NCBI GenBank assembly: GCA_016931455.1
Contig: JAFGES010000129.1
Location: 1-64,000, forward strand
DNA length: 64,000 nucleotides
Direction of reading: 5' to 3'
DNA from: Desulfobacterales bacterium
GTDB lineage: Bacteria; Desulfobacterota; Desulfobacteria; Desulfobacterales; JAHDSC01
Under the pieces are notes generated by a model. That model was given only the letters and a program-made list of their open reading frames with translations. It did not search any database and was not told the origin of the DNA. Below are positions 1-64,000 of this stretch, in pieces. The translations under genes and the position numbers were made by a program. Each line of letters starts with the position of its first letter. Position 1 is the first letter of the stretch.

Positions 1-441
1 CTTATCGTAAAAAAAGGTAATCCCCTTAGTATTAAGGATTTGGTGAACGTTCAGGATAAGCACGCACGTTTCATCAACAGAAACGAGGGATCGGGAACAC
101 GAATGTTGCTTGAGTATTTTATGCGGCAACTGCACCTGAATGAAAGGGATATCAGGGGGTTCTTCGATGTGGTGAATACGCATTTAGAAGTGGCGCTCAA
201 AGTTTTCTTCGACGAGGCTGACGTAGGCATGGGAATAGAATATATAACACATTTACTTCCGCTTGATTTTATTCCCCTCACGGAAGAACGATTCGATCTC
301 GTCATTCCAAAGAATCTCTGGCCGACGGCTATCATGCAGGACTTTATTACCTATCTACAGCCCGAAAAAATCAGCAAACTATCCCATAAGTTGCCCGGTT
401 ATAATTTAAAAGAAACGGGTAAAGTCCTGTTTGAAAGCTGA
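1..441 (+). CDS. PBP-like (substrate-binding) domain regulator, 3' end only
   Basis: The reading frame is open from the first base of the window to the TGA at 439-441, so the N-terminus lies outside. About 146 residues are visible. They contain the SGTR loop of periplasmic-binding-protein-like domains (NRNEGSGTRMLLEYF) and a late stretch with a DLVIPK strand, as in the PBP_like domain found at the C-terminus of molybdate-responsive helix-turn-helix regulators. The HTH domain would be upstream and cannot be seen. It may sense molybdate or another oxyanion, but the ligand is inference. An alternative is a tungstate or molybdate-binding lipoprotein fragment. Confidence 0.6.
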   Translation, partial: LIVKKGNPLSIKDLVNVQDKHARFINRNEGSGTRMLLEYFMRQLHLNERDIRGFFDVVNTHLEVALKVFFDEADVGMGIEYITHLLPLDFIPLTEERFDLVIPKNLWPTAIMQDFITYLQPEKISKLSHKLPGYNLKETGKVLFES

Positions 442-486
442 TAATCTGCGAGTTTCCTGTGATCATATTCGAACTCGTCTAAGAAT

Positions 487-1404
487 TCATATTTTCCCGG
501 CAACGCAAACCCAATTTTCTTGAGTTACTAATTCAATAATATTAAAACCTAATGCTTCCATTTTTTCAACAACCTTTAACTTATTCTCTTCAATGATACC
601 GGAACAAATAAATATTGAATCTTTTTTTAAAATTTGAGGAATCTGGTCCAGCAGCACCAATATCACTTCCGACAGGATATTAGCCACTATAAAATCATAT
701 TGCGATTTTATACCATCAATAAGATTTCCGTTTATCAGCTGAAATTTTTCTATTTCTATGCCGTTCAGCAACAAATTCTTTTGAGCGATTTCGACTGCAA
801 ATTGATCAATATCAATGCCTATAAGGTGGGCAGCTCCGAGTTTGGCGGCAGCAATCATCAATATCCCGGAACCGGTACCCACATCCATAAATGAATCTCC
901 GGTCTTGAGATATTTTTCAATCAGATTGATACACATATAGGTGGTTGGATGCGTTCCCGTTCCAAAGGCCATCCCCGGATCGATCTTAATGACGATTTCA
1001 TCCTGATGAGGTTTGTATTCACGCCATGTAGGCTTAACTACAATTTTTTCACTGATTTTTATCGGCTGGAAATATGTTTTCCAAGATTCGGCCCAGTCTT
1101 CTTCCGCAATTTCCCGATAAAATATTTTTGAGAAAATCCGATTTTTTTTTTCCAGTTGCTTCAATTTTTTTTTCAAATTTTGAATGCTCTTGATTCCCTG
1201 TTGGTTCTTTGGAATGTAACCGGTTACCGAATGTTGATTCGGCTTTCTCTCAACACTGTCACCCCATCCTTCTATGGGTACAAGATCAGGATCTTCAACA
1301 ACGACTCCCTTCACACCAATCTCATAAAAAATATTTGAAATCAGATCCGTCGCGAGCTGTTTCTCATCAAAATCAAAAATAATTTTTGCTGCTATCCATT
1401 TCAC
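487..1404 (-). CDS. prmA: Ribosomal protein L11 methyltransferase PrmA
   Basis: 305 aa, the usual length for PrmA, which trimethylates ribosomal protein L11 with S-adenosylmethionine. The Rossmann SAM-binding motif I (VGTGSGILMIAAAKLGA, about residues 173-189) and the substrate-side VANIL motif are present, along with the GMAFGTGTHPTT signature that is typical of PrmA. The start codon is GTG (1402-1404). It is the last gene of a long minus-strand run, 28 bp downstream of a TPR protein. No convincing terminator is visible in the 45 bp between its stop and the convergent partial gene. Confidence 0.93.
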   Translation of the reverse strand: MKWIAAKIIFDFDEKQLATDLISNIFYEIGVKGVVVEDPDLVPIEGWGDSVERKPNQHSVTGYIPKNQQGIKSIQNLKKKLKQLEKKNRIFSKIFYREIAEEDWAESWKTYFQPIKISEKIVVKPTWREYKPHQDEIVIKIDPGMAFGTGTHPTTYMCINLIEKYLKTGDSFMDVGTGSGILMIAAAKLGAAHLIGIDIDQFAVEIAQKNLLLNGIEIEKFQLINGNLIDGIKSQYDFIVANILSEVILVLLDQIPQILKKDSIFICSGIIEENKLKVVEKMEALGFNIIELVTQENWVCVAGKI

Positions 1405-1432
1405 AATCTTTATTCCACCGTTTTTTTAAATC

Positions 1433-2128
1433 CTAACCCGTAACCTTTTCTTCGGCTAATTCAATATAAATTGAATCACTATAGTCTGAAATTATTTTTT
1501 TGAATGCACCAATACTCTTATCATTTGCATTGATTACCGCATAAAGACGTCCCAAATTAAAAAACGCCTCGTCTTTCAGGATAGCAACCGGTTCAGCAAT
1601 GATCATTTCAAAATATTTTATCGCGGTTTCATAATCTTTTTTGGCTTCATGACAATAGCCTAGGCTATTTAAGATTAGGTTTTTATAAAATATCTTTGTA
1701 TCAAAATCCGTCAGTGCTATATTATACAGGTTGATTGCCTTCTCAAAATCACCGGCATCATATGAAAGATTAGCAAAAATAAGCCTAGCAATTTTTTTTC
1801 CTTCATTATTATTCGAATATTCTTCTAAAATTCGCTCGAAATCTTTTGCGACATCCAGATAAGCTTTTTCGGTACCCATATTTTTTTTAACTTCTTCATA
1901 TTTTGTCATATTTTGTTCCAGTTGAACAAAAGCCTTATTTTCAGATTTATTGGAAGAATATTGGAGCCCGGAAAAAACAATGACAATGATAAAAAGTGCA
2001 CCAAATATACAAGCTAATTTTCCCTTATGTTTTGTGCTAAATTGCAATAATTTACTGGAAAATGTAATAAACTCGTCCGGCTCTTCTAGAATTCTTTTCC
2101 TTGCGCGTGATATCCGTTTTTTTGCCAT
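1433..2128 (-). CDS. Membrane-anchored TPR protein
   Basis: About 231 aa. The ATG at 2128 is chosen because GAGGGGG lies 5 bases upstream; an upstream in-frame start at 2158 has no such site. The N-terminus is basic (MAKKRISRARKRI), a single membrane segment spans about residues 38-57, and the rest is periplasmic with tetratricopeptide repeats (DAGDFEKAINLYNIAL and KKDYETAIKYFEMII are recognisable). The layout resembles YfgM/CpoB-like envelope scaffold proteins. The specific partner is unknown. Confidence 0.75.
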   Translation of the reverse strand: MAKKRISRARKRILEEPDEFITFSSKLLQFSTKHKGKLACIFGALFIIVIVFSGLQYSSNKSENKAFVQLEQNMTKYEEVKKNMGTEKAYLDVAKDFERILEEYSNNNEGKKIARLIFANLSYDAGDFEKAINLYNIALTDFDTKIFYKNLILNSLGYCHEAKKDYETAIKYFEMIIAEPVAILKDEAFFNLGRLYAVINANDKSIGAFKKIISDYSDSIYIELAEEKVTG

Positions 2129-2200
2129 TTTTCCCCCTCGATTTCTTAATACATTCAAATCCGCTTTAATGCCTTGGAAATAATAAATTTACACAAATTA

Positions 2201-2632
2201 CTACCAAACTAGAGACTCGTGAATCCAACCTTTATCACCATCGGCATGCTGTACATGAATCCAATTTGCTTTGTGTTGTAAAACCCGAAATGGAATTCCT
2301 TTTTCGATAATGAAAGCTACTTGAAATTGTGTCCCGGGTCCCGTTCGAACATTGCAGTTTTCTTTTTTTGAAATAACCGAATGAATTTTGCCTAAAAGCG
2401 ACTTGCTAATCCACCCTTTATCACCTTCAAAATCACGAAAAAGGCACCATGAACCGGATCTTTCAAGGATCAAGACCGGATAATATTGTTCCACTTTCCA
2501 TAAAATATCATACCTCGTTCCCGGACCGGAACGTATATTGGCTATCGGAACCGCAACAGCCAAACGCTCCTCCGAAGCATGGGCAGCGCCCATTAAGATC
2601 AGAATTATACCTATACATATAAATGATTTCAT
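2201..2632 (-). CDS. Secreted double SH3-domain protein
   Basis: 143 aa. An N-terminal signal peptide (hydrophobic residues 5-17, AHASEE cleavage region) is followed by two bacterial SH3 (SH3b) repeats at about residues 24-81 and 85-143. Each has the ANIRSGPGT/CNVRTGPGT turn and ends in GDKGWI. Such proteins bind cell wall or other envelope ligands; no catalytic domain is attached. It sits between the TPR protein and the phosphatase on the same strand, which fits an envelope-related group, but the function is not known. Confidence 0.8.
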   Translation of the reverse strand: MKSFICIGIILILMGAAHASEERLAVAVPIANIRSGPGTRYDILWKVEQYYPVLILERSGSWCLFRDFEGDKGWISKSLLGKIHSVISKKENCNVRTGPGTQFQVAFIIEKGIPFRVLQHKANWIHVQHADGDKGWIHESLVW

Positions 2633-2682
2633 TTTTTCAAGATCGTCATTTAAAATATCAGCATAAGGCTTTTTATTAAATT

Positions 2683-3318
2683 TTAGGAATCATAAAAAAT
2701 GAGTCTCGGCAATTCAAGACAGGTAAGTTTATTACCATAAACCGCACCCGTATCGATACCAATTTTGTTCGGTTGAACAAGAGGTTCCGGAAAAACGGTG
2801 TGACCAAATATGACCCTTTTTCCAAAATCATAATCCGAATCGATAAATCGGCCACGAATCCATAAAATATCAAGTACATCTTGACTTTCAAGCGGAATAT
2901 TTTCTCTTAGTCCGGCATGGACGAAGATATACTGATCCGTCTCATAATAAAGCCGTAGCCTCTTGAAAAAGTCAAGATGCTCCTGTGGAATCGGTGAAGC
3001 TTCAAACTTTCTGCTCTTTTTTAAATAACTATCCAGAGTCTGCTGTCCCCCATTTGTCAGATATTTAAGTCTATCAATTCCTGCAAGAAAATCTTCAAGC
3101 ATTTCTTCATGATTGCCTTTTAAAAATATGATTTTGGAAAAACGCTTTTTCAAATCGATCAAATATTCTACCACTTCTGAAGAATTAGGGCCACGATCAA
3201 TATAATCTCCTAAAAAAACAAGGGTATCAGTATCAAAATCAACATCGATCTTATCCATAAGAATTTGCAGCTTGTCAAAGCACCCATGAATATCTCCGAT
3301 GGCAAAAATTTTACCCAT
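2683..3318 (-). CDS. Serine/threonine protein phosphatase (metallophosphoesterase)
   Basis: 211 aa with all PPP-type metal motifs: GDIHG (8-12), GDYIDRG (37-43), GNHE (68-71), a late VHAG and an FGHT motif. This is the compact bacterial PrpA/PrpB-like form that removes phosphate from Ser/Thr or from small molecules such as diadenosine tetraphosphate. It has no extra domain. It lies 77 bp downstream of the radical SAM gene on the same strand. Substrate cannot be told from sequence. Confidence 0.88.
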   Translation of the reverse strand: MGKIFAIGDIHGCFDKLQILMDKIDVDFDTDTLVFLGDYIDRGPNSSEVVEYLIDLKKRFSKIIFLKGNHEEMLEDFLAGIDRLKYLTNGGQQTLDSYLKKSRKFEASPIPQEHLDFFKRLRLYYETDQYIFVHAGLRENIPLESQDVLDILWIRGRFIDSDYDFGKRVIFGHTVFPEPLVQPNKIGIDTGAVYGNKLTCLELPRLIFYDS

Positions 3319-3395
3319 TATTTTAGATCATTAAATCCATAAAAAATTAAAAAAGAAAACTATATTAAATAAATTCTATACAGTTAAGCTCCGAT

Positions 3396-4310
3396 TTAGG
3401 TATGGTCAAGCCTTGTAATACCCTCTTTCCTTGCATCCTGCAAAGCCTTTTCATACTCTTTTTGTGATAAAAATCCCGAAAGTTCCTCAACATCGGAGGC
3501 CCTACCACACGGCCGATATTGCGACATGATATTGACATAGCTACGCGTTGAAATTTTACTCGCAATAAATCGCATGATTTCGCGTGTTCCCGCTAGCCCA
3601 TTGGGCAAAACCAAATGCCGTATCAAAAGTCCACGTATAGCAAGGCCGGTTTCATCAATAACTAGGTCTCCCACCTGACGGTGCATTTCAATAAGGGATT
3701 TTCGAGCCATTTCCGGATAATCACTTGCCTGAGCTGTTCTCACAGCGACTTTCGGATCCCAAAATTTAAAATCAGGCATGTAAATATCAATCACACCTTC
3801 AAGCAACTTCAGAGTCTTTGGGTCATCATAGCCGCTGGTATTGTAAATCAAAGGGACACAAAGTCCCTGCCGAACGGCTATTTCAACAGCCGATAGAATT
3901 TGAGGAACCACATGCGATGGTGTAACGAAATTAATATTATGACAACCCACATTTTGTAAATTCAGCATCATATCAGCTAGTTGCTCATTTGATACGGTTT
4001 TGCCTTGCCCTTGATGGCTGATTTCATAGTTTTGGCAAAAAATGCAAAGCAGGTTACAATGTGTAAAAAAAATAGTGCCGGAGCCGTTTCTGCCCACCAA
4101 GGGTTTCTCTTCGCCAAAATGAGCTTGATAACTTGAAACGACAGCTTTTTTACCTGTTTTGCAGACACCCCTTTGGTCGGATAGCCGGTCGACTTTGCAT
4201 TTTCGAGGACAAAGGGTGCAGCAACGCAATATATTGTAAGCCTTGATGATTTTATCCTTCAGTAGCCCCTTTTGAAACGTCTTGATGTATACGGGTTCAA
4301 ATGATTGCAT
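3396..4310 (-). CDS. PflX-type radical SAM protein linked to feoAB
   Basis: 304 aa from the ATG at 4310. This start has GGAGGTG 11-17 bases upstream and aligns with the start of a paralogue at 54407; the open frame extends to 4415, but that would overlap feoB. The radical SAM CxxxCxxC is at Cys85, Cys89 and Cys92 (HCNLLCIFCQN). Upstream cysteines (CTLCPRKC, residues 31-38, and Cys50) suggest a second metal site. The family resembles pyruvate-formate-lyase activating enzymes (COG1313, PflX), whose substrate is not established. It is 50 bp downstream of feoB. Compared with the paralogue it lacks about ten C-terminal residues. Confidence 0.82.
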   Translation of the reverse strand: MQSFEPVYIKTFQKGLLKDKIIKAYNILRCCTLCPRKCKVDRLSDQRGVCKTGKKAVVSSYQAHFGEEKPLVGRNGSGTIFFTHCNLLCIFCQNYEISHQGQGKTVSNEQLADMMLNLQNVGCHNINFVTPSHVVPQILSAVEIAVRQGLCVPLIYNTSGYDDPKTLKLLEGVIDIYMPDFKFWDPKVAVRTAQASDYPEMARKSLIEMHRQVGDLVIDETGLAIRGLLIRHLVLPNGLAGTREIMRFIASKISTRSYVNIMSQYRPCGRASDVEELSGFLSQKEYEKALQDARKEGITRLDHT

Positions 4311-4360
4311 GCTAACTAACCACCTCCTGCAAAGATATCCGATTTCACCCGGGAACCTAA

Positions 4361-6547
4361 CTATCCCAAACCCATCATTCGACATCCTTGATAAATCAAA
4401 AATGCCACGCCCCATGCAATCAACGTGCTGTATCCCATGCTAAAAAGCGTCCATTTTAAGGATCCCGTTTCCCGTCTTATTGTGGATACAGTCGCCAGGC
4501 ATGGAAGGTATAATATAACAAAGACCATCATAGAAAGTGCAGCCGATGATGTCATATTAGATGCTAAAAGCGCTTTTTTGAGGGCATCGGATTCCACTTC
4601 GGCTTCAGTGGCATATAGAATTCCCAAGGTACTGACAACAATTTCTTTTGCAACAAAACCGCTCAGAAGTGCCACGCTGCCACGCCAATCAATACCAATG
4701 GGAGAGAATAAGGGTTCAAAAGCTTTTCCAATTTTGCCCATATAAGATTTTTCGATCTTTTCAGCTTTTTGAGCCATTAAAATTTTTGATATGGCAGCAT
4801 CCCGTTTCTTTTCAATCGAATCTTTTGTATTTTCATTACCGGTGGTAAATTCGGTAAGATAATTTGCTTTTACTTTTTTAATTTGGGATTCATAATCAGT
4901 TGAATACGTAATGTTTCGCGGAAAAGCTGAAAGCGTCCAAATAATAATCGATCCGATTAGAATGACACCTCCCATTTTTTTAAGAAACATTTTGCTGCGG
5001 TCCCACATATGAATAAGTAGACTTTTAATCATTGGGACTCTGTAAGGGGGCAATTCCATAACAAATGGCGCATCCACTCCCTTTAGAAGGGTTGAACGAA
5101 ACAAACGGCCGCTTAAAATGGCCGTTAGGATCCCAATAAAATAAATCGCAAAAATTACTGTTCCGGCTTTTGCGCTGAAAAAAGTTCCAGCAAGGATGAT
5201 ATAAATAGGCAATTTAGCCGAACATGACATAAAAGGCGTGATAAGGATGGTAAGAATCCGGTCCTTTTCACTCTCCAGCGTACGAGTCGCCATAATAGCG
5301 GGGACATTGCAACCAAAGCCCATCAGCATGGGAATGAAAGATTTTCCATGAAGCCCGATCAGATGCATGATTTTGTCCATCAGAAAAGCGGCTCTAGCCA
5401 TATATCCGGTATCTTCAAATATTGCGATACAGAAAAAAAGAATAAGAATATTGGGTAAAAAAATAATCACACTACCGACACCGGCAACAATTCCGTCTAA
5501 AAGAAGATTTTTTAAAAGTGAATTTGGGAGCAAACCGTCTAATGAGGCTGAAAACAAGTTAATGCCGCTGTCGATCCACTGCATGGGATAAGCTCCAAGC
5601 GAAAAAGTCATCTGAAACATAGCCCAGATAAAAAAGATAAAAATCGGAAACCCGAGAAATCGGTTTGTCAAAATGAGATCGATGTTACGTGATATATCAA
5701 CTCGCTGCCTTGTAGAAGTTGTCATCACCTCCTTAATGATCCCAACAATAAATCCATACCGTTCATCAGTCATTACAATCTCAGGGTCATCATTAAAACG
5801 GTCGATTAGATATTTACGCTGCAATTGGGCTTGCTGTAGAATTTCATGGCCGCTATTTCCCACCTTCTGCAGAATACGTTCCTTTATAATTTTATCATCT
5901 TCAAGGAGTTTGATTGCCGCCCATCGGGTATTATATAAAAATATATTATTTTTCTTTTCTTCAATAAAGTTTTGAAGTTGTGCAATGGAATGTTCAATAT
6001 CCTGACTATATTTAACTCTTCTTGACTGCGGCACAACAGCATTCGACTCTCCTAGTTCGATGGCTTTCTTGAGGAGAATATCAATCCCTTGGTTTTTATT
6101 TCCAATGGTAAACACAACCGGTACATCAAGAAGTTCGGAAAGCTTATCCGCATCAATTTGGATTCCCCGTGAACGAGCCAGATCTGCCATATTTAAAGCG
6201 AATAAAACCTTACAGCAATCCAGTTCTCTGAGCTGAGTGGCCAGATAAAGACTTCGTTCCAAGTTGGATGAATCGATAATGTCGATCACAACATCGGGGC
6301 ATTCTTCAAGAATAAAATTACGTGCAACAATTTCTTCTATGGAAAAAGGGGTAAGACTGTAAGTTCCAGGAAGATCGATAATTTTTAGGTTATAACCATG
6401 TTTATGGATAATACCTTCTTTTTTTTCTACTGTAACTCCCGGCCAGTTACCGACCTTTTGTCGAGTTCCGGTGATATTGTTAAATAAAGTCGTTTTTCCC
6501 GAATTGGGATTACCAGCCAGTGCTATGGTAAGACTTTTTTGTTGCAT
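4361..6547 (-). CDS. feoB: Ferrous iron transporter FeoB
   Basis: 728 aa inner-membrane Fe2+ transporter. The N-terminal G domain has G1 GNPNSGKT (12-19), G3 DLPG (58-61) and G4 NMAD (about 119-122), followed by a helical GDI-like region and a polytopic membrane domain with the Gate motifs (FEDTGYMARAAF, GFGCNVPAIMATRTLE). Start at 6547 is the ATG immediately after feoA, 11 bp downstream. Length is normal. A hydrophilic insertion between membrane segments (about 553-600) is typical of the family. Confidence 0.97.
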   Translation of the reverse strand: MQQKSLTIALAGNPNSGKTTLFNNITGTRQKVGNWPGVTVEKKEGIIHKHGYNLKIIDLPGTYSLTPFSIEEIVARNFILEECPDVVIDIIDSSNLERSLYLATQLRELDCCKVLFALNMADLARSRGIQIDADKLSELLDVPVVFTIGNKNQGIDILLKKAIELGESNAVVPQSRRVKYSQDIEHSIAQLQNFIEEKKNNIFLYNTRWAAIKLLEDDKIIKERILQKVGNSGHEILQQAQLQRKYLIDRFNDDPEIVMTDERYGFIVGIIKEVMTTSTRQRVDISRNIDLILTNRFLGFPIFIFFIWAMFQMTFSLGAYPMQWIDSGINLFSASLDGLLPNSLLKNLLLDGIVAGVGSVIIFLPNILILFFCIAIFEDTGYMARAAFLMDKIMHLIGLHGKSFIPMLMGFGCNVPAIMATRTLESEKDRILTILITPFMSCSAKLPIYIILAGTFFSAKAGTVIFAIYFIGILTAILSGRLFRSTLLKGVDAPFVMELPPYRVPMIKSLLIHMWDRSKMFLKKMGGVILIGSIIIWTLSAFPRNITYSTDYESQIKKVKANYLTEFTTGNENTKDSIEKKRDAAISKILMAQKAEKIEKSYMGKIGKAFEPLFSPIGIDWRGSVALLSGFVAKEIVVSTLGILYATEAEVESDALKKALLASNMTSSAALSMMVFVILYLPCLATVSTIRRETGSLKWTLFSMGYSTLIAWGVAFLIYQGCRMMGLG

Positions 6548-6558
6548 TATGGTGTTCC

Positions 6559-6786
6559 CTACCTTATATCGTCAATGGTTATACATGCAGCTTCCTCAAC
6601 CCGAAGAGACACATGATACCCCTTGACGATCAGTTCCATCGGATCTCGCAAAGGTGCATATTTTTCGACATAAATTTCGGCATCTTTTACAATCCCCATT
6701 TCAAGTATGCGTCTGCGCAAGGCTCCGGTTCCCCCGACTTGGACGATACGCCCTTTCTGTCCTTCTTTCATCTCGCTTAACAGCAT
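6559..6786 (-). CDS. feoA: Ferrous iron transport protein FeoA
   Basis: 75 aa SH3-like FeoA, cytoplasmic partner of FeoB in ferrous iron uptake. The conserved GTGALRRRILEMGIV segment and the C-terminal SLRVEEAACITI strand are present. AAGGAG lies just upstream of the ATG at 6786. It precedes feoB with 11 bp between the stop and the feoB start, so the two form an operon. No Fur box was identified in the 119 bp between recN and feoA. Confidence 0.95.
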   Translation of the reverse strand: MLLSEMKEGQKGRIVQVGGTGALRRRILEMGIVKDAEIYVEKYAPLRDPMELIVKGYHVSLRVEEAACITIDDIR

Positions 6787-6905
6787 AGATATTTCTCCTT
6801 AAATATCAACCGGTTTTGCCCATTGGCTGAACCGATATTTTTGACGCTAAAAATTCTTTTTTATTATCATGCCTAAATCTAATATTTTAAAATAGTAAAG
6901 CTATA

Positions 6906-8606
6906 TTATCTGTTCTGAATCATCTCCCGCGCATGTGCAAACGTTGCCTGGGTAATCTTTACCCCACCTAACATTCTGGCAATTTCTTCCACTCTTTCTT
7001 CCATACTTAACTCGGTAATGGTGGTCGTGGTTCTACCATCGGCCACCTGTTTTGATATTCGGTAATGATGATGAGCAAATTTAGCAATCTGCGGTAGATG
7101 CGTGATACAAATAATCTGATGATAATCGGCAAGGCAAAACAGTTTTTGCCCAATAACTTCAGCAACACTTCCACCGACCCCGGCATCAACTTCATCAAAG
7201 ACAGCCGTTTCCACAGAAGCGGTCTTGGCTAAAATGGCCATTAAAGCCAAAACCACCCTTGAAAGTTCACCTCCGGAAGCAATACCGGCTAATGGCTTTA
7301 AAGCTTCCCCCACGTTTGGCGCAATCATAAATGTTGCCCGGTCGACCCCGGTTTCGGTGATTGCCGTGTTATCAGTCTTAAGGTAGGCATCCGTATTATC
7401 GCCTGCACAAAAAGTTTCCAAGGCAACTTGAAATTTTGTCTGCGGCATCATTAGTGTAGCGAGTTCTGTTTCCACCTTTTCAGAGAGGACTTTTGCCATT
7501 TGTTTTCTTTTTGAAGAAAGCTTTAATACTAGTTCTTTTAATCTCGCATGCACCTCGAAGAGTTCGGCTTCCATCTCTTGTATATTCTCGGATATATTTT
7601 CGAGTTCTGAAAGCTCCGTCTCAATGGATTTAAGATGAGATAAAACAGTCTCAATCGATCCACCATATTTACGCTTGAGCCTCTTAAGAGTATCAAGTCG
7701 GGCCTCAACCACTTCGAGACGCTTTTCATCCAGTTGGATGCTTTCTATATAGGCTCTAAGTTGATCGACAATATCTTCAATCTGAAAGACGGTTTGTTCC
7801 AGGCTCGAAGCTCTTCCGGAAAGTTCAGGATCGATTCGACCTGCCTTCTCAAGATCCTTTTTCACGGTGATAAGTCTTTCGAAGATTGCTCCATTGGCGC
7901 TATAAAGTTCTTCCATGCTTTCATGCACTGTCTGATAGAGCACTTCACCATTTCTAAGCCTCAACTGCTCTTGGCCAAGAATAATATCTTCTCCCGGCGT
8001 TATTCCGGCTTCTTCGATTTCTTTTTTCTGGAATTCAAGCAGCTCCATGTGTTGAGTTTGAGAGTCTCTTTTCATATAAAAATCACGTAGCTTCTTCAAT
8101 AGTGGAACGATATCGTGGAAACACGCACCCACCTGTTCCCGCAACGGCATCAAGCCGCCGAAATGATCAAGGATTGTAAGTTGCTCCTCTTCTTTTAAAA
8201 GCCCTTGGTGTGCGTGTTGCCCGGATATGCAGGCCAAATTCTCGGTCACTGCATTGAGCAGTTGCATAGTAGCCGGTCTTCCGTTAATATAAATACGATG
8301 CCGATCGTTGCGGGAAATCAATCTTCTGAGTAAAAGCCCTTCCGCTGTATTATAGCCATACGCTTCCATCGCTTCGGCAACATGGCTTCCGGGTGCGACT
8401 TCAAACAGGGCTTCAAGCTCAGCCGTTTCAGCACCGGTTCGAATGAGCTTGGCGGTTGCCCGGCTGCCGAGCAGAAGATTGACTGCATTGATAATAATCG
8501 ACTTACCCGCTCCGGTTTCTCCGCTAAGTATGGTAAGTCCCTTTGAAAAACATATCTGCAGATCGTCGATAATGGCAAAATTTCTAATGGAAAGTTCTCG
8601 AAGCAT
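6906..8606 (-). CDS. recN: DNA repair protein RecN
   Basis: 566 aa SMC-like ATPase of double-strand break repair. N-terminal Walker A GETGAGKS (about residues 29-36), central coiled coil, ABC signature ASGGELSRV, and Walker B AVFDEVDAGVGG are all visible, and length is that of the family. It begins the minus-strand run towards feoAB, with 119 bp between it and feoA, so the two may be transcribed separately. I looked for a LexA operator in the 455 bp upstream and could not assign one. Confidence 0.95.
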   Translation of the reverse strand: MLRELSIRNFAIIDDLQICFSKGLTILSGETGAGKSIIINAVNLLLGSRATAKLIRTGAETAELEALFEVAPGSHVAEAMEAYGYNTAEGLLLRRLISRNDRHRIYINGRPATMQLLNAVTENLACISGQHAHQGLLKEEEQLTILDHFGGLMPLREQVGACFHDIVPLLKKLRDFYMKRDSQTQHMELLEFQKKEIEEAGITPGEDIILGQEQLRLRNGEVLYQTVHESMEELYSANGAIFERLITVKKDLEKAGRIDPELSGRASSLEQTVFQIEDIVDQLRAYIESIQLDEKRLEVVEARLDTLKRLKRKYGGSIETVLSHLKSIETELSELENISENIQEMEAELFEVHARLKELVLKLSSKRKQMAKVLSEKVETELATLMMPQTKFQVALETFCAGDNTDAYLKTDNTAITETGVDRATFMIAPNVGEALKPLAGIASGGELSRVVLALMAILAKTASVETAVFDEVDAGVGGSVAEVIGQKLFCLADYHQIICITHLPQIAKFAHHHYRISKQVADGRTTTTITELSMEERVEEIARMLGGVKITQATFAHAREMIQNR

Positions 8607-9061
8607 AAGCGAAAGATACCATAAAAATTTTAAAAAATCATTCCAGCTTTGTATAAAAGTCTGTTAAGTAACTTTCCTGTTTCCTCGTTCCCTAAAAACA
8701 TTAAACCGTATATTTATATTGATTTTGAAACTAAAGCTTTAAATTTCCAGTGGCTCCCACCTATCCAACCAAAATCATTCTATATCGCATAACATTCCGT
8801 GTTTGTAAAGGTTCTTGTAACTTTTGTTAATGATCTTCAATTGTCATTTAAATGAGAGATTTGAATTGGAAAAACTCAAAAAAAACCACCGTATGATATG
8901 AATGAATGTAAGCAAACTTTATTGCTTAATAAAAGGAGCTATATGTGATGATCAGGAGGTGTGATGATCAGAATCGATCAAGGATAAACATTTTATCAAA
9001 ATATAAAGGGCATTCCATCATCATTCGATGGAATGCCCTTACAAATTCTAGAAAAAGAACA
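8607..9061. other. recN-csp intergenic region with repeated SD-ATG units and a hairpin
   Basis: 455 bp with no convincing gene. It holds the recN promoter region, a small inverted repeat (TAAGCAA/TTGCTTA near 8909-8928), two plus-strand TGTGATGATCAG direct repeats at 8944-8955 and 8960-8971 each containing an ATG behind a purine-rich site (AAGGAG and AGGAGG), and the csp terminator hairpin at 9006-9040. The second ATG would give a peptide of only seven residues. No tRNA or known riboswitch was recognised. Confidence 0.5.
9006..9040 (-). terminator. Hairpin terminator after the cold shock gene
   Basis: A perfect 14-bp stem (9006-9019 with 9027-9040) closes a 7-base loop 22 bp downstream of the csp stop codon. 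In the minus direction it is followed by a T-rich stretch (TATATTTTGATAAAA). It best fits a rho-independent terminator for csp, although the T tract is interrupted. Confidence 0.65.
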
Positions 9062-9262
9062 CTAAACCACAGTTACATTGACCGCAGCAGCACCTTTTTT
9101 ACCCTGCTCTATGTCAAAAGTAACTCGGTCGCCTTCATAAAGAGCTTTGAAACCGGTTGCGTTAATTCCTGAATGATGAACAAATACATCCGGACCACTT
9201 TCTTGCTCAATAAAGCCAAAGCCTTTACTGCTATTAAACCATTTTACAATTCCATTAGCCAT
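9062..9262 (-). CDS. Cold shock protein (CspA family)
   Basis: 66 aa single cold-shock domain with RNP1 KGFGFI and RNP2 VFVHHS, which bind single-stranded RNA and DNA as an RNA chaperone. The ATG at 9262 is chosen because GAAGGAGGGTG is directly upstream and the protein then begins [10 protein letters not shown], the canonical N-terminus; the longer frame to 9316 adds an unlikely 18 residues. The 300 bp to ftsH contain its leader. It is monocistronic with its own terminator. Confidence 0.95.
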
Positions 9263-9479
9263 CGTGACACCCTCCTTCCTTAAATAATTCTCTGGTTCCA
9301 AACTTCGGGTTGCCATTTTGGCAATGGGTTTTTGCTTCAGCCTTCAGAACGAAACCAGCCTGCCGATAAATCTGGACAGGCTTTCAATTTTTATAATATA
9401 AATATATTTTTGAATAATGTCAAGTGAATAATGTCAAGCTAATTTTTAAAGCAATCGCCTTGGCGGGAGTTGACTCCAT

Positions 9480-9507
9480 TTGACATAATTCTAGTATATG
9501 ATATTAA
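9480..9507 (+). promoter_or_regulatory. Candidate sigma-70 promoter of ftsH
   Basis: A perfect -35 hexamer TTGACA (9480-9485) is separated by 16 bp from TATTAA (9502-9507), about 57 bp upstream of the ftsH ATG. No heat-shock sigma-32 type -10 (CCCCATNT) is visible. The call rests on sequence match only. Confidence 0.4.
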
Positions 9508-9563
9508 TAAACTTATAAATTCCCCTCTCATCACTTAATGGATAGAATTTTAAAGGAGATCGC

Positions 9564-11372
9564 ATGGAAAAGCACCATAAATTTTCAATATGGTACACAC
9601 TGCTGGGCATTTGGCTGGTTCTGATTCTCCATAATTTGCTGTTCTCAGCTTTAGCTATTCGCACAATTCCTTATAGCGAATTCCTCCAACTGCTGAAGGA
9701 AAATAATGTTACCGAAGTCGCCATCACCGCAAATCAGATCCAAGGCAAAATAAAGTCAAACAGTGCCACGCCCGGCCAAGGAGAATTATTTCGAACCGTC
9801 AGAGTCGATCCTGAATTATCTAAATTACTTGAAGAATATAATGTGACATTCAAAGGTGAGATTGAATCGACCTTTTTCAAAAATCTGTTTTCATGGCTTT
9901 TGCCGATAATTGTGTTTGTCGGCATCTGGTATTTTCTGATGAAGCGGATGACCAGTCAACAACCGGGATTTATGATGCTGGGTAAAAACAAAGCCAAAAT
10001 TTACATGCAGGATGAACTGGATGTGACTTTCGAAGATGTTGCCGGTGTAGATGAATCCAAGCAGGAACTAATGGAAGTGATCGACTTTTTAAAAGAACCC
10101 GAAAAATTTACCGGTTTAGGCGGCAAAATGCCGAAAGGCGTCTTGCTTGTCGGACCGCCGGGTACAGGCAAAACACTGCTGGCCAAGGCGGTAGCCGGTG
10201 AGAGTCAAGTCCCGTTTTTCAGCTTGAGCGGTTCCGAGTTTGTCGAGATGTTTGTGGGGTTGGGCGCGGCAAGAGTTCGCGATCTTTTTATACAAGCCAA
10301 ACAAAAAGCGCCTTGTATTATTTTCATCGATGAGCTCGACGCCCTTGGAAAAGCTAGGGGCTTTGGCACCATGGGCGGTCATGATGAAAGGGAACAGACC
10401 CTCAATCAACTGCTGGTTGAAATGGATGGCTTTGATCCAAAGGTGGGTGTCATTTTGATGGCCGCGACCAACCGTCCTGAAATTCTTGATCCGGCTTTAC
10501 TCCGGCCGGGTCGTTTTGATCGGCAAATCCTGGTAGATCGCCCTGACAAACAGGGAAGAGAAGAAATTTTAAAAGTCCATTTAAGAAACATCAAATATGA
10601 AGAAACACTGGACATTAGCCAAATAGCCGCTATGACTCCCGGGATGGTCGGTGCCGATCTTGCCAATCTGGTCAATGAAGCCGCTCTGCTGGCGGTTCGG
10701 AGAAACAAGCAAAAAGTCAGTATGGCCGAATTCGAAGAAGCGGTCGAAAGGATTGTGGCCGGTCTTGAAAAAAAGAATCGTCTCATCAATCCCAACGAAC
10801 GTAAAATCGTCGCTTACCACGAATTGGGGCATGCGATTGTAGCTCTCTCTTTGCCCGGGACTGATCCGGTACAAAAAATTTCAATCATCCCCAGAGGAAT
10901 TGCGGCTTTGGGATACACCATGCAGAGGCCGACGGAAGATCGTTATCTGATGAAAAAAACGGAATTACTCAATCGGATTGCAACACTTCTAGGCGGCCGA
11001 GCTTCAGAAGAAATTATTTTTCAAGACATTTCAACCGGCGCTCATAATGATCTATCGAAGGCCACCGATATCGCCCGCAGCATGGTCAAAGAATATGGCA
11101 TGAGCAGCGAGGTGGGACAAGTCTATTTTGCACCGGAAAAAAAATCACCTTTTTTAGATTTAGGCAGAAGAAATGGGGGTGAATACAGCGAAGCTACGGC
11201 TGAAATCATAGATAAGGAAGTCAAAGAAATCATCAGCAATCAGTATTCAAGAGCCCTAGAAATACTTCGCGCCAATAAGGATATTATCGAGAAAGGTGCA
11301 GCTTTGCTTTTGGAAAAAGAAAAGATTGAAGGAGAGGAATTAAGGGCTCTGATGGATAAATTTTCCTCTTAA
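9564..11372 (+). CDS. ftsH: ATP-dependent zinc metalloprotease FtsH
   Basis: 602 aa membrane AAA protease that degrades misfolded membrane proteins and unstable regulators. Two N-terminal membrane segments (about 10-30 and 108-128) flank a small periplasmic domain. The AAA domain has Walker A GPPGTGKT (about 196-203), Walker B FIDELDAL and the second region of homology RPGRFDRQI. The zinc motif is HELGH (about 418-422) rather than the more common HEAGH, and the downstream Asp ligand region ([10 protein letters not shown]) is present. AAGGAG precedes the ATG. It is monocistronic and convergent with iorB. Confidence 0.96.
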
Positions 11373-11419
11373 AAAAATGACCCAAGAGCCCATATACTTT
11401 TTATAAAAGGGCGGACAGG

Positions 11420-12016
11420 TTATGCCAAGGCTTTTGCAGCAGAAAAACCTAACTCAAAAGCCTTTAAATTCGTTTCAACAAACGGTTTTACGGTTTTTGT
11501 TCGAATCGCTTCTTTAACATTTTCAGATGTTAACGGCAAAATTTCAGTCTGAATCAATGCACCCAGTAAAACCATGTTGACCGACATGACATTGCCGGCC
11601 TTTTTAGCAAGATCAACCGCATCAAAGGCAATCAATTTTTTGGTCTTGGCCCGAATCAGCGCCTGCATATTTTCAAGAGTCGGATAAACGCCTTTTCCGA
11701 TAGCAACGGTAAATGGCGGCAAAGGTGCCAAATTGCTGATCACAACAGTATCGCGATTGCATTTATTTAAGGCCCGAAGGGTTTCCAAAGGTTCAAACCC
11801 CATCAGCACATCGGCTTCACCATCCGAGATGATGGTGCTTTCGGCGTCTCCAAATACCAGTGCGGATTCTACGACGCCCCCTCTTTGAGCCATACCGTGA
11901 ATTTCACTCATTCGAATCGGAATATCGGAAAGCAGAGCAGCTTCGCCTAATACCCTGGAGGAAAGTAAGTTACCCTGTCCGCCAACTGCTACGATAATTA
12001 GTCGCGTTGTATTCAT
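11420..12016 (-). CDS. iorB: Indolepyruvate ferredoxin oxidoreductase beta subunit IorB
   Basis: 198 aa. It has the pyruvate ferredoxin/flavodoxin oxidoreductase gamma-type domain with VGGQGNLLSSRVLGEAA (about 11-27) and GMAQRGGVVES. With IorA it oxidatively decarboxylates aryl-pyruvates from aromatic amino acids to aryl-acetyl-CoA, reducing ferredoxin. AGGATG lies 5 bases upstream of the ATG. It follows iorA with a 34-bp gap. Confidence 0.93.
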   Translation of the reverse strand: MNTTRLIIVAVGGQGNLLSSRVLGEAALLSDIPIRMSEIHGMAQRGGVVESALVFGDAESTIISDGEADVLMGFEPLETLRALNKCNRDTVVISNLAPLPPFTVAIGKGVYPTLENMQALIRAKTKKLIAFDAVDLAKKAGNVMSVNMVLLGALIQTEILPLTSENVKEAIRTKTVKPFVETNLKAFELGFSAAKALA

Positions 12017-12050
12017 TTTTTCATCCTATGGTATTAAATTTAAATTTGCC

Positions 12051-13907
12051 CTAAGATCTTTCTTTCAGAGGCAAAATCGCATTTTCCGGGCAGATCTGAG
12101 CACAAAGGGAACAACCCACACACATAAAGGGATCGATTTGGACTCGATCATTTTTGATAAAAAAAGCCGGGCATGCGAGTTGGTTAATACACTGCCTGTG
12201 ATTCTTACATTTTTCACTGACGTAAAACGGTTTTCCTTTAAGTTTTTTAAGACTTTTCGCATACAGTGGACACATTTCTTTGGATATAACCACCGACACC
12301 CCTTTAAAACTCAACGCTTCTTTGATGCTGCGAATACTTTTTTTAACATTAAAGGGCTTTATGATCTTCACCAGTGAAACACCAATCGCCTTGACAATCT
12401 CCTCAATCGAAACACGACCATAGCCGCTTAAATTTAGATTCTGCATATCAACGCCCGGATTCGGTTGGTGCCCGGTCATAGCTGTCGTTCCGTTGTCAAG
12501 AATTACGAGCGTAAAATTATGGTTATTAAAAACAGCGTTGATCAAACCGGGTATCCCGGAATGAAAAAATGTGGAATCACCGATAAAAGCGATCACCTTC
12601 CTGTCGGTGACTTTTGAAAAACCACAGGACGTCCCGACGGAAGAGCCCATGCAGATCAGAAAATCTCCCATTGAAAGCGGCGGTAAAAATCCAAGTGTAT
12701 AACACCCAATGTCATTCGGACAAATCGTATTCAATCCTTCCGACGCTTTTTTGACTGCATAAAAAGTAGCTCGGTGCGAACATCCGGCGCATAGGTTCGG
12801 CGGACGCTGAGGAAGTTCAGGGAGATCCGAAAGGTCGGGAATCTCCGCCGGTGTATAGGTCACATTAAAATATTTTGCCATACACTGCCTGACCAGGCCG
12901 GGATTAAATTCATAGAGGCGCGAAAACAATTCATCAGCTTTGCCCATAATGGGAAGCGTCAATCTTTCCTCTTGGGCAAAAGATTTGACAGCTTCTTCCA
13001 TGTATGGTTCTCCCTCTTCGACAACCAGCACTTTTTCACAATCTTTTAAAAATTTCTTGATAAGTGTTTGCGGCATGGGATGGCTGATGCCGATCCGCAG
13101 GATTTTGACCGCGGATTCCAACTTAAGATCCTTGACGGCATCTGCTACATAATTGTAGCTGACGCCATTACAAATAACGCCCCAAGTCCCATTTCCAACA
13201 ACAAAATTATATTTGGAATGTTCACCGATATTTTTTGCCTTTTCAATGTTCTGCAGCAGTTTAACATGAAGTTTTCTGGAAACCGCCGGAACCGTTACAT
13301 AGTTGAAAGGATCTTTGGCAAACCCACCCTCAATACAAGGCTTTCTGATATTACCCAAAACCACGGCTGCGGTGGAGTGATTAAGCCTTGTGGTGGTTCT
13401 GAAAATAACAGGCTCCTGCAGTTTTTCAGAAAGTTCAAATGCAAAGACCACCATATCCTTGGCTTCCTCCACCGAGGAAGGCTCCATGATGGGAAGTCCT
13501 GACAGCTTTCCGTAATAGCGGTTATCTTGTTCGTTCTGACTGGAAAACATATAAGGATCATCGGCTGTTACTATCACAAGACCTGCCTTAACACCGACAT
13601 AAGCAAGCGTCATCAAAGCGTCGGCAGCCACATTCAGCCCCACATGCTTCATTACGCACATGCTGCGAACACCCGAATTTGCTGCGGCTGCTACGACTTC
13701 AAGAGCCACCTTTTCATTGGTGCTGTACTCAAAATAGAGGTCGCTTTCCTGTGCGATCTGAAAAAAGTTGAGTGAAATCTCTGAAGACGGTGTACCGGGA
13801 TAGGTGGTTGCGACAGCTACACCTGCTTCGATCGCGCCCCGCGCAATCGCTTCGTTGCCGAGCATGAGCACCTTTTTTCCCGGAGAATCGGATAGTAATT
13901 TTTGCAT
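12051..13907 (-). CDS. iorA: Indolepyruvate ferredoxin oxidoreductase alpha subunit IorA
   Basis: 618 aa, the family's usual length. Order of domains: pyrimidine-binding region, the GCSHRATFYAV TPP-domain entry, the TPP/Mg motif GDSTFFHSG...DNGTTAMTG, and a C-terminal two-cluster ferredoxin domain. The last cluster is canonical (CVGCSLCAQICP), but in the preceding one the second cysteine is replaced by His (CKNHRQC then a CP), so its coordination may differ. AAGGAA precedes the ATG. It forms an operon with iorB. Confidence 0.95.
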   Translation of the reverse strand: MQKLLSDSPGKKVLMLGNEAIARGAIEAGVAVATTYPGTPSSEISLNFFQIAQESDLYFEYSTNEKVALEVVAAAANSGVRSMCVMKHVGLNVAADALMTLAYVGVKAGLVIVTADDPYMFSSQNEQDNRYYGKLSGLPIMEPSSVEEAKDMVVFAFELSEKLQEPVIFRTTTRLNHSTAAVVLGNIRKPCIEGGFAKDPFNYVTVPAVSRKLHVKLLQNIEKAKNIGEHSKYNFVVGNGTWGVICNGVSYNYVADAVKDLKLESAVKILRIGISHPMPQTLIKKFLKDCEKVLVVEEGEPYMEEAVKSFAQEERLTLPIMGKADELFSRLYEFNPGLVRQCMAKYFNVTYTPAEIPDLSDLPELPQRPPNLCAGCSHRATFYAVKKASEGLNTICPNDIGCYTLGFLPPLSMGDFLICMGSSVGTSCGFSKVTDRKVIAFIGDSTFFHSGIPGLINAVFNNHNFTLVILDNGTTAMTGHQPNPGVDMQNLNLSGYGRVSIEEIVKAIGVSLVKIIKPFNVKKSIRSIKEALSFKGVSVVISKEMCPLYAKSLKKLKGKPFYVSEKCKNHRQCINQLACPAFFIKNDRVQIDPFMCVGCSLCAQICPENAILPLKERS

Positions 13908-14035
13908 GGCATTTTCCTTGAGTTTAGCGTTATTCTTCTAAGATTGAAATTTTATTCATATAACAGCATCCATTACCCTGTAAAGAATTATCTTTAAAGC
14001 AAATTATGATTAAAAAACTTTACAAAAGCGGACCG

Positions 14036-14161
14036 ATGAAGTATTATTCAAAAATATATTTTTTTGGAATTTTATTCTGCGTGGCATGCTGTAACTTGAA
14101 AACATCGGGCTATACTCCATCTGATTTTAGACCTAAGTCGTTGCTACAATGCAAGATTTGA
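14036..14161 (+). CDS. Possible small lipoprotein upstream of rdgB
   Basis: A 41-codon frame (ATG 14036-14038, TGA 14159-14161) encodes a basic start, a hydrophobic core (IYFFGILFCVACC) and a short polar tail. The cysteine after VA could be a lipobox cysteine. It overlaps the start of rdgB by 13 bases in another frame, which suggests translational coupling if real. The ribosome binding site is poor (GCGGACCG). It may be only a chance frame. Confidence 0.25.
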   Translation: MKYYSKIYFFGILFCVACCNLKTSGYTPSDFRPKSLLQCKI

Positions 14162-14781
14162 TTACCCTTGTTATCGCTTCACATAATAAAGGCAAAAAAT
14201 CCGAGATCATAGATCTGTTGAAGAATTTTCCCGTCCTAATTAAAAACCTGGATGATTTTGGTTCGATTCCCCCGGTTGAAGAAGATGGACATACATTTAC
14301 AGAAAACGCTTATAAAAAGGCTAGTATTACAGCAAAAATTCTAGGGCTGCCGGCATTAGCCGATGATTCAGGAATCATGGTGGAAGCCCTTGGCGGCGCA
14401 CCCGGCATCCATTCCGCTCGCTATGCCGGAAAAAACGCAACTGACGAGCAAAGATGTTCAAAATTGCTTAAAGCAATGCAAGGCAAAAAAAATCGCCGAG
14501 CGGCGTTTAAATGTGCAATTTCTATAGCGGTTCCCAGCGGTTCCGCCTTAACTTATTTAGGTGACTGCGAAGGTCTGATCGGCGAAAAACCGGTAGGCTC
14601 AAATGGATTCGGATATGATCCCATTTTTTACTCCCCGCTTTATCGAAAAACCTTTGCAGAACTCGACATTAAAGAGAAGAGCCTTATCAGTCACAGGGGG
14701 AAGGCGTTGAAGCAAATAAGGGATGAATTTGATAAAATTTTGATCTGGATCCGTCAAAATAGGAATGCTCCCAAAAAATAA
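14149..14781 (+). CDS. rdgB: XTP/dITP diphosphatase (RdgB/HAM1)
   Basis: 210 aa nucleotide-pool sanitising enzyme that hydrolyses dITP, XTP and ITP to the monophosphate. The N-terminal SHNKGK phosphate loop (10-15), the LADDSGIMVEALGGAPGIHSARYAG segment with the catalytic Asp, and the late GFGYDPIF and SHRGKAL motifs are all present. The start has a weak ribosome site, and the small frame upstream overlaps it. A nitroreductase gene follows 19 bp later on the same strand. Confidence 0.95.
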   Translation: MQDLITLVIASHNKGKKSEIIDLLKNFPVLIKNLDDFGSIPPVEEDGHTFTENAYKKASITAKILGLPALADDSGIMVEALGGAPGIHSARYAGKNATDEQRCSKLLKAMQGKKNRRAAFKCAISIAVPSGSALTYLGDCEGLIGEKPVGSNGFGYDPIFYSPLYRKTFAELDIKEKSLISHRGKALKQIRDEFDKILIWIRQNRNAPKK

Positions 14782-14800
14782 CGCATTACGGTGAATACAA

Positions 14801-15382
14801 ATGGTTGAAAATCTAATCAGGAAAAATAGAAGTTGCAGGCGATTTTACCAGGCCCACACTGTGGATCTGGATACTTTGAGAGAGTTGGTGAACCTGGCAA
14901 GGTTATCGGCTTCGGCAGCAAATTTGCAGCCGTTAAAATATATTCTTAGCTGTGAACCGAATAAAAACGCCGATATTTTTTCTTGCCTCGCTTGGGCCGC
15001 ATATCTGAAAGATTGGCCGGGACCCATAGAAGGTGAAAGGCCTTCAGCATATATCATTATTCTCGGCGATTATTCCATTAGTAAAAATTTTTACTGTGAT
15101 CATGGCATCGCTAGCCAGAGTATTCTTCTAGGTGCTAGAGAAAAAGGCCTTGCGGGGTGCATGATCGCTGCAATTGATCATAAAAAACTTCGTCAAGTTC
15201 TAAATATTTCTTCACAATTTGAAATACTTCTCGTGCTTGCCATTGGAAAGCCTAAAGAACAAGTCGTCATTAAAGAGGTTGGAACTGACGGCAATATAAA
15301 ATATTGGCGGGATGATTCCGGTATCCATTATGTTCCCAAAAGAAATCTCAATGATATTATTTTAACCGGTTATTCTAATTAA
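14801..15382 (+). CDS. Nitroreductase-family flavoprotein
   Basis: 193 aa FMN-dependent oxidoreductase of the nitroreductase fold. The N-terminal RSCRRF phosphate-binding motif (residues 9-14), the SASAANLQPLKYI dimer/FMN segment and a late GKPKE loop are visible. Length is short-normal. It lies directly after rdgB, probably in the same transcript. Electron acceptor is unknown; the family covers quinones, flavins and nitroaromatics. Confidence 0.82.
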   Translation: MVENLIRKNRSCRRFYQAHTVDLDTLRELVNLARLSASAANLQPLKYILSCEPNKNADIFSCLAWAAYLKDWPGPIEGERPSAYIIILGDYSISKNFYCDHGIASQSILLGAREKGLAGCMIAAIDHKKLRQVLNISSQFEILLVLAIGKPKEQVVIKEVGTDGNIKYWRDDSGIHYVPKRNLNDIILTGYSN

Positions 15383-15453
15383 ACTAAAAACATAAACATT
15401 GCATTCAATAGACCTAATTCAAATTTAACAACAAAAGCAAGTAGAGGAAGACA

Positions 15454-17097
15454 ATGGAGTTTAAAGTAACACTTAACCACGTGATCGAAAAACATCCCCA
15501 TGTTCAAAAAGATCTTTATAGAAGGGAAACGATTAAAAAAGTCGTCGAAGATAAACAGGCACTGGTTTCAGCCAATGGAAGCCTGGTGACTTGGACATTG
15601 CCGGACTCTACCGGTCGATCTCCTCAGGACACCCTCATCGTCCACCGCCCTGAAACCGACGATAACATCGACTGGGATTCTCCAAATAATCTGGGGCTTG
15701 ATCCGACAACTTTTGAAATGCTTTGGAAAGATGCATTAAAGGTTCTAGAAAATAAAAAACAAATTTATATTACTCATCGCGTCATCGGTGCGGACTCTGC
15801 TTATGCTCTGCCTGTCCAAACCGTCAGCGATAATTCTCTGACTGCTCTTTTTACTCTCAATATGTTTCGGCCTATACCTGAAGATATCGGTAAAAGTATT
15901 TTTGCCGATAAAGGTTTTACACTGCTGGTCCTGCCTAATGATAAAATCAATATAGCGCCCTACAGGGGTCGTTTACGTAAACTACCAAACGGTGAAACAT
16001 CATGTATGGCCATTGTCATGGACTTTGCAAATCGCGTTGGTTTGGTTTATGGATCGGCCTATGGTGGTAGTGTCAAAAAACTCATGTTTACCGTGATGAA
16101 TTATTACCTACCCTTGGAAAATATTCTTCCCATTCATTGTTCAGCCAACTTAAACAAAAAAGGCGAACTCTCCTTGTTTTTAGGGCTCTCAGGTACGGGC
16201 AAAACCACTCTATCGGCTGATCCCAAAAGAGCTCTGTTAGGTGATGATGAGCATGGATGGGATGAGAATGGGATCGCAAACTTTGAATTCGGATGTTACG
16301 CAAAACTTATCAATCTTGATCCTTCAAAGGAACCTGAAATTTACAACGCCGTTTTTCATGATGATGATTATTTAAACCATGGGGTTATCATTGAAAATAC
16401 CATGATGTATCCCGACGGCACATTCGATCTGTTTGATGACCGCCTGACCCAAAACAGTCGTGCCTCCTATCCGTTAAACTTTTTGAGTAATACAGAGCCG
16501 TCATCTACCGGCCCGCATCCAAAAACTATTGTTTTCCTCACAGCCGATGCCAACGGTGTCTTGCCGCCGGTGTCGCTTCTAAACCCTGAACAAGCGATGC
16601 TCTGGTTTCTGATGGGATATACGAGCAAACTGGCTGGAACCGAGACCACCGTTATTGATCCCGTATCGACCTTCTCACGCTTCTTTGGGCAACCCTTTAT
16701 GCCATGTCTACCTCATTTCTATTCGAATCTTCTTGGTGAAAAAATGACCCGATATAAAACAAATGTATATTTGATCAATACCGGCTGGAGTGGAGGTCCT
16801 TTTGGGGTCGGCAAACGCATCGACATCAACCTAACACGTGCAATGGTCGACGCAGCACTAGATGGAATGCTGATCGACGTCGAGACGTATAAAGACGAAT
16901 ATTTCCACCTCAATATACCGGTGGTCTGTCCGGGTGTTCCGGTTGAAATACTGAATCCTCGAAACACTTGGCCGAATAAGGAGGCCTACAATCAGAGAGC
17001 TTCCGCTCTTGCAGCCGAATTCAGCCGTCACTTTGACAAAGCTTACGGTAACAAAAACATAGATGAAACAGTACGCAGCCAATGTCCGGGGAAATAA
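15454..17097 (+). CDS. pckA: Phosphoenolpyruvate carboxykinase (ATP)
   Basis: 547 aa, the ATP-type enzyme that interconverts oxaloacetate plus ATP with PEP, CO2 and ADP, for gluconeogenesis or anaplerosis. The kinase-1a P-loop GLSGTGKTT (about residues 244-252), the metal-binding GDDEHGW (about 266-272) and the RASYPL segment are present. AGAGGAAG precedes the ATG. The next gene, a transporter, starts 18 bp downstream. No regulatory element was recognised. Confidence 0.96.
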   Translation: MEFKVTLNHVIEKHPHVQKDLYRRETIKKVVEDKQALVSANGSLVTWTLPDSTGRSPQDTLIVHRPETDDNIDWDSPNNLGLDPTTFEMLWKDALKVLENKKQIYITHRVIGADSAYALPVQTVSDNSLTALFTLNMFRPIPEDIGKSIFADKGFTLLVLPNDKINIAPYRGRLRKLPNGETSCMAIVMDFANRVGLVYGSAYGGSVKKLMFTVMNYYLPLENILPIHCSANLNKKGELSLFLGLSGTGKTTLSADPKRALLGDDEHGWDENGIANFEFGCYAKLINLDPSKEPEIYNAVFHDDDYLNHGVIIENTMMYPDGTFDLFDDRLTQNSRASYPLNFLSNTEPSSTGPHPKTIVFLTADANGVLPPVSLLNPEQAMLWFLMGYTSKLAGTETTVIDPVSTFSRFFGQPFMPCLPHFYSNLLGEKMTRYKTNVYLINTGWSGGPFGVGKRIDINLTRAMVDAALDGMLIDVETYKDEYFHLNIPVVCPGVPVEILNPRNTWPNKEAYNQRASALAAEFSRHFDKAYGNKNIDETVRSQCPGK

Positions 17098-17115
17098 GCG
17101 CTAATAGAAATTCGT

Positions 17116-18369
17116 GTGCAACCTAAAAATAAAAACTCCGCACCGAGAATACTATTCAGCAAACGCATGTTTGTGACTTTTCTGATGGGATTTTCCTGTG
17201 GACTTCCCCTTCTGCTCACCATAACGGTCCTGCAAGCATGGATGAAAGAAGAAGGGGTGGACCTAACCGTCATCGGGATGATGGCGCTGGTGGGCCTTCC
17301 CTATACGCTGAAGTTTATTTGGGCACCATTTCTGGATCGTTTTACTTTGCCCTACCTCGGCCGTCGGCGCGGATGGCTGTTCATGGCTCAGGTATTCCTG
17401 ATTTTTTCCATCGCCTGTTTGGGTTTCACCGATCCGATCCACCATCCATGGATGGTTGCTTTTGTAGCTTTTATAGTGACATTTTTCAGTGCTTCCCAAG
17501 ATATCGTCGTAGATGCTTATCGAAGGGAAGATCTGCCAGATGCCGAACTGGGGCTTGGCTCCTCTTTATATATCAACGGATACCGGCTCGGGATGCTGTT
17601 AGCCTCCGCCGGAGGACTCATACTGGCAGATTACTTGCCTTTTTCACTGGTCTATCTGATCATGGCGGCAAGTATGCTTCCCGGGATTCTCACGACACTG
17701 TTGGCATCAGAACCCATAGTCACTGAAGGTGCACCTGAAAGTATAAAAGCTGCCGTGTTTGAACCCCTTCTGGAATATTTCAGCCGCCCGGGAGCTGTTT
17801 GGATATTGACATTTATCCTTTTTTATAAAATCGGCGACACCATGGCAAGCACGATGACCACACCTTTTTATCTTGATATTGGATTCTCAAAAACAGAAAT
17901 CGGTGCGGTGGTTAAACTCTTCGGCTTTTGGGCAACGATCGGAGGAAGCTTGATCGGCGGAATTGCCATGCTTCGTGTCGGTATCCATCGCAGCCTTTGG
18001 ATTTTTGGATTTCTGCAGGCTATATCAACTGCCGGCTTTGCTGTTTTAGCACGAATCGGATATAATATTCAGGCATTATCGGTCGTAATTTCTTTCGAGA
18101 ATTTAAGCGGTGGTATGGGAACCGCAGCCTATGCCGCATTTATGGCTAGTATTACAAATAAAAAATTTACTGCGACCCAATACGCACTTCTCAGTAGCTT
18201 GATGGGAATACCGAGAGTTATGGCCTCTGCGCCTACCGGTTTTCTGGCAAAAAATATCGGGTGGGAAAATTTTTTTATTCTTTGTACGCTGATCGCAATT
18301 CCGGGCATGTTAATTTTAATAAAATTTGCCCCCTGGAGGACAAAACCCGCATCAGTCACTTTTTTGTAA
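17116..18369 (+). CDS. AmpG-like major facilitator transporter
   Basis: 417 aa with about 12 hydrophobic segments. The first segment and loop (FLMGFSCGLPLLLTIT and WMKEEGVDLTVIG) and the loop WAPFLDRF...GRRRGWL match AmpG muropeptide permeases that import anhydro-muropeptides for cell wall recycling. The start is uncertain: GTG at 17116 is used here, and an ATG at residue 18 (17167) is an alternative. It is adjacent to pckA, with no obvious functional tie. Substrate assignment is by family only. Confidence 0.8.
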   Translation: MQPKNKNSAPRILFSKRMFVTFLMGFSCGLPLLLTITVLQAWMKEEGVDLTVIGMMALVGLPYTLKFIWAPFLDRFTLPYLGRRRGWLFMAQVFLIFSIACLGFTDPIHHPWMVAFVAFIVTFFSASQDIVVDAYRREDLPDAELGLGSSLYINGYRLGMLLASAGGLILADYLPFSLVYLIMAASMLPGILTTLLASEPIVTEGAPESIKAAVFEPLLEYFSRPGAVWILTFILFYKIGDTMASTMTTPFYLDIGFSKTEIGAVVKLFGFWATIGGSLIGGIAMLRVGIHRSLWIFGFLQAISTAGFAVLARIGYNIQALSVVISFENLSGGMGTAAYAAFMASITNKKFTATQYALLSSLMGIPRVMASAPTGFLAKNIGWENFFILCTLIAIPGMLILIKFAPWRTKPASVTFL

Positions 18370-18400
18370 AATTTTTAAACAATATAATATATCTTCACTG

Positions 18401-20161
18401 ATGGACCAAAACTCAGAAATTAAGCATATAACCGAAAAAATTAAAAACTTTTCCAAACAACGCAAGGCGATTCTCGCTTTACCTCCTGAGAAGGCTTTGG
18501 AACGGCTTCTTGATGCCCCTGAACCGGCTGCACTTGTACATTCATTTCCGGAAGAAGATTTATATCTCTTAATCCATGATATCGGCCCGGAAGATTCGCT
18601 TGCCCTCTTATCCTTAGCGTCCGACCGGCAGTGGGAATACATATTGGATTTAGAGGGATGGGAAAAGGATAAAATCGGTTACCGATCGCTTACACGCTGG
18701 CTTGATCTATTGCTCAAAGCCGATCCAAATCGTTTAATTAAATGGTTTCTGAAGGAAAAAACCGAATTCATTGAATTCTATTTATTTAAAAATATTGAAG
18801 TCCGTATAAGAGAACATGATCAAGATCCTTCCGACTTTGGAGAGGAATTTTTTACTTTTGATCATACCTATTATGTAAGGATTATCGACTATCCTTTCGA
18901 GCCGAAATCCGATCATCACACAATAGAATCCAAAACCGAATTCCTACATAAATTTTTTGAATATCTTGCCGCTTATGATCATTTTACATATCAACAGGTT
19001 CTTCTTGAAACCCAAAGTATTATTCCTGCAGAATCCGAAGAAGAAGCCTATCGCCTGCGAAATATACGCTTAGCGGAAAAAGGATTTTTACCGTTTGAAG
19101 AGGCCGTCGGCATCTATCAACCAATAAACCTCAAGGCACTTCAAAATCAAAGTTTAAAATTTATATCCGCAACTTCTCAGCGAGACTTTTTTTTGCCGGT
19201 TCCATTCTATCCGGTTGAAATGTTAAAGGGAGAGAATCTCTTTCAGCGAGCATTGCAAGAGATCGATATCGGTGATGTTCTGGAACAAATTCAGACGGAA
19301 TTTGCCGGATTATGCAATCGCATTATCGCTGCGGATCAAAAAAAAATCAGGAACCAAGAGGAGTTAAGATCGATTGTAACAAAAGCCTGCGGATATTTAA
19401 GTATCGGACTTGAACGTATAACCCAAAAAGTTAAGCCGAAACCTAATCAAACCGCTTCAGTGATACAACAGTATCCACTCCATCAAATTTTTCGACTCGG
19501 ATACGCACAGGCTTTAGAACTTAAATGGCGCGCTGAAAGATGGATAAAAAAATCTTGGTTTTCAAAAGAAGGGCTGCCTTTAAGTTTCTGGGACGAAGAA
19601 TGGATGGGTATCATTGGAGGTCTTTTGATCAAAAAGCCTCTCTATTATGATAATTACAAAACAGGTTTATTATACCGTGACTTTTTTTCTACCAACGACA
19701 TTAAAGAAACTGATACTGCATTAAACGAAATTATTGCCGTTGACAATCTCTTGTCTTTGATGAAAATAAGACTTGAAAATCTTTCTAATCGTTTTCTTAC
19801 CTATAAGAATCTGATTTTAACACTCTGGGCTCGGCATTATCTTGCAGTTTCAGAAGAAATAATTCCGCTGAGCCTTGATGAATTTAAGCGTTTTTATGGT
19901 TCACTGTGGCCCAATGAAGACCGACCCCGCAAAATCAGTCTTTGGATGAAAGAAGCTTACTTAAACTGGTTTTCAGGCGCAACCGGGTTGGACACACATG
20001 AAATCAGTCAAAGACTCCGACGAACGTTTGAAAATATTTTCACCGAGATTGAAAGTGAATATGGAGAAGTTTCAGAAAAAAATCTCGATCCGCGATTTAT
20101 AAATCTTTTTCTTATAAAAAAGCCCGAAAAAGACAAAGGTATCCAAATCAAAAAAACATGA
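18401..20161 (+). CDS. DUF6178 family protein
   Basis: About 586 aa from the ATG at 18401; the open frame goes back to 18326 inside the transporter gene, which is unlikely. It is hydrophilic and lacks a signal or membrane segment, so it is probably cytoplasmic. The N-terminus (LALPPEKALERLLDAPEP) and the DLEGWEKDKIGYRSLTRWLDLL segment match the DUF6178 family of Desulfobacterota. No catalytic motif is evident. The role is unknown. Confidence 0.75.
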   Translation: MDQNSEIKHITEKIKNFSKQRKAILALPPEKALERLLDAPEPAALVHSFPEEDLYLLIHDIGPEDSLALLSLASDRQWEYILDLEGWEKDKIGYRSLTRWLDLLLKADPNRLIKWFLKEKTEFIEFYLFKNIEVRIREHDQDPSDFGEEFFTFDHTYYVRIIDYPFEPKSDHHTIESKTEFLHKFFEYLAAYDHFTYQQVLLETQSIIPAESEEEAYRLRNIRLAEKGFLPFEEAVGIYQPINLKALQNQSLKFISATSQRDFFLPVPFYPVEMLKGENLFQRALQEIDIGDVLEQIQTEFAGLCNRIIAADQKKIRNQEELRSIVTKACGYLSIGLERITQKVKPKPNQTASVIQQYPLHQIFRLGYAQALELKWRAERWIKKSWFSKEGLPLSFWDEEWMGIIGGLLIKKPLYYDNYKTGLLYRDFFSTNDIKETDTALNEIIAVDNLLSLMKIRLENLSNRFLTYKNLILTLWARHYLAVSEEIIPLSLDEFKRFYGSLWPNEDRPRKISLWMKEAYLNWFSGATGLDTHEISQRLRRTFENIFTEIESEYGEVSEKNLDPRFINLFLIKKPEKDKGIQIKKT

Positions 20162-20213
20162 AATGAAGCGCTACACAGAAATTGAACTTTTTACTTTGCC
20201 GTCAAATTTAGGA

Positions 20214-20966
20214 TTAATGAGATAAAAGTTTTTCAATTTCCGCCATAATACCATTGATGACTTCTCCTGCCTTTCCCATTAATAAATAATCACTAATACT
20301 GGCAGTCAAAGGCGTTTTTTCAGGATTAATCTCGATAATCTTGGCTCCGGCTCCTTTTGCAATCAGCGGCATAAAAGCTGCAGGCTGAACAACTGCCGAT
20401 GTTCCAACCACCAGCATAATATCACACTGCGATGCGACCAACTCAGAACGTCGGAGATCCTGGGGAGGAATCGTTTCGCCGAAAAAGACAAACTCCGGCC
20501 GGTATATTCCACCACATTCACACCGAGGTGGAATCACAGTCAAATCAATTCGTTCGGTTTCACAACGCTTGTCACAATCCAGACACCGATGCCAAGCAAA
20601 ATTTCCGTGAAACTCAATAATATCCGTATTACCGGCCTTTTGATGAAGCCCATCGATGTTTTGGGTGATAATGGTTTTCAAAATACCCAATTCCTCAAGC
20701 CTGGCTAGTCCTTTATGGGCATCATTCGGCTGTGCTTTTTCGATTATTTCTTTCAGGCCCTTGAGTAGTACATTCCAGACTTTTGTCGGATTTTTCATGA
20801 ATGCATCAATATGAGCATATTCCATGGGATTAAATTTCTCCCATAATCCGCCCTTTCCCCTGAAGGGTGGAATACCACTTTCCACGGAAAAACCCGCTCC
20901 TGTGAGAGCAACAACATTTTTTGCAGCAACCAGATCATTTGCCGCTTGTTTAAACAAGTCATTCAT
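20214..20966 (-). CDS. NAD-dependent protein deacylase (Sir2 family)
   Basis: 250 aa from the ATG at 20966, which has AAGGA 11 bases upstream. An alternative ATG at 20993 overlaps the upstream stop as ATGA. Motifs: GAGFSVESGIPPFRG (NAD binding), QNIDGLH with the catalytic His region (FHG), and a Zn site with CLDCDKRC and CECGG. It removes acetyl or longer acyl groups from lysine using NAD. Together with the CBS protein and the HDAC upstream it forms a compact three-gene deacetylase unit reminiscent of Bacillus acuB-acuC plus srtN. Confidence 0.92.
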   Translation of the reverse strand: MNDLFKQAANDLVAAKNVVALTGAGFSVESGIPPFRGKGGLWEKFNPMEYAHIDAFMKNPTKVWNVLLKGLKEIIEKAQPNDAHKGLARLEELGILKTIITQNIDGLHQKAGNTDIIEFHGNFAWHRCLDCDKRCETERIDLTVIPPRCECGGIYRPEFVFFGETIPPQDLRRSELVASQCDIMLVVGTSAVVQPAAFMPLIAKGAGAKIIEINPEKTPLTASISDYLLMGKAGEVINGIMAEIEKLLSH

Positions 20967-20989
20967 CTTATTAAATATCCTTTTTTCAA

Positions 20990-21664
20990 TCATGTCTTCG
21001 GCAATTGATCCATATACCATTCCATAGGGTCAAGCAAGGTATAACCCATATTTTTAAGCTTTCTTTTCACATGACCGACGTTGACGGTTAAAAGATATGG
21101 AAAAACCGCCCGCTTACCTTTTTCCCAATGTCTAGCGACCAAAACGCTGCCGAAAGATATTTTTTCTTCAGTAATCGCATCGACAATTTTTTTTAATTGT
21201 CCCACCTTTTCTTCCACCAAAATACATAAAAGGGTGCCCGGTTCTTCAATACCCAGAACTGTTATAAATGCTCGTATAAGATCACGGATGGAAATAATGC
21301 CTTTCAATAACCCTTTTTCATCAACAACGGGAAAAGCTCCGACATATTTTTGCTGCATCAGTAAAAGTACATCTTGAATGGTACATGAGGGGGAAACCGT
21401 GACGGGATGGGGGGTCATAATATCCCTTACCTTAATGGCTGAGAGCTTTTTCACTTCCTCTTCTCTATCGCCGTTATTCAAAAGAGAGGACGGATAGGCG
21501 CTCCTTATATCGCGATCAGTAACAATACCGATTAAACGGTTGCCCTCTTCCACTACGGGAAGATGACGTATGCGAAATTTTTCTATTTTATCTTTTGCTG
21601 TAAGAACATTCGCATCTTTATCAATGGTGATGACTTTTCGGGTCATTGATTTACCGACGAACAT
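20990..21664 (-). CDS. AcuB-like CBS-domain protein
   Basis: 224 aa from the ATG at 21664, which has GGAGGATACC directly upstream; the TTG further up (21676) is not needed. Two CBS domains (about residues 3-57 and 76-135, each with a VTDRDIR or SIRDLIR-like end) are followed by an ACT-like domain. This is the architecture of AcuB in the Bacillus acetoin/acetyl-CoA synthetase regulatory operon. CBS pairs usually bind adenine nucleotides, so it may link energy charge to the adjacent deacetylases (inference). Confidence 0.8.
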   Translation of the reverse strand: MFVGKSMTRKVITIDKDANVLTAKDKIEKFRIRHLPVVEEGNRLIGIVTDRDIRSAYPSSLLNNGDREEEVKKLSAIKVRDIMTPHPVTVSPSCTIQDVLLLMQQKYVGAFPVVDEKGLLKGIISIRDLIRAFITVLGIEEPGTLLCILVEEKVGQLKKIVDAITEEKISFGSVLVARHWEKGKRAVFPYLLTVNVGHVKRKLKNMGYTLLDPMEWYMDQLPKT

Positions 21665-21693
21665 GGTATCCTCCAAAAAAAATCTTATTGCGC

Positions 21694-22644
21694 CTATGAA
21701 TTCAACAAAATTTCGACGTGATTTTTTGCAAGATCCGGCAAGCGTTCAAGCGAATAACCGCCTTCTAGAATCGAAATCAACCTGCCTTTTGAATAACTTT
21801 CCGCCATTTCTACAATCTTTGATTGTATCCATGAAAATCCGCTTGTAGATAGCTGGATATCAGACATATCATCATCAACATGGCCGTCAAAACCGACTGA
21901 TACGAGAATCACTTCAGGCTTAAATGTTTTGAATGCCGGGAAAAGGTCCCTTTCCATTAGACGATGATAATCTGCATCCCCCTGACCGGGTAACACCGGC
22001 GAATTCAATGTAAATCCATAGCCGGCACCGATCCCCTTTTCAAACTCTCGCCCCGTACCCGGATACGCGAATGAAGGATGTTGATGAATGGAATAATAGA
22101 ATACGGACGGATCTTCTTCAAAAATATGCTGAGTACCGTTACCATGGTGGACATCAAAATCCACAATCCCTACTTTATGCACGTCCCATTGATTTTGTAT
22201 GTATCTTGCTGCAATGGCCACATTATTAAAATAGCAAAACCCCATCGCCCTGTTTTTTTCAGCATGATGCCCGGGAGGCCTCACCGCACAGAAGGCATTG
22301 TCAATTTGACCTTCCATAACAAGCCTTGTAGTATCCAAGATACCTCCGACGGCCAACAAGGCGATCTCAAAGGTTACCGGACCGATCGGGTTATCCAGGC
22401 TGTCAAATATGGTCTGCCCTGAGCGGCAAGCTTCTTCGAAGCGTTGAATATATTTTTTCGAATGAACTTGCTGGATCCAATTTAAATCCGCCCGGCTGGC
22501 TTGAATCAACCGAAGATGCGGGAGAAGGTTTCCAGCCTCTATTCCCTGATAAATCGCTTGAAGTCTTTTAGGCGATTCCGGATGATAGGGACCTGTATCA
22601 TGAAGCAGATAGCGTTTATCCCACAAAAAACCTGTTCGTTTCAT
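21694..22644 (-). CDS. Histone deacetylase-family enzyme (AcuC-like)
   Basis: 316 aa zinc-dependent amidohydrolase of the HDAC/acetoin utilisation/acetylpolyamine amidohydrolase family. Catalytic motifs PPGHHAE, GFCYFNN, DFDVHHGNGT and the distal GFDGHVDD Asp are intact. The nearest named example by context is AcuC, which deacetylates acetyl-CoA synthetase. The CBS protein follows after 29 bp. The divergent acyl-CoA dehydrogenase gene starts 309 bp upstream. Confidence 0.88.
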   Translation of the reverse strand: MKRTGFLWDKRYLLHDTGPYHPESPKRLQAIYQGIEAGNLLPHLRLIQASRADLNWIQQVHSKKYIQRFEEACRSGQTIFDSLDNPIGPVTFEIALLAVGGILDTTRLVMEGQIDNAFCAVRPPGHHAEKNRAMGFCYFNNVAIAARYIQNQWDVHKVGIVDFDVHHGNGTQHIFEEDPSVFYYSIHQHPSFAYPGTGREFEKGIGAGYGFTLNSPVLPGQGDADYHRLMERDLFPAFKTFKPEVILVSVGFDGHVDDDMSDIQLSTSGFSWIQSKIVEMAESYSKGRLISILEGGYSLERLPDLAKNHVEILLNS

Positions 22645-22953
22645 CGTACCAAATAGAAATTATCCTGGCTTATGCTATATAACCTATTTAAATTTATATC
22701 CAATTTATCTAAACCGAAAAATATAGCGCTTATTTTTTTAAAATAGAACAGAATAAAATTAATAATTAATTAGGTCAGTTGAATTAAAGTGTCAAGCAAC
22801 TTTTAGAGATTCCGTTTTTCACATAGGCGATCTTCTTTAAAATCATGAATGGATAAACATGTTAAAGCCCTTGCATCATTTATACTCCTGTGTTAACTTT
22901 CTTTCATTTACTTTTACTTCCAGAACTTATAATTTATAACAAAGGATATCAGA
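22645..22953. other. AcuC-acyl-CoA dehydrogenase divergent intergenic region
   Basis: 309 bp, AT-rich, between two divergent genes. A minus-strand promoter candidate is listed separately. On the plus strand I see a reasonable ribosome site (AAAGGATATC) before the dehydrogenase but no convincing promoter or operator. Confidence 0.4.
22676..22703 (-). promoter_or_regulatory. Candidate sigma-70 promoter for the deacetylase operon
   Basis: Read on the minus strand, TTGGAT (22703-22698) and TATATA (22681-22676) are separated by 16 bp, about 32 bp upstream of the HDAC start. Each hexamer matches consensus at four of six positions, so this is a weak call. Confidence 0.3.
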
Positions 22954-24108
22954 ATGGATTTCGAACTTACAAAATCGCAGCAAGAAATTCAAAAAGCAGC
23001 GAGAGACTTTGCTAAAGGTGAATTTGACAAAGATTTAGCACTCGAATTAAGCCGGAATCATGAATTTCCGGAAAAAATATGGAAAAAAGCCGCTGATCTC
23101 GGATTCATCGGTATACATTTTCCTGAGGAGTATTCGGGTCAAGGACTTGGAGTTTTGGAAAACATATTGATTGCGGAAGAATTCTGTCGGCGGGATTCGA
23201 GCATTGGAGCCGCATTAATACTCTCCAGTTTTGCATCGGAATGTATTTTACGTTTCGGCAGTAATGAAATGAAAGAAAAATTTCTACCCCAAGTCGCAGA
23301 AGGGCAAATGCTTTCCGGTGGTGCCTTTACGGAACCAGACCATGGTTCAGACATTACCGCGATGAATACGACCGCAGAAAAGTCAGGCGATGAATGGATC
23401 ATTAACGGTACAAAAACATTCATCACAAATGGTGGGTTAGCTGGATTTTACTCTGTTCTTTGTCAAACGGATCTGGAAACCAATGCCCCCCATAGAGGAA
23501 TGAGCCTGATTCTTATTGAGGGGGATCGTCCCGGCCTATCTGCAACCGATGTGGGTCAAAAAATGGGGATTCATACGCTGGCAACGGCTGAATTAAATTT
23601 TAAAGACGTTAGGGTGCCGGCAACCAATCTTATCGGAAAAGAAGGTAAAGGCTTTTATCATGTTCTGGAATTTTTCGATGAAAGCCGCATATTAATCGCT
23701 GCTCAGGGACTTGGCACTGCACAAGGTGCTTTTGATCGAGCCCTGGCCTATGTTAAACAAAGAGAGCAGTTTGGAAAAAAATTAGCTCAATTTCAGGTCA
23801 CTCAACACAAGCTTGCTGATATGGCAACAAAAATAGAGCTCGCCAGACTGATTACTTACAAATCTGCCTGGAACTTTGATCAGGGTCGCATCGACCCCAA
23901 GCTGACATCCATGGCCAAGATGTTTGCCGCTCGGACCGCCGTAGAGGTTGCCGACGAGGCCATCCAACTGTTGGGCGGGTATGGATATATGACAGAGTAC
24001 GAAGTCGAACGGTTCTATCGAGATGCCAAAATTACCGAGCTCTATGAAGGCACAAAAGAGATACAGAAAAACACAATTGCGAGTGCGGTTATCGGCAAAA
24101 TTAAATAG
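22954..24108 (+). CDS. Acyl-CoA dehydrogenase
   Basis: 384 aa FAD enzyme introducing the alpha-beta double bond in an acyl-CoA. The FAD/substrate motif AFTEPDHGSDI, the QFGKKLAQFQ segment and the C-terminal LLGGYGYMTEYEVERFYRDAKI...YEGTKEIQ region, with the usual catalytic Glu position, are visible. AAAGGATATC precedes the ATG. It has no electron-transfer flavoprotein gene next to it, but an ETF:quinone oxidoreductase is encoded at 26492. Chain-length preference cannot be assigned. Confidence 0.94.
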   Translation: MDFELTKSQQEIQKAARDFAKGEFDKDLALELSRNHEFPEKIWKKAADLGFIGIHFPEEYSGQGLGVLENILIAEEFCRRDSSIGAALILSSFASECILRFGSNEMKEKFLPQVAEGQMLSGGAFTEPDHGSDITAMNTTAEKSGDEWIINGTKTFITNGGLAGFYSVLCQTDLETNAPHRGMSLILIEGDRPGLSATDVGQKMGIHTLATAELNFKDVRVPATNLIGKEGKGFYHVLEFFDESRILIAAQGLGTAQGAFDRALAYVKQREQFGKKLAQFQVTQHKLADMATKIELARLITYKSAWNFDQGRIDPKLTSMAKMFAARTAVEVADEAIQLLGGYGYMTEYEVERFYRDAKITELYEGTKEIQKNTIASAVIGKIK

Positions 24109-24190
24109 CAATAAAGTTAAGGACGGTTCATACATTTATATTCCCCACATGGTGCGACCTTTTAATTGATTGATAAACTTCCCAAAACCT

Positions 24191-24233
24191 CTGCAGAAAA
24201 CCCCGATCCATTGGAGTAAAGGGTTTTCTGCAG
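24191..24233. repeat. Perfect 13-bp inverted repeat after the acyl-CoA dehydrogenase
   Basis: CTGCAGAAAACCC at 24191-24203 is the exact complement of GGGTTTTCTGCAG at 24221-24233, with a 17-base loop. No T tract follows on either strand, so if it ends transcription it is not a classical intrinsic terminator. It could be an operator or mRNA-stabilising hairpin. Confidence 0.6.
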
Positions 24234-24388
24234 AATCATAAAAGCTCAGATATTCAATTTAAATTGTACTTAGTTTCGCAATACGATATAATTTAAAATA
24301 TAATTTACAAATCAAAGCCGTCAATTTTTCCATTCTTAACTATAGACTATAGAATAATAAACAATCTAAATATTAGAGGAGGCCTATT

Positions 24389-24703
24389 GTGTTTGATCTA
24401 ATTAAAAAAAGCATGCTGGCCGGCATTGGCCTTGCGCTTAAAACCAAAGATGAAGTTGAAGAATTCGCCAAAGAACTTATCAAAAAAGAAAAAATGTCTG
24501 AAAAAGAAGGAAAAAAGTTCTTTGATGATCTTTTAAACCGATATGAGGAAACGCGGACCAAACTGGAAGAAAAGTTGGAAAAAACCATCAAAGATGTTTT
24601 AAAAAAAGCAAATGTTGTAACTGCAGATGAATTAAAAGAGCTGAAAAATGAAATAAAGGAGCTCAAAGAAACAATCAGCAATAAATCAGACACGGCTCAA
24701 TAA
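24389..24703 (+). CDS. Phasin-like coiled-coil protein
   Basis: 104 aa, very Lys/Glu-rich. The GTG start at 24389 follows AGAGGAGG. The N-terminal MFDLIKKSMLAGIGLALKTKDEVEEFAKELIKKEKMSEKEG pattern (shown here only as its consensus shape: short amphipathic helix, then a DEVEEFAKEL helix) resembles PhaF/phasin-superfamily proteins, and the last 40 residues are predicted coiled coil. It lies 15 bp upstream of ubiB and is probably co-transcribed. No polyhydroxyalkanoate synthase gene is nearby, so a granule role is not implied. Confidence 0.65.
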   Translation: MFDLIKKSMLAGIGLALKTKDEVEEFAKELIKKEKMSEKEGKKFFDDLLNRYEETRTKLEEKLEKTIKDVLKKANVVTADELKELKNEIKELKETISNKSDTAQ

Positions 24704-24718
24704 AATCCAGCTTACGAA

Positions 24719-26416
24719 ATGCTTAGTATAAAAAAAATCGGTGTCATCGGGCGCACCTATCGACATCTGAACCGCTATCGACAAATTCTAATCGTCTTAT
24801 TCAAGTATGGTTTCGGCGATCTGCTTGAACTTTTGAAAATCGATCAATATCTTGAAGTCGGCCTTCAGTTGGTTTCAAGAAAACGACGAATTCGCCTTGA
24901 AAGGCTCACAAGGGCGGAAAGAATTCGGATGGTTTTCGAGGAACTAGGGCCCACATATATCAAGCTCGGCCAGGTTCTTTCCACACGCCCGGATCTGATC
25001 CCGGTCGACTTGATACAGGAACTTTCAAAACTCCAGGACGATGTCCCTTCCTTTTCCTTTAGCTCGGTCAAAGAAATCATTGAAACCGAACTGGGAACAT
25101 CCCTGGAAGAACTATTTGAATATTTTCATGAAATGCCGATTGCATCAGCCTCAATCGGGCAAGTCCATCAGGCCCGTTTAAAGGAGGGGGAAGATGTTGC
25201 CGTTAAAGTCCAGCGCCCGGGCATCAAAAAGATCATAGAAATCGACCTGGAAATCATGCTGCATTTGGCAACACTCATGGAACGGCACATAGAAGAACTG
25301 ACGCTGCATCGCCCGGTTAAAATTGTTGAAGAATTTGCCCGAACAATCGAGAAGGAAATCGATTACACAATTGAAGCTTCCAATATGGAACGGTTTGCAC
25401 GCCAATTTCTAAAAGAAAATACCATCTATGTCCCAAAAGTATTCCGTGACATTACTACCGAACGTGTTCTCATAATGGAGTTTATCCGCGGCATTAAGGT
25501 ATCTGAAATCGATCAAATTCAAAGAGCCGGGCTTGATAGAAAAATTATCAATGCCCGGGGCGCGGATCTGTTCTTAAAGCAGGTATTTGATCACGGTTTT
25601 TTTCATGCCGATCCACACCCGGGAAATATTTTTGTCTTGCCGAATAATGTGCTGTGTTTATTGGATTTCGGCATGGTCGGAACCATTGACCGAGGAAAGA
25701 GAGAAAATTTTGTCGATCTAATGGACAGCATTATTCATCAGGATGAGTCAAAGGCTACCCAAGTCATTCTTAAACTGACAACATGGGAAGATGAGCCCGA
25801 CCTGCCTCTTCTAGAAAAAGAAATGGCCGATTTTATGGGCCGGCATCTTTATAAGCCCTTGAAAGATATCAAAATAGGCAAATTCATTCAGCAGTTGCTC
25901 GTATTGACTTCACATCATCGCCTCAGTATTCCGCCGGATCAATTTCTGATGATGAAGGCTTTTAGTACGGTCGAAGGAGTAGCGCTCATGCTTGATCCGG
26001 ATTTTAATATGATCAAAGAAATCGCTCCCTTTATTCAACAAGTGAAGCTTGAAAGATATCATCCGCAAAGAATTGCGAACGACATCGCCAAAATTGCGTC
26101 GGAGTTACTCCAACTTCTCCAACAACTTCCAAAAGACACTCTTGAAATTACCCGTCTAATCCGTAATCACAAACTGTCTTTCAAATTTGAAAATCAGGGC
26201 CTTAAAACTATTCTTGCAACCCATGACCAGATCAGTAACCGTATATCTTTCTCAATTATCATCGCCGCTTTGATTATCGGTTCAGCCTTAATTGTTATCT
26301 CCGAAATTCCACCCCTGGTATATGGAATTTCTTTGATCGGTATCATTTTCTTTTTTGCAGCCGCAATATTGGGAATCTGGCTCTTGGTAGCCATTTTAAA
26401 AAAAGGCAGATTATAA
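24719..26416 (+). CDS. UbiB/AarF (ABC1) family atypical kinase
   Basis: 565 aa. It has the ABC1 signature: the KxGQ motif (YIKLGQVLSTRPDLIP), ASIGQVHQA (the Ala-rich loop replacing the P-loop), VAVKVQRPG, the catalytic HADPHPGN and the LDFGMVG metal motif, with two membrane segments at the C-terminus. Family members support quinone biosynthesis or lipid handling as ATPases. In an anaerobe this would be menaquinone or an unknown lipid (inference). The upstream phasin-like gene is 15 bp away. Confidence 0.9.
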   Translation: MLSIKKIGVIGRTYRHLNRYRQILIVLFKYGFGDLLELLKIDQYLEVGLQLVSRKRRIRLERLTRAERIRMVFEELGPTYIKLGQVLSTRPDLIPVDLIQELSKLQDDVPSFSFSSVKEIIETELGTSLEELFEYFHEMPIASASIGQVHQARLKEGEDVAVKVQRPGIKKIIEIDLEIMLHLATLMERHIEELTLHRPVKIVEEFARTIEKEIDYTIEASNMERFARQFLKENTIYVPKVFRDITTERVLIMEFIRGIKVSEIDQIQRAGLDRKIINARGADLFLKQVFDHGFFHADPHPGNIFVLPNNVLCLLDFGMVGTIDRGKRENFVDLMDSIIHQDESKATQVILKLTTWEDEPDLPLLEKEMADFMGRHLYKPLKDIKIGKFIQQLLVLTSHHRLSIPPDQFLMMKAFSTVEGVALMLDPDFNMIKEIAPFIQQVKLERYHPQRIANDIAKIASELLQLLQQLPKDTLEITRLIRNHKLSFKFENQGLKTILATHDQISNRISFSIIIAALIIGSALIVISEIPPLVYGISLIGIIFFFAAAILGIWLLVAILKKGRL

Positions 26417-26491
26417 AATTTTTTTTATGTCAAAATCGTCGAAATACCCGGAGGGGTTGATCGCCCAAAAGCCGATTTCCCTATTCTAGAC

Positions 26492-28165
26492 TTAAAGAAT
26501 TGTATAACCCGGCCCGTCCCCTCCCTCCGGGGATGTCCAGGTTATATTTTTAAATGGATCCTTTATGTCACAAGTTTTACAATGAAGGCAATTTGATGGA
26601 TTTAGTTTAAGCCTTCGTTCGGCTGTTTTTTCGTCTAATTCAATTTCATAAACATTACCCGGGCAAAAGCGAGTGCAAGGGTTTTGATATTTTTCATAAC
26701 ATTCATTGACGCATATATTGTGATCATGAACCACGATATGGCTCGGCTGATCCTCTCGATGAACGGTCTTTGACAGATAAACACCGGTAAGCTTGTCAAC
26801 ATACAAAATCCCATCATAATTTTTTGTGTCAAAACCTTCAATAGATTCCTTTGGCTGACCCCTTAAAACCTTAAGCGTACGATCATCTTCTTCAATCGAC
26901 ATCTTATCATAGAGGCCCCGCCCTTTAGTAAGATATTGGAGGCCTAAATGAAGAAATTTAAGAGGACCTTTTTTAGAAAGCGCCTGCGCAAAATTCCTAC
27001 CTTCATAAATTTCCGTTTTGGCCCAACTGCCTTCAAACAACGTTTGGTAATAACTGAGGGTTTCCTGATTATAACTCTTATTGTCCAATGCATTTACAAT
27101 TGCCTCGGCAGCCGACATACCCGATTTCATGGACAGATGAATTCCTTTCAGCCCGGGTGTATTTTGCATTGCGGCACAGCCTCCCACCAGTAAACCGCCA
27201 TCGACTGCGAGCCTTGGAATTGTAAAATACCCACCGGTGGAAACCGTTCGGGCTCCCTGTTCAATCACCTTACCACCCTTGATTATATTGGCTATAAAAG
27301 GATGCTGTTTAAATTTTAAAAATTCCTCATAAAGATCCAACATCGGATTTTGGTAGGAAAGTCCGATAAGCAAGCCGATCGCCGCTTTGTTATCTTTCAT
27401 CTCATAGATAAATCCTCCTCCGGGAGTATTAAAGCCCAGCGGATAGCCATAGGTGTGGATATCATTGTTTTTACTAGTTGTAAAATAGTTGGGTTCCGGT
27501 AACTGGATCACTTCTTTGATTCCTGTCTCAAAGACTTGCGGCATTTTCCCTGAAAAAATATCCAGTTTTTTTGAAATATCTTTCACCAGGCTTCCCCTTG
27601 CCCCTTCACATAGAACTGTGACCTTAGCCATTAGATCGATTCCCGGCTCAAAGTTGCCTTTGGGCAAACCGTCTTTTCCAAGCCCCTTATCACCGGTTCG
27701 CACACCGATAATGGTTTTTTGGTCCTGGCCGTAAAGGATTTCTTTACCGGCAAAGCCCGGAAAAATATTTACTCCAAGCTCTTCAGCAATGCCGGCGAGC
27801 CATTTTGTGAACTTGGATAGGCTGATGACATAAAAGTTTTTATTATGCATATATCGCGGTATAAATGGAACACGATACGATTTGTGATGCGTCAAAAAAT
27901 AGAACCCATCCCCTCTGACAGTTGCTTCAATCGGACATTCTCTTTGTAAAAAATCCGGCAACAATTCCTCCAAAGCAACAGGATTCAGGATCGCTCCGCT
28001 CAAAGCATGGGAACCGATATCGGACCCTTTTTCAATTAGAGCAACCTCAATGTTTTTATTGTTTTTCCGAGCAAGCTGCATCAACCGAATCGCCCCCGCG
28101 AGACCAGCAGGACCACCTCCTACAAAAAGGACATCAAAATCAATTTTTTCACGTTCCGTATGCAT
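26492..28165 (-). CDS. Electron transfer flavoprotein:quinone oxidoreductase
   Basis: 557 aa from the ATG at 28165, which follows AAGAAGGTG at good spacing; the TTG at 28189 is less likely. N-terminal FAD Rossmann motif GGGPAGLAGAIRLMQ, the central membrane/quinone region, and a C-terminal 4Fe-4S site with NCLHCKTCDIKDP plus CTRFCPG. It passes electrons from ETF (fed by acyl-CoA dehydrogenases) to the quinone pool. It is convergent with ubiB. No ETF subunit genes are in the window. Confidence 0.93.
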   Translation of the reverse strand: MHTEREKIDFDVLFVGGGPAGLAGAIRLMQLARKNNKNIEVALIEKGSDIGSHALSGAILNPVALEELLPDFLQRECPIEATVRGDGFYFLTHHKSYRVPFIPRYMHNKNFYVISLSKFTKWLAGIAEELGVNIFPGFAGKEILYGQDQKTIIGVRTGDKGLGKDGLPKGNFEPGIDLMAKVTVLCEGARGSLVKDISKKLDIFSGKMPQVFETGIKEVIQLPEPNYFTTSKNNDIHTYGYPLGFNTPGGGFIYEMKDNKAAIGLLIGLSYQNPMLDLYEEFLKFKQHPFIANIIKGGKVIEQGARTVSTGGYFTIPRLAVDGGLLVGGCAAMQNTPGLKGIHLSMKSGMSAAEAIVNALDNKSYNQETLSYYQTLFEGSWAKTEIYEGRNFAQALSKKGPLKFLHLGLQYLTKGRGLYDKMSIEEDDRTLKVLRGQPKESIEGFDTKNYDGILYVDKLTGVYLSKTVHREDQPSHIVVHDHNICVNECYEKYQNPCTRFCPGNVYEIELDEKTAERRLKLNPSNCLHCKTCDIKDPFKNITWTSPEGGDGPGYTIL

Positions 28166-28502
28166 ATTTTTCACCTTCTTTGTATTCAAATAATACTTGT
28201 AAGAGACTCGGCCTATATTAAAGGCCGATATCTAAGAATTTACAGCAAACACCTTTCGATGGAAATTTTCAAATAGCATGAGTCGCTTTTTTTGTAAATA
28301 GAACAAGGCTACAGGATCAATCCTCGGTCAAACTTGCCCTTTTAATAATATCTTTCCCGTATTACTGCATTACGCATCATGACGTTGTATTATTCTTTAA
28401 AATGATGTATTTAAGGTTAAAAAATCATTTTTAACATGATTGAAGCGATCTATTCTGGCATATTATTTTTGTTGGAATGCTTTTTATGATAAGGATTAGC
28501 TT
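28166..28502. other. Intergenic region upstream of ETF-QO and the toxin-antitoxin operon
   Basis: 337 bp. It contains the ETF-QO upstream region, a 48-bp remnant of a dinB 3' end at 28316-28363 and the presumed promoter and ribosome site (AAGGAT) of the antitoxin. No other feature was recognised. Confidence 0.5.
28316..28363 (-). repeat. Displaced copy of the dinB 3' end (left repeat)
   Basis: 48 bp that match 29128-29175 at 44 positions. Translated on the minus strand both copies encode the same peptide YGKDIIKRASLTED followed by a stop, so all four differences are synonymous. The homology stops abruptly and an in-frame stop precedes it, so this is a remnant and not a gene. Confidence 0.85.
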
Positions 28503-28721
28503 ATGACCAAGTTACTTGATAAAGCTTTTGAGGAGGCTTCAAAACTTTCCGAATTGGATCAGAACGCATTGGCCAAATGGGTCTTGGATGAATTGGATTC
28601 AGAAAGAGCCTGGCTTAAAACTTTTGGTGAATCAGAGGATGTTTTAGAAAAACTCGCAGATGAAGCCCTTACCGAAAAACGTAAAGGCAAAACAACTTCT
28701 CTTGATATCAATCGCTTATGA
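28503..28721 (+). CDS. Antitoxin of a RelE/ParE-type toxin-antitoxin pair
   Basis: 72 aa, acidic, helical (KAFEEASKLSELDQNALAKWVLDEL), ending TTSLDINRL, as in small antitoxins partnered with RelE-like toxins. AAGGAT precedes the ATG. Its TGA overlaps the toxin ATG in an ATGA junction (28718-28721), the usual translational coupling. The DNA-binding fold is not obvious. It lies between two copies of the dinB 3' end, so it is probably acquired. Confidence 0.75.
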   Translation: MTKLLDKAFEEASKLSELDQNALAKWVLDELDSERAWLKTFGESEDVLEKLADEALTEKRKGKTTSLDINRL

Positions 28722-28996
28722 AATCCTTAGCAACCTCTCAATTTTGGAAGTGCTATGATGACCTTCCTAAAGATATCAAGAAACAGGCAAAGAATGCTTA
28801 TGTATTGTTTTCTAATGATCCATATTATCCAAGTCTACACTTCAAAAGAATTCATTCATCACGACCAATTTTTTCAGTCCGGATAAATATTGATTACCGC
28901 ACTATTGGAATTCTTGAGGATAATGAGATTACATGGTTTTGGATCGGATCGCATGTACAATACGACGCTCTCATCAAAAGAATTAGAAATACATAA
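28718..28996 (+). CDS. RelE/ParE-superfamily toxin
   Basis: 92 aa basic protein with the RelE-fold pattern: helical N-terminus (WKCYDDLPKDIKKQAKNAY), LHFKRI strand, and a central sheet (FSVRINIDYRTIGIL...ITWFWIGSHVQYD). Arg/Tyr/His residues at the C-terminal half fit an mRNA-cleaving toxin, but the exact mechanism cannot be called. It overlaps the antitoxin by 4 bp. A hairpin with 10-bp stem follows at 29025. Confidence 0.78.
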   Translation: MKSLATSQFWKCYDDLPKDIKKQAKNAYVLFSNDPYYPSLHFKRIHSSRPIFSVRINIDYRTIGILEDNEITWFWIGSHVQYDALIKRIRNT

Positions 28997-29024
28997 GAAA
29001 TACATAGTATCTTTGATCACCTCT

Positions 29025-29047
29025 TAAACGATTTATCAAATCGTTTA
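29025..29047. terminator. Possible hairpin between toxin and dinB 3' ends
   Basis: TAAACGATTT (29025-29034) pairs with AAATCGTTTA (29038-29047) around a 3-base loop, 29 bp after the toxin stop and 82 bp after the convergent dinB stop. No T tract follows on either strand, so a terminator role for either gene is uncertain. Confidence 0.35.
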
Positions 29048-29127
29048 CGCTGATGCATACTCTCTAGCTCCTGCCATATGATTATTGGATTCAATTAAAA
29101 ATTTTATGTGATTGCCCTGACAACCGA

Positions 29128-29175
29128 ATCAATCCTCAGTCAGACTTGCCCGTTTAATAATATCTTTTCCGTATT
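29128..29175 (-). repeat. dinB 3' end (right repeat)
   Basis: This 48-bp segment is the functional end of dinB and is duplicated at 28316-28363. Between the copies lie 764 bp holding only the toxin-antitoxin pair. The arrangement resembles integration at a gene 3' end with the coding end restored. Confidence 0.85.
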
Positions 29176-30286
29176 TCCGAGTGATAACATCGATTGCCCG
29201 ATCCACTTTTTCCCATTTTCGGCCCTGCCTTTGCTCTGTTTTAAAAAGATCCATCTGGACCGGCAGGTCGGCGGACACCAGGTTGGAAGCAGCTAAACCC
29301 ACCAAGCGTATTTTTTTTATAATCTTGTATCGGCTTAGTATTTTTTGAGCTAACTTATAAATCGTTACCGTAGATTTTGTCGGGCAATCAACCGTAAGGC
29401 TTCGCGTTACTTGTTCAAAATCCGCATGTTTGATCTTAAGTGTTATGGTTTTTGCTCTCATGTTCAATCTTCTTAAATCACGGCCAATCTCTTCAGCTTG
29501 AATTAAAAGGTAACGATTCAGAAGACGTACATCACTTGTATCTTCAAATAACGTATGCTCGCTGCTGATGGATTTATTTGGACTTAAAGGTGAAACCGGC
29601 GAATTGTCGATACAGTAAGAAAGCTCTAAAAGCCGTTTACCATACTTACCCAGCTTTTTAAAAAGCATATCTAGGGGATAATTTTTAACATCTCCCAGCG
29701 TTCTAATACCCATTCGCGCTAAAATTCGATTGCGTTCTTGACCAACCCCCGGCACCTTTTGAATCGGCAAAGATTCGATAAACTCTAAAGCGATATGCGG
29801 CATAATCAATGTCAGCCCATCCGGTTTATTAAGATCTGATGCAATTTTTGCGAGAAACTTATTGGGCGCAATTCCCACTGAACAGGACAACTGCAAACAC
29901 GCTTTTATCTTTTTCTTTATTTCAACAGCAATTTTCTCCGGTCCTCCAAACAATTTACTGCAGCCGGTGATATCCACATAAGCTTCATCAATTGAAACCG
30001 GTTCGACCAATGGAGAAAACCCGTTTAGCAGGAACATGATTTGATTTGATATTTCCTTGTAACGCTCCATTCTCGGAGGTAAAAATATCGCCTGCGGACA
30101 CCGCTGTTTGGCCTGATAAATCGGCATCGCTGAATGAACCCCGTATTTTCGGGCTTCATAACTGGCCGTGGAAACAACGCTGCGATAGGACGTTCCGCCT
30201 ATAATCAGACATTTACCTTTTAGATCGGGATTGTCCAACTGTTCCACTGATGCATAAAATGCATCCATATCGATATGAATAATCAC
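29129..30286 (-). CDS. dinB: DNA polymerase IV (DinB, Y family)
   Basis: 385 aa translesion polymerase. Catalytic Asp sites are in IHIDMDAFYASVEQ (residues 3-16) and SIDEAYVD, followed by the IASDLNKPDGL palm motif, the helix-hairpin-helix PGVGQERN and a little-finger domain. There is no obvious C-terminal clamp-binding motif; the tail ends IIKRASLTED. It is divergent from the EndoQ-helicase fusion, 97 bp away. Its last 48 bp exist as a second copy at 28316. Confidence 0.95.
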   Translation of the reverse strand: MIIHIDMDAFYASVEQLDNPDLKGKCLIIGGTSYRSVVSTASYEARKYGVHSAMPIYQAKQRCPQAIFLPPRMERYKEISNQIMFLLNGFSPLVEPVSIDEAYVDITGCSKLFGGPEKIAVEIKKKIKACLQLSCSVGIAPNKFLAKIASDLNKPDGLTLIMPHIALEFIESLPIQKVPGVGQERNRILARMGIRTLGDVKNYPLDMLFKKLGKYGKRLLELSYCIDNSPVSPLSPNKSISSEHTLFEDTSDVRLLNRYLLIQAEEIGRDLRRLNMRAKTITLKIKHADFEQVTRSLTVDCPTKSTVTIYKLAQKILSRYKIIKKIRLVGLAASNLVSADLPVQMDLFKTEQRQGRKWEKVDRAIDVITRKYGKDIIKRASLTED

Positions 30287-30383
30287 AAGTCCATATTGAA
30301 ATATAAGTTGATTTGATCACAATATTTGTTATTTATTACAAATTTATACTAACATATTCTCATTTTTATAAAAAAGCCATATT

Positions 30384-33300
30384 ATGAAATTTATAGCCGA
30401 TCTTCATATCCATTCAAAATTTTCCAGAGCCACGGCAAAGAATCTGGATCTGGAAAACTTGTATATTGCCGCTCAACTCAAAGGAATTACCGTCGTTGGA
30501 ACCGGCGATTTTACTCATCCGGGTTGGTTTTCAGAATTAACCGATAAATTAGAACCTGCTGAGGAGGGCCTTTATAAGCTCAAAGATAAAATCGCCGAAA
30601 AATGTGATCAGAAGGTTCCTTTGTCCTGTCGCAATCCGGTTCGTTTTATTTTGGAAACTGAAATCAGTTGTATATACAAAAAAGGTATTAAAACCCGAAA
30701 AAATCATAATCTAGTATTCATGCCGAATTTTGAAACCGTTTCCGCTTTCAATTCAAAGCTGGATGCCATCGGAAATATTAAATCCGACGGAAGGCCGATT
30801 TTAGGCTTGGATGCGAAAGCTCTGCTTGAAATCGTACTTGAAACATCTGCAAAGGGAATTTTAATTCCAGCTCATATCTGGACCCCTTGGTTTTCACTTT
30901 TCGGCTCAAGGTCGGGTTTTGATTCAATTGAAGCGTGCTTTGAAGATTTAACCCCACATATATTTGCTGTTGAAACCGGGCTTTCATCAGACCCTGCGAT
31001 GAATTGGAGAGTCTCAAATTTAGATCGTCTGACCCTTGTATCGAATTCAGATGCACATTCCCCCTTGAATCTAGGTCGAGAAGCGAACCTATTGAATACC
31101 GAACTTTCTTATTCAAAAATATTTTCCGCCATTCAATCCGGCGATCCCAGCTGTTTTTTAGGGACATATGAGTTTTATCCAGAAGAAGGTAAATACCATC
31201 TGGATGGACATCGAAAATGCAATATCTGCTTTCGGCCGGAAAAATCCATAGCGCATAAAGGAACTTGTCCCGTGTGCGGAAACCCTCTGACGCTGGGGGT
31301 TTTATATCGTGTTGAGGAACTTGCAGACCGTGATGAGGGTGAAAAACCGGCAAAAACGCACCCCTTTTACAGCCTTATTCCTTTAACGGAAATTTTGTCG
31401 GAAATCCTCCAGGTCGGTCCTAAATCAAAACGCGTCAGCCAAAATTATCAGAAAGCACTTGAGTTGCTCGGGCCTGAATTTAATATCCTGCACCTCCTTT
31501 CTAGGAACGCAATTGACAAAGCCGGTATCTCCCTGCTGAGTGAAGCGATCGATAGAATGCGGCGAAAAAAAATCCATATCTATCCCGGCTATGACGGTGA
31601 ATACGGAAAAATAAAAATCTTTGAGCAAGACGAAAGGGAAAAACTGCAAGGACAAAAATCGCTCTTTGTCATACCGGTATCTAATCTGAATAAAACAAAA
31701 AATAATAGTAACCTCAGGTGCAAAAAGTCAATCTCGAATAATAGAAAACCATCTGCCGCATTGCAATGCGGCCCCCAAACTGAATCGGAAGAAAGAATTG
31801 ATAATATTTTCTGCGAACTGAATGAAGAGCAGCTCAAAGCGGTTACATATGGAAGTGGACCCTTATTGATCGTTGCCGGCCCCGGAACAGGCAAGACGCG
31901 AACCATTACCCATCGGATGGCTTATCTTATCCGGGAAAAAAAGATCGATCCAAAAAAGATTCTGGCGGTGACGTTTACAAATAAAGCCGCTCAAGAGATG
32001 CGCAATCGTTTGAACTTGTTCGTGAAAGATTCAAAATCTTTTCCATTTGTAGCAACTTTCCATTCGCTTTGTTTTAAAATTTTAAACGATCGAATTTTAA
32101 ACCATCCAAAAAAAAATATTGCCGCCGGTATCTCCAATCTTACGCCCCATAATTTTACGATAATCGACGAATCGGATCGAAAATTTCTAATTGGTGAGGC
32201 CGTACGATTCGTTAGTGAAGAAGGATTTCCTATTTCAATCCCGCCTGATATGCTTTCAGATATGATTGCAACGGCCAAACAACAAATACTTGGGCCTGAA
32301 GATACCCTGACAGCGCTTGTGAAACCCTCTGAAGTCGAGATCTTTTCCATGGTTTACAAAACATATCAGCGTCTCTTATCCATTCAAGGACTTTTGGATT
32401 ACGAAGATCTTATTTTCAACACCGTTAAACTTCTTGAAACAGAGGAAGCGATTGCTAAAAAATATCGGAAAGATTTCGAATTTATTTTTGTCGATGAATA
32501 TCAGGATTTAAATACGAGTCAATATCGTATGCTGAAAATGTTTGCTCCGCAAGATAAAGCGTTATGTGTAATTGGTGATCCCGATCAGTCCATTTATGGA
32601 TTCAGGGGTTCGGATATTCGCTATTTTAATAAGTTTCTAAATGATTACCCGAAGGCGCAAACCATCAATCTGGTTCGTAACTATCGTTCAACCGAGACCA
32701 TTTTAGAAGCATCATTTCAGGTTATCGCACAGAATCACACGAATTTTTCCGAACATCGCGTTTATTCAGGAATTGATGGCACTAAAACTTTAAGCATATT
32801 TGAATGCCTCACGGAAAAGTCGGAGGCGGTAACCATTGGAAAGACGATCGAACAAATGATCGGCGGAACCGGATTCCATTCCATCGACTTTGGGAAAATA
32901 GATGATACCGTTGATCGGGTTCCACGGGGATTTTCAGATTTTGCCGTTTTATATCGAACGAGCAATCAGGGACAAATTGTCGCAGATGTTTTTGACACTG
33001 CGGGTATTCCTTATCAAATCGTAAATAAAAAAAATATTCTTTACCAAAACGGTATTCAAGAACTTATTGCATTTTTAAAAGTTAGCGAGGGATGTGGTTC
33101 TTATTCTGATTTTGATAAAATTATGCATTGGAATACCGGCGGTGTCGGCAAAAAAACATTAAATAATTTTAAGATGTGGGCATATCAAAACGGTTACTCT
33201 CTTGATGAAGCTTTGGGTAATGTTAAATTATCATCCATACAAGGCATCAAAGCTGAGAGTCAACAAACACTTTCCGAGTTTGTTGATGACCTCTATATCG

Positions 33301-33848
33301 TTAAAAAAACGATTAAGGAATTTCCTATCGAAAAAAAATTAAATTATCTATCCGAACATATCCACCTCGAATCTGAAACAAAAAATAATCCGAAAATTGA
33401 GGAAGCATTTAACTATTTAATAACAATTTCCAGGAAATTCGGGCTTCGATCTTCTGATTTTATCACTGAGATTACCCTGCAGACCGATCCGGATTTTTAT
33501 GATCCTCGAGCCGAAAAGGTTTCCCTGATGACCATGCATGCCGCCAAAGGACTTGAATTTCCGATCGTCTTCATTATAGGTTGCGAAAAGGATTATATCC
33601 CTTTCAAGCGCTCCACTCATGAAAAGCCGAATATCGAAGAAGAAAGACGTCTTTTCTATGTGGCCATGACCAGAGCCCAAGAAAAGTTATACCTTTCTTA
33701 TGCGAAAAAGCGCTTGTTATACGGCAAATTATTAAACCGGGAGATTTCTCCCTTTGTAAGCGATATTGAAAAAAGATTAAAAAAATACGAACCGGCTTTT
33801 AACCTCAAGCACAAAACCAACAACCATTATCAGCTGAAATTATTCTAA
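30384..33848 (+). CDS. Endonuclease Q-like PHP nuclease fused to a UvrD/PcrA-type helicase
   Basis: 1154 aa. Residues 1 to about 420 match EndoQ, the PHP-fold enzyme that nicks 5' of deaminated bases and abasic sites: DLHIHSKFSRATAK (6-19), TGDFTHPGWF, NSDAHSPLNLGREAN, and the zinc site CNIC...CPVCGNPLTLGVLYRVEELADR. A linker of about 70 residues leads to an SF1A helicase with Walker A AGPGTGKT (about 496-503), VDEYQDLN (about 699), GDPDQSIYGFRGSD, NYRSTE, TMHAAKGLEF (about 1049) and VAMTRAQEKLYLS. Usually these are separate proteins. It neighbours dinB divergently, suggesting a DNA-damage role. Confidence 0.88.
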   Translation: MKFIADLHIHSKFSRATAKNLDLENLYIAAQLKGITVVGTGDFTHPGWFSELTDKLEPAEEGLYKLKDKIAEKCDQKVPLSCRNPVRFILETEISCIYKKGIKTRKNHNLVFMPNFETVSAFNSKLDAIGNIKSDGRPILGLDAKALLEIVLETSAKGILIPAHIWTPWFSLFGSRSGFDSIEACFEDLTPHIFAVETGLSSDPAMNWRVSNLDRLTLVSNSDAHSPLNLGREANLLNTELSYSKIFSAIQSGDPSCFLGTYEFYPEEGKYHLDGHRKCNICFRPEKSIAHKGTCPVCGNPLTLGVLYRVEELADRDEGEKPAKTHPFYSLIPLTEILSEILQVGPKSKRVSQNYQKALELLGPEFNILHLLSRNAIDKAGISLLSEAIDRMRRKKIHIYPGYDGEYGKIKIFEQDEREKLQGQKSLFVIPVSNLNKTKNNSNLRCKKSISNNRKPSAALQCGPQTESEERIDNIFCELNEEQLKAVTYGSGPLLIVAGPGTGKTRTITHRMAYLIREKKIDPKKILAVTFTNKAAQEMRNRLNLFVKDSKSFPFVATFHSLCFKILNDRILNHPKKNIAAGISNLTPHNFTIIDESDRKFLIGEAVRFVSEEGFPISIPPDMLSDMIATAKQQILGPEDTLTALVKPSEVEIFSMVYKTYQRLLSIQGLLDYEDLIFNTVKLLETEEAIAKKYRKDFEFIFVDEYQDLNTSQYRMLKMFAPQDKALCVIGDPDQSIYGFRGSDIRYFNKFLNDYPKAQTINLVRNYRSTETILEASFQVIAQNHTNFSEHRVYSGIDGTKTLSIFECLTEKSEAVTIGKTIEQMIGGTGFHSIDFGKIDDTVDRVPRGFSDFAVLYRTSNQGQIVADVFDTAGIPYQIVNKKNILYQNGIQELIAFLKVSEGCGSYSDFDKIMHWNTGGVGKKTLNNFKMWAYQNGYSLDEALGNVKLSSIQGIKAESQQTLSEFVDDLYIVKKTIKEFPIEKKLNYLSEHIHLESETKNNPKIEEAFNYLITISRKFGLRSSDFITEITLQTDPDFYDPRAEKVSLMTMHAAKGLEFPIVFIIGCEKDYIPFKRSTHEKPNIEEERRLFYVAMTRAQEKLYLSYAKKRLLYGKLLNREISPFVSDIEKRLKKYEPAFNLKHKTNNHYQLKLF

Positions 33849-33857
33849 GGACTTATT

Positions 33858-34247
33858 ATGGAAAAGAAACTGATTAAAACGATAAATCTCAAAAATAATT
33901 TAATATTAAAGGCTTATGATGCTTCCAAAAAGATAGCTGCCGATCGATGGCAAATTACTTTACTTATAAACATTGAAATTCCCATTCGTGAAACATTAGC
34001 AGGACGGATCGATGATGCTGTAGGCAGTATTGATGAAATCATACAGGCTCTTGGAGCCAACTTGATTTTTGAACAAAAAAGGACGCGTAATTTTATCGAT
34101 GCACAAGAAAAAGAAGAAAGTCTTAACACCTTATATGACTCTTTTTTGGAAAATTCTCTTGCATATCTATCGCATGCGAATTTTCCAAAAAAATTTGTCT
34201 TAAAAAAATACAAAGAATATCTGGATAAAAATAAATGGTATCGGTAA
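33858..34247 (+). CDS. Conserved-looking hypothetical protein after the EndoQ-helicase fusion
   Basis: 129 aa, no signal or membrane segment, basic with a pattern of beta strands first (ILKAYDASKKIAADRWQITLLINIEIPI) and helices after. I do not recognise the family. AAGGACTTATT precedes the ATG and it starts 9 bp after the fusion gene, so it is probably translated from the same message. A role with the nuclease-helicase is an inference from position only. Confidence 0.6.
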   Translation: MEKKLIKTINLKNNLILKAYDASKKIAADRWQITLLINIEIPIRETLAGRIDDAVGSIDEIIQALGANLIFEQKRTRNFIDAQEKEESLNTLYDSFLENSLAYLSHANFPKKFVLKKYKEYLDKNKWYR

Positions 34248-34358
34248 TAGATCGGTCAACCTCAATACCGGAATATTTTTATATTAAAGGATTCTTTGGA
34301 AACTGTCGATATCTGATTAAATTTCAAGTCATATGGAGAAAAGACAGTTTTCATCGCT

Positions 34359-34943
34359 ATGAAGTCTCTTTACCCGGGTATTCTTTTTTATATAATCTTG
34401 ATGACATTCCTGACAGCCTTTCACGCTGCCGCGGATATATACAAGTATGTCGACAGTGAGGGAGTCCTCCATTTTACCAATGTACCCACATCCTCTCTAT
34501 ATAGATATAGCCTATATAGCGGTAAGCGTCCCGAAATATCTTTACCGTCTTATTCAAACAGTCGATATGACCATCTGATAGCCGAAGCTTCAAAAAAGCA
34601 CGGACTCTCCTTTTCGCTTTTAAAGGCGCTGATAAAGGTTGAATCGGATTTTAATCCCAACGCGGTTTCACATGCAGGCGCATTGGGACTGATGCAAATT
34701 ATGCCCAAAAATATCAAAGCACTGAGTATAAATGATCCCTTTAGCCCTTGGGAAAGTATTATGGGGGGAGCCTATTATTTTAAACAGCTTCTCAATCGAT
34801 TTGATGGCGATTTGCCGCTGGCAATAGCCGCTTATAACGCCGGGCCCACCCGGGTTGCCCGCTTTAAAAGTATTCCTCCGATAAAAGAAACAGAAGATTA
34901 CGTCCGAAAAGTGATGAAATATTTTTATGCCTATAAAAAATAA
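34359..34943 (+). CDS. Lytic murein transglycosylase with DUF4124-like N-terminus
   Basis: 194 aa. A signal peptide (about 1-24) is followed by a short DUF4124-like segment (DIYKYVDSEGVLHFTNVP) and an SLT domain with the catalytic-Glu motif LIKVESDFNPNAVSHAGALGLMQIMP and AIAAYNAGPTRVAR. It cleaves peptidoglycan glycan strands to anhydromuropeptides in the periplasm, products a neighbouring AmpG-like importer could take up. The ATG has a weak ribosome site. The gene is 111 bp after the hypothetical gene and convergent with the pyrophosphorylase. Confidence 0.85.
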   Translation: MKSLYPGILFYIILMTFLTAFHAAADIYKYVDSEGVLHFTNVPTSSLYRYSLYSGKRPEISLPSYSNSRYDHLIAEASKKHGLSFSLLKALIKVESDFNPNAVSHAGALGLMQIMPKNIKALSINDPFSPWESIMGGAYYFKQLLNRFDGDLPLAIAAYNAGPTRVARFKSIPPIKETEDYVRKVMKYFYAYKK

Positions 34944-34946
34944 AAC

Positions 34947-36344
34947 CTATTCAAACACAAAATCATGGTCTATGACGGTTCCTGCTTTTATAACCGCCGG
35001 AGTATTGCCGCGATTAATTATGTTGACGTTTCCTGTTACTTTTACATTTGATTCAAAGAATACATCGCCTTTGATACGTAAAGATTCACAATGAATTAAA
35101 GATGGGGCTCCTTCTTTGAATCTTTGATCAAAAAAATCGATCTTCCCGTAATATCGAGGATCAAGATCAATCTTTATTGTATATAGTGTTCTCTTCGGGT
35201 TTATAATTAAATTATTCTCTTTCGAAAAAATAAAGCAATCCGACCGAACAGCTAAAAGATCATTACATTTTTTAACAGGAAAAAAACGGGATCTGGGAAC
35301 TTTAATCGCCGTTGCTCCTTCAAAAAGGGATATTGCAGCACCCATGGCCGTTTCAACCTGATATACTTGTGGGCTGGTTTCATCTCTTGGATCCAATGTT
35401 TTCGGATTTAATATCATTGGGAGTTCAATTGTTCGGTGTTTTTCAATGAGGTTTTTTAAAAATTTCAGATTAATCCATAGATTATTGGTATTGAAAAACC
35501 GGAACCGATGAATATCTGTAAAAGCATCAAGTTCCGCCTCCGGGCATTGTGCAATTTCACGCAGAATCAGATGGCCTTTTTTATGTCTAGCGAGATGTCC
35601 CCCTTTTAAATCATCCGGCGTTTTTTCCGCAACCTCCATCATAAATGGAAACCGGTTTTCTGAAAAGTACCCGAGAAGGGATTCATCCATCGTTGCCCCC
35701 AGATTATCCGAATTAGATATAAAGGCATAGATAATACCCTGGTCGAGCAGTTTTTTCAGCATTCCCGAAGTATATAAAGCAGTATAAATGTCCCCATGTC
35801 CCGGAGGATTCCATTCAAGGTCTGAATTTTTAGGCCACGTTGCCGGAACAAGTCCTTCCTTCAATATTTTAGGAAACTTATGTTGTAAGAAGAGCAAAGG
35901 AAATCTAGATGGATTGAGCTTTGAAAGGGCAGCCTGTGTATCTTGATGGGTGCTGAAGCTATTCATCAGCGCCAAGGTGACTTGGTGAGTTTCAGCTTGA
36001 TGTACGGTCAATTCAAGGAATGTTTTCCCGTTTTTGACTTCCAGAAGGGACTTAGCCTTGGTAAGCCCCATACTCGTACCAAGGCCACCGTTTAAAACAA
36101 TCATGACTGAATTCTTTAATGTGTCCCTGCCGGCTTCCGCATAACCTTGAATCTTGTTTAAGCTTTCAATTTCGTTTGGATCTACCGGCACAATGTCCTT
36201 GTCACGGACAAGACCGGTTTCACCTTCAATAATTTGGCGATAATAATAAGCAAAGGTATCAATGACAATGCGGTCAATACCCTCCTTTTCCATTTTTGAA
36301 ACAAAAAAGGAAAGATTTTCGGCGGCATCTAAATATTTCAACAT
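34947..36344 (-). CDS. UTP-glucose-1-phosphate uridylyltransferase (eukaryote-type UDPGP family)
   Basis: 465 aa of the UDPGP family (UGP2-like) rather than the bacterial GalU family. Conserved NGGLGTSMGLTKAKSLLEV nucleotide loop, PPGHGDIYTAL, and ISNSDNLGA are visible, and the C-terminal left-handed beta-helix region is recognisable. It makes UDP-glucose from UTP and glucose-1-phosphate. AGGAAACTT lies near the ATG. Next gene on the same strand (upstream) is ilvE, 44 bp away. Other UDP-sugars as products are possible. Confidence 0.87.
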   Translation of the reverse strand: MLKYLDAAENLSFFVSKMEKEGIDRIVIDTFAYYYRQIIEGETGLVRDKDIVPVDPNEIESLNKIQGYAEAGRDTLKNSVMIVLNGGLGTSMGLTKAKSLLEVKNGKTFLELTVHQAETHQVTLALMNSFSTHQDTQAALSKLNPSRFPLLFLQHKFPKILKEGLVPATWPKNSDLEWNPPGHGDIYTALYTSGMLKKLLDQGIIYAFISNSDNLGATMDESLLGYFSENRFPFMMEVAEKTPDDLKGGHLARHKKGHLILREIAQCPEAELDAFTDIHRFRFFNTNNLWINLKFLKNLIEKHRTIELPMILNPKTLDPRDETSPQVYQVETAMGAAISLFEGATAIKVPRSRFFPVKKCNDLLAVRSDCFIFSKENNLIINPKRTLYTIKIDLDPRYYGKIDFFDQRFKEGAPSLIHCESLRIKGDVFFESNVKVTGNVNIINRGNTPAVIKAGTVIDHDFVFE

Positions 36345-36388
36345 AAGTTTCCTAAAATTCTTTTTTAATTTTTTAACCCGTTGAAATA

Positions 36389-37450
36389 CTAAACCCCCTC
36401 AATCCATCCCATGGTATCTTCCACCCGACCGTACTGAATATCCGTGATGGCTTTGAAAAGCTTATTGGCCACGGGACCTGCTTCACCATTTCCGATAGTT
36501 ATCACCTTATCGCCATATTTTAGTTCGCCGACCGGAGAAATAACCGCAGCGGTACCGGACCCAAAAATTTCTTGAAGTTTTCCGGTTTCATAAGCATTCA
36601 TCACTTCATCAATGCTGATTTTACGTTCGGAAACTTTCATTTTCCATTTTTTTCCCAGAGCGATGGCCGAATCTCTTGTAATACCGGGAAGAATACTGCC
36701 ATTTAGCATGGGCGTAATCAACTCATCATCGATAACAAAAAATATATTCATGGATCCGACTTCTTCAATGTATCGCTGTTCAACACCGTCTAGCCATAAT
36801 ACCTGCGTATAACCGTTTCTGTGCGCTTCTTCACCCGCGTATAAGCTGGCAGCATAGTTACCCGGCGTCTTGGCTTCGCCCAAGCCACCACGGACCGCCC
36901 GAACATAATCCTTTGTAACCCAGATTTTAACCGGATTAAAACCTTCCGGATAATAAGCACCGACCGGTGAAAGGATGATAAATAAAAGATATGTATGGGA
37001 AGCTCGAACTCCCAGAAAAGGATCCATGGCAATAATGGTGGGCCGAATATAAAGAGAAGTTCCCGGAGCTTTCGGAACCCAGTCTTTCTCGACTGCGATT
37101 AACTTTTTTAGAGCATCGAAAATAAAGTCTTCATCAAATTCAGGTATACACAGCGCTTTGGAGGATCGATTCAATCTGGCTATATTATCTTTGGGACGAA
37201 ATAGACGGACAGCACCTGAATCATCCCGAAACGCCTTCAGGCCTTCAAAGACGGCCTGACCATAATGGAGAACCATAGTGGAGGGATCCATATGAATCGG
37301 GGCATATGGCTCGATTCTCGGATTATGCCAGCCTTTTTCAGGGTTATAATCCATATTGAACATATAATCGGTAAACAGTGTTCCAAAGCTCAGCTTTGAA
37401 TTGTCCGGTTTTGCTTTTAATTTATCTGATTTTGTAAGCATCAGCTGCAT
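36389..37450 (-). CDS. ilvE: Branched-chain amino acid aminotransferase
   Basis: 353 aa fold-type IV PLP enzyme (group II branched-chain aminotransferase, the longer form). Motifs: HYGQAVFEGLKAFR, RLNRSSKALCIP, a Lys-bearing PLP site region (GNYAASLYAGEEAHRNGY with the W/GVEQRYIEEVGSMN loop) and FGSGTAAVISPVG. It transfers amino groups between glutamate and Leu, Ile or Val. AGGAGGTTAAG is upstream of the start. It is co-directional with the pyrophosphorylase. Confidence 0.94.
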   Translation of the reverse strand: MQLMLTKSDKLKAKPDNSKLSFGTLFTDYMFNMDYNPEKGWHNPRIEPYAPIHMDPSTMVLHYGQAVFEGLKAFRDDSGAVRLFRPKDNIARLNRSSKALCIPEFDEDFIFDALKKLIAVEKDWVPKAPGTSLYIRPTIIAMDPFLGVRASHTYLLFIILSPVGAYYPEGFNPVKIWVTKDYVRAVRGGLGEAKTPGNYAASLYAGEEAHRNGYTQVLWLDGVEQRYIEEVGSMNIFFVIDDELITPMLNGSILPGITRDSAIALGKKWKMKVSERKISIDEVMNAYETGKLQEIFGSGTAAVISPVGELKYGDKVITIGNGEAGPVANKLFKAITDIQYGRVEDTMGWIEGV

Positions 37451-37542
37451 CTTAACCTCCTGCGTTGAATCCGCAATAATTTAATTTACCATTTTATGTT
37501 TTCAGAAGCTTTCTAATCGTTTGCACTATACAAGTTGCTGCT

Positions 37543-37983
37543 TTAGGATGATCTCCAAAGCCAAAGTCCGGTTGTCTGATCGTAGGATCTTTCCATCGGT
37601 TTTCCAATTAATTCTTGAAGTTCGATTTCACCGGCAAAAATAATGGATTCTGAAAAAAGATGCCCTCCTATTGTTTCTCCTTGCTCATCACCCAAAACAA
37701 TGTGGGCGTGCACAAAGGTTTTTTTATCTTTTATAGAAATGTTGCCCGTACAGGTGATGATTTCTGCAGGGGTTTTCCTGCTAAAAGTAACGTAAACTTG
37801 TTGCTGCTGGTCATAAGCTCCAAGGGTAAATGAAGAAACAGCCCCGATCATCGAAAAGGTTGCCATTTGGATCGAAGCCTCCCTGCAGAAATCTTCGATC
37901 GATTGAATCAGGTCTTTTCCATGTGGAAGACACCCTAAAAGCCGCCGCCCTAATTTATATTCCGAACAATACATTTTTTTCAT
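37543..37983 (-). CDS. PCC (DUF296)-domain protein
   Basis: 146 aa single PCC domain, with LPHGKDLIQSIEDFC, the FSMIGAVSSFTLGAYD core and a HAHIVLGDEQGETIGGHL metal-site-like segment. Bacterial members bind metal and are annotated as putative DNA-binding proteins, but the function is not established. It lies between ilvE and dapA on the same strand, 40 bp after dapA, so it may be read from that transcript. Confidence 0.8.
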   Translation of the reverse strand: MKKMYCSEYKLGRRLLGCLPHGKDLIQSIEDFCREASIQMATFSMIGAVSSFTLGAYDQQQQVYVTFSRKTPAEIITCTGNISIKDKKTFVHAHIVLGDEQGETIGGHLFSESIIFAGEIELQELIGKPMERSYDQTTGLWLWRSS

Positions 37984-38022
37984 TTTTAAAACCTAAGGAA
38001 AAGATCTATTTTATTTATCAAT

Positions 38023-39057
38023 TCAGTAGCTTTCGTAATACAGTCCTTCCCAATTGGAAGGGTTGCTTAAACGATAATCAATCTCAACGCCAAAAAAGTC
38101 TGCAATGGGCTTAAATATTTCAGGAGTATTGGCCTGGATGGCTCTTGCAGTTTTTAAAATCACTTCCAAGCCGTTCTTTGTGATTTTTCCCAATGGTTGC
38201 CGGCATCTCCCGGAAGGCATACCAAGAATTGACATGAGCACTTTCGTTGCAAGTGGATTTCGGGCACGGCATACGACTTCGCCATAAGGCGTTTTTTCCT
38301 TAGTCTGAACCGTCACCAAATCAAAAAGGGGGCTAAGGTTCGTCATCAGCTTTCGGGCTCTTTCTTTATTCCCTTGCCTCAAAAGGTGTACCATTTCAGA
38401 AACCGCACCGGGAGCAATGTTGGAAGCGACCGAAATGACACCCGCAGCTTGTATCTCAGGGTCAACCATCATCTCATAAGTTAACGCATCATCACCGGAT
38501 AGGATGGTAAAATCAGCTCCGCAGAGTTTCCTTGTCTTTTTCATATTTTCAATATTTCCCGTCGCCTCTTTCACCGTATTGACATTCTTAAACTCCTTGT
38601 GAAGAATAGCAATATCGGCCGGTAAAAGCTGAGTACCGGTACGACCGGGTATGATGTAAGGAATGATCTGAATATCCGGAAACTTAGTCGCGATCGGGGC
38701 AATATATTCTCTTCGAATTTCCAGTGAACTGGGTCCATTATAATAGGGATCGACCAATAAGACAGCATCAACTCCGGCATCGGCGGCATGTTTGGTAGCC
38801 AAAAAAGCTTCCTTAGTGTTATTGCTTCCGGTCCCTGCAATACAAAAACATTTATTTCTTGTCCTTTGAGCAATATTTTCGATGATTTTATTATGTTCAT
38901 TCCAGGCCAAAGAGGGACTTTCTCCTGTCGTTCCGACGGCCAATATACCGGATATCCCGTTTTGTATTTGAAAATCAATCAACCGATTAAGACCTTCATA
39001 TTCGACGGTATCATTTTTAAATGGAGTTACAAGCGCTGTGTAACATCCTGTGATCAT
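38023..39057 (-). CDS. dapA: Dihydrodipicolinate synthase family protein (DapA)
   Basis: 344 aa from the ATG at 39057, which has AAGGGGG upstream; the longer open frame to 39123 is not needed. It condenses pyruvate and aspartate semialdehyde in lysine synthesis. Catalytic GTTGES, Tyr in DPYYNGPS, Tyr in PYIIPGRTG and Schiff-base Lys in VKEATGN are present. It is about 50 residues longer than the usual enzyme, the excess being the C-terminal PIADFFGVEIDYRLSNPSNW region. Other aldolases of the family remain possible, but the residues favour DapA. Confidence 0.87.
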   Translation of the reverse strand: MITGCYTALVTPFKNDTVEYEGLNRLIDFQIQNGISGILAVGTTGESPSLAWNEHNKIIENIAQRTRNKCFCIAGTGSNNTKEAFLATKHAADAGVDAVLLVDPYYNGPSSLEIRREYIAPIATKFPDIQIIPYIIPGRTGTQLLPADIAILHKEFKNVNTVKEATGNIENMKKTRKLCGADFTILSGDDALTYEMMVDPEIQAAGVISVASNIAPGAVSEMVHLLRQGNKERARKLMTNLSPLFDLVTVQTKEKTPYGEVVCRARNPLATKVLMSILGMPSGRCRQPLGKITKNGLEVILKTARAIQANTPEIFKPIADFFGVEIDYRLSNPSNWEGLYYESY

Positions 39058-39180
39058 AAAAACCCCCTTTTTTAACAAAATATTATTCCGCAATAAGAAT
39101 CCAGATATCCTAGAATAAACCAAGTAAAAAACGGAACGTATTATGTCAAGGAAAAAGAAAACGAGTTAATAAAAAAAAGA

Positions 39181-39208
39181 GCAACCATCATTTAATAATG
39201 ATGATTGC
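39181..39208 (-). terminator. Intrinsic terminator after cytochrome c3
   Basis: A 12-bp stem (39181-39192 with 39197-39208) with one G-U wobble when read on the minus strand is followed by TCTTTTTTTT. It is 29 bp downstream of the cytochrome stop, and also ends transcripts read before dapA. Confidence 0.85.
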
Positions 39209-39236
39209 CCCTTTTTAACTTAAAACGATATTTTTA

Positions 39237-39692
39237 CTACTTCTTGGGATGGCATTTTGCACAAGTCTGAGGTGCGGTTTTATTCCCGGTCTTTTTATTG
39301 TAATCTTTATGGCAATCAATGCAGTTTGCATGCAGCGCCTCAGCATGGTATTGGGCAATCGCTTCCTTTTTCGAAAGCTTCGGTGCATCCTTTCCCTTTG
39401 GTTTTTGACCTGCCGTTGAGTGACACTCGGCACAGCCCTGAACATCGTCACCTGCTTTCAGTTCAAGTGGTTTCCCAGCCGCATCATGATGGCAATCACC
39501 GCATTTAGCGCCGTATTCCTCAGCATGTTTTTTGTGGGTAAACTCAACAATACCTTTTTTATGCTGGGAATAAATTTTATTTTCCATCTTGATTACATCC
39601 GCCGCGGTCGTACCTGCATAGAGTCCGGCTGAAAAAAACAGAACCGCAATTCCGATAATCGACAGAACCAATAATAAAGATTTTTTATTCAT
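39237..39692 (-). CDS. Class III tetraheme cytochrome c3
   Basis: 151 aa with a signal peptide (about 1-26) and four CxxCH heme sites: CGDCH, CAECH, CIDCH and CAKCH. His-rich FTHKKHAEEYG supplies the axial ligands typical of cytochrome c3, a periplasmic electron carrier paired with hydrogenases and formate dehydrogenases in sulfate reducers. GGGGTGAAATT precedes the ATG. It has its own terminator. The signal is Sec-type, not twin-arginine, so the nearby tat genes are coincidental. Confidence 0.93.
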   Translation of the reverse strand: MNKKSLLLVLSIIGIAVLFFSAGLYAGTTAADVIKMENKIYSQHKKGIVEFTHKKHAEEYGAKCGDCHHDAAGKPLELKAGDDVQGCAECHSTAGQKPKGKDAPKLSKKEAIAQYHAEALHANCIDCHKDYNKKTGNKTAPQTCAKCHPKK

Positions 39693-39816
39693 AATTTCAC
39701 CCCCTTTCCTCTTTCTCTGGTCGTATAATAAGAATAACCAATGACGAAAACACTACCAGGCTTCAATATTTCTGTCAATGACAAACAATACGGGTAAAGT
39801 TAAAAATTTGTAGATA

Positions 39817-40563
39817 TCATGCCTCCCGGCCATCATCATCAGTCTTTTTTCTTCCGAACATTTTTGCCCCTAAGATACTGATTTCATATAACACCATTAA
39901 CGGCAGTGCCATCATAATCTGGGTAACGACATCCGGCGGAGTGATTAAAGCCGCTACGATAAAAAATAAAAGCAACGCATATTTTCTATTCTTTTTTAAA
40001 AATTCGACTGATACAATACCGAGTTTGGCTAAAAATGTAATCACCAATGGAAGCTCAAAAATGAGGCCGAAAGCAATCAAGAGTTTTGAAGCAAAGCTTA
40101 GGTATTCTCGCATCGAGGGAAGCGGCCGGATGATTTCAGATGCAAATCCCAAGAAAAACTTAAACCCATAGGGAAAAACAATAAAATAGCCGAAAAGAGC
40201 GCCTCCTAGGAAAAAAAAAGAAGATAAAAAAACAACCGGAACAAGAAGACGCTTTTCTTTTTCATAAAGTCCCGGCGCGACAAACATCCAGAACTGATAT
40301 AGAATAACCGGTACGGATAGTAGAAGACCTGATAGAAAAGCCACTTTTAAATAAGTAAAAAATGCCTCCGGCAAGCCCGTAAAAACCAATTGATCGCCGG
40401 CGCCCATAACAGCAATCAGGGGCTGTGATAAAAGCGCAAACAGCTTTTCCTTAAAAACGTATGAAATACAAAAACCCACCCCGATCGCCCAAAAACACAC
40501 TATCAGACGCTTTCTCAGTTCTTCCAGGTGCCCGGTAAAAGGAATTTTTTCATCCTGATTCAT
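39817..40563 (-). CDS. tatC: Sec-independent translocase TatC
   Basis: 248 aa with six predicted membrane helices and the conserved N-terminal HLEELRKRL loop, the AFFTYLK and FVAPGLYEKEKR region, and the FGLIFELPLVI helix 4. It is the receptor for twin-arginine signal peptides in the cytoplasmic membrane. AAGGGTTTT lies upstream of the ATG. The TatB-like gene precedes it by 23 bp, so both are one operon. Confidence 0.95.
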   Translation of the reverse strand: MNQDEKIPFTGHLEELRKRLIVCFWAIGVGFCISYVFKEKLFALLSQPLIAVMGAGDQLVFTGLPEAFFTYLKVAFLSGLLLSVPVILYQFWMFVAPGLYEKEKRLLVPVVFLSSFFFLGGALFGYFIVFPYGFKFFLGFASEIIRPLPSMREYLSFASKLLIAFGLIFELPLVITFLAKLGIVSVEFLKKNRKYALLLFFIVAALITPPDVVTQIMMALPLMVLYEISILGAKMFGRKKTDDDGREA

Positions 40564-40586
40564 TTTTTAAAACCCTTCTATGGTCT

Positions 40587-40916
40587 TTACTCGACTTTTT
40601 CCGCAGATTTCAATTTACCGCTATCAATCTCAGGAGCTTTATCAGCGGAAACGGACGGGTTTTGAATTTTACTCTCCGTCTCGTCCGCATCGCTTATGGA
40701 TTTGTTTATATCCGTCTTTGCATCGGAAAGGGTTTTTTTGACATCATTTACCTCATCGCCTATATCCATTGTTTCTTTAAATTCTCTGGTTGCCTTTTTA
40801 AATTCACCGATGGCACGGCCCAAGGATTTTGCTAGATCCGGAAGTTTTTTGGGACCGATGACAATCAACGCAATCGCCAAGATCAAAATCATTTCAGGCA
40901 TACCGATACCGAACAT
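40587..40916 (-). CDS. tatB: Twin-arginine translocase TatA/TatB-type subunit
   Basis: 109 aa. It begins [11 protein letters not shown], a single membrane helix, then the [19 protein letters not shown] amphipathic helix and an acidic tail. The MFGIG start suggests TatB, while the [11 protein letters not shown] hinge is also seen in TatA, so the subtype is uncertain. Partner of TatC. AGGAG precedes the ATG. Only one such subunit is in this window. Confidence 0.85.
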
Positions 40917-41004
40917 AAAAACTCCTCATGCAATTATCTTTCAGTTAATTCAATTTTAAAGCGTCTATCCGTACTTGCTTTGTTTTGAAGTTTCAAGCTT
41001 CTTA

Positions 41005-42243
41005 TTATGCGTTACAATATATGGTACCGGGTTTTAAGACAAGAAAATATAACTTTCCCATGTGCTGCATATATCCGGCGGCAATTTCAGCATAGGTGCC
41101 ATGACCCCAAAAAAGATCCGCCCGACCCGGCCCCTGAATTGCGCCACCCGTATCGTGATTCAATACAAATCGACTAAAATTTATCCAGCTTTCAATCTCC
41201 TTATCCTTACTAACTAAAGGCTTTTTCGTTTCAATAAAAGATAATGTCGATAAAGGAAACAGTTTCCTGTCCACGGCAAGAGATCGACCCGGAATCAATT
41301 TAACTCCCAGACATCCCAACGGTCCTTCCTTTTCCAGCCTGAAGAAGACATAACTGGAGTTATAATTTAAAATGTTTTCGACCTCCGTTGGATGACTACG
41401 CAAATAAGCACAAATTTTTTGCATGGACATCTCTGATCGAGATATCTTTCCCTTTTCAATCAGCAACTTACCGATACTTCGATAGGGTTGCCCATTGGTC
41501 GTATCATAATGCACATGAATGACTTGATCGTTATCCAACCAAATCTTACCCGAGCCCTGTATTTGCAGAAAAAAAAGATCCACAGGATCTGAAATCCAGG
41601 CAATCGTCCCGGCCTTGTCTTCAAGACAGCCGCCATATTCGATTTCCTTGCGACTATAATAGGGTACGACGGTTTTGTCTGCATAGCGACCGATCAACCG
41701 CTGCCCTTTGAATCGAGAGGAAAATAGTGCCAGGTCAATGGTGACGAGATCATCGGGACGAGCATATATGGGAAATTTATATTTTTCACTTTTATTTAGG
41801 CTTCCTTTTAAAATCGGTTCATAATATCCGGTAAAAAGGACCTGCTCCGATCCGTCTCTTCCGTCCGCCTGATAAACCCAGTAATTTGATTCGATAAATT
41901 TATTTAAATCTTCTATAGATGGTTTTGTTTGAATAAAATTTAAAAAATACTCCAAGGATTGGATCATGTGGGTAGCATCAAACAGATCTTGCCCAAATTC
42001 AAAGCTCTTTTCCGGTGGAACCTTCTTAAGATATGAAATGCTTTGCCGAATACCTTCCTCTAAATCTGCATACCCCATATCATCGGCAAAACGCGGGTAA
42101 TGTGCTGAAGATATCCGCTGAAGTCCCATTTCCCTGCTGATAGAAGGTTTGCTTTTTAAAATCGAGCATCCGGAAAGTGCTATCAACATCGCCGAGGCAA
42201 TGAAAAAAAACAAAAAATTACCGTATAAATAACGATATTTCAT
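41005..42243 (-). CDS. mltA: Membrane-bound lytic transglycosylase A (MltA)
   Basis: 412 aa with a signal peptide ending LSGCS, so a lipoprotein anchored in the outer membrane. The MltA double-psi barrel is followed by the 3D domain, with FTGYYEP, FFLQIQGSG and the catalytic-Asp motif NHDTGGAIQGPGRADLFWG visible. It cleaves peptidoglycan glycan chains. Its start overlaps the rmuC stop by 4 bp (ATGA), showing co-translation. Confidence 0.93.
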   Translation of the reverse strand: MKYRYLYGNFLFFFIASAMLIALSGCSILKSKPSISREMGLQRISSAHYPRFADDMGYADLEEGIRQSISYLKKVPPEKSFEFGQDLFDATHMIQSLEYFLNFIQTKPSIEDLNKFIESNYWVYQADGRDGSEQVLFTGYYEPILKGSLNKSEKYKFPIYARPDDLVTIDLALFSSRFKGQRLIGRYADKTVVPYYSRKEIEYGGCLEDKAGTIAWISDPVDLFFLQIQGSGKIWLDNDQVIHVHYDTTNGQPYRSIGKLLIEKGKISRSEMSMQKICAYLRSHPTEVENILNYNSSYVFFRLEKEGPLGCLGVKLIPGRSLAVDRKLFPLSTLSFIETKKPLVSKDKEIESWINFSRFVLNHDTGGAIQGPGRADLFWGHGTYAEIAAGYMQHMGKLYFLVLKPGTIYCNA

Positions 42244-43769
42244 GAGTCCTTATAAAATTCAACGGTTCGAGTTTTCTTTTCAGCCGGCTCGATAAATAAC
42301 AAATCTTTATCCTCGCTCAAATAAATGCCGAGTTCTTTGAATTTACGGGCGGAAGTAAAAACACGGTGCTCAAGAGACCCTACAGCTTGATTATAGCTAG
42401 TGGTGCAGCGTTCAATATCACGTCCGAGCCTATTCATATGGGTTGCCATCGAACAGAGTCTTTCATACAGTTCACGACCTAATTCACTGATAACTCGTGC
42501 ATTTTCGGTAATGGTTTCCTGGCGCCACCCGAAGGCAATCGTTTTTAAGAGGGAAATCAAAGTAGTAGGTGTCGCAATAATAATATTTTTTTTTACCCCC
42601 TCTTCAATGAGCTGAGGATTCTGCATAAGAGCTGCGCTAAAAAAATTTTCTCCGGGAATAAAGAGAACCACGAATTCCGGTGTCGGTTGAAATTGTGACC
42701 AGTATTCTTTTTGAGCTAATTTTTGAATGTGCGTCTGAACATGTTTCGAATGCGTCAGCAGAAGTCCCTGGCGCTCTTTATCCGTCTCTGCCTCAAGGGC
42801 TTCCAGATACGCCGTCAGCGGCACTTTTGCATCTACGATAATTTGCCGATCCCCTGGAAGGTACACAAGCATGTCCGGCCGCATCAAACCATCTTTCGTA
42901 GAGGTTGACTGTTGCTCAAAAAAATCACATTGGTTCATCATACCGGAAATTTCAGCCACACGTTTCAGTGTAATTTCTCCCCATCGTCCACGCACATGCG
43001 GAACATGAAGTGCCCTGACAAGCTTTCCGGTTTCCTTTTGTAGGTTAAACTGGGTTTGAATAAGAGAATTCAATTGCTCCGAAAGTCCGCCGTAGGCTTG
43101 TTCCCGCGAGAGTTCCATGGCCCGGACTTGATCATCATATCGCAGCAAGGCTTCCTTAATAGGCTGCACAATATCTTTAAGCTCTTTGCCTTGAAGATCA
43201 AAGTCTCTTTTGGCCCCATCAAGATACCTTGCAAGTGTGGTTTTAGCTAGATCAAGGAAGGACTGGTTATTTTCCCGCAATGCAGAAGCGGAAATAGCCT
43301 TATAGGAATCGGCCATATTATTACGAATATCCTCTAACAAAGCGAGTTTTTCTTTGACCTCAATACGTTCTTTAGCGATAATCGTTTCGAGTTTTGCCTG
43401 CCGTCTTCTCAGATCGCTAATCGTTGTATTAAGGTTAGCAATCTCTTGTTTCTGCTCTTGGATCGTATTTTTAAGATCACTCATCTGGTCCAGTTTGCTT
43501 AAAGCCGCCACACGTTCTTTGGAAATTTCAAAAAGTTCTTGACTAAGCGATTTAACTTCCTCTTCGGACCGCTGAATCATCATTTTTAATTTGTTAAGCT
43601 CTGTGGATTTATTGCGGACAATTTCGCAAAGGCCGGCGATTTTTGACCTGTTTTCGATCATTGAGGCCGAAAATCGGTCTGCAAACTTTGATCTGGCAAT
43701 TAACCAGCCGACTAAAAAACCGGTTGCGCTACCGGTTATAAAAAGAGCTGTGTACTCAATCGAATTCAT
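42240..43769 (-). CDS. rmuC: DNA recombination protein RmuC homolog
   Basis: 509 aa. A membrane segment at about 7-24, a long coiled coil (about 50-160) and the RmuC domain with HVRGRWGEITLKR and the FIPGENFFSAAL region are visible. RmuC proteins limit recombination-mediated inversion; the domain is nuclease-fold related. MltA overlaps its stop, and moaC lies 3 bp upstream of its start, so the moaC-rmuC-mltA genes are tightly packed. Confidence 0.9.
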   Translation of the reverse strand: MNSIEYTALFITGSATGFLVGWLIARSKFADRFSASMIENRSKIAGLCEIVRNKSTELNKLKMMIQRSEEEVKSLSQELFEISKERVAALSKLDQMSDLKNTIQEQKQEIANLNTTISDLRRRQAKLETIIAKERIEVKEKLALLEDIRNNMADSYKAISASALRENNQSFLDLAKTTLARYLDGAKRDFDLQGKELKDIVQPIKEALLRYDDQVRAMELSREQAYGGLSEQLNSLIQTQFNLQKETGKLVRALHVPHVRGRWGEITLKRVAEISGMMNQCDFFEQQSTSTKDGLMRPDMLVYLPGDRQIIVDAKVPLTAYLEALEAETDKERQGLLLTHSKHVQTHIQKLAQKEYWSQFQPTPEFVVLFIPGENFFSAALMQNPQLIEEGVKKNIIIATPTTLISLLKTIAFGWRQETITENARVISELGRELYERLCSMATHMNRLGRDIERCTTSYNQAVGSLEHRVFTSARKFKELGIYLSEDKDLLFIEPAEKKTRTVEFYKDS

Positions 43770-43772
43770 TGG

Positions 43773-44258
43773 CTAATTGTTGTTTTCTCTGACAAACGTT
43801 CCGCTTTTACCCCCTGATTTTTCGACAAGATATATATTGGAAATACTCATGGTGCGGTCATATGATTTACACATATCATAGATTGTAAGGGCAGCTATCG
43901 ATACCGCCGTCAAAGCCTCCATTTCAACACCTGTTCTTTCTATAATTCGAACCGTTGCTTCGATCCGAATCGAATTTGTTTCTTTATCCGGGTAAAACTC
44001 AATTGCGATATGGGTCATATTCAGAGGATGACACATGGGAATAAGTTCCGAAGTTCTTTTAGCTGCCATAAGACCGGCTATTCGGGCTGTTTCAAGTACA
44101 TTTCCCTTTTTTATGTTAAGACGATAAATATTTTCAAAGGTAGCCGAATTCATAGAAATGACGCCTTGAGCCACCGCAACCCGCAGCGTCGGCTCTTTGA
44201 CGGACACATCTACCATCCGTACTCGGCCCTGATGATCGATATGCGTAAATGCCGGCAT
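43773..44258 (-). CDS. moaC: Cyclic pyranopterin monophosphate synthase MoaC
   Basis: 161 aa, normal length. MVDVSVKEPTLRVA, the PMCHPL active-site loop (about 75-80) and the GVEMEALTAVS...DMCKSYD segment are intact. Acts after MoaA in molybdopterin synthesis, converting cyclized GTP to cPMP. It is the third of a molybdenum-cofactor set with a MoaE-like protein and MobA upstream on the same strand. Confidence 0.96.
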   Translation of the reverse strand: MPAFTHIDHQGRVRMVDVSVKEPTLRVAVAQGVISMNSATFENIYRLNIKKGNVLETARIAGLMAAKRTSELIPMCHPLNMTHIAIEFYPDKETNSIRIEATVRIIERTGVEMEALTAVSIAALTIYDMCKSYDRTMSISNIYLVEKSGGKSGTFVRENNN

Positions 44259-44297
44259 AAAAAAATTCCTTTTAATCGATTTTAAACGTCCGGTTCG

Positions 44298-44657
44298 TTA
44301 TATGAAATATTCTGTTTTGGATGTCACCGTTTGCTTAATGGCATTCAGGGTGTCATTTAGAGTTTGGATTACATTTTCTCTTATATCTCCGGCAACAACT
44401 AAAAACATGATATCATCACCCACGGATAAATCTTTGTTTTCAAAAATTTCTGCCAGAATTTCTATTATTCCTTCCTTTTTTTTATAGCTTTCGATCACCT
44501 GATGCAGTTTCTCATGATCCACTGTAATCTTGAGCCCTGATACCTTTCGACCGTCACGGGACGTGGCTCTAACAACTCCATTATGGCAAAGAATCATTCC
44601 GACTTTAGCGTAATCCGGATGGTTTTTGATCTTATCAATAAGATGGATAATATTCAT
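44298..44657 (-). CDS. MoaE-like molybdenum cofactor protein
   Basis: 119 aa, shorter than MoaE (about 150). It has the MoaE-type core GMILCHNGVVRATSRDGRKVSGL and a late KQTVTSKTEYF end that replaces the usual WKKE catalytic tail, although two lysines are near the expected positions. It may act as a molybdopterin synthase subunit or as a related protein. Its start overlaps the end of mobA by 4 bp. The role is uncertain; context supports molybdenum cofactor assembly. Confidence 0.7.
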   Translation of the reverse strand: MNIIHLIDKIKNHPDYAKVGMILCHNGVVRATSRDGRKVSGLKITVDHEKLHQVIESYKKKEGIIEILAEIFENKDLSVGDDIMFLVVAGDIRENVIQTLNDTLNAIKQTVTSKTEYFI

Positions 44658-45283
44658 ACATGGTCCTTTTTAATGTCATTTCCCCTTGTCGAAATTATTT
44701 CTTCAGCTCTTGCCAGCTCTAGCGGCGTATTGATATTAAAAAAGGATAGAAGTGTAGGATCTTTTTGCCTTAATAATTGTTCCGAGATTTTTTTAACACG
44801 ATTTTTTGGAAAAAATCGCCGGATTTTAAAGTCTTGCACGGCAAGTTGCCTTTCTATTGGACTGAGGCACCTTTTGGAATAAACAGCACAAAGTGGTTCT
44901 AGGCCTTTTGAAGTTTCAGGAATCACAACATCAAAACGCGGATCATTTTGGTTAGCGATGGCTTCAATGACTTCTCTTTTCAGAAAGGGAGCATCGCATG
45001 CTGCGATAAAAGCATATGGGTTCGTTGAAAAATAAAGGCCCGCATGTATTCCTGTTAAAGAGCTACGGATTGGAAAAATGTCAGTGACAATCTTAAAATC
45101 CCATTCGAGATACTGAAGCGGATCATTGGTAACTAATATGATCTCTTCAAATAAATTTTTAAATACACTGTACATCCGATCGATGATCCTTTGGCCGCCG
45201 ATCGGCAGGAAAGCCTTATCTCTACCCGAAAAACGCGAACTCAGCCCTCCGGCTAATATTACGCCTGTACAGGAACATATCAT
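44654..45283 (-). CDS. mobA: Molybdenum cofactor guanylyltransferase MobA
   Basis: 209 aa nucleotidyltransferase. The GVILAGGLSSRFSGRDKA nucleotide loop, the CDAPFL metal motif and an EPLCAVY segment are present. It attaches GMP to molybdopterin to give the guanine dinucleotide form used by formate dehydrogenases and nitrate reductase-like enzymes. The stop overlaps the MoaE-like gene. The adjacent 274 bp to divergent pyrR hold its promoter, which I could not define. Confidence 0.92.
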   Translation of the reverse strand: MICSCTGVILAGGLSSRFSGRDKAFLPIGGQRIIDRMYSVFKNLFEEIILVTNDPLQYLEWDFKIVTDIFPIRSSLTGIHAGLYFSTNPYAFIAACDAPFLKREVIEAIANQNDPRFDVVIPETSKGLEPLCAVYSKRCLSPIERQLAVQDFKIRRFFPKNRVKKISEQLLRQKDPTLLSFFNINTPLELARAEEIISTRGNDIKKDHV

Positions 45284-45557
45284 AAAAGAAGTCTCTTTAG
45301 ATTTAAGGCAAAAGTAAGCGCTTTTTTAATTAGGAGATATTACATACCTTCATAATAAATAAATATAGAAAAAAATCAAGGTAATTTCAGCGCTTACAAC
45401 CGAATGTAACCGAAAATAAATGTATATAGATCTTGATCTCCGACCGATTAATGGTATAAAAAGTTAATATTTCATTTTTAACCGGCAGATAACAGTTACC
45501 AATGTTGATTAATTCGTAAAAAGTCAAAATTTTTATGATTCAATTGGAAAAAAATCA

Positions 45558-46088
45558 ATGAGCACATACGATCCAATTTTGGATGCCGCGGATATCGACC
45601 GAATTTTAACAAGGATTAGCCATGAAATTCTGGAAATACACAAAGGTGCCGGTAATCTAACATTAATCGGTATTCAAACCCGCGGCGTTACGATTGCAAA
45701 GCGAATTCAATCTAAAATTCATGAAATTGAAGGAGTGATTATACCAACGGGTAGTATAGATATCACATTGTATCGTGATGACTGGACTCGAATCAGTCAG
45801 CATCCGATCGTACAAAACACGGACATACCTTTTTCAGTCGACGGTATACAAATTGTCCTCGTAGATGATGTTCTGTTTACCGGCCGTACCATTCGAGCAG
45901 CCATGGATGCGATTATAGATTTCGGAAGGCCGGATCGTATCGAACTTGCCGTTCTGGTGGATCGAGGTCACCGGGAACTCCCCATCGAGGCCAATTATGT
46001 CGGCAAACACATAGAAACAAGACGTTCAGAGACAGTCAATGTATTTCTATCTGAAAATGATGGAATAGATCGGGTTGTCATCGAGTAA
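45558..46088 (+). CDS. pyrR: Bifunctional pyr operon regulator / uracil phosphoribosyltransferase PyrR
   Basis: 176 aa with the PRPP-binding motif VLVDDVLFTGRTIRAAMD (about 94-111), LIGIQTRGVTIAKRI and a DRGHRELPIEANYVGK end. PyrR attenuates pyrimidine operons by binding mRNA in firmicutes and can act as a uracil phosphoribosyltransferase. No anti-antiterminator leader is evident in the 274 bp upstream, and no other pyrimidine gene is nearby, so the enzymatic role may matter more here. Confidence 0.9.
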   Translation: MSTYDPILDAADIDRILTRISHEILEIHKGAGNLTLIGIQTRGVTIAKRIQSKIHEIEGVIIPTGSIDITLYRDDWTRISQHPIVQNTDIPFSVDGIQIVLVDDVLFTGRTIRAAMDAIIDFGRPDRIELAVLVDRGHRELPIEANYVGKHIETRRSETVNVFLSENDGIDRVVIE

Positions 46089-46095
46089 ATGGATC

Positions 46096-46599
46096 ATGAG
46101 CAGTCAAAAACATAAAGACATGGCTTCAAAAATGTTTAAAGTCGGCATCCTTACAGTTTCAAGCAGCCGATCCCTTACAGATGATATCAGTGGGCGCTGG
46201 ATTTCCAAGAGAGCCGAAAAGGAAGGCCATGAGGTCGTGATCCACAAGGTGATTCCGGATGACATTGCAATCATAAGAAACACCGTTCTTGATGTTATTC
46301 ATGATCTTAATCCACATGTTGTTCTTTTAACAGGGGGTACGGGAATTACCAGTCAAGATGTGACAATTGAAGCGTTGCGTCCGCTGTTTGAAAAAGAGTT
46401 AACAGCTTTCGGGCCCTTGTTTGCTCAGCTCAGCTATGAAGAAATTGATTCTGCAGCCATTTTATCCCGTGCAACCGCCGGTATCATTGAAAAAACGATC
46501 CTCTTTTGTATGCCCGGAAGCCTTAAAGCCTGCAAGCTTGCTCTTAAAGCACTTATTTTCCCTGAGTTAGGACACCTTGTCAAACATGTCTATGAATAA
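46096..46599 (+). CDS. Molybdopterin-binding MoaB/Mog-type protein
   Basis: 167 aa from the ATG at 46096; an earlier GTG at 46075 would overlap pyrR. The MoaB/Mog fold motifs are visible: GILTVSSSRSLTDDISG and LLTGGTGITSQDVTIEAL. It adenylylates molybdopterin before molybdate insertion. It is next to, but on the opposite strand from, the moaC-mobA set. MoaB versus Mog cannot be decided from sequence alone. Confidence 0.88.
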   Translation: MSSQKHKDMASKMFKVGILTVSSSRSLTDDISGRWISKRAEKEGHEVVIHKVIPDDIAIIRNTVLDVIHDLNPHVVLLTGGTGITSQDVTIEALRPLFEKELTAFGPLFAQLSYEEIDSAAILSRATAGIIEKTILFCMPGSLKACKLALKALIFPELGHLVKHVYE

Positions 46600-46659
46600 A
46601 AACGCATAAGTTTCCGGCTCACTTTTTTTCTATATTAAATTTCTTTGGAGTAATCCCAT

Positions 46660-48255
46660 ATGGATACATTAAAACAGTTTGAAATGATTTGCCGAGCAAT
46701 GGCGAATCCCGATTTTTATCCTCATTCCGTTACGACGATCGAACGTCGCGATACGCATATTTCTGCTGTTTTTTTAACCGGTCAATGGGTCTACAAACTA
46801 AAAAAGCCGGTAGATTTCGGTTTTCTCGATTTCCGTGATTTAGACGACCGGCGACGCTTTTGCGAACTTGAAGTGACTCTCAATCAGAGACTAAGCCATA
46901 ATATTTATCAGGAGGTTATTGAGATTTATAAAAATCGGAATGATCGTTTTTCAATGCAAGAAAACGGTCCAATAGTCGAATATGCAGTAAAAATGAAACA
47001 GCTTTCCGATGACGTTAATCTTAAAGAACTTTTAAAAAATAACAAAATTCAGCGGGCACAACTACAAGAATTGGGGCATAGACTGTCGGATTTTTATAAA
47101 AGCAGTGATCAAAACGCTCAAATTGATCATTATGGCCGAAAAGAGGTTATTGCTTTCAATATGGAAGAAAATTTTAGGCAATTAGAACCTTTTATCGATG
47201 CAAATTTTGACCGAAAAAAATGGGAATATATTTGTCAAGCGAATCGCACTTTTCTGGAGCATAATACTGATCTTTTTCAGCATCGATTGCAAACCGGTCG
47301 TATTCGAGACGGCCACGGAGATCTTCGCGCCGAACACGTCTATTTTTATCACGGCGTTCAGATCATCGATTGCATCGAATTCAATACACGTTTTCGGTAC
47401 GGAGACGTAGCCGTTGATCTGGCTTATCTTTATATGGATATGGAACATTTGGGCTACCCTGAACTCAGCCGAGCCTTTTTGTGCGACTATGTAAAAGATT
47501 CCTATGATCCGGAACTCTACCTCTTACTTGATTTTTATGCCGCCTATCGCGCCGTTGTCCGGTTGAAAGTCAGTTGTTTCCGTTTATCCGAAGTCAAAAA
47601 CCATGAACGGGAGGCGTTGATAGAGGAGGCAAGGCGTTATATGGATTTGGCTTATCGATATACCATTCAGTTTAGCCGCCCAACGCTTTGGATTTTCTGC
47701 GGCTTACCTGCCACGGGGAAATCCCGTTTAGCCGAACAAGCAGCTAAAACATTAACGGTCCCTTTATTTCAATCCGATCATCTTCGAAAGGAAAAACAAT
47801 CCGAACCGCATCAAGAAATTGTCCCTTTTGGTCAAGGGCTGTATCGCCAAGAAAAGCGAAATCAAGTCTATCAGCAGTTATTATCAATAGCTGAACAAAA
47901 ACTTATGGAAGGACAATCCGTAATCCTGGATGCCACTTATTCAAATCGGTCATGGCGAGAATCAGCCCATCGCTTAGCCGATCAGCTCAAAATCAATCTC
48001 ATTTTTGTCGAATGCGTTTGCAAAGAAGAAACGATTCGTTCAAGACTCAAACAACGTGAAGACCAAACCGGTTTTTCTGATGCAAGACTCCAACATCTAC
48101 CGGAAATGTTAAAAAATTTTCAGCCGCTTGATGAACTTCCGCCTGAAATGCATTTCACAATCAACACGGAGCAACCTTTTGAGGCGGAATTAATTGAGCT
48201 TCTCTCAGAAGGTTATGCCCGCAAGTGCGCTCAATTAGAAAAAAGTATAGAATAA
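46660..48255 (+). CDS. Aminoglycoside-phosphotransferase-like domain fused to a P-loop kinase
   Basis: 531 aa. The first half has an APH/kinase-like fold with FGFLDFRDLDDRRRFC, a catalytic HGDLRAEHVYF and DCIEFN metal motif. The second half is a zeta-toxin/gluconokinase-like P-loop kinase with Walker A CGLPATGKSRL (about 346-356). The fusion is a known family (COG2187 with COG0645) of unknown substrate. It precedes a radical SAM gene by 7 bp, probably as an operon. Confidence 0.8.
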   Translation: MDTLKQFEMICRAMANPDFYPHSVTTIERRDTHISAVFLTGQWVYKLKKPVDFGFLDFRDLDDRRRFCELEVTLNQRLSHNIYQEVIEIYKNRNDRFSMQENGPIVEYAVKMKQLSDDVNLKELLKNNKIQRAQLQELGHRLSDFYKSSDQNAQIDHYGRKEVIAFNMEENFRQLEPFIDANFDRKKWEYICQANRTFLEHNTDLFQHRLQTGRIRDGHGDLRAEHVYFYHGVQIIDCIEFNTRFRYGDVAVDLAYLYMDMEHLGYPELSRAFLCDYVKDSYDPELYLLLDFYAAYRAVVRLKVSCFRLSEVKNHEREALIEEARRYMDLAYRYTIQFSRPTLWIFCGLPATGKSRLAEQAAKTLTVPLFQSDHLRKEKQSEPHQEIVPFGQGLYRQEKRNQVYQQLLSIAEQKLMEGQSVILDATYSNRSWRESAHRLADQLKINLIFVECVCKEETIRSRLKQREDQTGFSDARLQHLPEMLKNFQPLDELPPEMHFTINTEQPFEAELIELLSEGYARKCAQLEKSIE

Positions 48256-48262
48256 CCACTCG

Positions 48263-49591
48263 ATGTTGAAGCCGATAATGAAAAATTCCCTACTTAAAAA
48301 AGAAAAATTAGTAACGGCCGTCGTTGCCAATCCGAAAGGTGAAATTTTTGAACTTGAAGGCTATGCAGCAGTCGGCATGTCCGGATCTTCTTTTTTGCCC
48401 CTGACGACTCATCTAACAGTCAATATGCCATATGGTGGAGAACTTATGCGGTTACCGGATAGGAGTCCGGTCGTATACAATATCAGCCGAAATAGATTTG
48501 AAACTTTGAAAGAAAATCCGCATAGACCCGGTGAACCGATTTTCCCGGTTGCAGCCTTCAATTCACCCGGATACGTTCTATCTTTTGTCAGTGCTTATAA
48601 GGAAAACAAAGGCGCAGATTACCTCCCCCTCTTTTCCTACGGAGCAGTCGGATGGCAAAAGGATCGATTTAGATCCGCCGCAATTCTTGTCGATCGCGAA
48701 AATAGGCAGGATCTAAGACTTATGAAAATAAAAAATGTAATGGCCGGTGTCCATCAGATGAGAAAAAAAATGCCGAATAACAGGCTCAGGGCACATCTTG
48801 AAAAATGCGCCCTGCAGTATGGCTGCCCGGCCGGTAAAAATTTTTTCCTGGGAAGATATGAAGCACCTTTGCCGACATCCAGATATTGTAATGCACATTG
48901 TCTGGGCTGCATATCACTGCAAAAAAATGATAAGATTAAAAACAGCCAAGATCGGATCGCTTTTACCCCAACCCCCCGAGAAATCTCAGAAGTGGCCTTA
49001 GAACATATTCTCAAAGTAAAAAAGTCCATTGTCAGTTTTGGACAGGGTTGTGAAGGAGACCCCTTGCTGGCAGCGGAGGTGATTGAACCTGCCATAACTG
49101 TAATACGCTCGGCAACTCCTCACGGTACCATCAATATGAATACCAATGGAAGCAAACCCGATGTATTAGAACAGTTGTTTGATGCAGGGTTAGATAGTAT
49201 TCGGGTCAGTTTAAACAGCGTAAGAAAGGCGTGTTATGATACCTATTTCCGACCCAAAGGCTACGATTTTTCAGATGTGCAAAAAAGCATCCGGATCGCA
49301 ATTGGTCGCAAAAAATTTGTCTCCATCAATTATCTAAACTGTCCGGGAGTTACAGACGCGCCCGAAGAATTTGAGGCACTGATCGCCTTCATCAAACAAT
49401 ATCCGATTCACATGATTCAATGGCGAAACTTGAATTTCGATCCGCTCAGATATTACAACATCATGGACAGGGCTTCAAAACATAGAAAGCCTTTAGGAAT
49501 GAAAAAAATACTCAATAAAATAAAAAAAATCTTTCCAAATTTAAAATACGGCTATTTTAATCCACCAAAAGAAAATTTTTATAAAATATAA
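48263..49591 (+). CDS. Radical SAM protein next to the kinase fusion
   Basis: 442 aa. The N-terminal 190 residues carry no recognised domain, and the radical SAM CxxxCxxC is at about 213-220 (YCNAHCLGC). Downstream elements are the GQGCEGDPLL glycine-rich loop and a TNGSKPDV strand. The large N-terminal part (RLPDRSPVVYNISRNRF, SFVSAYKENKGADYLPLFSYG) is unusual. Target is unknown; the 7-bp gap to the kinase fusion suggests they act together. Confidence 0.78.
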   Translation: MLKPIMKNSLLKKEKLVTAVVANPKGEIFELEGYAAVGMSGSSFLPLTTHLTVNMPYGGELMRLPDRSPVVYNISRNRFETLKENPHRPGEPIFPVAAFNSPGYVLSFVSAYKENKGADYLPLFSYGAVGWQKDRFRSAAILVDRENRQDLRLMKIKNVMAGVHQMRKKMPNNRLRAHLEKCALQYGCPAGKNFFLGRYEAPLPTSRYCNAHCLGCISLQKNDKIKNSQDRIAFTPTPREISEVALEHILKVKKSIVSFGQGCEGDPLLAAEVIEPAITVIRSATPHGTINMNTNGSKPDVLEQLFDAGLDSIRVSLNSVRKACYDTYFRPKGYDFSDVQKSIRIAIGRKKFVSINYLNCPGVTDAPEEFEALIAFIKQYPIHMIQWRNLNFDPLRYYNIMDRASKHRKPLGMKKILNKIKKIFPNLKYGYFNPPKENFYKI

Positions 49592-49619
49592 AAAAATCTG
49601 CCAAGGATGGCCTTAAAAA

Positions 49620-50048
49620 TTAGGCAATTTCAATTAAATCAATATCAAAAACCAATGTTTTCCCTGCCAACGGGTGGTTTGCATCCAAAGTAATTGTGGT
49701 CTCATCCATATCAGCAACCATCACATTGATGAAATTACCATTCGGTTGTTTGATTTGAAGCGGCAGCCCGACCTTCAGCTCAATATTTTCAGGAACATCC
49801 TTTCTCTCTACAACCGCAATTAGATCTTTACGGTGCAATCCATATCCCTCTTCGGGCAAAATAGTTAGAGTCTTGGAACTTCCGGTTTCCATTCCTACCA
49901 CACCAGTTTCAAAACCTTTGATTAAGTTTCCACTTCCAATTTGAAATTCAAATGGTTCGCGGTTTTTTGAAGTGTCAAAAACCGTCCCGTCTTCCAATTT
50001 TCCAGTATAGTGTACTTTGACCGTATCGCCATATTGAACCTGAGGCAT
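49620..50048 (-). CDS. FKBP-type peptidyl-prolyl isomerase (SlyD-like)
   Basis: 142 aa: a two-part FKBP with an insert-in-flap domain. VKVHYTGKLEDGTVFDTSK and the GMETGSSKTLTILPEEGYG loop are visible, with a DANHPLAGKTLVFDIDLIEI end. Unlike E. coli SlyD, no His-rich metal tail follows. It folds proteins in the cytoplasm. Start ATG 50048 has GGAGATTTATATG spacing. A T-rich stretch follows its stop towards 49590. Confidence 0.9.
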   Translation of the reverse strand: MPQVQYGDTVKVHYTGKLEDGTVFDTSKNREPFEFQIGSGNLIKGFETGVVGMETGSSKTLTILPEEGYGLHRKDLIAVVERKDVPENIELKVGLPLQIKQPNGNFINVMVADMDETTITLDANHPLAGKTLVFDIDLIEIA

Positions 50049-50132
50049 ATAAATCTCCGTTTCTTAATTTTTAAGATAAATTATCCAATAGTCCAGTGGC
50101 TGAATACCGGATAAAAAGGGCTTAAAATAAAA

Positions 50133-50160
50133 AAGGCAGAGCAATATCCGACTCCGCCTT
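50133..50160 (-). terminator. Intrinsic terminator of the NifX-MinD-NifU operon
   Basis: A stem of AAGGCGGAG and CTCTGCCTT (with a G-U wobble on the minus strand) is followed by TTTTTTATTTT. It lies 240 bp downstream of the NifU-like gene and is oriented for the minus strand. Alternatively it separates this operon from slyD. Confidence 0.75.
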
Positions 50161-50234
50161 AAAATATCTGATAATCCAATGTATAATTGGACAATTCACT
50201 TATTTTGATCTGTACATTTTATCAGGAGGTTACC

Positions 50235-50309
50235 TTGGAAGGAGAGATAAAACGGTATGGAGTGTCAAAAAAGACCGGCTTAAAGCTAATTCCAAAAGAA
50301 ATTTCCTAA
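50235..50309 (+). CDS. Very short frame with an excellent ribosome site (doubtful)
   Basis: A TTG at 50235-50237 preceded by CAGGAGGTTACC opens a 24-codon frame ending TAA (50307-50309): MEGEIKRYGVSKKTGLKL... The N-terminal RYGVS resembles the start of ribbon-helix-helix proteins, but nothing follows. It may be a leader peptide, a decayed gene or a chance frame. Confidence 0.2.
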   Translation: MEGEIKRYGVSKKTGLKLIPKEIS

Positions 50310-50398
50310 ACTATGCACTAAAGTCTGATTGCTTTTTAACAATATAATCAGCGCAAATTAGTATTAATTTCATATTTAATTGTCAAGAAAAATATTTT

Positions 50399-50800
50399 TC
50401 ATATCTCAATTTCGGCATTTATATCGGATTCTTTTTTCATTCGATCATTAAAATTTGCCACAGCTGCTTTCAGCGTATTCGCAGCCAGCAATGCACAGTG
50501 ACGAGATGCCTCCGGCAATCCGCCTAAGGCTTTCAGCACATCTTCCTGCTGGAGTTGAGATGCCTCTTTCAAGTTTTTGCCCTCAGCTAATTGTGCAGCC
50601 ATGCTCCCACTGACAATGGATGAACCACACCCATCGGTCGTAAAGCTCACCTTGGTAATACGATTTTCTTTGATCCACAACCAATATTCCATCGTATCTC
50701 CGCAAGGGCCCGTGATCCTGGCATGGCCGTCCGGATCCTCCAACATTCCAAAGTTTGAGGGCAATTTAAGAGGATCCGCATTTACTTGATTTTCCGACAT
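50399..50800 (-). CDS. NifU/IscU-like iron-sulfur scaffold protein
   Basis: 133 aa with the three scaffold cysteines: GPCGD (about residue 33), DGCGSS (about 58) and RHCALLA (about 102). Last gene of the sigma-54 operon; its start overlaps the end of the second MinD-type gene by 19 bp. Its place next to two ferredoxin-ATPases and NifX proteins suggests Fe-S or Mo-Cu cluster assembly. The named ORP operons of Desulfovibrio do not, as far as I recall, include NifU here. Confidence 0.86.
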   Translation of the reverse strand: MSENQVNADPLKLPSNFGMLEDPDGHARITGPCGDTMEYWLWIKENRITKVSFTTDGCGSSIVSGSMAAQLAEGKNLKEASQLQQEDVLKALGGLPEASRHCALLAANTLKAAVANFNDRMKKESDINAEIEI

Positions 50801-51666
50801 AATTCATTCCATCCTTTCCTTATATCCTCAGCAACCGGGTTGTCACCATTTTCCACCACCGCTTTTGCTTTGATTTGCGCAGCGGTGATCGCATGATCAT
50901 AACGGATACGACCGATTACTTCAGAATTATATCGTAACGCTTTTTGTTCGATTTGCTCTGTCATTTGGGGGTTCAAATCCCACTTGTTTACGCAAACAGC
51001 TGCTGCAATGCCGAAATGTCGAGTCAACATTAGAACACGCTCTAAGTCGTGAACACCGGATAGAGTCGGCTCTGTTACAACCAAAACAATAGAGGCACCG
51101 GCAATCGAAGCAATAACCGGGCAACCGATGCCTGGGGGGCCATCGACAATAACAAGTTCCAATCCTTTTTCCGTTGCAATGTTCTTTGCTTCTTGACGCA
51201 CGATGGTAACCAGCTTACCGGAATTTTCAGCCGCGATCGCCAAACGAGCATGCACCATGGGACCAAAACGGGTTTCCGATACAAACCACTCACCGCATAT
51301 CCTCTCAGGAAAATCAATGGCTTTTGCCGGGCAAAACTCGACGCATACGCCACACCCCTCACAAGAAAACGGCTCGATGCTGAAAGATATCTTGCCGTCT
51401 CTTGTGCTGACTTTTTTTACAGCATCAAAACGACAGTGTTCTAAACAAGCACCACACCCCACACAGTCAGCCGATCGAATGATAGCTTCTCTCCCGCTTT
51501 TAAACTCGCTACGACGCTGAATCTTTGGAGAAAGAACCAAATGTAAATCGGCCGCATCCACGTCACAGTCTGCAAGAACCGCATTTTTGGCCAAAGCGGC
51601 AAAAGATGCAACTATACTGGTCTTTCCGGTTCCGCCCTTACCACTAATTACAACTATTTCCTTCAT
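50782..51666 (-). CDS. MinD/ParA-type ATPase with two ferredoxin clusters (second copy)
   Basis: 294 aa from the ATG at 51666, with GAGG upstream; the longer frame to 51774 is not needed. P-loop GKGGTGKTS (deviant Walker A, about 9-17), two 4Fe-4S motifs (CVGCGACLEHC and CEGCGVCVEFCP) inserted near residue 65, and the DGPPGIGCPV switch. It is paralogous to the gene upstream, like the pair found in ORP clusters. It probably loads or inserts clusters in an ATP-dependent step (inference). Confidence 0.9.
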   Translation of the reverse strand: MKEIVVISGKGGTGKTSIVASFAALAKNAVLADCDVDAADLHLVLSPKIQRRSEFKSGREAIIRSADCVGCGACLEHCRFDAVKKVSTRDGKISFSIEPFSCEGCGVCVEFCPAKAIDFPERICGEWFVSETRFGPMVHARLAIAAENSGKLVTIVRQEAKNIATEKGLELVIVDGPPGIGCPVIASIAGASIVLVVTEPTLSGVHDLERVLMLTRHFGIAAAVCVNKWDLNPQMTEQIEQKALRYNSEVIGRIRYDHAITAAQIKAKAVVENGDNPVAEDIRKGWNELCRKIK

Positions 51667-51691
51667 AAATGCCTCGTTTCCGTCAAAGCGC

Positions 51692-52546
51692 TCAATGTCC
51701 CCGGGCTTCGTGATAGTATTCGGCAATACGGTCGAACATTTTCTGAAATCCGCTTTTGAATTCAGGCAACACATTGATAATCAATTGCCCTCGCGAATAA
51801 GCTTCGGCAATTCTTCGGTCATCCGGAATCTCCAGTAAAATTGGAATATTTTCTTGTCGACAGTAATCAACAACTTTCAGATCACCTGTATCCGCCCTGT
51901 TGATACATACCCCAAAAGGAATTTTCAACTCACGCATGGTTTCCACAGCCAAACTAAGATCATGGAGACCAAATGGAGTCGGCTCGGTCACAAGCACCAC
52001 GTAATCGCTGTCTTTTACCGCGGCAATGACCGGACAGGAGGTACCCGGCGGGCAATCAATAATTGTGATACCATTGGCCGCTACGTTCTGTTTTACAGCA
52101 CGTATCAGCGGTGGAGACATCGCTTGCCCGATGTTTAAACGTCCATGGACAAATTCAATGTTATCATATCTTCCGAATTCAACGACCCCGATCTCCTGCC
52201 GGATTTCCGAGATCGCGCCAGTCGGACAGATCTTTGTGCATCCCCCACAGCCATGACAAAGCTCGGGAAAAACAAGCGGCTTTGTCTTCAGCGAAGCAAT
52301 GGCATGGTATTGGCATATTCGACTGCATTCACTGCAGGCAATGCACTTATTTTCATCCACTTCGGGGACCGGAATACCAACTATTTCGCAACGTTGGATT
52401 TCAGGATTTAAAAATATATGGCAATTCGGCTCCTCAACATCGCAGTCAAGTAGCCTTACGGAATCGGCAATGGAAGAACAGGCAAGGTTAACCGCTACAG
52501 TCGTTTTACCCGTACCCCCTTTACCTGAAGCAATCGCAATAATCAT
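51692..52546 (-). CDS. MinD/ParA-type ATPase with two ferredoxin clusters (first copy)
   Basis: 284 aa. SGKGGTGKTT Walker A (7-16), ferredoxin clusters CIACSECSRIC and CHGCGGCTKICP at about 68-100, and DCPPGTSCPV. Four bp after the NifX gene and 25 bp before the second ATPase, so it is in the same transcript. In Desulfovibrio the equivalent ATPases belong to the ORP complex implicated in cell division (established knowledge); the function here is inferred. Confidence 0.9.
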   Translation of the reverse strand: MIIAIASGKGGTGKTTVAVNLACSSIADSVRLLDCDVEEPNCHIFLNPEIQRCEIVGIPVPEVDENKCIACSECSRICQYHAIASLKTKPLVFPELCHGCGGCTKICPTGAISEIRQEIGVVEFGRYDNIEFVHGRLNIGQAMSPPLIRAVKQNVAANGITIIDCPPGTSCPVIAAVKDSDYVVLVTEPTPFGLHDLSLAVETMRELKIPFGVCINRADTGDLKVVDYCRQENIPILLEIPDDRRIAEAYSRGQLIINVLPEFKSGFQKMFDRIAEYYHEARGH

Positions 52547-52550
52547 ATCT

Positions 52551-52916
52551 TTACCAGTGTCCTTCTACATTGGGGGCGCTTGACGGTTTCAGTCCACCGG
52601 CCTTAAATCGCTCGACGGCTTCACCAACAGTCCCTTCCGCTCCTGTGATCACCTGAATACCGGCGGCTTGCAGTGTACGAAACGCCTTTGGGCCGCAATT
52701 CCCGGTGATAAGGTACTGCGCTCCAAGCCGTACAACGGTTTCCGCGGCTTGAATACCGGCACCTTGAGCAGCATTAAGATTCTGGGTGTTATCGACGACT
52801 TCAAAGACACCGGTTTCAGTATCCAACAAAATAAACTTTGCAGCACGGCCAAAACGTAGGTCTATTGCAGCCCCAAGCGTCTCACCGATAGTTGTCACAG
52901 CAATCTTCATCATCAT
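52551..52916 (-). CDS. NifX/NifB-type dinitrogenase iron-molybdenum cofactor-binding (ORP-like) protein
   Basis: 121 aa single NifX domain: KIAVTTIGETLGAAIDLRFGRA, then TVVRLGAQYLITGNCGPKAF with the conserved GNCGP loop and an ERFKAGGL end. Its ATG overlaps the stop of the DUF5320 gene by 4 bp (52913-52916), an ATGA junction. This is the best candidate for the metal-carrying ORP, whose Desulfovibrio homolog binds a Mo-Cu sulfide cluster. Confidence 0.9.
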   Translation of the reverse strand: MMMKIAVTTIGETLGAAIDLRFGRAAKFILLDTETGVFEVVDNTQNLNAAQGAGIQAAETVVRLGAQYLITGNCGPKAFRTLQAAGIQVITGAEGTVGEAVERFKAGGLKPSSAPNVEGHW

Positions 52917-53284
52917 TCCTCATCTGCCTGAGCCCTCTTTGCTTCCAGATTCTCAAGCGCAACTAATCGTTTCTTAATTTCACCAAGCTGTCTTTGCAGG
53001 TTGTCAGCTTGCCCTTTCAGAAATTGCTTCTCCATTTCTATATTGGGTTCTATATTCGGTGCTGCATAGGGCTCGGCGTTACCTGGATAACCTCGCATCC
53101 ACCCCGGGAGACCGGTAGCATAATACATGTGTCGCCAACCTCTCCCACGACCAGCACCTGAAATATATCCGCGGCCTCTAACCACGTTGGTAAACCCTGG
53201 CCCATTAAATCCTGCACAGTATCCGGCTGCACGTCCCGTCATGGAACCTATTCCCATGGGTCCGGTTCCGTCTCCTCTTGGCAT
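52913..53284 (-). CDS. DUF5320 protein
   Basis: 123 aa. It starts MPRGDGTGPMGIGSMTGRAAGYCAG, the DUF5320 hallmark, followed by Gly/Arg-rich sequence and a C-terminal coiled coil (QLGEIKKRLVALENLEAK). GAGATACG precedes the ATG. It lies between two NifX proteins in the operon. The same MPRGD start is fused to the C-terminus of the first gene. A metal-binding or scaffolding role is likely but unproven. Confidence 0.8.
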   Translation of the reverse strand: MPRGDGTGPMGIGSMTGRAAGYCAGFNGPGFTNVVRGRGYISGAGRGRGWRHMYYATGLPGWMRGYPGNAEPYAAPNIEPNIEMEKQFLKGQADNLQRQLGEIKKRLVALENLEAKRAQADEE

Positions 53285-53329
53285 TTTTCGTATCTCCTTT
53301 TTCTTAAAATTCTTGAAAGACCGTCAGCC

Positions 53330-53944
53330 TTATTGGTTTCTCCCGCGACCTTGACCACGTCCTTGACCCCGACCTTGACCTTGACCCCGACCCCGATTTT
53401 GACCTTGATCATCCGGCCCATCAGCGGGTTTTTGGCCCTTTTTTCCACAAGGTCCAAGCCCTCGACCCGTTCTCGGACCTTCGCCCCGCGGGCCTGTTCG
53501 ATCTCCTCTCGGCATAATGTTTCTCCTTTCCTGCTCTAAGCATTTCTGCCCTAAACTTGTTTTTCTCTTATCCGATCCATCGTGCCCAACTCGAAACTCC
53601 TTACAAAAAGGACAGCATCCCTGTATCCCCAGAATCGGATTCGGCAATGTGCCTGCCATGAAAGCCTCAATGGTTTGCTCGATGTCACCGGCAATAAAAG
53701 GAATCGTTCGAATCCCATAAACAGCCAGCATTCCCGCCAGTGGTCGGGATATACCGCCGCAAACCAAAATTTTAATCTGCAACTGCGCCAGTTTACCGAC
53801 CTTTCCAACCGGATCTTCTTCCACGAGGGCTTCTTTGCTTTTGCTGATGATTTGACTGTTCTCGATTTCCAAAATTATTATCTGTCGTGCAACATCAAAC
53901 ACAGGTGAAATCCGCCCGTCCCATACAGCAAAGGCTATTTTCAT
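53330..53944 (-). CDS. NifX domain fused to a DUF5320-like Gly/Arg-rich tail
   Basis: 204 aa. Residues 1 to about 120 are a NifX domain (FAVWDGRISPVFDVARQ and ILVCGGISRPLAGML), with CCPFC at about 113-117. At residue 144 a second MPRGDRTGPRGEGPRTGR start begins a DUF5320-like tail ending in repeats of GRGQGQ and RGQGR. The inner ATG (53515) has AAAGGAG at good spacing, so the tail could also be translated alone. First gene of the sigma-54 operon. Confidence 0.85.
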   Translation of the reverse strand: MKIAFAVWDGRISPVFDVARQIIILEIENSQIISKSKEALVEEDPVGKVGKLAQLQIKILVCGGISRPLAGMLAVYGIRTIPFIAGDIEQTIEAFMAGTLPNPILGIQGCCPFCKEFRVGHDGSDKRKTSLGQKCLEQERRNIMPRGDRTGPRGEGPRTGRGLGPCGKKGQKPADGPDDQGQNRGRGQGQGRGQGRGQGRGRNQ

Positions 53945-53976
53945 CAGGCCTTACCTCCATTTAGATAATACATTTA

Positions 53977-53992
53977 AGCAAGGTATGTGCCA
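53977..53992 (-). promoter_or_regulatory. Sigma-54 promoter of the NifX-MinD-NifU operon
   Basis: Minus strand TGGCACATACCTTGCT: GG and GC are separated by exactly 10 bases, the strict -24/-12 spacing. It lies about 33 bp upstream of the first start codon with GGAGG in between. A sigma-54 activator gene is 1.7 kb away. Confidence 0.8.
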
Positions 53993-54153
53993 TACTCAGA
54001 GCATAAGTGCGGAAATCTTAAATGATTCGTCGTATCAGCTAGTTTACGGTTGGAATCCCTAAATGGGGATATTTTTAAATCGCTATCATGCGACAGTATC
54101 CTTATTTAATAGTTGCAATATGCTACCATATAAATAAGCGTTTAAGGAAACGG

Positions 54154-54166
54154 AGACAATCGTCTC
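54154..54166. promoter_or_regulatory. Possible activator-binding palindrome (GAGAC-N3-GTCTC)
   Basis: GAGAC (54154-54158) and GTCTC (54162-54166) form a short inverted repeat, about 115 bp upstream of the plus promoter and 165 bp from the minus one, a normal place for an enhancer site. There is only one copy, so the call is tentative. Confidence 0.3.
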
Positions 54167-54278
54167 TATTGTAAATAAGTTCAAGTTTATATACATTTAC
54201 TGTGCTATTGAGTTAAAAATATTTATTACAATTTGTTAATTGTGTGTTGTTAATTCAAGTAAAAATATTTAAATTTTA

Positions 54279-54295
54279 TTGGCTAAAAAATTGCA
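54279..54295 (+). promoter_or_regulatory. Sigma-54 promoter of the PflX-type radical SAM gene
   Basis: TTGGCTAAAAAATTGCA: GG (54281-54282) and GC (54293-54294) have the required 10-base spacing. A start about 12 bases on would give a leader of roughly 100 nt before the ATG at 54407. Confidence 0.7.
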
Positions 54296-54346
54296 TACAA
54301 ATACGCAAACAAGTGACCAAATACATATTAACAACTATCAAAATTT

Positions 54347-54388
54347 TTACAATATCTGAAAAAGCATCAAGTTTTTTAGATATTGTAA
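54347..54388 (+). promoter_or_regulatory. Leader hairpin before the radical SAM gene
   Basis: Left arm 54347-54363 pairs with right arm 54372-54388 over 17 bp (one G-U in RNA) with an 8-base loop. It ends 18 nt before the ATG, next to the ribosome site AAGGGAA. No T tract follows, so it is an mRNA structure or protein-binding palindrome rather than a terminator. Confidence 0.65.
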
Positions 54389-54406
54389 TCATAAGGGAAT
54401 CCAGCC

Positions 54407-55345
54407 ATGGCATCTTTTGAACCCGTTTATATTAAAGCTTTTCAAAGCGGTTTACTTCACGAAAAAGTTAAGAGCGCAAACAAAATATTAAATTCATGTG
54501 TCTTATGTCCACGTGAATGCCGTATCAATCGGATAGAGGGGCAACTCGGCATTTGTAAAACCGGCAAAAACGCCTGGCTTAACGCTTATAAAGCACATTT
54601 AGGAGAAGAAACACCTTTGATCGGAAAAAACGGTTCCGGTACTTTTTTTTTCACCCATTGTAATCTCCTATGCATATTTTGCCAAAACTATGAACTCAGT
54701 CATGAAGGCCGAGGAAAAGAAATCTCCAATTCTGAAATGGCTGAAATGATGCTGATTTTACAAGAGGCGGAATGCCCCAATATTCATTTTATTTCACCGA
54801 CTCATGTAGTACCTCAAATTCTTTCCGCATTAGAAATAGCCGTTCAAAAGGGACTATCCATCCCTCTCGTTTATAATTCCAGCGGTTATGAAAGTATTGA
54901 AACTTTAAAAATTCTTGACGGCATCATTGATATCTATATGCCGGACTTTAAATTTTGGGATCCCGACATCTCAGAAAAATTATGTAGCGCCTATGATTAT
55001 CCCGAAAAAGCCCGAGCAGCAATAATTGAAATGCATCGCCAGGTCGGAGATCTTGTCCTAGATGAATCAGGTAAGGCGCATCGCGGACTTTTACTCAGGC
55101 ATCTGATCATGCCTTCCGGTTTGGCCGGTACGCAAAATATCATGCACTTTGTCGCGCAGGAAATATCACCGAACACTTATGTGAATATCATGCCGCAATT
55201 CAAACCTCACGGCCGATCCTATGAAGTCAAAGAGCTAATGAATTGTATCACTGAAGACGATTATGCCGATACACTAAAAGCAGCCAGAGAGGCAGGTATT
55301 CATCGAATTGATCCACGGCCGGGAAAAGTTTTTATGGGTTTTTAA
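54407..55345 (+). CDS. PflX-type radical SAM protein under sigma-54 control
   Basis: 312 aa, collinear without gaps over the first 94 residues with the feo-linked paralogue at 3396. Cys31, Cys34, Cys38, Cys50 and the radical SAM Cys85, Cys89, Cys92 are all conserved (HCNLLCIFCQN). The ATG at 54407 is preceded by AAGGGAA. Divergent from the NifX/MinD operon with its own -24/-12 promoter, so it is likely coregulated. It may activate a glycyl radical or modify another protein; unknown. Confidence 0.85.
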   Translation: MASFEPVYIKAFQSGLLHEKVKSANKILNSCVLCPRECRINRIEGQLGICKTGKNAWLNAYKAHLGEETPLIGKNGSGTFFFTHCNLLCIFCQNYELSHEGRGKEISNSEMAEMMLILQEAECPNIHFISPTHVVPQILSALEIAVQKGLSIPLVYNSSGYESIETLKILDGIIDIYMPDFKFWDPDISEKLCSAYDYPEKARAAIIEMHRQVGDLVLDESGKAHRGLLLRHLIMPSGLAGTQNIMHFVAQEISPNTYVNIMPQFKPHGRSYEVKELMNCITEDDYADTLKAAREAGIHRIDPRPGKVFMGF

Positions 55346-55677
55346 TCAATAAGATGAAGATCGCCTTGTTTATCATAAATTTTTTATGGTTATTATAACT
55401 AAAATATCTTAACTAATCATAATAATAATGTTTGTTAATAAATCTAATAAGTTTATAAGTTCTTATATTTATTAATAAAATAATAGTTTCAAATAGGGTC
55501 GAAAATGGTTATAAAATTGATAAAAATTACAATTTATAAACAAGAAAATAATAAGTGTTAATAACTATTAAATTATTAACAAAATATTAATAAAAAAGGT
55601 GACATTTGATTTTTAATGCTTAAGCATATGCAGCTTTCACGGCCCACTCGCTTAACAATAAGCGCCTTTAGTTGGCC
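55346..55677. other. Convergent AT-rich spacer between radical SAM and activator genes
   Basis: 332 bp, very AT-rich (runs of TTAATAA and TTATAT type), between two convergent genes. No terminator hairpin with T tract, repeat or gene was recognised in it. Confidence 0.5.
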
Positions 55678-57078
55678 CTATTGAGATTTAGGGGAACGGA
55701 AACGTCCGTCTTTTTCAGGTAGGGTAATGCCGAGATTTTTTATTTTACGAAAAAGAGTGCTTTTGTGAATGCCCAGTTCTCGTGCAGTCGATAGACGGTT
55801 ATAGTTATTGCGTTTAAGTGCTTCCTTTATGGTCTGCACCTCTACGCTTTTTAAGGTCGTATTCATATCTCCCTTAACCTTAGCCGGCGAAACTTTCGGT
55901 GAAATCTTCAGCATGAAATCTTCAGGTAGATGTTGCGGCTCAATCCACCCATCTGTACATAATACAAAGGTATACTCGATGATGTTCTCCAACTCTCGAA
56001 TGTTACCGGGATAATCATATGTCAGCAGGATTGCGATCACTTCCGGGCTCAGACCCAAAATGGATTTGCCCTGCAAACGGTTAAATCGGGTTACAAAATG
56101 ATCGATCAACATTGGAATGTCTTCTCTTCTTTTTCTGAGAGGCGGCAATTCGATTCGGACAACATTGATCCGGTAAAACAGATCCTGCCGAAAAAAACCT
56201 TGTTTCACTTGTGCGGCGAGGTCTTTGTTCGTGGCGGCAATCACCCGGACATCCACAGAGACGGATTTTGTGCTACCCAATGGTTCAAATGTTTTCTCCT
56301 GCAAAACCCGTAGCAACCTTACTTGCAAGGCAGGGCTGATCTCACCGATTTCGTCGAGCAACAATGTACCGCCTTCGGCAAGTGCGAAACGCCCCGGCTT
56401 ATCCTTGTTAGCCCCGGTAAAAGCACCGGCCTTATATCCGAATAGCTCCGATTCCAAAAGGTTGTCCGGTAGCGCCCCGCAGTTGACTGCAATCATCGGC
56501 TTGTCCCGGCGAATGCTGAGATTATGGATCGCCTTTGCCAACAACTCCTTACCGGTCCCCGTCTCACCTTGAATAAGAACCGTACTGTTGCTGGTAGCCA
56601 CCTGAGGAAGCACATCAAATATCTTACGCATCGCCGGACTCCGGCTAACGAGGTCACCCACCTGAAAACGGCTTTTGAGCTCTTTACGCAATTCTTCGAC
56701 CAAGCTCAGATCACGAAAGGTTTCAGCACCGCCGACGATATTTCCGTCTTCATCCCGCAGCAGCGCTGTGGAAACACTTATAGTAATGCGTTTGCCCGAG
56801 GCATTGATAATAAAAGCGGACTTGTTAATGATAGGAATTCCCGACTCAATCGTTTGCCGAAGGGCGCAATCCGCCTCACACATACTAGCTCGAAAAACCT
56901 CGCAACAGCGCTTTCCAATTGCCTCTGTGCGGGAAATTCCCGTAATCTCCTCAGCGGCTCGGTTAAAAGAAGTAATCTGCCAATTGAGATTCACAGTGAA
57001 AACTCCATCGGAAATGCTTTCAAGGATAATTTCGGTGGCGGTTTGGGGTGCCGGGCGCGTATATTTCTTATGACTCAT
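55678..57078 (-). CDS. Sigma-54-dependent transcriptional activator with a cysteine-rich PAS domain
   Basis: 466 aa. Order: PAS domain (about 10-120) containing a Cys-rich stretch RCCEVFRASMCEADCALR, AAA+ domain with Walker A GETGTGKE, the sigma-54 contact GAFTGA, Walker B GGTLLLDEIGE, and a C-terminal Fis-type HTH (STARELGIHKSTLFRKI). No receiver domain, so it probably senses a ligand or redox state through the PAS Cys. Genomic position and matching promoters make it the regulator of the adjoining operons, as in the Desulfovibrio ORP system. Confidence 0.92.
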   Translation of the reverse strand: MSHKKYTRPAPQTATEIILESISDGVFTVNLNWQITSFNRAAEEITGISRTEAIGKRCCEVFRASMCEADCALRQTIESGIPIINKSAFIINASGKRITISVSTALLRDEDGNIVGGAETFRDLSLVEELRKELKSRFQVGDLVSRSPAMRKIFDVLPQVATSNSTVLIQGETGTGKELLAKAIHNLSIRRDKPMIAVNCGALPDNLLESELFGYKAGAFTGANKDKPGRFALAEGGTLLLDEIGEISPALQVRLLRVLQEKTFEPLGSTKSVSVDVRVIAATNKDLAAQVKQGFFRQDLFYRINVVRIELPPLRKRREDIPMLIDHFVTRFNRLQGKSILGLSPEVIAILLTYDYPGNIRELENIIEYTFVLCTDGWIEPQHLPEDFMLKISPKVSPAKVKGDMNTTLKSVEVQTIKEALKRNNYNRLSTARELGIHKSTLFRKIKNLGITLPEKDGRFRSPKSQ

Positions 57079-57338
57079 ACTGCAGAATGGGTGTTATGTC
57101 TTGTTGTTTTCGTACTTTATTCCTCCATTTGGAAATCAATCCTTATATTTACTAATAAATAGCTTATTATTTCTTTTATATCAAGTGTTTCATCTTTTTT
57201 GACTGCAGGTCAAAGATATTATTTAAAATTGGCTTTTAAGTTGTTGATGTTGGAGCGGCCTTGCCCATAACAATCATCAATGATAGACTAATTATTAAAT
57301 ATTAAACTGAATGCCTTCAGCAATAGGGTGCATACTAA

Positions 57339-58151
57339 AAACCTAAACAGAGAATCGGCAATGATTTTATGAGAAAGGTGGGCCAAGAGATTAACTCTCC
57401 CAGTCTGATTGCCAATGCCGAACATATCCGGGTCGATATGTTCGGCAATGCAGCTGTATTGGTTGGACTTTTATCAAGCTTCATCGATGTGGACTTAGAC
57501 CGAATTATCGCTTTCATTATTGTGGCCATTATCGCCTGGGCCGGGGGCAAGATTCTTATCGACGGTATTCGTGTTCTTCTAGACGCATCTTTGGATTACA
57601 AAACACTGAGTTCGGCTGAAAAACTGATTCTTGCCGAATCTCAAGTTATCGACGTTCAAAATCTCATGGATCGGAATTCAGGCCGTTACAAATTTATCGA
57701 AGCAAATATCATACTGAAGACGCATGACTTGGAAAAGGCATACCATATAGCGCATCGAATTGAAGAAAATATACGAAAACAGATAAAAAATGTCGACCGA
57801 GTGCTTATTTACTTTGAGCCGACCCAAAAAGAAAACCTTATCTATGCCTTGCCCCTAAAAGATGTCAAAAAACAACTCATCTCCGATCATTTTGGAGAGG
57901 CCCCTTTTTTTAGCCTTGTTACTGTAAAAATAAAAAACAGAACGGCTATAGAGCAAAAAATTATTGAAAATCCCTTTACCCATGTGAAATCCGGAAAAGG
58001 CATTTTGGTTGCAGAATTTTTAAATAAACATTCAATTGACTTTATTATTACTAGAAAAACCTTTGATGGAAAAGGACCATTTTATGTTTTTGCAAATTCT
58101 GCTGTGGAAAATTTAATTACTGAAGAAGAAAGCCAAAAAACTTACTCCTAA
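57339..58151 (+). pseudogene. 5'-truncated cation diffusion facilitator with NifX-like C-terminus
   Basis: An open frame from 57339 (stop TAA at 57336), ATG at 57369, 260 aa. The first 70 residues match the last part of a CDF membrane domain (INSPSLIANAEHIRVDMFGNAAVL, two membrane segments), followed by the CDF cytoplasmic domain and a NifX-like C-terminus. The first four helices and the first metal-site half are missing upstream. It is likely a remnant cut off near the activator gene, or a minimal two-helix protein. The NifX domain ties it to this cluster. Confidence 0.7.
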
Positions 58152-58252
58152 TCACAAAAAATACATTTTTTGAACTTAAATGGTCAATAATCAATATTAT
58201 AGCTTGGCTTGGTACCAGGCCCGTACCCACGCACTCCAGAGGATTATTTGTT

Positions 58253-58750
58253 ATGAAACGGACAATCAAACTTGGCTTGTCACTGCTGCTGTCTTTGCTA
58301 TTGTTTGCCTGCGGTCCAAAAGCTGAAGAACAGCAGGATCTTGGTTCACTATTTCCGGAAAGCATCGGCGAATGGCGACAGATTCAGCTGATTACCGGCA
58401 CTGAAGCCCTGGAAAAAATCAACAGCCTGCATGGCAAAAATATTACCGTGGAAGCTGGGGCTATCGGCAGCTACCAGGCTGCAGGAAAACGCCGCCCGGC
58501 CATGGTCTGGATATCACGCAGCAAAACCTCTGCCCTAGCCAGGGAGCAGGCTGAAGTCATGGCGGATAAAATGGTGAGCAATCTCCGTTCACCCTTCCAT
58601 GAGCCGGAAACTTTGAGCATCAACAAAATTAAAGTTTATAAGTTTTTAGGGATGGGACAGGTGCACTATATTTTTTGTCGGAAGCAACTAGTATACTGGA
58701 TTTCCTCACTACCGGCAGATGGGGAAAAACTGCTGCTATATTTTTTATAG
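58253..58750 (+). CDS. Small lipoprotein of unknown function
   Basis: 165 aa. A signal peptide ends at the lipobox LLFACG (Cys20). After it, ESIGEWRQIQLITGTEALEKINSL leads into a compact domain with a late VYKFLGMGQVHYIFCRKQLVYWISS sheet. I do not recognise the family. Some base and codon use is richer in GC than the flanks. No operon partner is close: the next gene begins 430 bp downstream. Confidence 0.7.
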   Translation: MKRTIKLGLSLLLSLLLFACGPKAEEQQDLGSLFPESIGEWRQIQLITGTEALEKINSLHGKNITVEAGAIGSYQAAGKRRPAMVWISRSKTSALAREQAEVMADKMVSNLRSPFHEPETLSINKIKVYKFLGMGQVHYIFCRKQLVYWISSLPADGEKLLLYFL

Positions 58751-58880
58751 AAAAAATTAAACGGCTCATGGCAGGATGGAATAACAATTATTTATTAAAG
58801 GTCTTAAAGGAGTAATTCTCAAATGCGGTTACCCTGAGCTTACAAAAAAACTTGACTTTAAAAATATGCTAAAGTAGGTA

Positions 58881-59018
58881 GGTATGTATATATTTGAATC
58901 GGCAGGAGAATCTGCCTGTATAAAAAATAAAGTGTTAATCGTAAAGAATTTTGGACCGTAGTGAAAAGCCACGAAGGCTGAAACTTCCAGAAAGGAAGCT
59001 GTCTTTGTGGCTTTTTTG
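58881..59018 (+). ncRNA. Candidate small RNA or mRNA leader
   Basis: Between a weak promoter-like TTGACT (58852-58857) and a terminator-like nested stem there is about 140 nt. It includes a hairpin GGCAG-GAGAAT-CTGCC (58901-58916). The terminal stem pairs AAAGCCACGAAG (58965-58976) with CTTTGTGGCTTT (59003-59014) and contains an inner CTTCC/GGAAG hairpin, then a run of T. It matches no known family that I can name. Confidence 0.35.
58965..59018 (+). terminator. Intrinsic terminator-like stem before the TonB operon
   Basis: A 12-bp outer stem (58965-58976 with 59003-59014, one G-U) encloses a smaller hairpin and runs into TTTTTTGTT. It would end any transcript started upstream in the plus direction. 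Confidence 0.65.
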
Positions 59019-59181
59019 TTATGATAGGTTCATAAAAAGTTTTACTCAGCTAACCCATGAAATATCTGATTTTGCTATTGTTTATGGTTTATGCTATGGA
59101 TAACCCTTAAAACCAAAGATTTAAAAGGGTATCAAGTCCAAGTCATGTAGATTTATTTTGAAACCATTGGAGGGCATTTTA

Positions 59182-59943
59182 TTGAAACGGCTCTGTGTCA
59201 TAATGTTTAGTTTTTTATATTTATTTTTGGGTTCAGGAACTTGTGAAGATTTTTCTGATCAGATCCAGAAACCGATTAAAAAATCGCTTCAATCCCGGCA
59301 ACAGACCCAAAAAGCTGAAGATCAATGGGCTGAAGAACGAGTAAAGCTTGAGGTGGAATTTAAGGCGCTACAAAACCAGCAAGAAATTTTGTTTTCCACC
59401 AAAGAAGACTTAAACAAAAAGCTTGCGTTTCGTACCCAACAAATCAAAACCCTTGAAACTGAAATTAAAGAGATTTCAAGGATATCCGATGAGCTTTCCC
59501 CTTATCTGAACGTTGTTTACGCAAAACTTATTGAATTTATAAATAATGATTTGCCTTTTTTGACAGAAGAACGACGGCATCGCGTGCAAAAAATTCAAAC
59601 GGTTCTGGATGATGAAAAGGTTCCAACCAGTGAAAAATTCAGAAAAGTCATGGAAGCGCTCTTTGTTGAAGCGGAGTATGGAAATACTGTCGAAATTTAC
59701 CGGGAAAAAATCAGTGTAACTGGAAAAGAAATCTTGGCTGATATTTTTCGCCTGGGGAGGCTTTCTTTATTTTTTCAATCCATAGACAAAAAAACTACGG
59801 GATTTTATGATGGGTCAGAATCTGTTTGGAAACTATTGCCTCAAAAATATAATAAAAGTATCCAAATGGCCATGGATATGGGAGCAAAAAGACGTTCGGT
59901 CGATCTGTTATCACTACCCGTGGGAAGGGTGGTGGTTCAATGA
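59182..59943 (+). CDS. DUF3450 periplasmic coiled-coil protein
   Basis: 253 aa from the TTG at 59182, chosen because GGAGGG is 7 bases upstream. A signal peptide (about 1-20) is followed by a long coiled coil (about 30-110) and a helical domain. It matches the DUF3450 family that goes with ExbB-TonB operons, presumably on the periplasmic side. Its stop overlaps the next gene by 4 bp (ATGA). Confidence 0.82.
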   Translation: MKRLCVIMFSFLYLFLGSGTCEDFSDQIQKPIKKSLQSRQQTQKAEDQWAEERVKLEVEFKALQNQQEILFSTKEDLNKKLAFRTQQIKTLETEIKEISRISDELSPYLNVVYAKLIEFINNDLPFLTEERRHRVQKIQTVLDDEKVPTSEKFRKVMEALFVEAEYGNTVEIYREKISVTGKEILADIFRLGRLSLFFQSIDKKTTGFYDGSESVWKLLPQKYNKSIQMAMDMGAKRRSVDLLSLPVGRVVVQ

Positions 59944-61385
59944 GAAAGTTTACCGCACGGATTATCATCGGGATCTTTTTTCTTATTATTTTAATGACAT
60001 CCGATATCGTGACGGCAACCGATATGCGTGCAAATAATATAGCGGCTCAGAAAAATAAAAACGCCTTGATGGAAAAAGCCAGAATGGATGCCGAAATGGC
60101 CCGCAAAGAAGCTGAAGAAAGCACTAATCGGATCTTAAGCGACCGAAATGATTTAAAAAAGGCTATCTCAGAATTGAAACAACAAAATTTGCGGCTTGAA
60201 AAAGAGAATCAAAATCTGGAATACAATTTAACACAACTCGCCAACAAGGAAAATAATCTTACAGCTCAGTTGGAAGAAGTGGATTCGGTGGTCAAGGAAC
60301 TTGTAGGATTTGTCCGGGCCGGCGCAAAGGATTTGGATGCCCTTATCGATCAGAGTCTTCAAAGTTCCTTTGCCCCTAATAGAGGAAGCTTGCTGAAATT
60401 TTTAACCAATGAATCCAAGTTTCCCGGAATGGATGATATCCATCAAATGTTCGAATTGCTCTTTGATGAAATTAAAAAGTCCGGTGAAGTCCGAATAGAA
60501 AACGGTCCCCTTGTAAATCGAGCGGGTGAAGATGTATCGGGAAAAATTCTTTTAATCGGCAATTTTACTGCGGCCTATCGTATACCCAAAGAAACCGGAT
60601 TTCTTATTTATTCCGATAAAAGTAGGCGTTTTTTTGCTCTTTCAAAACTTCCGCCCTCTCGTATCACCAAAAAAATAAAACAGTATATGTCCGGCAACTC
60701 GGAAGATGTCCCCATTGATATCTCCCGTGGAGCGGCATTGAGACAATTAACCCATCGACTCAGTTTATTAGATCAGATAAAAAAAGGCGGTCCGATTGTG
60801 TGGCCAATCCTTGGAATCGGCCTTATTGCCCTTGCCATCATAATTGAACGGCTTGTATATTTATTCAGATCGAAAATGGATTCAGACAACTTAATGAATC
60901 AAATTCATACATTGGCATTAGATCAGGCATGGGAAAAGTGTAAAGAAGCTTGTTCACCCTACTTGAAAAAGCCGGTACCCCGAATCCTTTTTGCAGGAAT
61001 TAACTGCTGCATGCATACCAATCGTGAAGATATGGAAAATGTTGTTCAAGAGGCCATCCTGCGTGAGGTCCCGCGTTTAGAACGATTTCTTTCGACGCTG
61101 GGGATGCTCGCAGCCATTGCACCGCTTCTGGGACTTCTCGGCACGGTTACCGGTATGATCAATACCTTTCAAATGATTACCTATTATGGAACAGGTGATC
61201 CTAGAATGATGTCCGGTGGTATATCCGAGGCCCTAGTTACAACCATGCTGGGTTTGTCTGTTGCCATACCGATTATGTTGTGTCATACATTTTTAAGTAG
61301 ACGGGTTGAAACCGTCATCGGTGAAATGGAGGAAAAGGCGGTCTCTTTTATTAACACGGTTTTTAAAATCAGGAACGGCCATTGA
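59940..61385 (+). CDS. ExbB/TolQ-type proton channel with large periplasmic N-terminus
   Basis: 481 aa. A signal-like helix (about 8-28) is followed by a coiled coil (about 35-100) and a DUF3450-associated region, then three helices of the MotA/TolQ/ExbB family (GPIVWPILGIGLIALAIIIERL; APLLGLLGTVTGMINTF; the third near 430). It forms a proton channel with ExbD that energises TonB at the outer membrane. The next gene starts with a TTG overlapping its stop. Confidence 0.9.
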   Translation: MRKFTARIIIGIFFLIILMTSDIVTATDMRANNIAAQKNKNALMEKARMDAEMARKEAEESTNRILSDRNDLKKAISELKQQNLRLEKENQNLEYNLTQLANKENNLTAQLEEVDSVVKELVGFVRAGAKDLDALIDQSLQSSFAPNRGSLLKFLTNESKFPGMDDIHQMFELLFDEIKKSGEVRIENGPLVNRAGEDVSGKILLIGNFTAAYRIPKETGFLIYSDKSRRFFALSKLPPSRITKKIKQYMSGNSEDVPIDISRGAALRQLTHRLSLLDQIKKGGPIVWPILGIGLIALAIIIERLVYLFRSKMDSDNLMNQIHTLALDQAWEKCKEACSPYLKKPVPRILFAGINCCMHTNREDMENVVQEAILREVPRLERFLSTLGMLAAIAPLLGLLGTVTGMINTFQMITYYGTGDPRMMSGGISEALVTTMLGLSVAIPIMLCHTFLSRRVETVIGEMEEKAVSFINTVFKIRNGH

Positions 61386-61993
61386 TTCAATTTCTGCAAG
61401 AATACTTTTATCAAATTGAAGAATACATACGATCCGGCGGCATTGTCATGATTCCGTTGATTTTCGTATCGGTAGTTATGTGGATTTTGATCATTAACCG
61501 CGCCTTCTTTTTTCGAAAATTATATCGAAAAAATATGAATCGAAAGAGAGCGGGAGAATTTGTAAAAACCAATACTCTACCAAATCCTTCTGAATATATG
61601 GGTATCACCGCTCTTTTTATTCGTGAGTTTTCACATCGACGCAGTGGAAATACTTCGGTGGACAAGTTTATTTTAGATGAAGCCGTCATTTCCGTTGTCT
61701 CAGCTTTAAATAAGCACATGGCTTTTATAGGTATCCTTGCCGGCATCGCTCCGTTATTAGGTTTATTGGGCACAGTGATCGGAATGATGACAACCTTTGA
61801 TATTATCTCCATTTTCGGCACAGGTAATGCTAAAGCCATGGCGGGCGGAATCTCGGAGGCTTTGATTACCACTCAAACAGGGCTTTTAGTAGCTATTCCG
61901 GGATTGTATATGCGGAATTTTCTCACCCAACGAGCTGAAAATTTGAAACATCGAATTTCATCTTTGGGAATATATCTAAAAATGTATGTATGA
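61382..61993 (+). CDS. exbB: ExbB/TolQ-type proton channel protein
   Basis: 203 aa, the compact form without the N-terminal extension. TTG start overlaps the previous stop, with GGAACGG upstream. It has three helices; the conserved GIAPLLGLLGTVIGMMTTFDI segment and the ALITTQTGLLVAIPG helix 3 are clear. Paralogue of the gene just upstream, giving two ExbB-type subunits with one ExbD and TonB in the operon. Confidence 0.92.
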   Translation: MIQFLQEYFYQIEEYIRSGGIVMIPLIFVSVVMWILIINRAFFFRKLYRKNMNRKRAGEFVKTNTLPNPSEYMGITALFIREFSHRRSGNTSVDKFILDEAVISVVSALNKHMAFIGILAGIAPLLGLLGTVIGMMTTFDIISIFGTGNAKAMAGGISEALITTQTGLLVAIPGLYMRNFLTQRAENLKHRISSLGIYLKMYV

Positions 61994-62032
61994 GGATAGA
62001 TATAATGATCTTAACCGGTCGGGGTTACCACC

Positions 62033-62455
62033 ATGTTAAATATTACAGCAGCTAGAAAATCAAAGCGGCAAGGAGTTGAACTTAATATTGCCCCCTTGAT
62101 CGATATGGTTTTTATTCTTCTGATTTTCTTTTTAGTTACCACAAGCTTTGTTAAAGAAACCGGCGTGGATATTAATCGACCAGCTGCATCAACTGCTGTT
62201 GATAAAGATAAAGCAACCATTCTCATCGGCATTACAAAGGACAATCAGATTTTTATGGATAAAAGAGAGATTGATATACGCGCAGTTAGAGCAAATATAG
62301 AACGGGCGTTGGCTGAAAATCCGGAAGGTGGTATCGTAGTTGTGGCGGACAAGGAAAGCTCAACGGGAATTGCGATTCAGGTCATTGACAGTTGTAAAGT
62401 TGCCGGTGCAACCAATGTATCTCTTGCGGCAAGCTTGTCTTCGTCTGCTGAATAG
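62033..62455 (+). CDS. exbD: ExbD/TolR-type biopolymer transport protein
   Basis: 140 aa. One N-terminal membrane helix with the essential Asp in NIAPLIDMVFILLIFFLVTT, then a small periplasmic domain ending in a TNVSLAAS strand. It pairs with ExbB to use the proton gradient. Forty bp after exbB and 64 bp before tonB in the same operon. Confidence 0.93.
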   Translation: MLNITAARKSKRQGVELNIAPLIDMVFILLIFFLVTTSFVKETGVDINRPAASTAVDKDKATILIGITKDNQIFMDKREIDIRAVRANIERALAENPEGGIVVVADKESSTGIAIQVIDSCKVAGATNVSLAASLSSSAE

Positions 62456-62519
62456 TTGAAGCAAAAAGCTATTCTTATCTATATACTTATGGGAACCGAA
62501 CCCACCGAATGAATCCCGC

Positions 62520-63251
62520 ATGATGCAATCGTTAAAAAAACCAATGGAAATCTTTTCTTTACCGTTGTTGCGAAAAATTTTTTTGTGGAGTAGTGCCGTC
62601 TTATTTTCCATTTTACTAAACATTGCCTTTTTTGGTTTAATGCCGGGTCTAATTAATAAAAATTTATCTGAAAAAAAGAATTTAATATCCGGTCCGATAA
62701 TTCAGATGGTCCGGGTTAAACATGTTGAGAGTCCAGTCAGAAAAAAGAAACTCAAAAAGCAACTACCGCCAAAAGAACTCAAATCTCTCCAAAAACCCAT
62801 GGAGCCCCGCAAACAAAAAATGAATATGGCCAAACTTCCTTTTGAACTCAATCCAAGACTTTCTCAAAATGCAGGCACTATGCCGGTCCCGGAAATGGAA
62901 ATGGCAATAGTTCCGTTAACCGACCTATCGGATACCGTTGCATTTTCAGGCTTGAAGGATATTTATGAAATTGGTGAGTTAGATAACCCCCTAACGCCTC
63001 TATCTCAGGTACCGCCTCTTTATCCCTTGCGCGCTAAACGAATGGGAATTGAAGGTTGGGTGGATATAAAATTTCTAGTCACTGAAAAAGGACTGGTCGA
63101 TCAAATCTCAATACTGCAAGCAAATCCGGAGAAAATTTTTGATCAAAGTGTTATCCGATGCGTATCCTCTTGGCGTTTCTCGCCGGGAACAGTTGGAGGC
63201 GTGCCGGTTAAAACATGGGTGAAAACCACTGTTCGATTTAAACTTGAATAA
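62520..63251 (+). CDS. tonB: TonB energy-transducing protein
   Basis: 243 aa. N-terminal membrane anchor (about 24-44), a Lys/Pro-rich periplasmic stretch (KKLKKQLPPKELKSLQKPMEP) and the C-terminal TonB domain (PPLYPLRAKRMGIEGWVDIKFLVTEKG and RFSPGTVGGVPVKTW). It contacts TonB boxes of outer membrane receptors. The transported substrate cannot be inferred: no receptor gene is in the window. Confidence 0.92.
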   Translation: MMQSLKKPMEIFSLPLLRKIFLWSSAVLFSILLNIAFFGLMPGLINKNLSEKKNLISGPIIQMVRVKHVESPVRKKKLKKQLPPKELKSLQKPMEPRKQKMNMAKLPFELNPRLSQNAGTMPVPEMEMAIVPLTDLSDTVAFSGLKDIYEIGELDNPLTPLSQVPPLYPLRAKRMGIEGWVDIKFLVTEKGLVDQISILQANPEKIFDQSVIRCVSSWRFSPGTVGGVPVKTWVKTTVRFKLE

Positions 63252-63336
63252 ATATATCTCATAAAAATAGAAATTTTCCGTATGTCTATGCTAAATATTA
63301 TTATTTAACCCTTAATTCCGGTTCATAATAAAAACA

Positions 63337-64000
63337 ATGCCTTTAGGTAAAAAAATTCAATTTTTTCTCCTTCTAACCATCATCGGAGTCGTTTTTGCGC
63401 CGCTTCAAAGTCGCGCGCAAAAAGAAGAGCAACTACCCTATCCAGCTCATGTGATCCTTAACAAAGCCAATGACTTTCTTGAAAAAAAAGAAATTCAAAA
63501 AGCCATTGAAGTCATACAATCATTCCAGACCCAAGGCTCTCCAAACCAAAGATTAGAAGATCCGGATCCCAAGGGTTATCATCATTACCTAATTTATTTT
63601 ACTTTGGGAAATTGCTATTTGATGTTGGATCAACCTGCAAAAGCGGTTCCGAATTATCAGAATGCGCTTAAGAAAAAGCCCGATTTTTCACCGGCTTGGG
63701 TTAACCTAGCAAAAAGTTATTATGACCTCAACAAACCGATTGATGCTGCAAAATCCTTTTTAAAAGGTTACGAAACTAAAACGGAAAAAAAAGCGGATTT
63801 GCTTTACTATAGTGCTGCATCCTTTATGGTAGCCGAAGACAACAAAAAAGCGCTTGAGATATTTGAGCGCCTGCTGAGTCTGCATCCAAACGACATTAAG
63901 ATCGAATGGAAGGAAAGCCTGGTTCAGGCCTATTTGGCCTGTGAAATGCCGCTTAAAGCCCTGCCGTTTATTAAAGAACTGACCGAAAAAACAACCGGGA
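63337..64000 (+). CDS. Secreted TPR protein, 5' part
   Basis: The frame starts at ATG 63337 (too close to the window end to be closed) and is open to 64000, giving 221 codons. A signal peptide (hydrophobic ILL/IIGVVF stretch, about 8-22, ending in SRAQ) is followed by tetratricopeptide repeats (AKAVPNYQNALKKKPDF, PIDAAKSFLKGYE, NKKALEIFERLL). It lies 85 bp after tonB. Typical TonB operons of this group end with such a TPR protein. Confidence 0.85.
   Translation, partial: MPLGKKIQFFLLLTIIGVVFAPLQSRAQKEEQLPYPAHVILNKANDFLEKKEIQKAIEVIQSFQTQGSPNQRLEDPDPKGYHHYLIYFTLGNCYLMLDQPAKAVPNYQNALKKKPDFSPAWVNLAKSYYDLNKPIDAAKSFLKGYETKTEKKADLLYYSAASFMVAEDNKKALEIFERLLSLHPNDIKIEWKESLVQAYLACEMPLKALPFIKELTEKTTG

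Follow-up and report, generated by a model that had tools for sequence, protein, structure and literature searches.

Candidate sigma-54 promoter and paired operator in the control region of an orange-protein-type operon from a Desulfobacterales genome

Orange-protein complexes are Fe-S/metal proteins that are specific to anaerobes and whose role is unclear. As far as the literature examined shows, their regulation has been worked out only in Desulfovibrio vulgaris. In D. vulgaris Hildenborough (DvH), DVU2106 activates the two divergent sigma-54 operons orp1 and orp2 by way of palindromes, and IHF sites lie between the activator sites and the promoters (Fievet et al. 2014, PMC3897727). For DVU2106 the variant GAFTDA has been reported. 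The locus described here has in common with the DvH one the use of sigma-54 promoter(s) and of a single-component activator (PAS-AAA+-HTH) that is encoded in the cluster. It also shares the palindromic activator sites upstream of a sigma-54 promoter and, as targets, a NifX/Di-Nase/orange protein together with two MinD-ferredoxin ATPases.

The window, as we call the full stretch of 64 kb that was analysed, comes from a sulfate-reducer-like bacterium and contains the intergenic region under study at positions 53945-54406 (462 bp), between a minus-strand operon (50399-53944) and a plus-strand radical SAM gene (54407-55345). Judged from the genes that it precedes, this region would hold the control elements for an operon of orange-protein type (NifX / MinD-ferredoxin ATPase / NifU). 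The first gene of the operon (53330-53944, minus strand, as are those that follow) encodes a NifX/Di-Nase domain with a DUF5320 tail (PF02579, PF17253). It is followed by genes for a DUF5320 protein (52913-53284; PF17253), a NifX/orange-protein-like protein of the Orp8 type (52551-52916; PF02579), a MinD/Mrp-type ATPase of the Orp3/4 type with a 2x[4Fe-4S] ferredoxin insert (51692-52546; PF01656, PF00037), a second MinD/Mrp-type ATPase with a ferredoxin insert (50782-51774; PF01656, PF12838) and a NifU/IscU-type scaffold (50399-50800; PF01592). In gene content the operon closely resembles the orange protein (ORP) clusters of Desulfovibrio. A MrpORP (Orp9) above the cut-off was not found in the genome, the best match of which reached 377 bits, against the curated 450, and was to the Mrp domain only. 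The radical SAM gene (PF04055) is PflX/AmmeMemoRadiSam-like and sits between the operon and the activator gene (55678-57078, minus strand), with which it is convergent. The activator has the order PAS, AAA+ with the GAFTGA loop and Fis-type HTH, and lacks a receiver domain. At 57369-58151 is a cation diffusion facilitator-like gene in which the transporter domain is short of its first ~125 residues; it has a C-terminal NifX (Nitro_FeMo-Co) domain, and the frame upstream of it has stops.

A preliminary description of this DNA had placed two opposed sigma-54 promoters in the intergenic region, one facing each side, and both strings are indeed present at the positions and on the strands given for them, with the GG-N10-GC spacing. 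The one on the minus strand, ATGGCACATACCTTGCT (53977-53993, with the -24 GG and -12 GC elements), was well borne out as the promoter of the NifX operon. It was scored with a family position weight matrix (PWM), built from 21 orthologous promoters that precede nifX1 (the first gene of the operon) and having 14.1 bits as its lowest training score. The minus-strand site is the top match in the 64 kb, at 18.6 bits, the runner-up having 14.7, and TGGCACATACCTTGCT is the only string in the window that fits TGGCAYRN4TTGCW throughout. Among relatives of the same order, 23 loci have the activator gene and nifX1 as neighbours on one strand, the activator gene being immediately upstream. The gap between them is ~200 bp, with the promoter shortly before the nifX1 start codon, and a clean TGGCA-type promoter was found in 21 of these 23. 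The genome carries rpoN. One strong sigma-54 promoter, that at 53977-53993, is thus predicted to serve the orange-protein-type operon.

In most of the relatives the gap also contains AGTNGCA-N4-TGCNACT, an inverted repeat that is often present twice at a spacing of 32-33 bp; based on 27 sites with at most two mismatches, the copies begin ~99-116 and 124-148 bp ahead of the promoter. Two sites of this kind were found in the window. The proximal one (AATCGCTATCATGCGACA / TGTCGCATGATAGCGATT, 54078-54095), 102 bp upstream of the minus-strand promoter, has three mismatches and ranks second among all 18-mers of the window by the PWM for these upstream sites. The distal one (GGTAGCATATTGCAACT, 54111-54127), 134 bp upstream, has one mismatch and a spacer of 3 rather than 4 nt, and under a model with the 3-nt spacer it scores 20.2 bits in the 64 kb, the next best match having 7.8. 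Each site is therefore degenerate (the 3-nt spacer in one, the three mismatches in the other), with position and spacing right: the two are 32 bp apart, and both this spacing and the distances match the register seen in the relatives. The enhancer is, on this comparison, most probably the inverted-repeat pair 54111-54127 and 54078-54095, which lies nearer to the minus-strand promoter than the GAGAC/GTCTC palindrome proposed earlier. Upstream of the activator gene itself, where an operator would point to autoregulation as in DvH, none was found (best score -0.3). Possible IHF sites, each with one mismatch to WATCARNNNNTTR, lie between the enhancer and the minus-strand promoter (TATCAGCTAGTTT, 54033-54045, plus strand) and between the enhancer and the plus-strand candidate (AATTAACAAATTG, 54229-54241, minus strand). 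Two such sites in the region against 1.6 expected is the frequency of chance; genes of the HU/IHF type are present in the genome.

The claim that the activator at 55678-57078 controls both sides stood for the NifX operon, because of the conserved neighbourhood, the conserved operator and the intact GAFTGA loop, and is rated somewhat below even for the radical SAM gene. The HTH is conserved among the genomes that have the same operator, and the proposed pairing of the two rests on this co-conservation. The PAS domain keeps Cys58, Cys67 and Cys71 (CX8CX3C) without exception in 26 sequences, among them those of two loci of DvH layout that have GAFTDA, which suggests a sensor that holds a metal or an Fe-S cluster, the signal being possibly redox or Fe-S. 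In the mechanism that we infer, the activator would contact the inverted-repeat pair 54111-54127 and 54078-54095 and, from there, some 100-130 bp upstream of 53977-53993, would open the sigma-54 promoter by DNA looping, in which IHF may take part; the minus-strand operon would then be transcribed from the opened promoter. We hold it to be very likely that the activator, the operator pair and one strong sigma-54 promoter control the orange-protein-type operon, with the radical SAM gene as an insertion that is more probably read from another promoter.

The operator was also searched for in the whole genome. AGTNGCA-N4-TGCNACT has one perfect and 38 one-mismatch places there, and since these 39 compare with 52 for the reversed-pattern control, the repeat lacks specificity by itself and becomes informative only when a promoter goes with it. 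The presence of a promoter at the right distance was checked for the perfect site and for 20 of the 38 one-mismatch sites, chosen by eye, and two of these 21 had a strong sigma-54 promoter. One is on contig C109 (36.9 kb), where the perfect repeat is followed 114 bp on by the promoter TTGGCACACAAATTGCG, before an operon (L120 4737-6733, G000) that encodes a DUF5320 protein, a COG0731-like radical SAM protein of another subfamily, and a NifX+DUF5320 protein. The other is on contig C98 (103.4 kb), with repeats 100 and 132 bp before the promoter ATGGCACATGCTTTGCT, and its operon (L284 4360-5942, G000) has the order NifX / NifU / DsrE. Both are NifX-type operons, and NifX content had not been used in their selection. 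Like the promoter, the operator pair and the spacing at the locus under study, these two further modules emerge from sequence comparison. C109 has, in addition, a strong sigma-54 site at 38998-39014 (~9.0 kb in L120) that precedes an MBL-fold gene; this site lacks the operator and therefore probably belongs with another activator.

The plus-strand half of the preliminary description fared less well. The string TTGGCTAAAAAATTGCA (54279-54295), the candidate for a promoter of the radical SAM gene, agrees with the sigma-54 pattern in its spacing only. By the family PWM it ranks 27th in the window with 7.65 bits, below all 21 family promoters, and it deviates at the two positions after GGC (GGT in one) where these promoters have A (21/21) and C/T (21/21). 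Genome-wide, TTGGCA-N6-TTGCW is enriched (12, against 2 for the reversed control), unlike TTGGCB-N6-TTGCW, the non-A class to which the plus-strand site belongs, with 11 against 13 in the control. Nor is the site conserved: it was absent from 14 regions upstream of radical SAM orthologs, a few of which are cut short by a contig end or have an imprecise gene start, and a promoter and an operator are both missing upstream of the orthologs with 71% and 68% identity, which occupy different places in other genomes.

We lean slightly towards the reading in which transcription of the radical SAM gene starts, independently of the activator, at a promoter of the sigma-70 or another type within AT-rich inserted DNA, and a leader hairpin affects its expression. 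Consistent with this, the DNA upstream of the gene has 25% GC, the orthologs elsewhere lack a sigma-54 site, and many relatives have the radical SAM gene in other settings. The leader itself (54347-54388, plus strand) contains a stable AT-rich hairpin with a 17-bp stem that is 94% complementary (z = -4.2). What speaks against it is that clear sigma-70 hexamers were not found: on the plus strand between the enhancer and the radical SAM gene, no match to the sigma-70 hexamers reaches 9/12. Even so, the gene is probably read from a promoter other than 54279-54295. Of the hairpin as a repeated element, the genome holds no further full copy. A stretch of 23 nt at 35511-35533 resembles it (96%, E 7e-4, possibly by chance); this lies inside a UDP-glucose pyrophosphorylase-like frame, as read, to which the leader RNA would be antisense.

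In the other reading both promoters work and are switched on together by one activator, like those of the divergent orp1/orp2, and they draw on a common enhancer pair. The DvH operons are its precedent, and an operon of the same regulon, that on C109, also has a radical SAM gene, if one of another subfamily. The plus-strand site keeps the exact GG-N10-GC spacing and is oriented towards the radical SAM ATG, which follows after 112 bp. A score as good or better is expected by chance on the plus strand of its own AT-rich 277-nt upstream region with a probability of 0.02 by the family PWM and of 0.001 by a generic sigma-54 PWM with assumed weights. The lack of sigma-70-like sites noted above also favours this reading, and with the enhancer pair located between both promoter sites, the weak site at 54279-54295 is within looping distance of it (162 and 195 bp) and may share it for the radical SAM gene. 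Against these points stand the missing A and C/T with the score under all 21 family promoters, the class at chance level, and the bare upstream regions of the closest orthologs; moreover, the arrangement was found at no other inspected locus, the radical SAM gene being next to the activator or nifX1 in none of ~55 radical SAM and ~60 orp-type loci. Because of the low PWM rank, the non-enriched class and the lack of conservation among the orthologs, we rate the chance that the plus-strand site may work as a sigma-54 promoter at somewhat below even, and with it that of the shared-enhancer arrangement. The doubt is of a statistical kind, and weak matches can function nonetheless.

The activator and nifX1 are adjacent in the relatives, including G001, the only further genome of this family in the comparison, and the flanks of the radical SAM gene are AT-rich, with 25% and 18% GC. 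The simplest reading of the adjacency is therefore a lineage-specific insertion, in which the radical SAM gene with its AT-rich flanks would have entered between the activator and the nifX1 control region. A paralog of this gene, 60% identical, is located at 3396-4415, directly downstream of feoB (4361-6547) and overlapping it. A further proposal goes beyond the insertion and strikes us as rather unlikely: that the gene was captured into the orange-protein regulon and is fired from the other side of the enhancer through a new AT-rich sigma-54 promoter, the activator sensing redox or Fe-S status via the CX8CX3C of its PAS domain.

Finally, the GAGAC/GTCTC palindrome, which the preliminary description had put forward as the enhancer, was rejected and is a most improbable binding site for the activator: it is a perfect 5+5 inverted repeat between both sigma-54 sites, and GAGAC-N4-GTCTC (54153-54166) is an exact match unique in the 64 kb, but inverted repeats of the 5+N4+5 form are at chance level in the 462-bp region (four, against ~1.0 expected from shuffles), GAGAC-N-GTCTC occurs in 0 of the 23 relatives' loci, whose activators have the same HTH, and it is missing from the C109 and C98 modules as read.

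The paired operator, whose copies are 32 bp apart and precede a sigma-54 promoter by ~100 and 135 bp, provides a searchable signature of the regulon in relatives of the same order, and the two further NifX operons in this genome make the function of the activator and its signal testable. Set beside the general design of NtrC/NifA-type sigma-54 promoters, the locus has in common the -24/-12 elements, a paired inverted-repeat enhancer ~100-150 bp upstream and the GAFTGA loop; it differs in having a PAS sensor of the one-component kind in place of a receiver domain, another operator, and Fe-S/orange-protein targets. Compared with DvH, there is one convincing promoter here and two there, the second one here being weak, and the activator, which in the relatives is directly upstream of nifX1, is separated from it in the window by the inserted radical SAM gene. 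The orp-like loci of DvH layout that were compared (L249 and L260) share the invariant PAS cysteines, whereas AGTNGCA-N4-TGCNACT was not found in them and their HTH differs, the contrast in the operator being judged on these loci. On the sequences compared, the locus appears to belong with the known Desulfovibrio orp/DVU2106 sigma-54 system, as a variant whose DNA-binding helix and operator are different.
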